Assembly: GCA_014730235.1 (NCBI GenBank)
Contig: WJIO01000124.1
Location: forward strand, 1 to 9,649
Direction: 5' to 3'
DNA length: 9,649 nt
Origin: Candidatus Poribacteria bacterium
GTDB taxonomy: Bacteria; Poribacteria; DTPJ01; WJIO01
This document shows, one piece after another, positions 1-9,649 of the stretch. The translations under genes were made by a program, and so were the position numbers. The notes beneath the pieces were generated by a model. The model made no database searches. It was not told the origin of the DNA and saw only the letters and a program-made list of their open reading frames with translations. Numbering within the stretch: the stretch's first letter is position 1; each line of letters begins with the position of its first letter.

Positions 1-86
1 AGTAACAAATAAAGTTTTTACGGACATAAATTTTGGACTATTAAAAATAAAGAGGTTCTTTGGTATTAAATATGTTATAATATTGT

Positions 87-150
87 TAATCATTAAAAAA
101 TGAAAAATATATTTAGAAAATACCTTTATAATAATGGTAAATTACAAAAT
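87..150 (+). repeat. Truncated family A MITE-like element (left end only)
   Basis: Bases 87-148 match the left two thirds of the complete family A copy at 9016-9104 with only a handful of substitutions. The left terminal repeat reads TAATCATTAAAAAATG, one base different from TAATCGTTAAAAAATG. The shared interior includes TTTAGAAAATACCTTTATAA. The right terminal repeat is missing: the match stops near 150, where the family B palindrome begins at 152. This is a degraded or interrupted copy, probably immobile. Confidence 0.75.
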
Positions 151-151
151 T

Positions 152-270
152 TGTCATTCCTGCGAAAGCAGGAATCCAGAAAAAACGCTATCCTGGAGAC
201 TGAATTCCTGCTTTCGCAGGAATGACAGCATAAAGAAGTTTCTTATCTTTACCACACTAAACCCGGAAGA
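152..270. repeat. Family B palindromic repeat, core hairpin plus right arm
   Basis: Two 24-base arms, 152-175 and 204-227, are perfect reverse complements (TGTCATTCCTGCGAAAGCAG... and its mirror). They are separated by 28 bases and could form a long hairpin. Bases 227-270 continue with a tail (starting AGCATAAAGAAGTTTCTTAT and ending ACCCGGAAGA) that recurs almost identically at 5375-5418. The matching outer left arm seen in the complete copy at 5220-5239 is absent here; a truncated family A element stands in its place. Repeats with this TCATTCCTGCGAAAGCAGGAAT core are widespread in bacteria as non-coding intergenic palindromes. Confidence 0.85.
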
Positions 271-364
271 AACAATATCTTAGTAACACAGCATTCCGTA
301 GCGCTAGAGGTTTTAGCTTCTTTTAAATAGCTTTCAAAAACTTGCTAATGAGGGGAATTACGTT

Positions 365-2038
365 ATGAAAATAGTAGTTATAGGAGGAGTTGCAGCCGGG
401 CCAAAAGCTGCATCCAGGGCCAGAAGACGGGATCCTGATGCCGAAATTACCATAATTGAAAAGGGAAATTTGCTCTCTTATGCGGGTTGTGGATTGCCAT
501 ATTTTATTTCCGGTGATATACATGATTGTAATGAATTAATATGTACTCCGGCTGGAACAGTTCGCAACGAGGTTTTCTTCCAGAATGTAAAAAACATCAA
601 AGCCCTTACCCGGACTTTCGCCGAATCTATAGATAGAGAAAAGCAAGAGGTTAAAGTGGTAAACCTGGAATCTCAGGAACACTTTACCGTACCCTATGAC
701 AAATTAATCCTGGCTACAGGGGCAAGCCATTTTAAACCACCAATAGAGGGTATAAATCTATACAGAATATTTAACCTGGGACATCCTGATGACGCTATGG
801 ACATATACAACACAGCAAAATCCAATGATGTCAAAAAAGCCGCACTTTTTGGCGCTGGACTTATAGGTATTGAAACTACCGAAGCTCTTACTAAACAAGG
901 CGTGGAAGTTGTTATTATTGAAATGCAGGATCAGCTTCTTCCCAGAATTCTGGATGTGGAAACAGCTTCTATTCTTACCAGGTATCTAACTTCCCAGGAT
1001 GTTGAAGTCAGGCTTTCTGAAAAAGCTGTCAGGCTAGAGGGAGACGACAGGAGCAATGTAAGAAAAGTTATCACCAATAAAGGCGAAGCCGAAGCTGACA
1101 TGATAATCACAGCCATTGGTGTCAGACCTAACATAGAATTAGCAAAAAATGCCGGATTGAAAATCGGTGAAACCGGTGCAATATGGGTTGATGAATATCT
1201 TCAAACCAGTGACCAAAATATATATGCCGGGGGTGATTGTGTTGAAAATACTCACCTTATAACTGGTGAAAAGGTTTATATACCTCTTGGCTCTACAGCC
1301 AATAAGCATGGAAGAATTATCGGTAACAATATTACCGGTGGTTCTGAAACGTTTAAAGGCGTTTTGGGAACTACAATATTCAAGATATTTGACTATACAG
1401 TAGGCTGCACAGGTCTATCGGAAAAAGCTGCCAGAGAGAAGGGGTATTCAATAGTTACCTGCCTAGCCCCGGGACCGGATACAGCCCACTATTATCCAAT
1501 ACATGACACTATCATAACCAAGCTGGTGGTAAATGCTGATAATGGTAAAATCCTGGGTGCTCAGGTAATAGGCCCCGGAGATGTTGACAAACGTCTGGAT
1601 GTTATAGTCACATGCATAAGCAACGAGGATACAGTTAAGGAACTGGCTGATCTGGATCTATGCTATGCCCCGCCATATTCCAACGCCATAGATAACATAG
1701 CCCACGCAGCTAATATTATAAGGAACAAGATGGAAGGGTTGGCCAAATCCCTTTCCCCAATAGAAGTTAAGTCCAGGATTGACAGTGATGAGGACTTCAT
1801 TCTTCTGGATGTTCGCACTCCTCCGGAACTACATAAAGCCCAGATTGAAGACAAAAGGGTAAAACATATACCTCTGGGTAAACTTCGGGAGCGGATAGAT
1901 GAACTACCCAGGGATAAAGAGATAATAGCATACTGCGCCATAAGCCTGCGTGGTTATGAAGCCCAGAGAATTCTGGATGGTTACGGTTTTAAAGATGTTA
2001 AGTTTATGGATGGAGGTATCGCAACCTGGCCGTATTAA
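365..2038 (+). CDS. CoA-disulfide reductase-like FAD/NAD(P) oxidoreductase fused to rhodanese domain
   Basis: The 557-residue cytoplasmic flavoprotein is predicted to use NAD(P)H to reduce a disulfide, persulfide or polysulfide substrate, possibly CoA-linked. The FAD-binding start is GGVAAGPKAASRARR (residues 7-21). The motif SYAGCGLPYF carries the single redox cysteine, C42, typical of CoA-disulfide reductases and NADH oxidases of this family rather than a CxxxxC pair. An NAD(P) Rossmann motif, GAGLIGIETTEAL, lies around residue 160, and the second FAD motif YAGGD is at 287-291. A dimerisation domain follows at about 325-435. The C-terminal ~100 residues form a rhodanese domain with active-site loop YCAISLRG, C524 being the likely persulfide carrier. 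This layout matches the known CoADR-RHD fusions. AGGGGAA lies 7 bases before the ATG. The next gene starts 17 bases after the stop, suggesting an operon. The exact substrate cannot be read from sequence. Confidence 0.93.
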   Translation: MKIVVIGGVAAGPKAASRARRRDPDAEITIIEKGNLLSYAGCGLPYFISGDIHDCNELICTPAGTVRNEVFFQNVKNIKALTRTFAESIDREKQEVKVVNLESQEHFTVPYDKLILATGASHFKPPIEGINLYRIFNLGHPDDAMDIYNTAKSNDVKKAALFGAGLIGIETTEALTKQGVEVVIIEMQDQLLPRILDVETASILTRYLTSQDVEVRLSEKAVRLEGDDRSNVRKVITNKGEAEADMIITAIGVRPNIELAKNAGLKIGETGAIWVDEYLQTSDQNIYAGGDCVENTHLITGEKVYIPLGSTANKHGRIIGNNITGGSETFKGVLGTTIFKIFDYTVGCTGLSEKAAREKGYSIVTCLAPGPDTAHYYPIHDTIITKLVVNADNGKILGAQVIGPGDVDKRLDVIVTCISNEDTVKELADLDLCYAPPYSNAIDNIAHAANIIRNKMEGLAKSLSPIEVKSRIDSDEDFILLDVRTPPELHKAQIEDKRVKHIPLGKLRERIDELPRDKEIIAYCAISLRGYEAQRILDGYGFKDVKFMDGGIATWPY

Positions 2039-2055
2039 TATATTCGGAGGAAAAA

Positions 2056-2832
2056 ATGGAATCCCTGTCTAAAGTAAAAATCGGTAAACACGAAATCACC
2101 AGACTTATAGTGGGAGGTAATCCCTTCAGTGGAAATTCTCATCAGACGGGTGAAATGAGCAGAGAAATGAGAGATTATTACACCACAGAAAAAATCAAAG
2201 AAACCCTTAGAGAGTGCGAAAGATATGGCATAAATACCATCCAGGCCAGGGCCGATAACCATATAATGCGTATGCTGAACGAATACTGGAACGAGGGTGG
2301 AAAACTTCAATGGATCGCTCAAACAGCATCGGAAAGATCATCTATACCGGAAAACATCGGTCAACTGGCATCTTATGGAGCTATTGCGTGCTACCATCAC
2401 GGAAGCAGAACAGATGCCCTATACCGAGAGGGCAAGATTGATATGGTAAAAGACTTTCTAAATGTAATGAAGGATCACGGCCTGCCGGCTGGGCTGGGAA
2501 CGCATAATCCTGAAGTGGTGAGATACGCAGAGGATAACAACTTCGATGCGGATTTCTATATGCTGGCCTTTTATAACCTTTCTATGCGGGGTGAGATATA
2601 TCTACCAGAAGACCGACAGGCAGCATGTGAGGTCATACGGGAAATTAATAAACCTTTTCTCGCATTTAAGATCATGGCAGCAGGTAGAAACGAACCTATA
2701 GAAGCCTTTAAATATACTTATGAAAACATAAAACCCACAGACGCGGTCGTTGTGGGTATATATACGAAGCATCATCCTAATCAGGTTGAGGAAGATGTTA
2801 AACTTGCTAAGAGATATGGTTCCTTAACTTGA
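2056..2832 (+). CDS. Aldo-keto-reductase-like TIM-barrel protein (paralog 1), function unknown
   Basis: This 258-residue soluble protein starts at an ATG 5 bases after GGAGG, 17 bases behind the reductase gene, and is probably co-transcribed with it. It reads as a (beta/alpha)8 barrel related to aldo-keto reductases: an opening strand RLIVGGNPFSGNSH (16-29), GINTIQARADN (58-68) where an AKR would have its catalytic Asp and Tyr, ACYHHGSRTD (111-120) at the position of the AKR histidine strand, LPAGLGTHNP (143-152), and KPFLAFKIMAAGR (199-211) near the end. The AKR tetrad Asp, Tyr and Lys are not evident by eye; only the His remains. It may therefore be a lyase, isomerase or unconventional oxidoreductase. 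It shares its ordered motifs with the gene that follows at 2915. No signal peptide or membrane segment is seen. The fold is an inference from motifs, and the reaction is unknown. Confidence 0.82.
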   Translation: MESLSKVKIGKHEITRLIVGGNPFSGNSHQTGEMSREMRDYYTTEKIKETLRECERYGINTIQARADNHIMRMLNEYWNEGGKLQWIAQTASERSSIPENIGQLASYGAIACYHHGSRTDALYREGKIDMVKDFLNVMKDHGLPAGLGTHNPEVVRYAEDNNFDADFYMLAFYNLSMRGEIYLPEDRQAACEVIREINKPFLAFKIMAAGRNEPIEAFKYTYENIKPTDAVVVGIYTKHHPNQVEEDVKLAKRYGSLT

Positions 2833-2869
2833 ATGTGGAAATATAAGAAAATTCATTATGAAGAACTAA

Positions 2870-2886
2870 ATTCCTGCTTTCACAGG
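2870..2886 (+). repeat. Family B core remnant
   Basis: ATTCCTGCTTTCACAGG matches the right core arm of family B (ATTCCTGCTTTCGCAGG at 204-220) at 16 of 17 bases. It lies in the 82-base gap between the two AKR-like genes, just upstream of the second gene's ribosome binding site. No pairing left arm is present, so it is a fragment or a chance decay product. Confidence 0.55.
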
Positions 2887-2914
2887 TAGGTCTATTTATA
2901 GGGGGAAATAATAT

Positions 2915-3772
2915 ATGCTAGAAATACCACGCACACAAATAGAGAATTTATCAGTACCAAGACTCATGGCTGGAACTAACTGGTTTCTGGGATATTCCCA
3001 TACCAGCGCGGCAAAAGATAAGCTTATCAAAGAAATGCAGACAAGGCAGCATTTGGCTGATATTCTGGAAGTCTTTTTCAACGCCGGTGTGGATGCTGTT
3101 TATGGTGGTCGTCCCGGCGCAAAGCATCTTACTGATGCCATGAAAGACGCAGAGGATCGCACCGGTCGTAAATGTGTAAGAATTGGTATACCGTCCTTTA
3201 ATACATCCGGAACACAGGAAGCTACAGACGCTAACCTGAAACTCATGGACGAATTTATGGAACTGGATTATGATATTTTGATGCCCCATCAAAACACTAC
3301 AGACGTCCTGGTTGACAAACGTACCCGAACTATCCGGGATATAGATTTCTATGTATCAGCCATAAGAGAAAGAGGCATGATTCCGGGATTGTCAACTCAT
3401 ATGCCGGAAACCCCTATATATGCCGATGAAATGGGTCTGGATTTGGGCACGTATATCCAGATATACAATGCGGCTGGATTTCTGATGCAAATTGAAATTG
3501 ACTGGGTACATCGCATGATATGGAACCGCAAAAAACCTGTTATTACCATTAAACCTCTGGCTGCTGGTAGACTTCATCCTCTGGTGGGGTTGGCTTTTAG
3601 CTGGGCGACCCTCAGGGATATTGATATGATCTGTATAGGGTGTCTGACTCCTGATGAAGCTAAAGAAGTAATTGATATTTCCCTTTCTCTGCTGGAAAAA
3701 CGTTCTACAACGGTTAAATTACAGGAAACCCGGAGTAAAGCTTCGGTAAAAGAAAATACTGATACGGGATGA
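2915..3772 (+). CDS. Aldo-keto-reductase-like TIM-barrel protein (paralog 2), function unknown
   Basis: The 285-residue protein begins at an ATG 7 bases after GGGGGAA. It is a diverged relative of the preceding gene, with the same motifs in the same order: PRLMAGTNWFLGYSH (15-29), DILMPHQNTTD (120-130) carrying the AKR-like His at 125, MIPGLSTHMPETPIYAD (155-171), KPVITIKPLAAGR (207-219) and DMICIGCLTPDEAKEV (237-252). The last two stretches resemble the C-terminal strands 7 and 8 of aldo-keto reductases. The AKR catalytic Tyr and Lys are not recognisable; GVDAVYGGRPG (58-68) sits where the Asp/Tyr motif would be. The last ~20 residues are polar and probably disordered. The two proteins may form a heteromeric enzyme or act on related substrates, which is inference from their pairing. 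The gene ends facing the convergent aminotransferase gene 138 bases away. Confidence 0.82.
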   Translation: MLEIPRTQIENLSVPRLMAGTNWFLGYSHTSAAKDKLIKEMQTRQHLADILEVFFNAGVDAVYGGRPGAKHLTDAMKDAEDRTGRKCVRIGIPSFNTSGTQEATDANLKLMDEFMELDYDILMPHQNTTDVLVDKRTRTIRDIDFYVSAIRERGMIPGLSTHMPETPIYADEMGLDLGTYIQIYNAAGFLMQIEIDWVHRMIWNRKKPVITIKPLAAGRLHPLVGLAFSWATLRDIDMICIGCLTPDEAKEVIDISLSLLEKRSTTVKLQETRSKASVKENTDTG

Positions 3773-3867
3773 ATGGTTTTGTCGTATATCAAACATATCA
3801 ACCCTTCATAGCCCTTAATAAGCGAAAGAGGGGGATTTAGCGCGTTTGAAAACTCAAAAATCATTAT

Positions 3868-3889
3868 TGAAAATTACTTAGAATTTTCA
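3868..3889. terminator. Weak AT-rich hairpin between convergent genes
   Basis: The 138-base gap 3773-3910 separates two genes that converge. TGAAAATT (3868-3875) and AATTTTCA (3882-3889) are perfect inverted repeats around a 6-base loop. The stem is AT-rich and has no clear T-run on either side, so a bidirectional terminator is only possible. A smaller inverted pair, TTTGA/TCAAA, lies at about 3845-3858. Nothing else is recognised in this gap. Confidence 0.25.
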
Positions 3890-3910
3890 GTAAGCAATCT
3901 CTACATATTT

Positions 3911-5173
3911 TTACATTAACTCACCGGAATTTTCAGCAACTTTGCGGAAAGCAAGAGCATATTGTTTTATGACTTCCGGCCTATAGTGCTTGAACCAGGG
4001 GATGCTATACATGCGTTCCGGTTGCGCTTCTGTTACAGGCAGACTGCCTTTAGGCTGGCGTAAATCCCGGTCTGAATTGGCTATACGAGTAGGCTTGCCA
4101 TGACCGTATATGTCTACATCGTTAAACACTGGATGCAGATGCAGCAGAATATTAGCTCCGGGATAGGTTGATGCACCTTCCGCCGTTACAGCCTTACAGA
4201 ATTTGCTTACGGGTAATCCATCCAGTTCCTCCGGTACATACAAGCCCTTGGCTGCATACCATCCGCCCATAGTGCTTCCCGATTCTCTTGATGGACGATG
4301 GGGTCTTATACCCGGCACACCTTCAAGCAGATCCCAGAAGTAATTCATGGCTTTCTGTATCTCTTCCATGCGCTCTTTGTAATATTTTAGCTGCACCCTG
4401 GCCATAGCCGATGACATCTGGTGCATTCGGTATTTATAACCACCCTGGGGTACACCTGACGTATGTTTCAGTTCGGGTATTGTTAGTTCTCCTGTGCGTT
4501 CATAGTGGCCAATGGTAATGGCCTTTTCGTGGATGTATTGATCGTTGGTTATGAGTATACCTGCTTCACCGCATGCAAACGCTTTTCCTGACATTAAGGA
4601 CATACCGGCTGCATGGCCTATGGTTCCCACAAGCCGGCCCTTATAAAGTGCTCCATGAGCGTGGGATACATCCTCAATGACCTTTATACCGTGCCTGTTG
4701 GCTATTTCCATGATTGGGTCCATATCCGATGGATAGCCGCAGTAATGGACGGGAATAATGGCTTTTGTCCTTTTGGTAATACGATGCTCTATGTCGTTGG
4801 GATCGATGGTTAATGTCTTGGGATCGATCTCCGCAAAGACCACTGTTGCACCCAGGGAATAAGCAGGAAGACCCGTGGCCCAATATGTCATACTCTGGCA
4901 AATTATTTCATCACCTACACCCACATTAGATCCAAACATGGCAGCATGTAAGGCTGCGGTTCCGGTGCTGTGTCCCAGAGCATATTTCAGACCGTGCCAA
5001 CTGGCAAATTCCTCTTCAAACTTACGGGTTATGTCAGTACCAGACATATTCCGAGCCCAGAGAATGTCAAGTATTGACTGTTCATCCTCTTTTGTAACGA
5101 TTGGCCACGTAAAAGTATCTCCGGAATTAATCTGGACTGCCTTATTGCCGCCATTAATAGCCAATTTACCCAT
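3911..5173 (-). CDS. DegT/DnrJ/EryC1/StrS family PLP-dependent aminotransferase
   Basis: This 420-residue cytoplasmic enzyme is predicted to transfer an amino group, usually from glutamate or glutamine, to a keto-sugar or keto-cyclitol. Visible family features are LAINGGNKAV at the start, the PLP phosphate-binding region GHSTGTAALHAA (67-78), IIPVHYCGYPSDMDPI (139-154), IEDVSHAHG (166-174) with D168 expected to contact the PLP ring nitrogen, and SLMSGKAFACGEAG (192-205) with K197 as the Schiff-base lysine. The opening and the VSHAHGA region resemble scyllo-inosose and AHBA-synthase-like members more than the nucleotide-sugar enzymes, but the substrate is not certain. The start is fixed by AGGAGG 7 bases upstream, read on the minus strand. 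The gene lies downstream of the isomerase-like gene, separated by a family B element. No frameshift or missing key residue is seen. Confidence 0.93.
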   Translation of the reverse strand: MGKLAINGGNKAVQINSGDTFTWPIVTKEDEQSILDILWARNMSGTDITRKFEEEFASWHGLKYALGHSTGTAALHAAMFGSNVGVGDEIICQSMTYWATGLPAYSLGATVVFAEIDPKTLTIDPNDIEHRITKRTKAIIPVHYCGYPSDMDPIMEIANRHGIKVIEDVSHAHGALYKGRLVGTIGHAAGMSLMSGKAFACGEAGILITNDQYIHEKAITIGHYERTGELTIPELKHTSGVPQGGYKYRMHQMSSAMARVQLKYYKERMEEIQKAMNYFWDLLEGVPGIRPHRPSRESGSTMGGWYAAKGLYVPEELDGLPVSKFCKAVTAEGASTYPGANILLHLHPVFNDVDIYGHGKPTRIANSDRDLRQPKGSLPVTEAQPERMYSIPWFKHYRPEVIKQYALAFRKVAENSGELM

Positions 5174-5219
5174 GAGATTACCTCCTTTAAAGGGGTGACT
5201 GAGATTGGTATCTTCTGAT

Positions 5220-5418
5220 TCTTCCGGGTTCAGTATGGTTATAATTGAAAATTTTCTCAGCTTGTCATTCCTGCGAAAATCTTATTCCTTTTTGCTCAAG
5301 CTTTTTGAAAAAGCTTGAAGCAGGAATCCAGTAGATCCGCATAAAGACTGGATCCCTGCTTTCGCAGAAATGACAGCATAAAGAAGTTTCTTATCTTTAC
5401 CACACTTAACCCGGAAGA
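5220..5418. mobile_element. Complete family B inverted-repeat element, about 200 bp
   Basis: The outer ends are imperfect inverted repeats, 18 of 20 matching: TCTTCCGGGTTCAGTATGGT (5220-5239) and the reverse complement of 5399-5418. Inside lies the palindromic core, beginning TGTCATTCCTGCGAAA (5263-5278) and ending TTTCGCAGAAATGACA (5360-5375). The tail 5375-5418 recurs at 227-270. No protein is encoded, so any movement would need an enzyme supplied elsewhere. I did not find an unambiguous target duplication. The element fills most of the 275-base gap between the two minus-strand genes. On the minus strand, ATGACA in the left core arm lies 19 bases before TATAAC near 5240, a weak possible promoter for the aminotransferase gene. 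Confidence 0.7.
5279..5319. repeat. 41-base palindromic insertion within the family B core
   Basis: Compared with the copy at 152-227, where CTGCGAAA is followed directly by GCAGGAATCC, this copy has 41 extra bases between the same two strings. The extra segment contains a near-perfect palindrome at 5296-5318, with TCAAGCTTTTT facing AAAAAGCTTGA around one central G. It separates the left core arm into two parts. It may be a small nested repeat or a replication-slippage product. Confidence 0.65.
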
Positions 5419-5448
5419 GCCACAAGTTTTAACAAGTGAGTAAACTAC

Positions 5449-6252
5449 TTAAAGTAAAAATTGGCTCATGTATTTCTTTGTAAGCAGAAGCATTTTATCC
5501 CGCATTTCACCCCTTGACCATATTGGACCGTGAGGTTCTATGGACAGATACCCCTGGTAATCGTGTTCATACAGGTAGGCCATAAGTTTACCCCAGTGAA
5601 TGTCACCCATTCCTGCAGCAGGCTGGGATACTAGCTGGCCGTCGTGGTATATATGCTCTTTTATGTGGAAATGGTATATCTTGTCACCGTGCAGTCGCGG
5701 CAGAGCCAGATAGTCGTCACCGTGATGACACCAGTTGGCCGGATCGTATTTAACCCCTACATTCGGGAATTTTTCCCAGACTTTTTCGTAAGCCTGAATT
5801 GAGTCAAAGAAGCTGTTACCGTGTACTGCATACATGGCGATTTTCATGCCTGCTTTTTCTATCTCTTCCAGGAATGGTGGGAAAACCTTGGAGAATTCCT
5901 CCACTTTTTTGTCCAGAGAAGCACCTTCAATATCTCCACCACCGGCTACAAGTATATGTGCTCGCAGGATTTTACCAAATTTGATTGCTCTTTTTAACAT
6001 CTCGTGGGCTGTCTCACGCTCAGATGTGTCCTTAGCCATGTGATTCCAACCCCATATACCCAAGGATGACACTTCGATATTATGGTCGTCCAGTATTTCC
6101 CGCATTTTCTCCACAGTTTCCTGTGTCAGGTCTTTGAAATTACCCCAGTAATTATATTCCAGAGCCGCAAAGCCGTTTTCTTCAGAAAATTTCGCATCAG
6201 CTTTTACGTCTTCCAATGAGTTATTTCCGATAAATCCCATTTCCATGCTCAT
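5449..6252 (-). CDS. Sugar phosphate isomerase/epimerase-like TIM-barrel protein (xylose-isomerase-like family)
   Basis: The 267-residue protein matches the AP-endonuclease-2/xylose-isomerase-like barrel family, whose members isomerise, epimerise or dehydrate sugars and inositols with a divalent metal. Motifs in order are MGFIGNN at the first strand, AALEYNYWG (29-37), VSSLGIWGWN (61-70), ILVAGGGD (100-107), VGVKYDPANW (165-174), YHFHIKE (193-199), GMGDIHW (214-220) and YLSIEPHG (235-242). D170, H196 and E239 are plausible metal or catalytic residues. The usual glutamate of strand 5 (pattern LALE) seems replaced by tyrosine, in KIAMYAVHGN with Y141. The family is usually 250-300 residues, so the length is normal. 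AAAGGAG lies 7 bases before the chosen ATG; the in-frame ATG at codon 3 is too far from it. A promoter lies at 6313-6341. It probably acts in the same pathway as the aminotransferase downstream. Confidence 0.9.
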   Translation of the reverse strand: MSMEMGFIGNNSLEDVKADAKFSEENGFAALEYNYWGNFKDLTQETVEKMREILDDHNIEVSSLGIWGWNHMAKDTSERETAHEMLKRAIKFGKILRAHILVAGGGDIEGASLDKKVEEFSKVFPPFLEEIEKAGMKIAMYAVHGNSFFDSIQAYEKVWEKFPNVGVKYDPANWCHHGDDYLALPRLHGDKIYHFHIKEHIYHDGQLVSQPAAGMGDIHWGKLMAYLYEHDYQGYLSIEPHGPIWSRGEMRDKMLLLTKKYMSQFLL

Positions 6253-6312
6253 TTGGTCGCTCCTTTAGTTTCAATCATTTTATCGTAAATTAAAAGAACT
6301 TAGATTCCAGGG

Positions 6313-6341
6313 ATTTTAACAGATTATTATTATATATTCAA
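6313..6341 (-). promoter_or_regulatory. Sigma-70-like promoter for the isomerase-like gene
   Basis: On the minus strand, TTGAAT (6341-6336) and TAAAAT (6318-6313) are separated by exactly 17 bases. They match 4/6 and 5/6 of the TTGACA/TATAAT consensus. Transcription would begin near 6306, giving a leader of about 50 bases that carries the ribosome binding site AAAGGAG at 6266-6260. Confidence 0.55.
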
Positions 6342-6357
6342 CTATTTTTATTGAGGT

Positions 6358-6477
6358 GTAATCGTTAAAAAATGAAATATTTGTTTATAATAATTGCTTT
6401 TTCTATAGTCAATTATAGAATTTCTCATTACTATAAAGCTGTTTTTTTAAATATATCTTTAATTTTTTAACGATTAC
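6358..6477. mobile_element. Complete family A MITE-like element with candidate target duplication
   Basis: Perfect 16-base terminal inverted repeats, GTAATCGTTAAAAAAT (6358-6373) and its reverse complement (6462-6477), bound a 120-base non-coding AT-rich element. The six bases TGAGGT occur directly outside both ends (6352-6357 and 6478-6483), which fits a target-site duplication from transposition. The first ~30 bases resemble the copies at 87 and 9015, while the rest of the interior differs. An internal hairpin pairs TTCTATA (6401-6407) with TATAGAA (6414-6420). It sits between the isomerase-like gene and the response regulator and separates their control regions. Confidence 0.75.
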
Positions 6478-6545
6478 TGAGGTGAATCTGCAAAGCCTTT
6501 TTTATGCTTGACTGATTGTCATGGATCATTTACCCTAATTTATGC

Positions 6546-6595
6546 TTAGAACTATTGATTTTTTGATCTATACAATGTTCACCTATATTAGAACT
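6546..6595 (+). promoter_or_regulatory. Direct repeat TTAGAACT upstream of the response regulator
   Basis: TTAGAACT occurs at 6546-6553 and again at 6588-6595, 42 bases apart, close to four helical turns. The second copy ends about 20 bases before the start codon. OmpR/PhoB-family regulators bind direct repeats and often control their own gene, so these could be operator half-sites. The spacing is longer than a standard Pho box, and an 8-base repeat in AT-rich DNA may be chance. No convincing -35/-10 pair was found in 6485-6600; TTGACT at 6508-6513 lacks a good -10. Confidence 0.25.
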
Positions 6596-6614
6596 TGGGG
6601 AAAGGAAAATCCTG

Positions 6615-7289
6615 ATGAGAAAAGTCTGGATCGTTGAAGATGAGCCGGACATAGCCGATTTAGTAGCACGTAATCTACGCAAAGAACAATTTGATGTTAA
6701 AGAATTCTACGATGGTGAAGATTTTATTGATGCTTTAAAAAGCGAACTACCAGATCTGGTGGTGCTTGATTTAATGCTTCCCGGTATAGATGGATTGGAA
6801 ATATGTAAGATTATGAGATTAGAGTCCAGAACCCGATCTGTTCCGATTATTATACTGACAGCAAAGGGAACCGAATTAGATGTGGTTTTAGGTCTGGAAC
6901 TGGGCGCGGATGACTATATGGTAAAGCCTTTTAGTGTACGCGAATTGATGGCCAGGATAAAAGCCATTTTACGTCGTTCAGAAGAAACTGATACGGACAA
7001 TATTATTAAATTCGGTGGACTTACACTAAATCCAGAGAGCTTTGAAGCCAAGACAGACGGTGAAGTTGTGGGATTAACTTATGCAGAATTTAAAACTCTG
7101 GAACTTCTGGCAAGAAAACCAAGCCGCGTCTTTACCCGTCAGCAAATAATTGACGGTATATGGGATGATTACAGGCTTGTAGTATCAAAAACTGTGGATG
7201 TGCATATCGCGCGTCTCAGGAAAAAAATTGGTAAATACGGGCATATGATAAAAACCGTTAGAGGGGTAGGGTATAAATTTGAGCCGTAG
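6615..7289 (+). CDS. OmpR/PhoB-family response regulator
   Basis: This 224-residue DNA-binding response regulator has two domains of normal length. The receiver (about 1-121) has the acidic pair E8/D9, phosphoacceptor D52 in VVLDLMLPG, T82 in ILTAKG and K104 in VKPF. The winged-helix domain (about 132-224) contains LTYAEFKTLELL, recognition-helix region SKTVDVHIARLRKKIG and the closing wing IKTVRGVGYKF. The ATG follows AAAGGA with an 8-base gap. The gene overlaps the histidine kinase gene by 11 bases, so the two form a cognate, translationally coupled pair. Sequence style is close to PhoB, but no phosphate genes are nearby, so the name phoB is not assigned and the regulon is unknown. Confidence 0.96.
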   Translation: MRKVWIVEDEPDIADLVARNLRKEQFDVKEFYDGEDFIDALKSELPDLVVLDLMLPGIDGLEICKIMRLESRTRSVPIIILTAKGTELDVVLGLELGADDYMVKPFSVRELMARIKAILRRSEETDTDNIIKFGGLTLNPESFEAKTDGEVVGLTYAEFKTLELLARKPSRVFTRQQIIDGIWDDYRLVVSKTVDVHIARLRKKIGKYGHMIKTVRGVGYKFEP

Positions 7290-9012
7290 AATAGGTATTT
7301 TCTGGAAATACTTTATATCATATTCAGCTATAGCAACTATCGTCATACTTATTCTTGCTATAATAATTAATTCTTCTGTTCGAGAGCGTTATAAAAAGAC
7401 GATATTAGAAGACCTGGAAAGACAGGGAATATTTGCAGGAATTGCCTTTAGAGATGTTTTTGGAAATGAACCGGAAAAATTTGAATCCCTTGTTAAAGAA
7501 ATATCTGAAAAAACAAAAGCCAGGGTAACTATCATAGATGTTAATGGGAAAGTTCTGGCTGATTCTGATAGACCTTCTGACGAAATGGAAAGTCATTTAG
7601 ACCGACCGGAGGTACAAAAAGCATTAACAGGTGAAATCGGCATAAGGACAAGATTCAGCAAAACAATAGGCCAGAGAATGAGCTATGTGGCTGTTCCTGT
7701 AATAGATGACCAGAGTATAAAGGGAATAGTCAGATTAAGTCTAAAGTCCCAGTTTATAGAAGCCTTATTAAGCGAAATGACAAGGGAAATGATAACTCTA
7801 TCCGTTATAATCTGGGGTATCATACTTATACTTACGTTTATTTTTTCCAGGATTTTCTCATCTTCTGTTAAAGAGATGGTATATCTTACAAAGAGGTTCG
7901 CCAGCGGAGATTTCACCAAGCGTCTTCTGGTTAAAAGGCAGGATGAACTGGGCGATTTGTCTTCCGGCCTGAATGAAATGTCCCGAAAGTTACAATCCCT
8001 GTTTAATCAGCTTCAGGCCCAGCACGATGAACTTGGTGCGATAATCGAATCCATGACAGAGGGGGTTTTGGTGCTGGATCGAAGGCTGAATATACGTCTG
8101 GCTAACACCAGTTTCAGGACTATTTTTTCTGTGGAGGGTGAGGTAGAAGGTCGGAGTTATATTGAAGTTGTACGCTTTGCGCCACTCAAGGAGATGGTTG
8201 ATGAGCTTTCTGAAAGCGGACAGGTTAAAGGAAAAAGAATGCAGTTTAACAACAGGATACTGTTGAGCAACGGCATAGCCCTTAAAGGCTCAGAAGACAA
8301 CGAAGGAAGTTATGTCCTGGTTTTTCATGATATGACTTCTGAAGCCCATCTTGAGCAGATCAAGGGTGAATTGGTAGCAAATGCCTCCCATGAACTTAGA
8401 ACTCCGTTGACCGCCATGCGAGGATATCTGGAGACTTTCGAGGATGAGGACCCGGAAACCCAGAAGATGTTTATCCAGGTTGTACGAAGAAATGTAGACA
8501 GAATATCAAACATGGTATCAGACCTGCTTTTGCTGTCAAGGCTGGAAGTATCAGAAGCTCAGAGGGATTTTGAAAAGGTTGATATTGCCGAAGTGTCGGA
8601 AAATGTAATAAAGCTTATCGAACGCATAGCTCAAAACAAAGGGCTTGAATTGAAAATGGAAATCGAACCGGGATTGGTGGTTAATGGTGACCCCTTTCTT
8701 CTGGAGCAGATGATGCTAAATCTTCTGGATAATGCTGTCAAATATACGGAAAAAGGTGAGGTTGCTTTGCATGCAAGTCAGGAAGATGGAAAAGTGAAAA
8801 TTCAGATTTCGGATACTGGCGTTGGTATACCTCAGAGGCATTTATCCAGGATATTTGAGCGTTTCTACAGGGTGGACAAAGCCCGTTCCAGGGATCTAGG
8901 TGGCACTGGATTGGGATTATCAATCGTTAAGCACATAATACAAATTCACGAAGGAAGTATTGATGTGGAAAGTCAACCGGGCATAGGTACAAAATTTAAT
9001 ATAATAATATAA
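7279..9012 (+). CDS. PhoR-like membrane sensor histidine kinase (HAMP-PAS-HisKA-HATPase)
   Basis: This 577-residue inner-membrane kinase is predicted to phosphorylate the response regulator encoded just upstream. Transmembrane segments lie at about 12-30 and 172-195. The extracytoplasmic part between them has the PhoR-type Cache-like pattern: VNGKVLADSDRPSDEMESHL, then RPEVQKALTGEIG, and later MSYVAVPV. HAMP spans about 196-245 and PAS about 250-355 (IIESMTEGVLVLDRR). HisKA has ASHELRTPLTAMRGY with H371 as the phosphorylated residue. The ATPase has the N box around N485 (LLDNAVKYT), DTGVGIP from D512 and GGTGLGLSIV from G541. The start is a TTG, inside the end of the regulator gene and preceded by GAGGGGTAGGG. 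The next in-frame ATG is over 100 codons away and would remove the first membrane segment, so TTG is well supported. The ligand is unknown. Confidence 0.95.
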   Translation: MSRRIGIFWKYFISYSAIATIVILILAIIINSSVRERYKKTILEDLERQGIFAGIAFRDVFGNEPEKFESLVKEISEKTKARVTIIDVNGKVLADSDRPSDEMESHLDRPEVQKALTGEIGIRTRFSKTIGQRMSYVAVPVIDDQSIKGIVRLSLKSQFIEALLSEMTREMITLSVIIWGIILILTFIFSRIFSSSVKEMVYLTKRFASGDFTKRLLVKRQDELGDLSSGLNEMSRKLQSLFNQLQAQHDELGAIIESMTEGVLVLDRRLNIRLANTSFRTIFSVEGEVEGRSYIEVVRFAPLKEMVDELSESGQVKGKRMQFNNRILLSNGIALKGSEDNEGSYVLVFHDMTSEAHLEQIKGELVANASHELRTPLTAMRGYLETFEDEDPETQKMFIQVVRRNVDRISNMVSDLLLLSRLEVSEAQRDFEKVDIAEVSENVIKLIERIAQNKGLELKMEIEPGLVVNGDPFLLEQMMLNLLDNAVKYTEKGEVALHASQEDGKVKIQISDTGVGIPQRHLSRIFERFYRVDKARSRDLGGTGLGLSIVKHIIQIHEGSIDVESQPGIGTKFNIII

Positions 9013-9014
9013 TC

Positions 9015-9105
9015 GTAATCGTTAAAAAATGAAAAATGTGTTTAGAAAATACCTTTATAATGATGGTAAATGACAAATAAATTATATCCATTTTTTAACG
9101 ATTAT
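9015..9105. mobile_element. Complete family A MITE-like element, short form
   Basis: TAATCGTTAAAAAATG (9016-9031) and its perfect reverse complement (9089-9104) bound an 89-base non-coding element. The left two thirds match the truncated copy at 87-148 closely. It begins 3 bases after the kinase stop codon and ends 8 bases before the ribosome binding site of the next gene. A transcript reading through could fold it into a 16-bp AT-rich stem. No clear target duplication is visible, although TATAAT occurs near both ends (9008-9013 and 9103-9108). No T-run follows, so it is not a standard terminator. Confidence 0.72.
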
Positions 9106-9124
9106 AATAAACGGAGGTAAAGTT

Positions 9125-9649
9125 ATGTTAATCATGCTTATAACTTCGGTAGCCATAGCATCTTACGGCCAGATAGGGAAACGTCCGTATGAAATGGTTT
9201 GGGCTGACCGTGTGGAGGACGATCACCCGCCGTTGATAGACTTCGAGGATTTATCCGGCTGGCGTGTGGAGGTTAAGAATTCCGAAGCCGTCTTTGAGCA
9301 AACCAGGGAACAGCAGATATGGGGTAAATACGTTGGAAAATTCACTTACAAAGCCACAGGCGAAAACCCGGAGGTGCGTATTCTCCCCCCTGAACCTGTG
9401 GATATAAAAGATCCCTTCGATGCCTTAACATGCTGGATATACGGCAACAACTGGGCCTGGGCCCCGGATCCCAATACACCACAGGTAAATGTATCAGCTA
9501 TTTTTGAAGACTCCCAGGGCCGCGATATATGGGTAAATCTTATCCGGGTTCGATGGAAAGAATGGTTTCTGTGCCACAAAAGACTAACACCAGAGGAAAT
9601 CCAGCAGGTTAAGAGCGGTGCTAAATTCAAGGCCTTTATTGTGGATAAC
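9125..9649 (+). CDS. Probable exported protein of unknown function, C-terminus beyond window
   Basis: An open frame of 175 codons runs without a stop from an ATG at 9125 to the window edge. GGAGGT at 9113-9118 lies 6 bases before the ATG and fixes the start. The N-terminus MLIMLITSVAIASYGQ is hydrophobic and signal-like, but lacks the positive charge normally seen near the first residues. The mature part has many aromatic residues and alternating strands, such as LIDFEDLSGWRVEV, FTYKATGENPEVRILPP, CWIYGNNWAWAPDP and VNVSAIFEDSQG. This suggests an all-beta, carbohydrate-binding-like sandwich, but I do not recognise a named family. Its base composition looks richer in G+C than the kinase gene. 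It may belong to the same transcription unit as the kinase or have its own promoter in the family A element. Confidence 0.75.
   Translation, partial: MLIMLITSVAIASYGQIGKRPYEMVWADRVEDDHPPLIDFEDLSGWRVEVKNSEAVFEQTREQQIWGKYVGKFTYKATGENPEVRILPPEPVDIKDPFDALTCWIYGNNWAWAPDPNTPQVNVSAIFEDSQGRDIWVNLIRVRWKEWFLCHKRLTPEEIQQVKSGAKFKAFIVDN

Follow-up and report, generated by a model that had tools for sequence, protein, structure and literature searches.

Short inverted-repeat elements of a Candidatus Poribacteria genome as a probable type II MITE family, with an IS1182-like insertion sequence as candidate partner

Results

The window, that is the whole stretch of 9,649 nucleotides of Candidatus Poribacteria DNA analyzed here, contains a 120-bp element that overlaps none of the listed open reading frames, two further copies of the same family (family A) and one copy of a second MITE-like family (family C; Table 1). 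The two ends of the 120-bp copy match over 16 of 16 bases (GTAATCGTTAAAAAAT), and TGAGGT is present on either side, exactly as a sequence-only reading of the window had stated. That reading had called the termini mirror images; the match is perfect, but the correct term is reverse complements. The outer arms of this copy (43 bases each) are 81% complementary, and its single-strand fold gave z = -6.3 to -6.7 in comparison with shuffles. No Rfam match was found in the window at gathering thresholds.

Two further copies had been proposed at 9015-9105 and 87-150. The first is indeed a complete copy of 91 bp, with T instead of C as its final base, and is located directly 3' of the stop codon of a histidine-kinase gene (9012), before the next gene. 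The limits given for the second were wrong: this copy starts at position 86, has a single recognizable family-A end and continues as a chimaera, with a hairpin region reaching to about 227 and half of a family C element to about 273.

Table 1. Features of the window, the candidate partner of family A and the nearest relative found of that partner
Feature	Position	Strand	Remarks
Family-A MITE, 120-bp copy	6358..6477	.	without reading frame
Terminal inverted repeat, left, GTAATCGTTAAAAAAT	6358..6373	+	
Terminal inverted repeat, right	6462..6477	-	
Target-site duplication TGAGGT, left	6352..6357	.	6-bp duplications in 15/57 copies
Target-site duplication TGAGGT, right	6478..6483	.	
Family-A MITE, complete 91-bp copy	9015..9105	.	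shorter size class; without exact target duplication
One-ended family-A copy fused via REP-like hairpin (152-227) to family C right half	86..273	.	chimaera; right limit approximate
Family C copy (second MITE-like family)	5217..5421	.	
Insertion sequence, 1311 bp	C228:12327-13637 (= L084:1106-2416)		perfect 17-bp ends
Insertion sequence, 1636 bp, Alicyclobacillus fastidiosus DSM 17978	16 loci found		transposase WP_268005238.1

Copy number, size and placement of family A

The abundance of family A was determined in the genome assembly (5.53 Mb, 451 contigs, 91.6% complete). The 17-base terminus GTAATCGTTAAAAAATG gave 235 matches with at most one mismatch and none for the reversed control, and a 15-mer of the terminus gave 372 matches with at most two mismatches, compared with 51 for the control. 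Since each copy has two ends, the 235 matches correspond to some 120 copies or more. The GTAATCGTTAAAAAATG terminus was absent or sporadic in the 57 other genomes compared from this phylum, with a maximum of 5 matches per genome. The ends are thus consistent throughout the genome when the copies found with the terminus are compared, and the proposal of a high-copy, non-autonomous element is borne out by copies that are numerous, short and devoid of a transposase gene.

As a sample of the copies, we catalogued 57 end pairs in stretches around the matches (148 ends, at most three mismatches). Nearly all of these pairs (55/57) span 57-270 bp, and they fall into size clusters of 91, 120-125 and 171-173 bp, besides larger ones up to 270 bp. 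The family comprises sub-families that differ in their interior. Two 91-bp copies are 100% identical and the best pair of 124-bp copies is 98.4% identical, and because of these near-identical copies family A has probably moved recently. A 231-bp element at C194:7059-7289 (in L073), one end of which is itself a 57-bp family-A element, is apparently composite or nested.

Family-A copies lie at unrelated places and mostly outside genes: 30 of the 35 testable copies were located outside reading frames of 100 codons, whereas 69% of positions drawn at random from the stretches concerned fell inside reading frames. Copies conserved at fixed gene positions, or identified as structured RNA, would have spoken against a mobile element in the sequence-only reading; the placement of the copies and the lack of Rfam matches in the window point the other way.

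Target duplications and an empty site

An exact 5-bp duplication flanks 26 of the 57 catalogued pairs and an exact 6-bp duplication flanks 15, while shuffled flanks are expected to yield 0.92 and 0.49, respectively (41/57 compared with approximately 1.4 when both lengths are combined). For 15 of the 57 pairs, no exact duplication of 5-7 bp was found. The duplications are found directly outside the terminal G...C, and the duplicated sites are AT-rich, with a T-rich left and an A-rich right part. The 6-bp target duplication reported for the window copy is therefore real, but the length in the family is 5 or 6 bp and not a fixed 6 bp.

A comparison of occupied and empty sites had also been suggested, and within this genome it yielded one such pair. 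At C161:3165-3337, a 173-bp family-A copy interrupts a near-identical copy of the window-type element, and ATAAT is duplicated. When the insert and one ATAAT are taken out, the C161 flanks align without a gap through the junction with the reverse strand of the 120-bp window copy. Since the flanks rejoin in this way, the window copy represents the C161 target in its unoccupied form. This pair of an empty and a filled site is the most direct evidence of transposition.

A candidate autonomous partner

To find a partner, we searched the genome for DDE_Tnp_1 (PF01609), which matched at eight places. Only one of the eight matches, on contig C228, lies inside family-A ends. Here, a gene of 402 codons for a DDE transposase is situated between 17-bp ends identical to the MITE consensus, so that a transposase gene flanked by the same termini, recommended as a check by the earlier reading, does exist. 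The transposase scored 31.4 bits against DDE_Tnp_1 (cut-off 23) and was borderline for the upstream DUF772 (22.5 bits, cut-off 23.1); no solved structures were similar by sequence. One end of the insertion sequence shares 23-26 bp with many MITEs. Inside the ends, the best match between the insertion sequence and the MITEs was TTATAATGATGGTA-like and not significant (p = 0.07), and between the termini the MITE and the C228 element appear unrelated, as in type II MITEs.

The C228 insertion sequence is present in a single copy in the genome, is not flanked by a target duplication and was without a match in the 83 further genomes of the phylum that were searched. Its contig of approximately 14 kb is free of MITE copies and carries further genes of mobile type. 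Tetranucleotide agreement of C228 with other contigs was the lowest tested (0.47-0.49), with values of 0.57-0.72 for the others and 0.16-0.25 for foreign controls. Inspection by eye of the frames in L166 (C228:1-14000) indicated a tyrosine-recombinase-like frame, two IS630-type transposase-like pieces and frames resembling a HerA-like ATPase, a large NTPase and a PIN-domain toxin.

The leader of the C228 transposase gene (L084:2329-2394) contains AGTATCTCC...GGAGATACT. In a read-through transcript, this sequence forms a fold that covers the ribosome-binding site (z = -5.3); no such fold was obtained for a shorter transcript (z = -0.05). A guard against outside transcription is known for IS10 and IS50, and by analogy the leader may serve the same role here.

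Other places were considered as autonomous copies and rejected. On C11, a terminus lies near a transposase fragment, and the intervening frames, one of 368 aa among them, were judged by eye to be unrelated to transposases. The end pairs on C198 (4.2 kb) and C225 (approximately 3 kb, weak end matches) enclose ordinary genes, and the pair on C271 (1.3 kb) consists of weak end matches.

Relatives of the C228 transposase

A single-sequence scan of genome contigs revealed no relatives of the C228 transposase, while an alignment of two sequences used as the query in the contig scan recovered 19 loci. The nearest relative found is encoded by the insertion sequence of A. fastidiosus and is 28% identical over most of the C228 transposase. 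Like the C228 element, the A. fastidiosus insertion sequence has G...C ends. It is flanked by 5-bp AT-rich duplications, which are exact in 14 of its 16 copies compared with 2.3 on shuffling. It is unlike the C228 element in its terminus (GAGCGTGTCCGAAAAGC), its length and its host, which belongs to a different phylum. A relative in Paenibacillus tianmuensis has GAGCCTGTTCAAAAAG ends with TGATA on either side. D143, D245 and E358 (RRLIE) are shared by both transposases in the alignment, which is consistent with a DDE triad as assigned on the basis of the fold.

The 5-bp stagger of the transposase group agrees with the 5-6 bp of the MITEs. Because distant relatives of the transposase make 5-bp duplications beside G...C ends, the link between transposase and MITE is supported independently.

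It is conceivable, if rather unlikely, that the MITE is moved by a different transposase, which was lost or is missing from the assembly, and that the C228 ends are merely related. Such a scenario would fit the single copy of the C228 insertion sequence, its lack of a target duplication and its atypical contig, as well as an assembly of this number of contigs and this completeness, since repeated insertion sequences are frequently missing from such fragmented assemblies. However, the agreement of the 17-bp C228 ends with the MITE consensus, the 23-26 bp common at one end and the AT-rich 5-bp duplications that the transposase relatives produce next to G...C all argue for C228. The C228 insertion sequence is thus the likely autonomous partner of family A, the transposase of which would move the MITE in trans; the true mobilizer may be an unassembled sibling of this element.

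Comparison with the IS1182 family

The best NCBIfam model for the C228 transposase was IS1182 (NF033551). As the score of 46.4 bits is far below the cut-off of 270, the transposase is best described as IS1182-like, and not as a member of IS1182. It resembles the IS1182 family, which includes IS1272, in its DDE_Tnp_1 domain and in this best model, with DUF772 just below the cut-off. Some members of the IS1182 family target palindromes, and IS1272 is reported to take the place of inverted repeats on insertion, without forming duplications (PMC5678879). This mode of IS1272, which is not common to all IS1182 members, is absent here, where the MITEs are associated with 5-6-bp and the related insertion sequences with 5-bp duplications. 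IS1182-like subgroups therefore differ, since IS1272 is reported to insert without duplication and the C228 relatives generate one of 5 bp.

Discussion

Consistent termini, duplications of 5 or 6 bp, an empty site and a transposase element with the same ends support the MITE reading proposed for the window. We conclude with a probability of about 0.9 that family A is a type II bacterial MITE that depends on a transposase from elsewhere in the genome, the C228 insertion sequence being the likely source. According to the mechanism that we propose from the sequence data, the element would carry no more than a pair of transposase-binding ends (GTAATCGTTAAAAAATG and the complement of this sequence) that enclose an unrelated, AT-rich filler. 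Both ends would be bound by a DDE transposase encoded elsewhere, which would cut at the terminal G...C and join the element to a staggered 5-6-bp cut in an AT-rich, mostly intergenic target with a T-rich left and an A-rich right side, and gap repair would then create the target duplication. The transposase would be provided by the C228 insertion sequence or by a lost or unassembled relative. Binding, mobilization in trans and current activity of family A are presumed.

For prokaryotic MITEs, similarity to a partner in the ends alone is well documented (PMC3852290, PMC10969869). Family A resembles these type II MITEs in being short, AT-rich and non-coding, in its inverted termini and target duplications, and in its high copy number, mostly intergenic placement and homology to the partner in the ends only (PMC10969869; PMC3852290). 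It differs from them in its termini and its partner, which were unmatched in the sources compared. In the literature, a search with the terminal sequence returned nothing relevant. As far as these sources go, family A is new in sequence and partner and ordinary in kind.

We consider it very improbable that the copies are structured RNAs or terminator-like elements that are immobile and kept at fixed places. The strong fold of either strand (z of -5 to -10) and the location of the 91-bp copy, immediately after a stop codon and before the next gene, would suit such elements, but they would explain neither the 5-6-bp duplications, nor the empty and filled sites, nor the insertion into a copy of the own family; sub-families with differing interiors and the negative Rfam result for the window also speak against them. 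It is possible that some family-A copies were later used as RNA hairpins.

The findings add a MITE family that is well supported, and for which a candidate partner and a defined duplication are available, in a lineage without a close relative among the genomes compared. Furthermore, they suggest that one IS1182-like subgroup makes regular 5-6-bp duplications, in contrast to the hairpin replacement of IS1272.

Hairpins, family C and chimaeric copies

A REP-like hairpin, GTCATTCCTGC-N4-GCAGGAATGAC, occurs 250 times in the genome in the form with a 4-base loop and was found in none of 38 relatives. It is located inside many family-A copies and is absent from many others, including the 120-bp window copy. 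In the window, it is present at 152-227 and 5267-5375. The frequency of this hairpin and the one Y1_Tnp gene of the genome might recall REP-type palindromes spread by a Y1 (RAYT/IS200) transposase, an origin we regard as hardly credible for family A, given the many copies without the hairpin, the lack of any hairpin or family-A end in the 3.4-kb stretch analyzed around the single Y1_Tnp locus (a 156-aa open frame), and target duplications and long inverted ends, neither of which is known as a feature of Y1 elements.

Copies of the same MITE sub-families have the hairpin loop in either orientation (GAAA or TTTC), which suggests repeated inversion or exchange. Family C has GGTTCTTCCGGGTTCAGTGTGG-like ends with 343 end matches in the genome and none in 38 relatives, and exact 8-bp duplications flank 8 of 17 paired copies compared with 0.7 expected. 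In some cases, family C is nested in family-A copies, for example at C224, where TCATTTTT flanks it on either side, and at C232 and C321, where the flanking sequence is TAATTTTT. These family-A copies retain their own outer 5-6-bp duplications. A-type flanking duplications were likewise observed for some family-A copies carrying C inserts or C-derived sequence.

Nested and chimaeric copies of this kind are a natural record of the replacement of interiors with retention of the ends, the question behind type II MITEs. We tentatively propose, as a possibility that we consider less probable than not, that A, C and the shared hairpin are interchangeable modules, with loop flips, A/C chimaeras at the hairpin site and hybrids moving on A ends. 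The MITE population would then be remodelling itself in a modular way, with an undescribed IS1182-like subgroup, characterized by 5-6-bp duplications, as the driving force.

An ISL3 transposase is a possible partner of family C. ISL3-type transposase fragments are present in L177 (C342), L178 (C236) and L179 (C391). At least two of these fragments lie at the edge of a contig, and one of the three is accompanied by a weak 18/22 match to the family C end.
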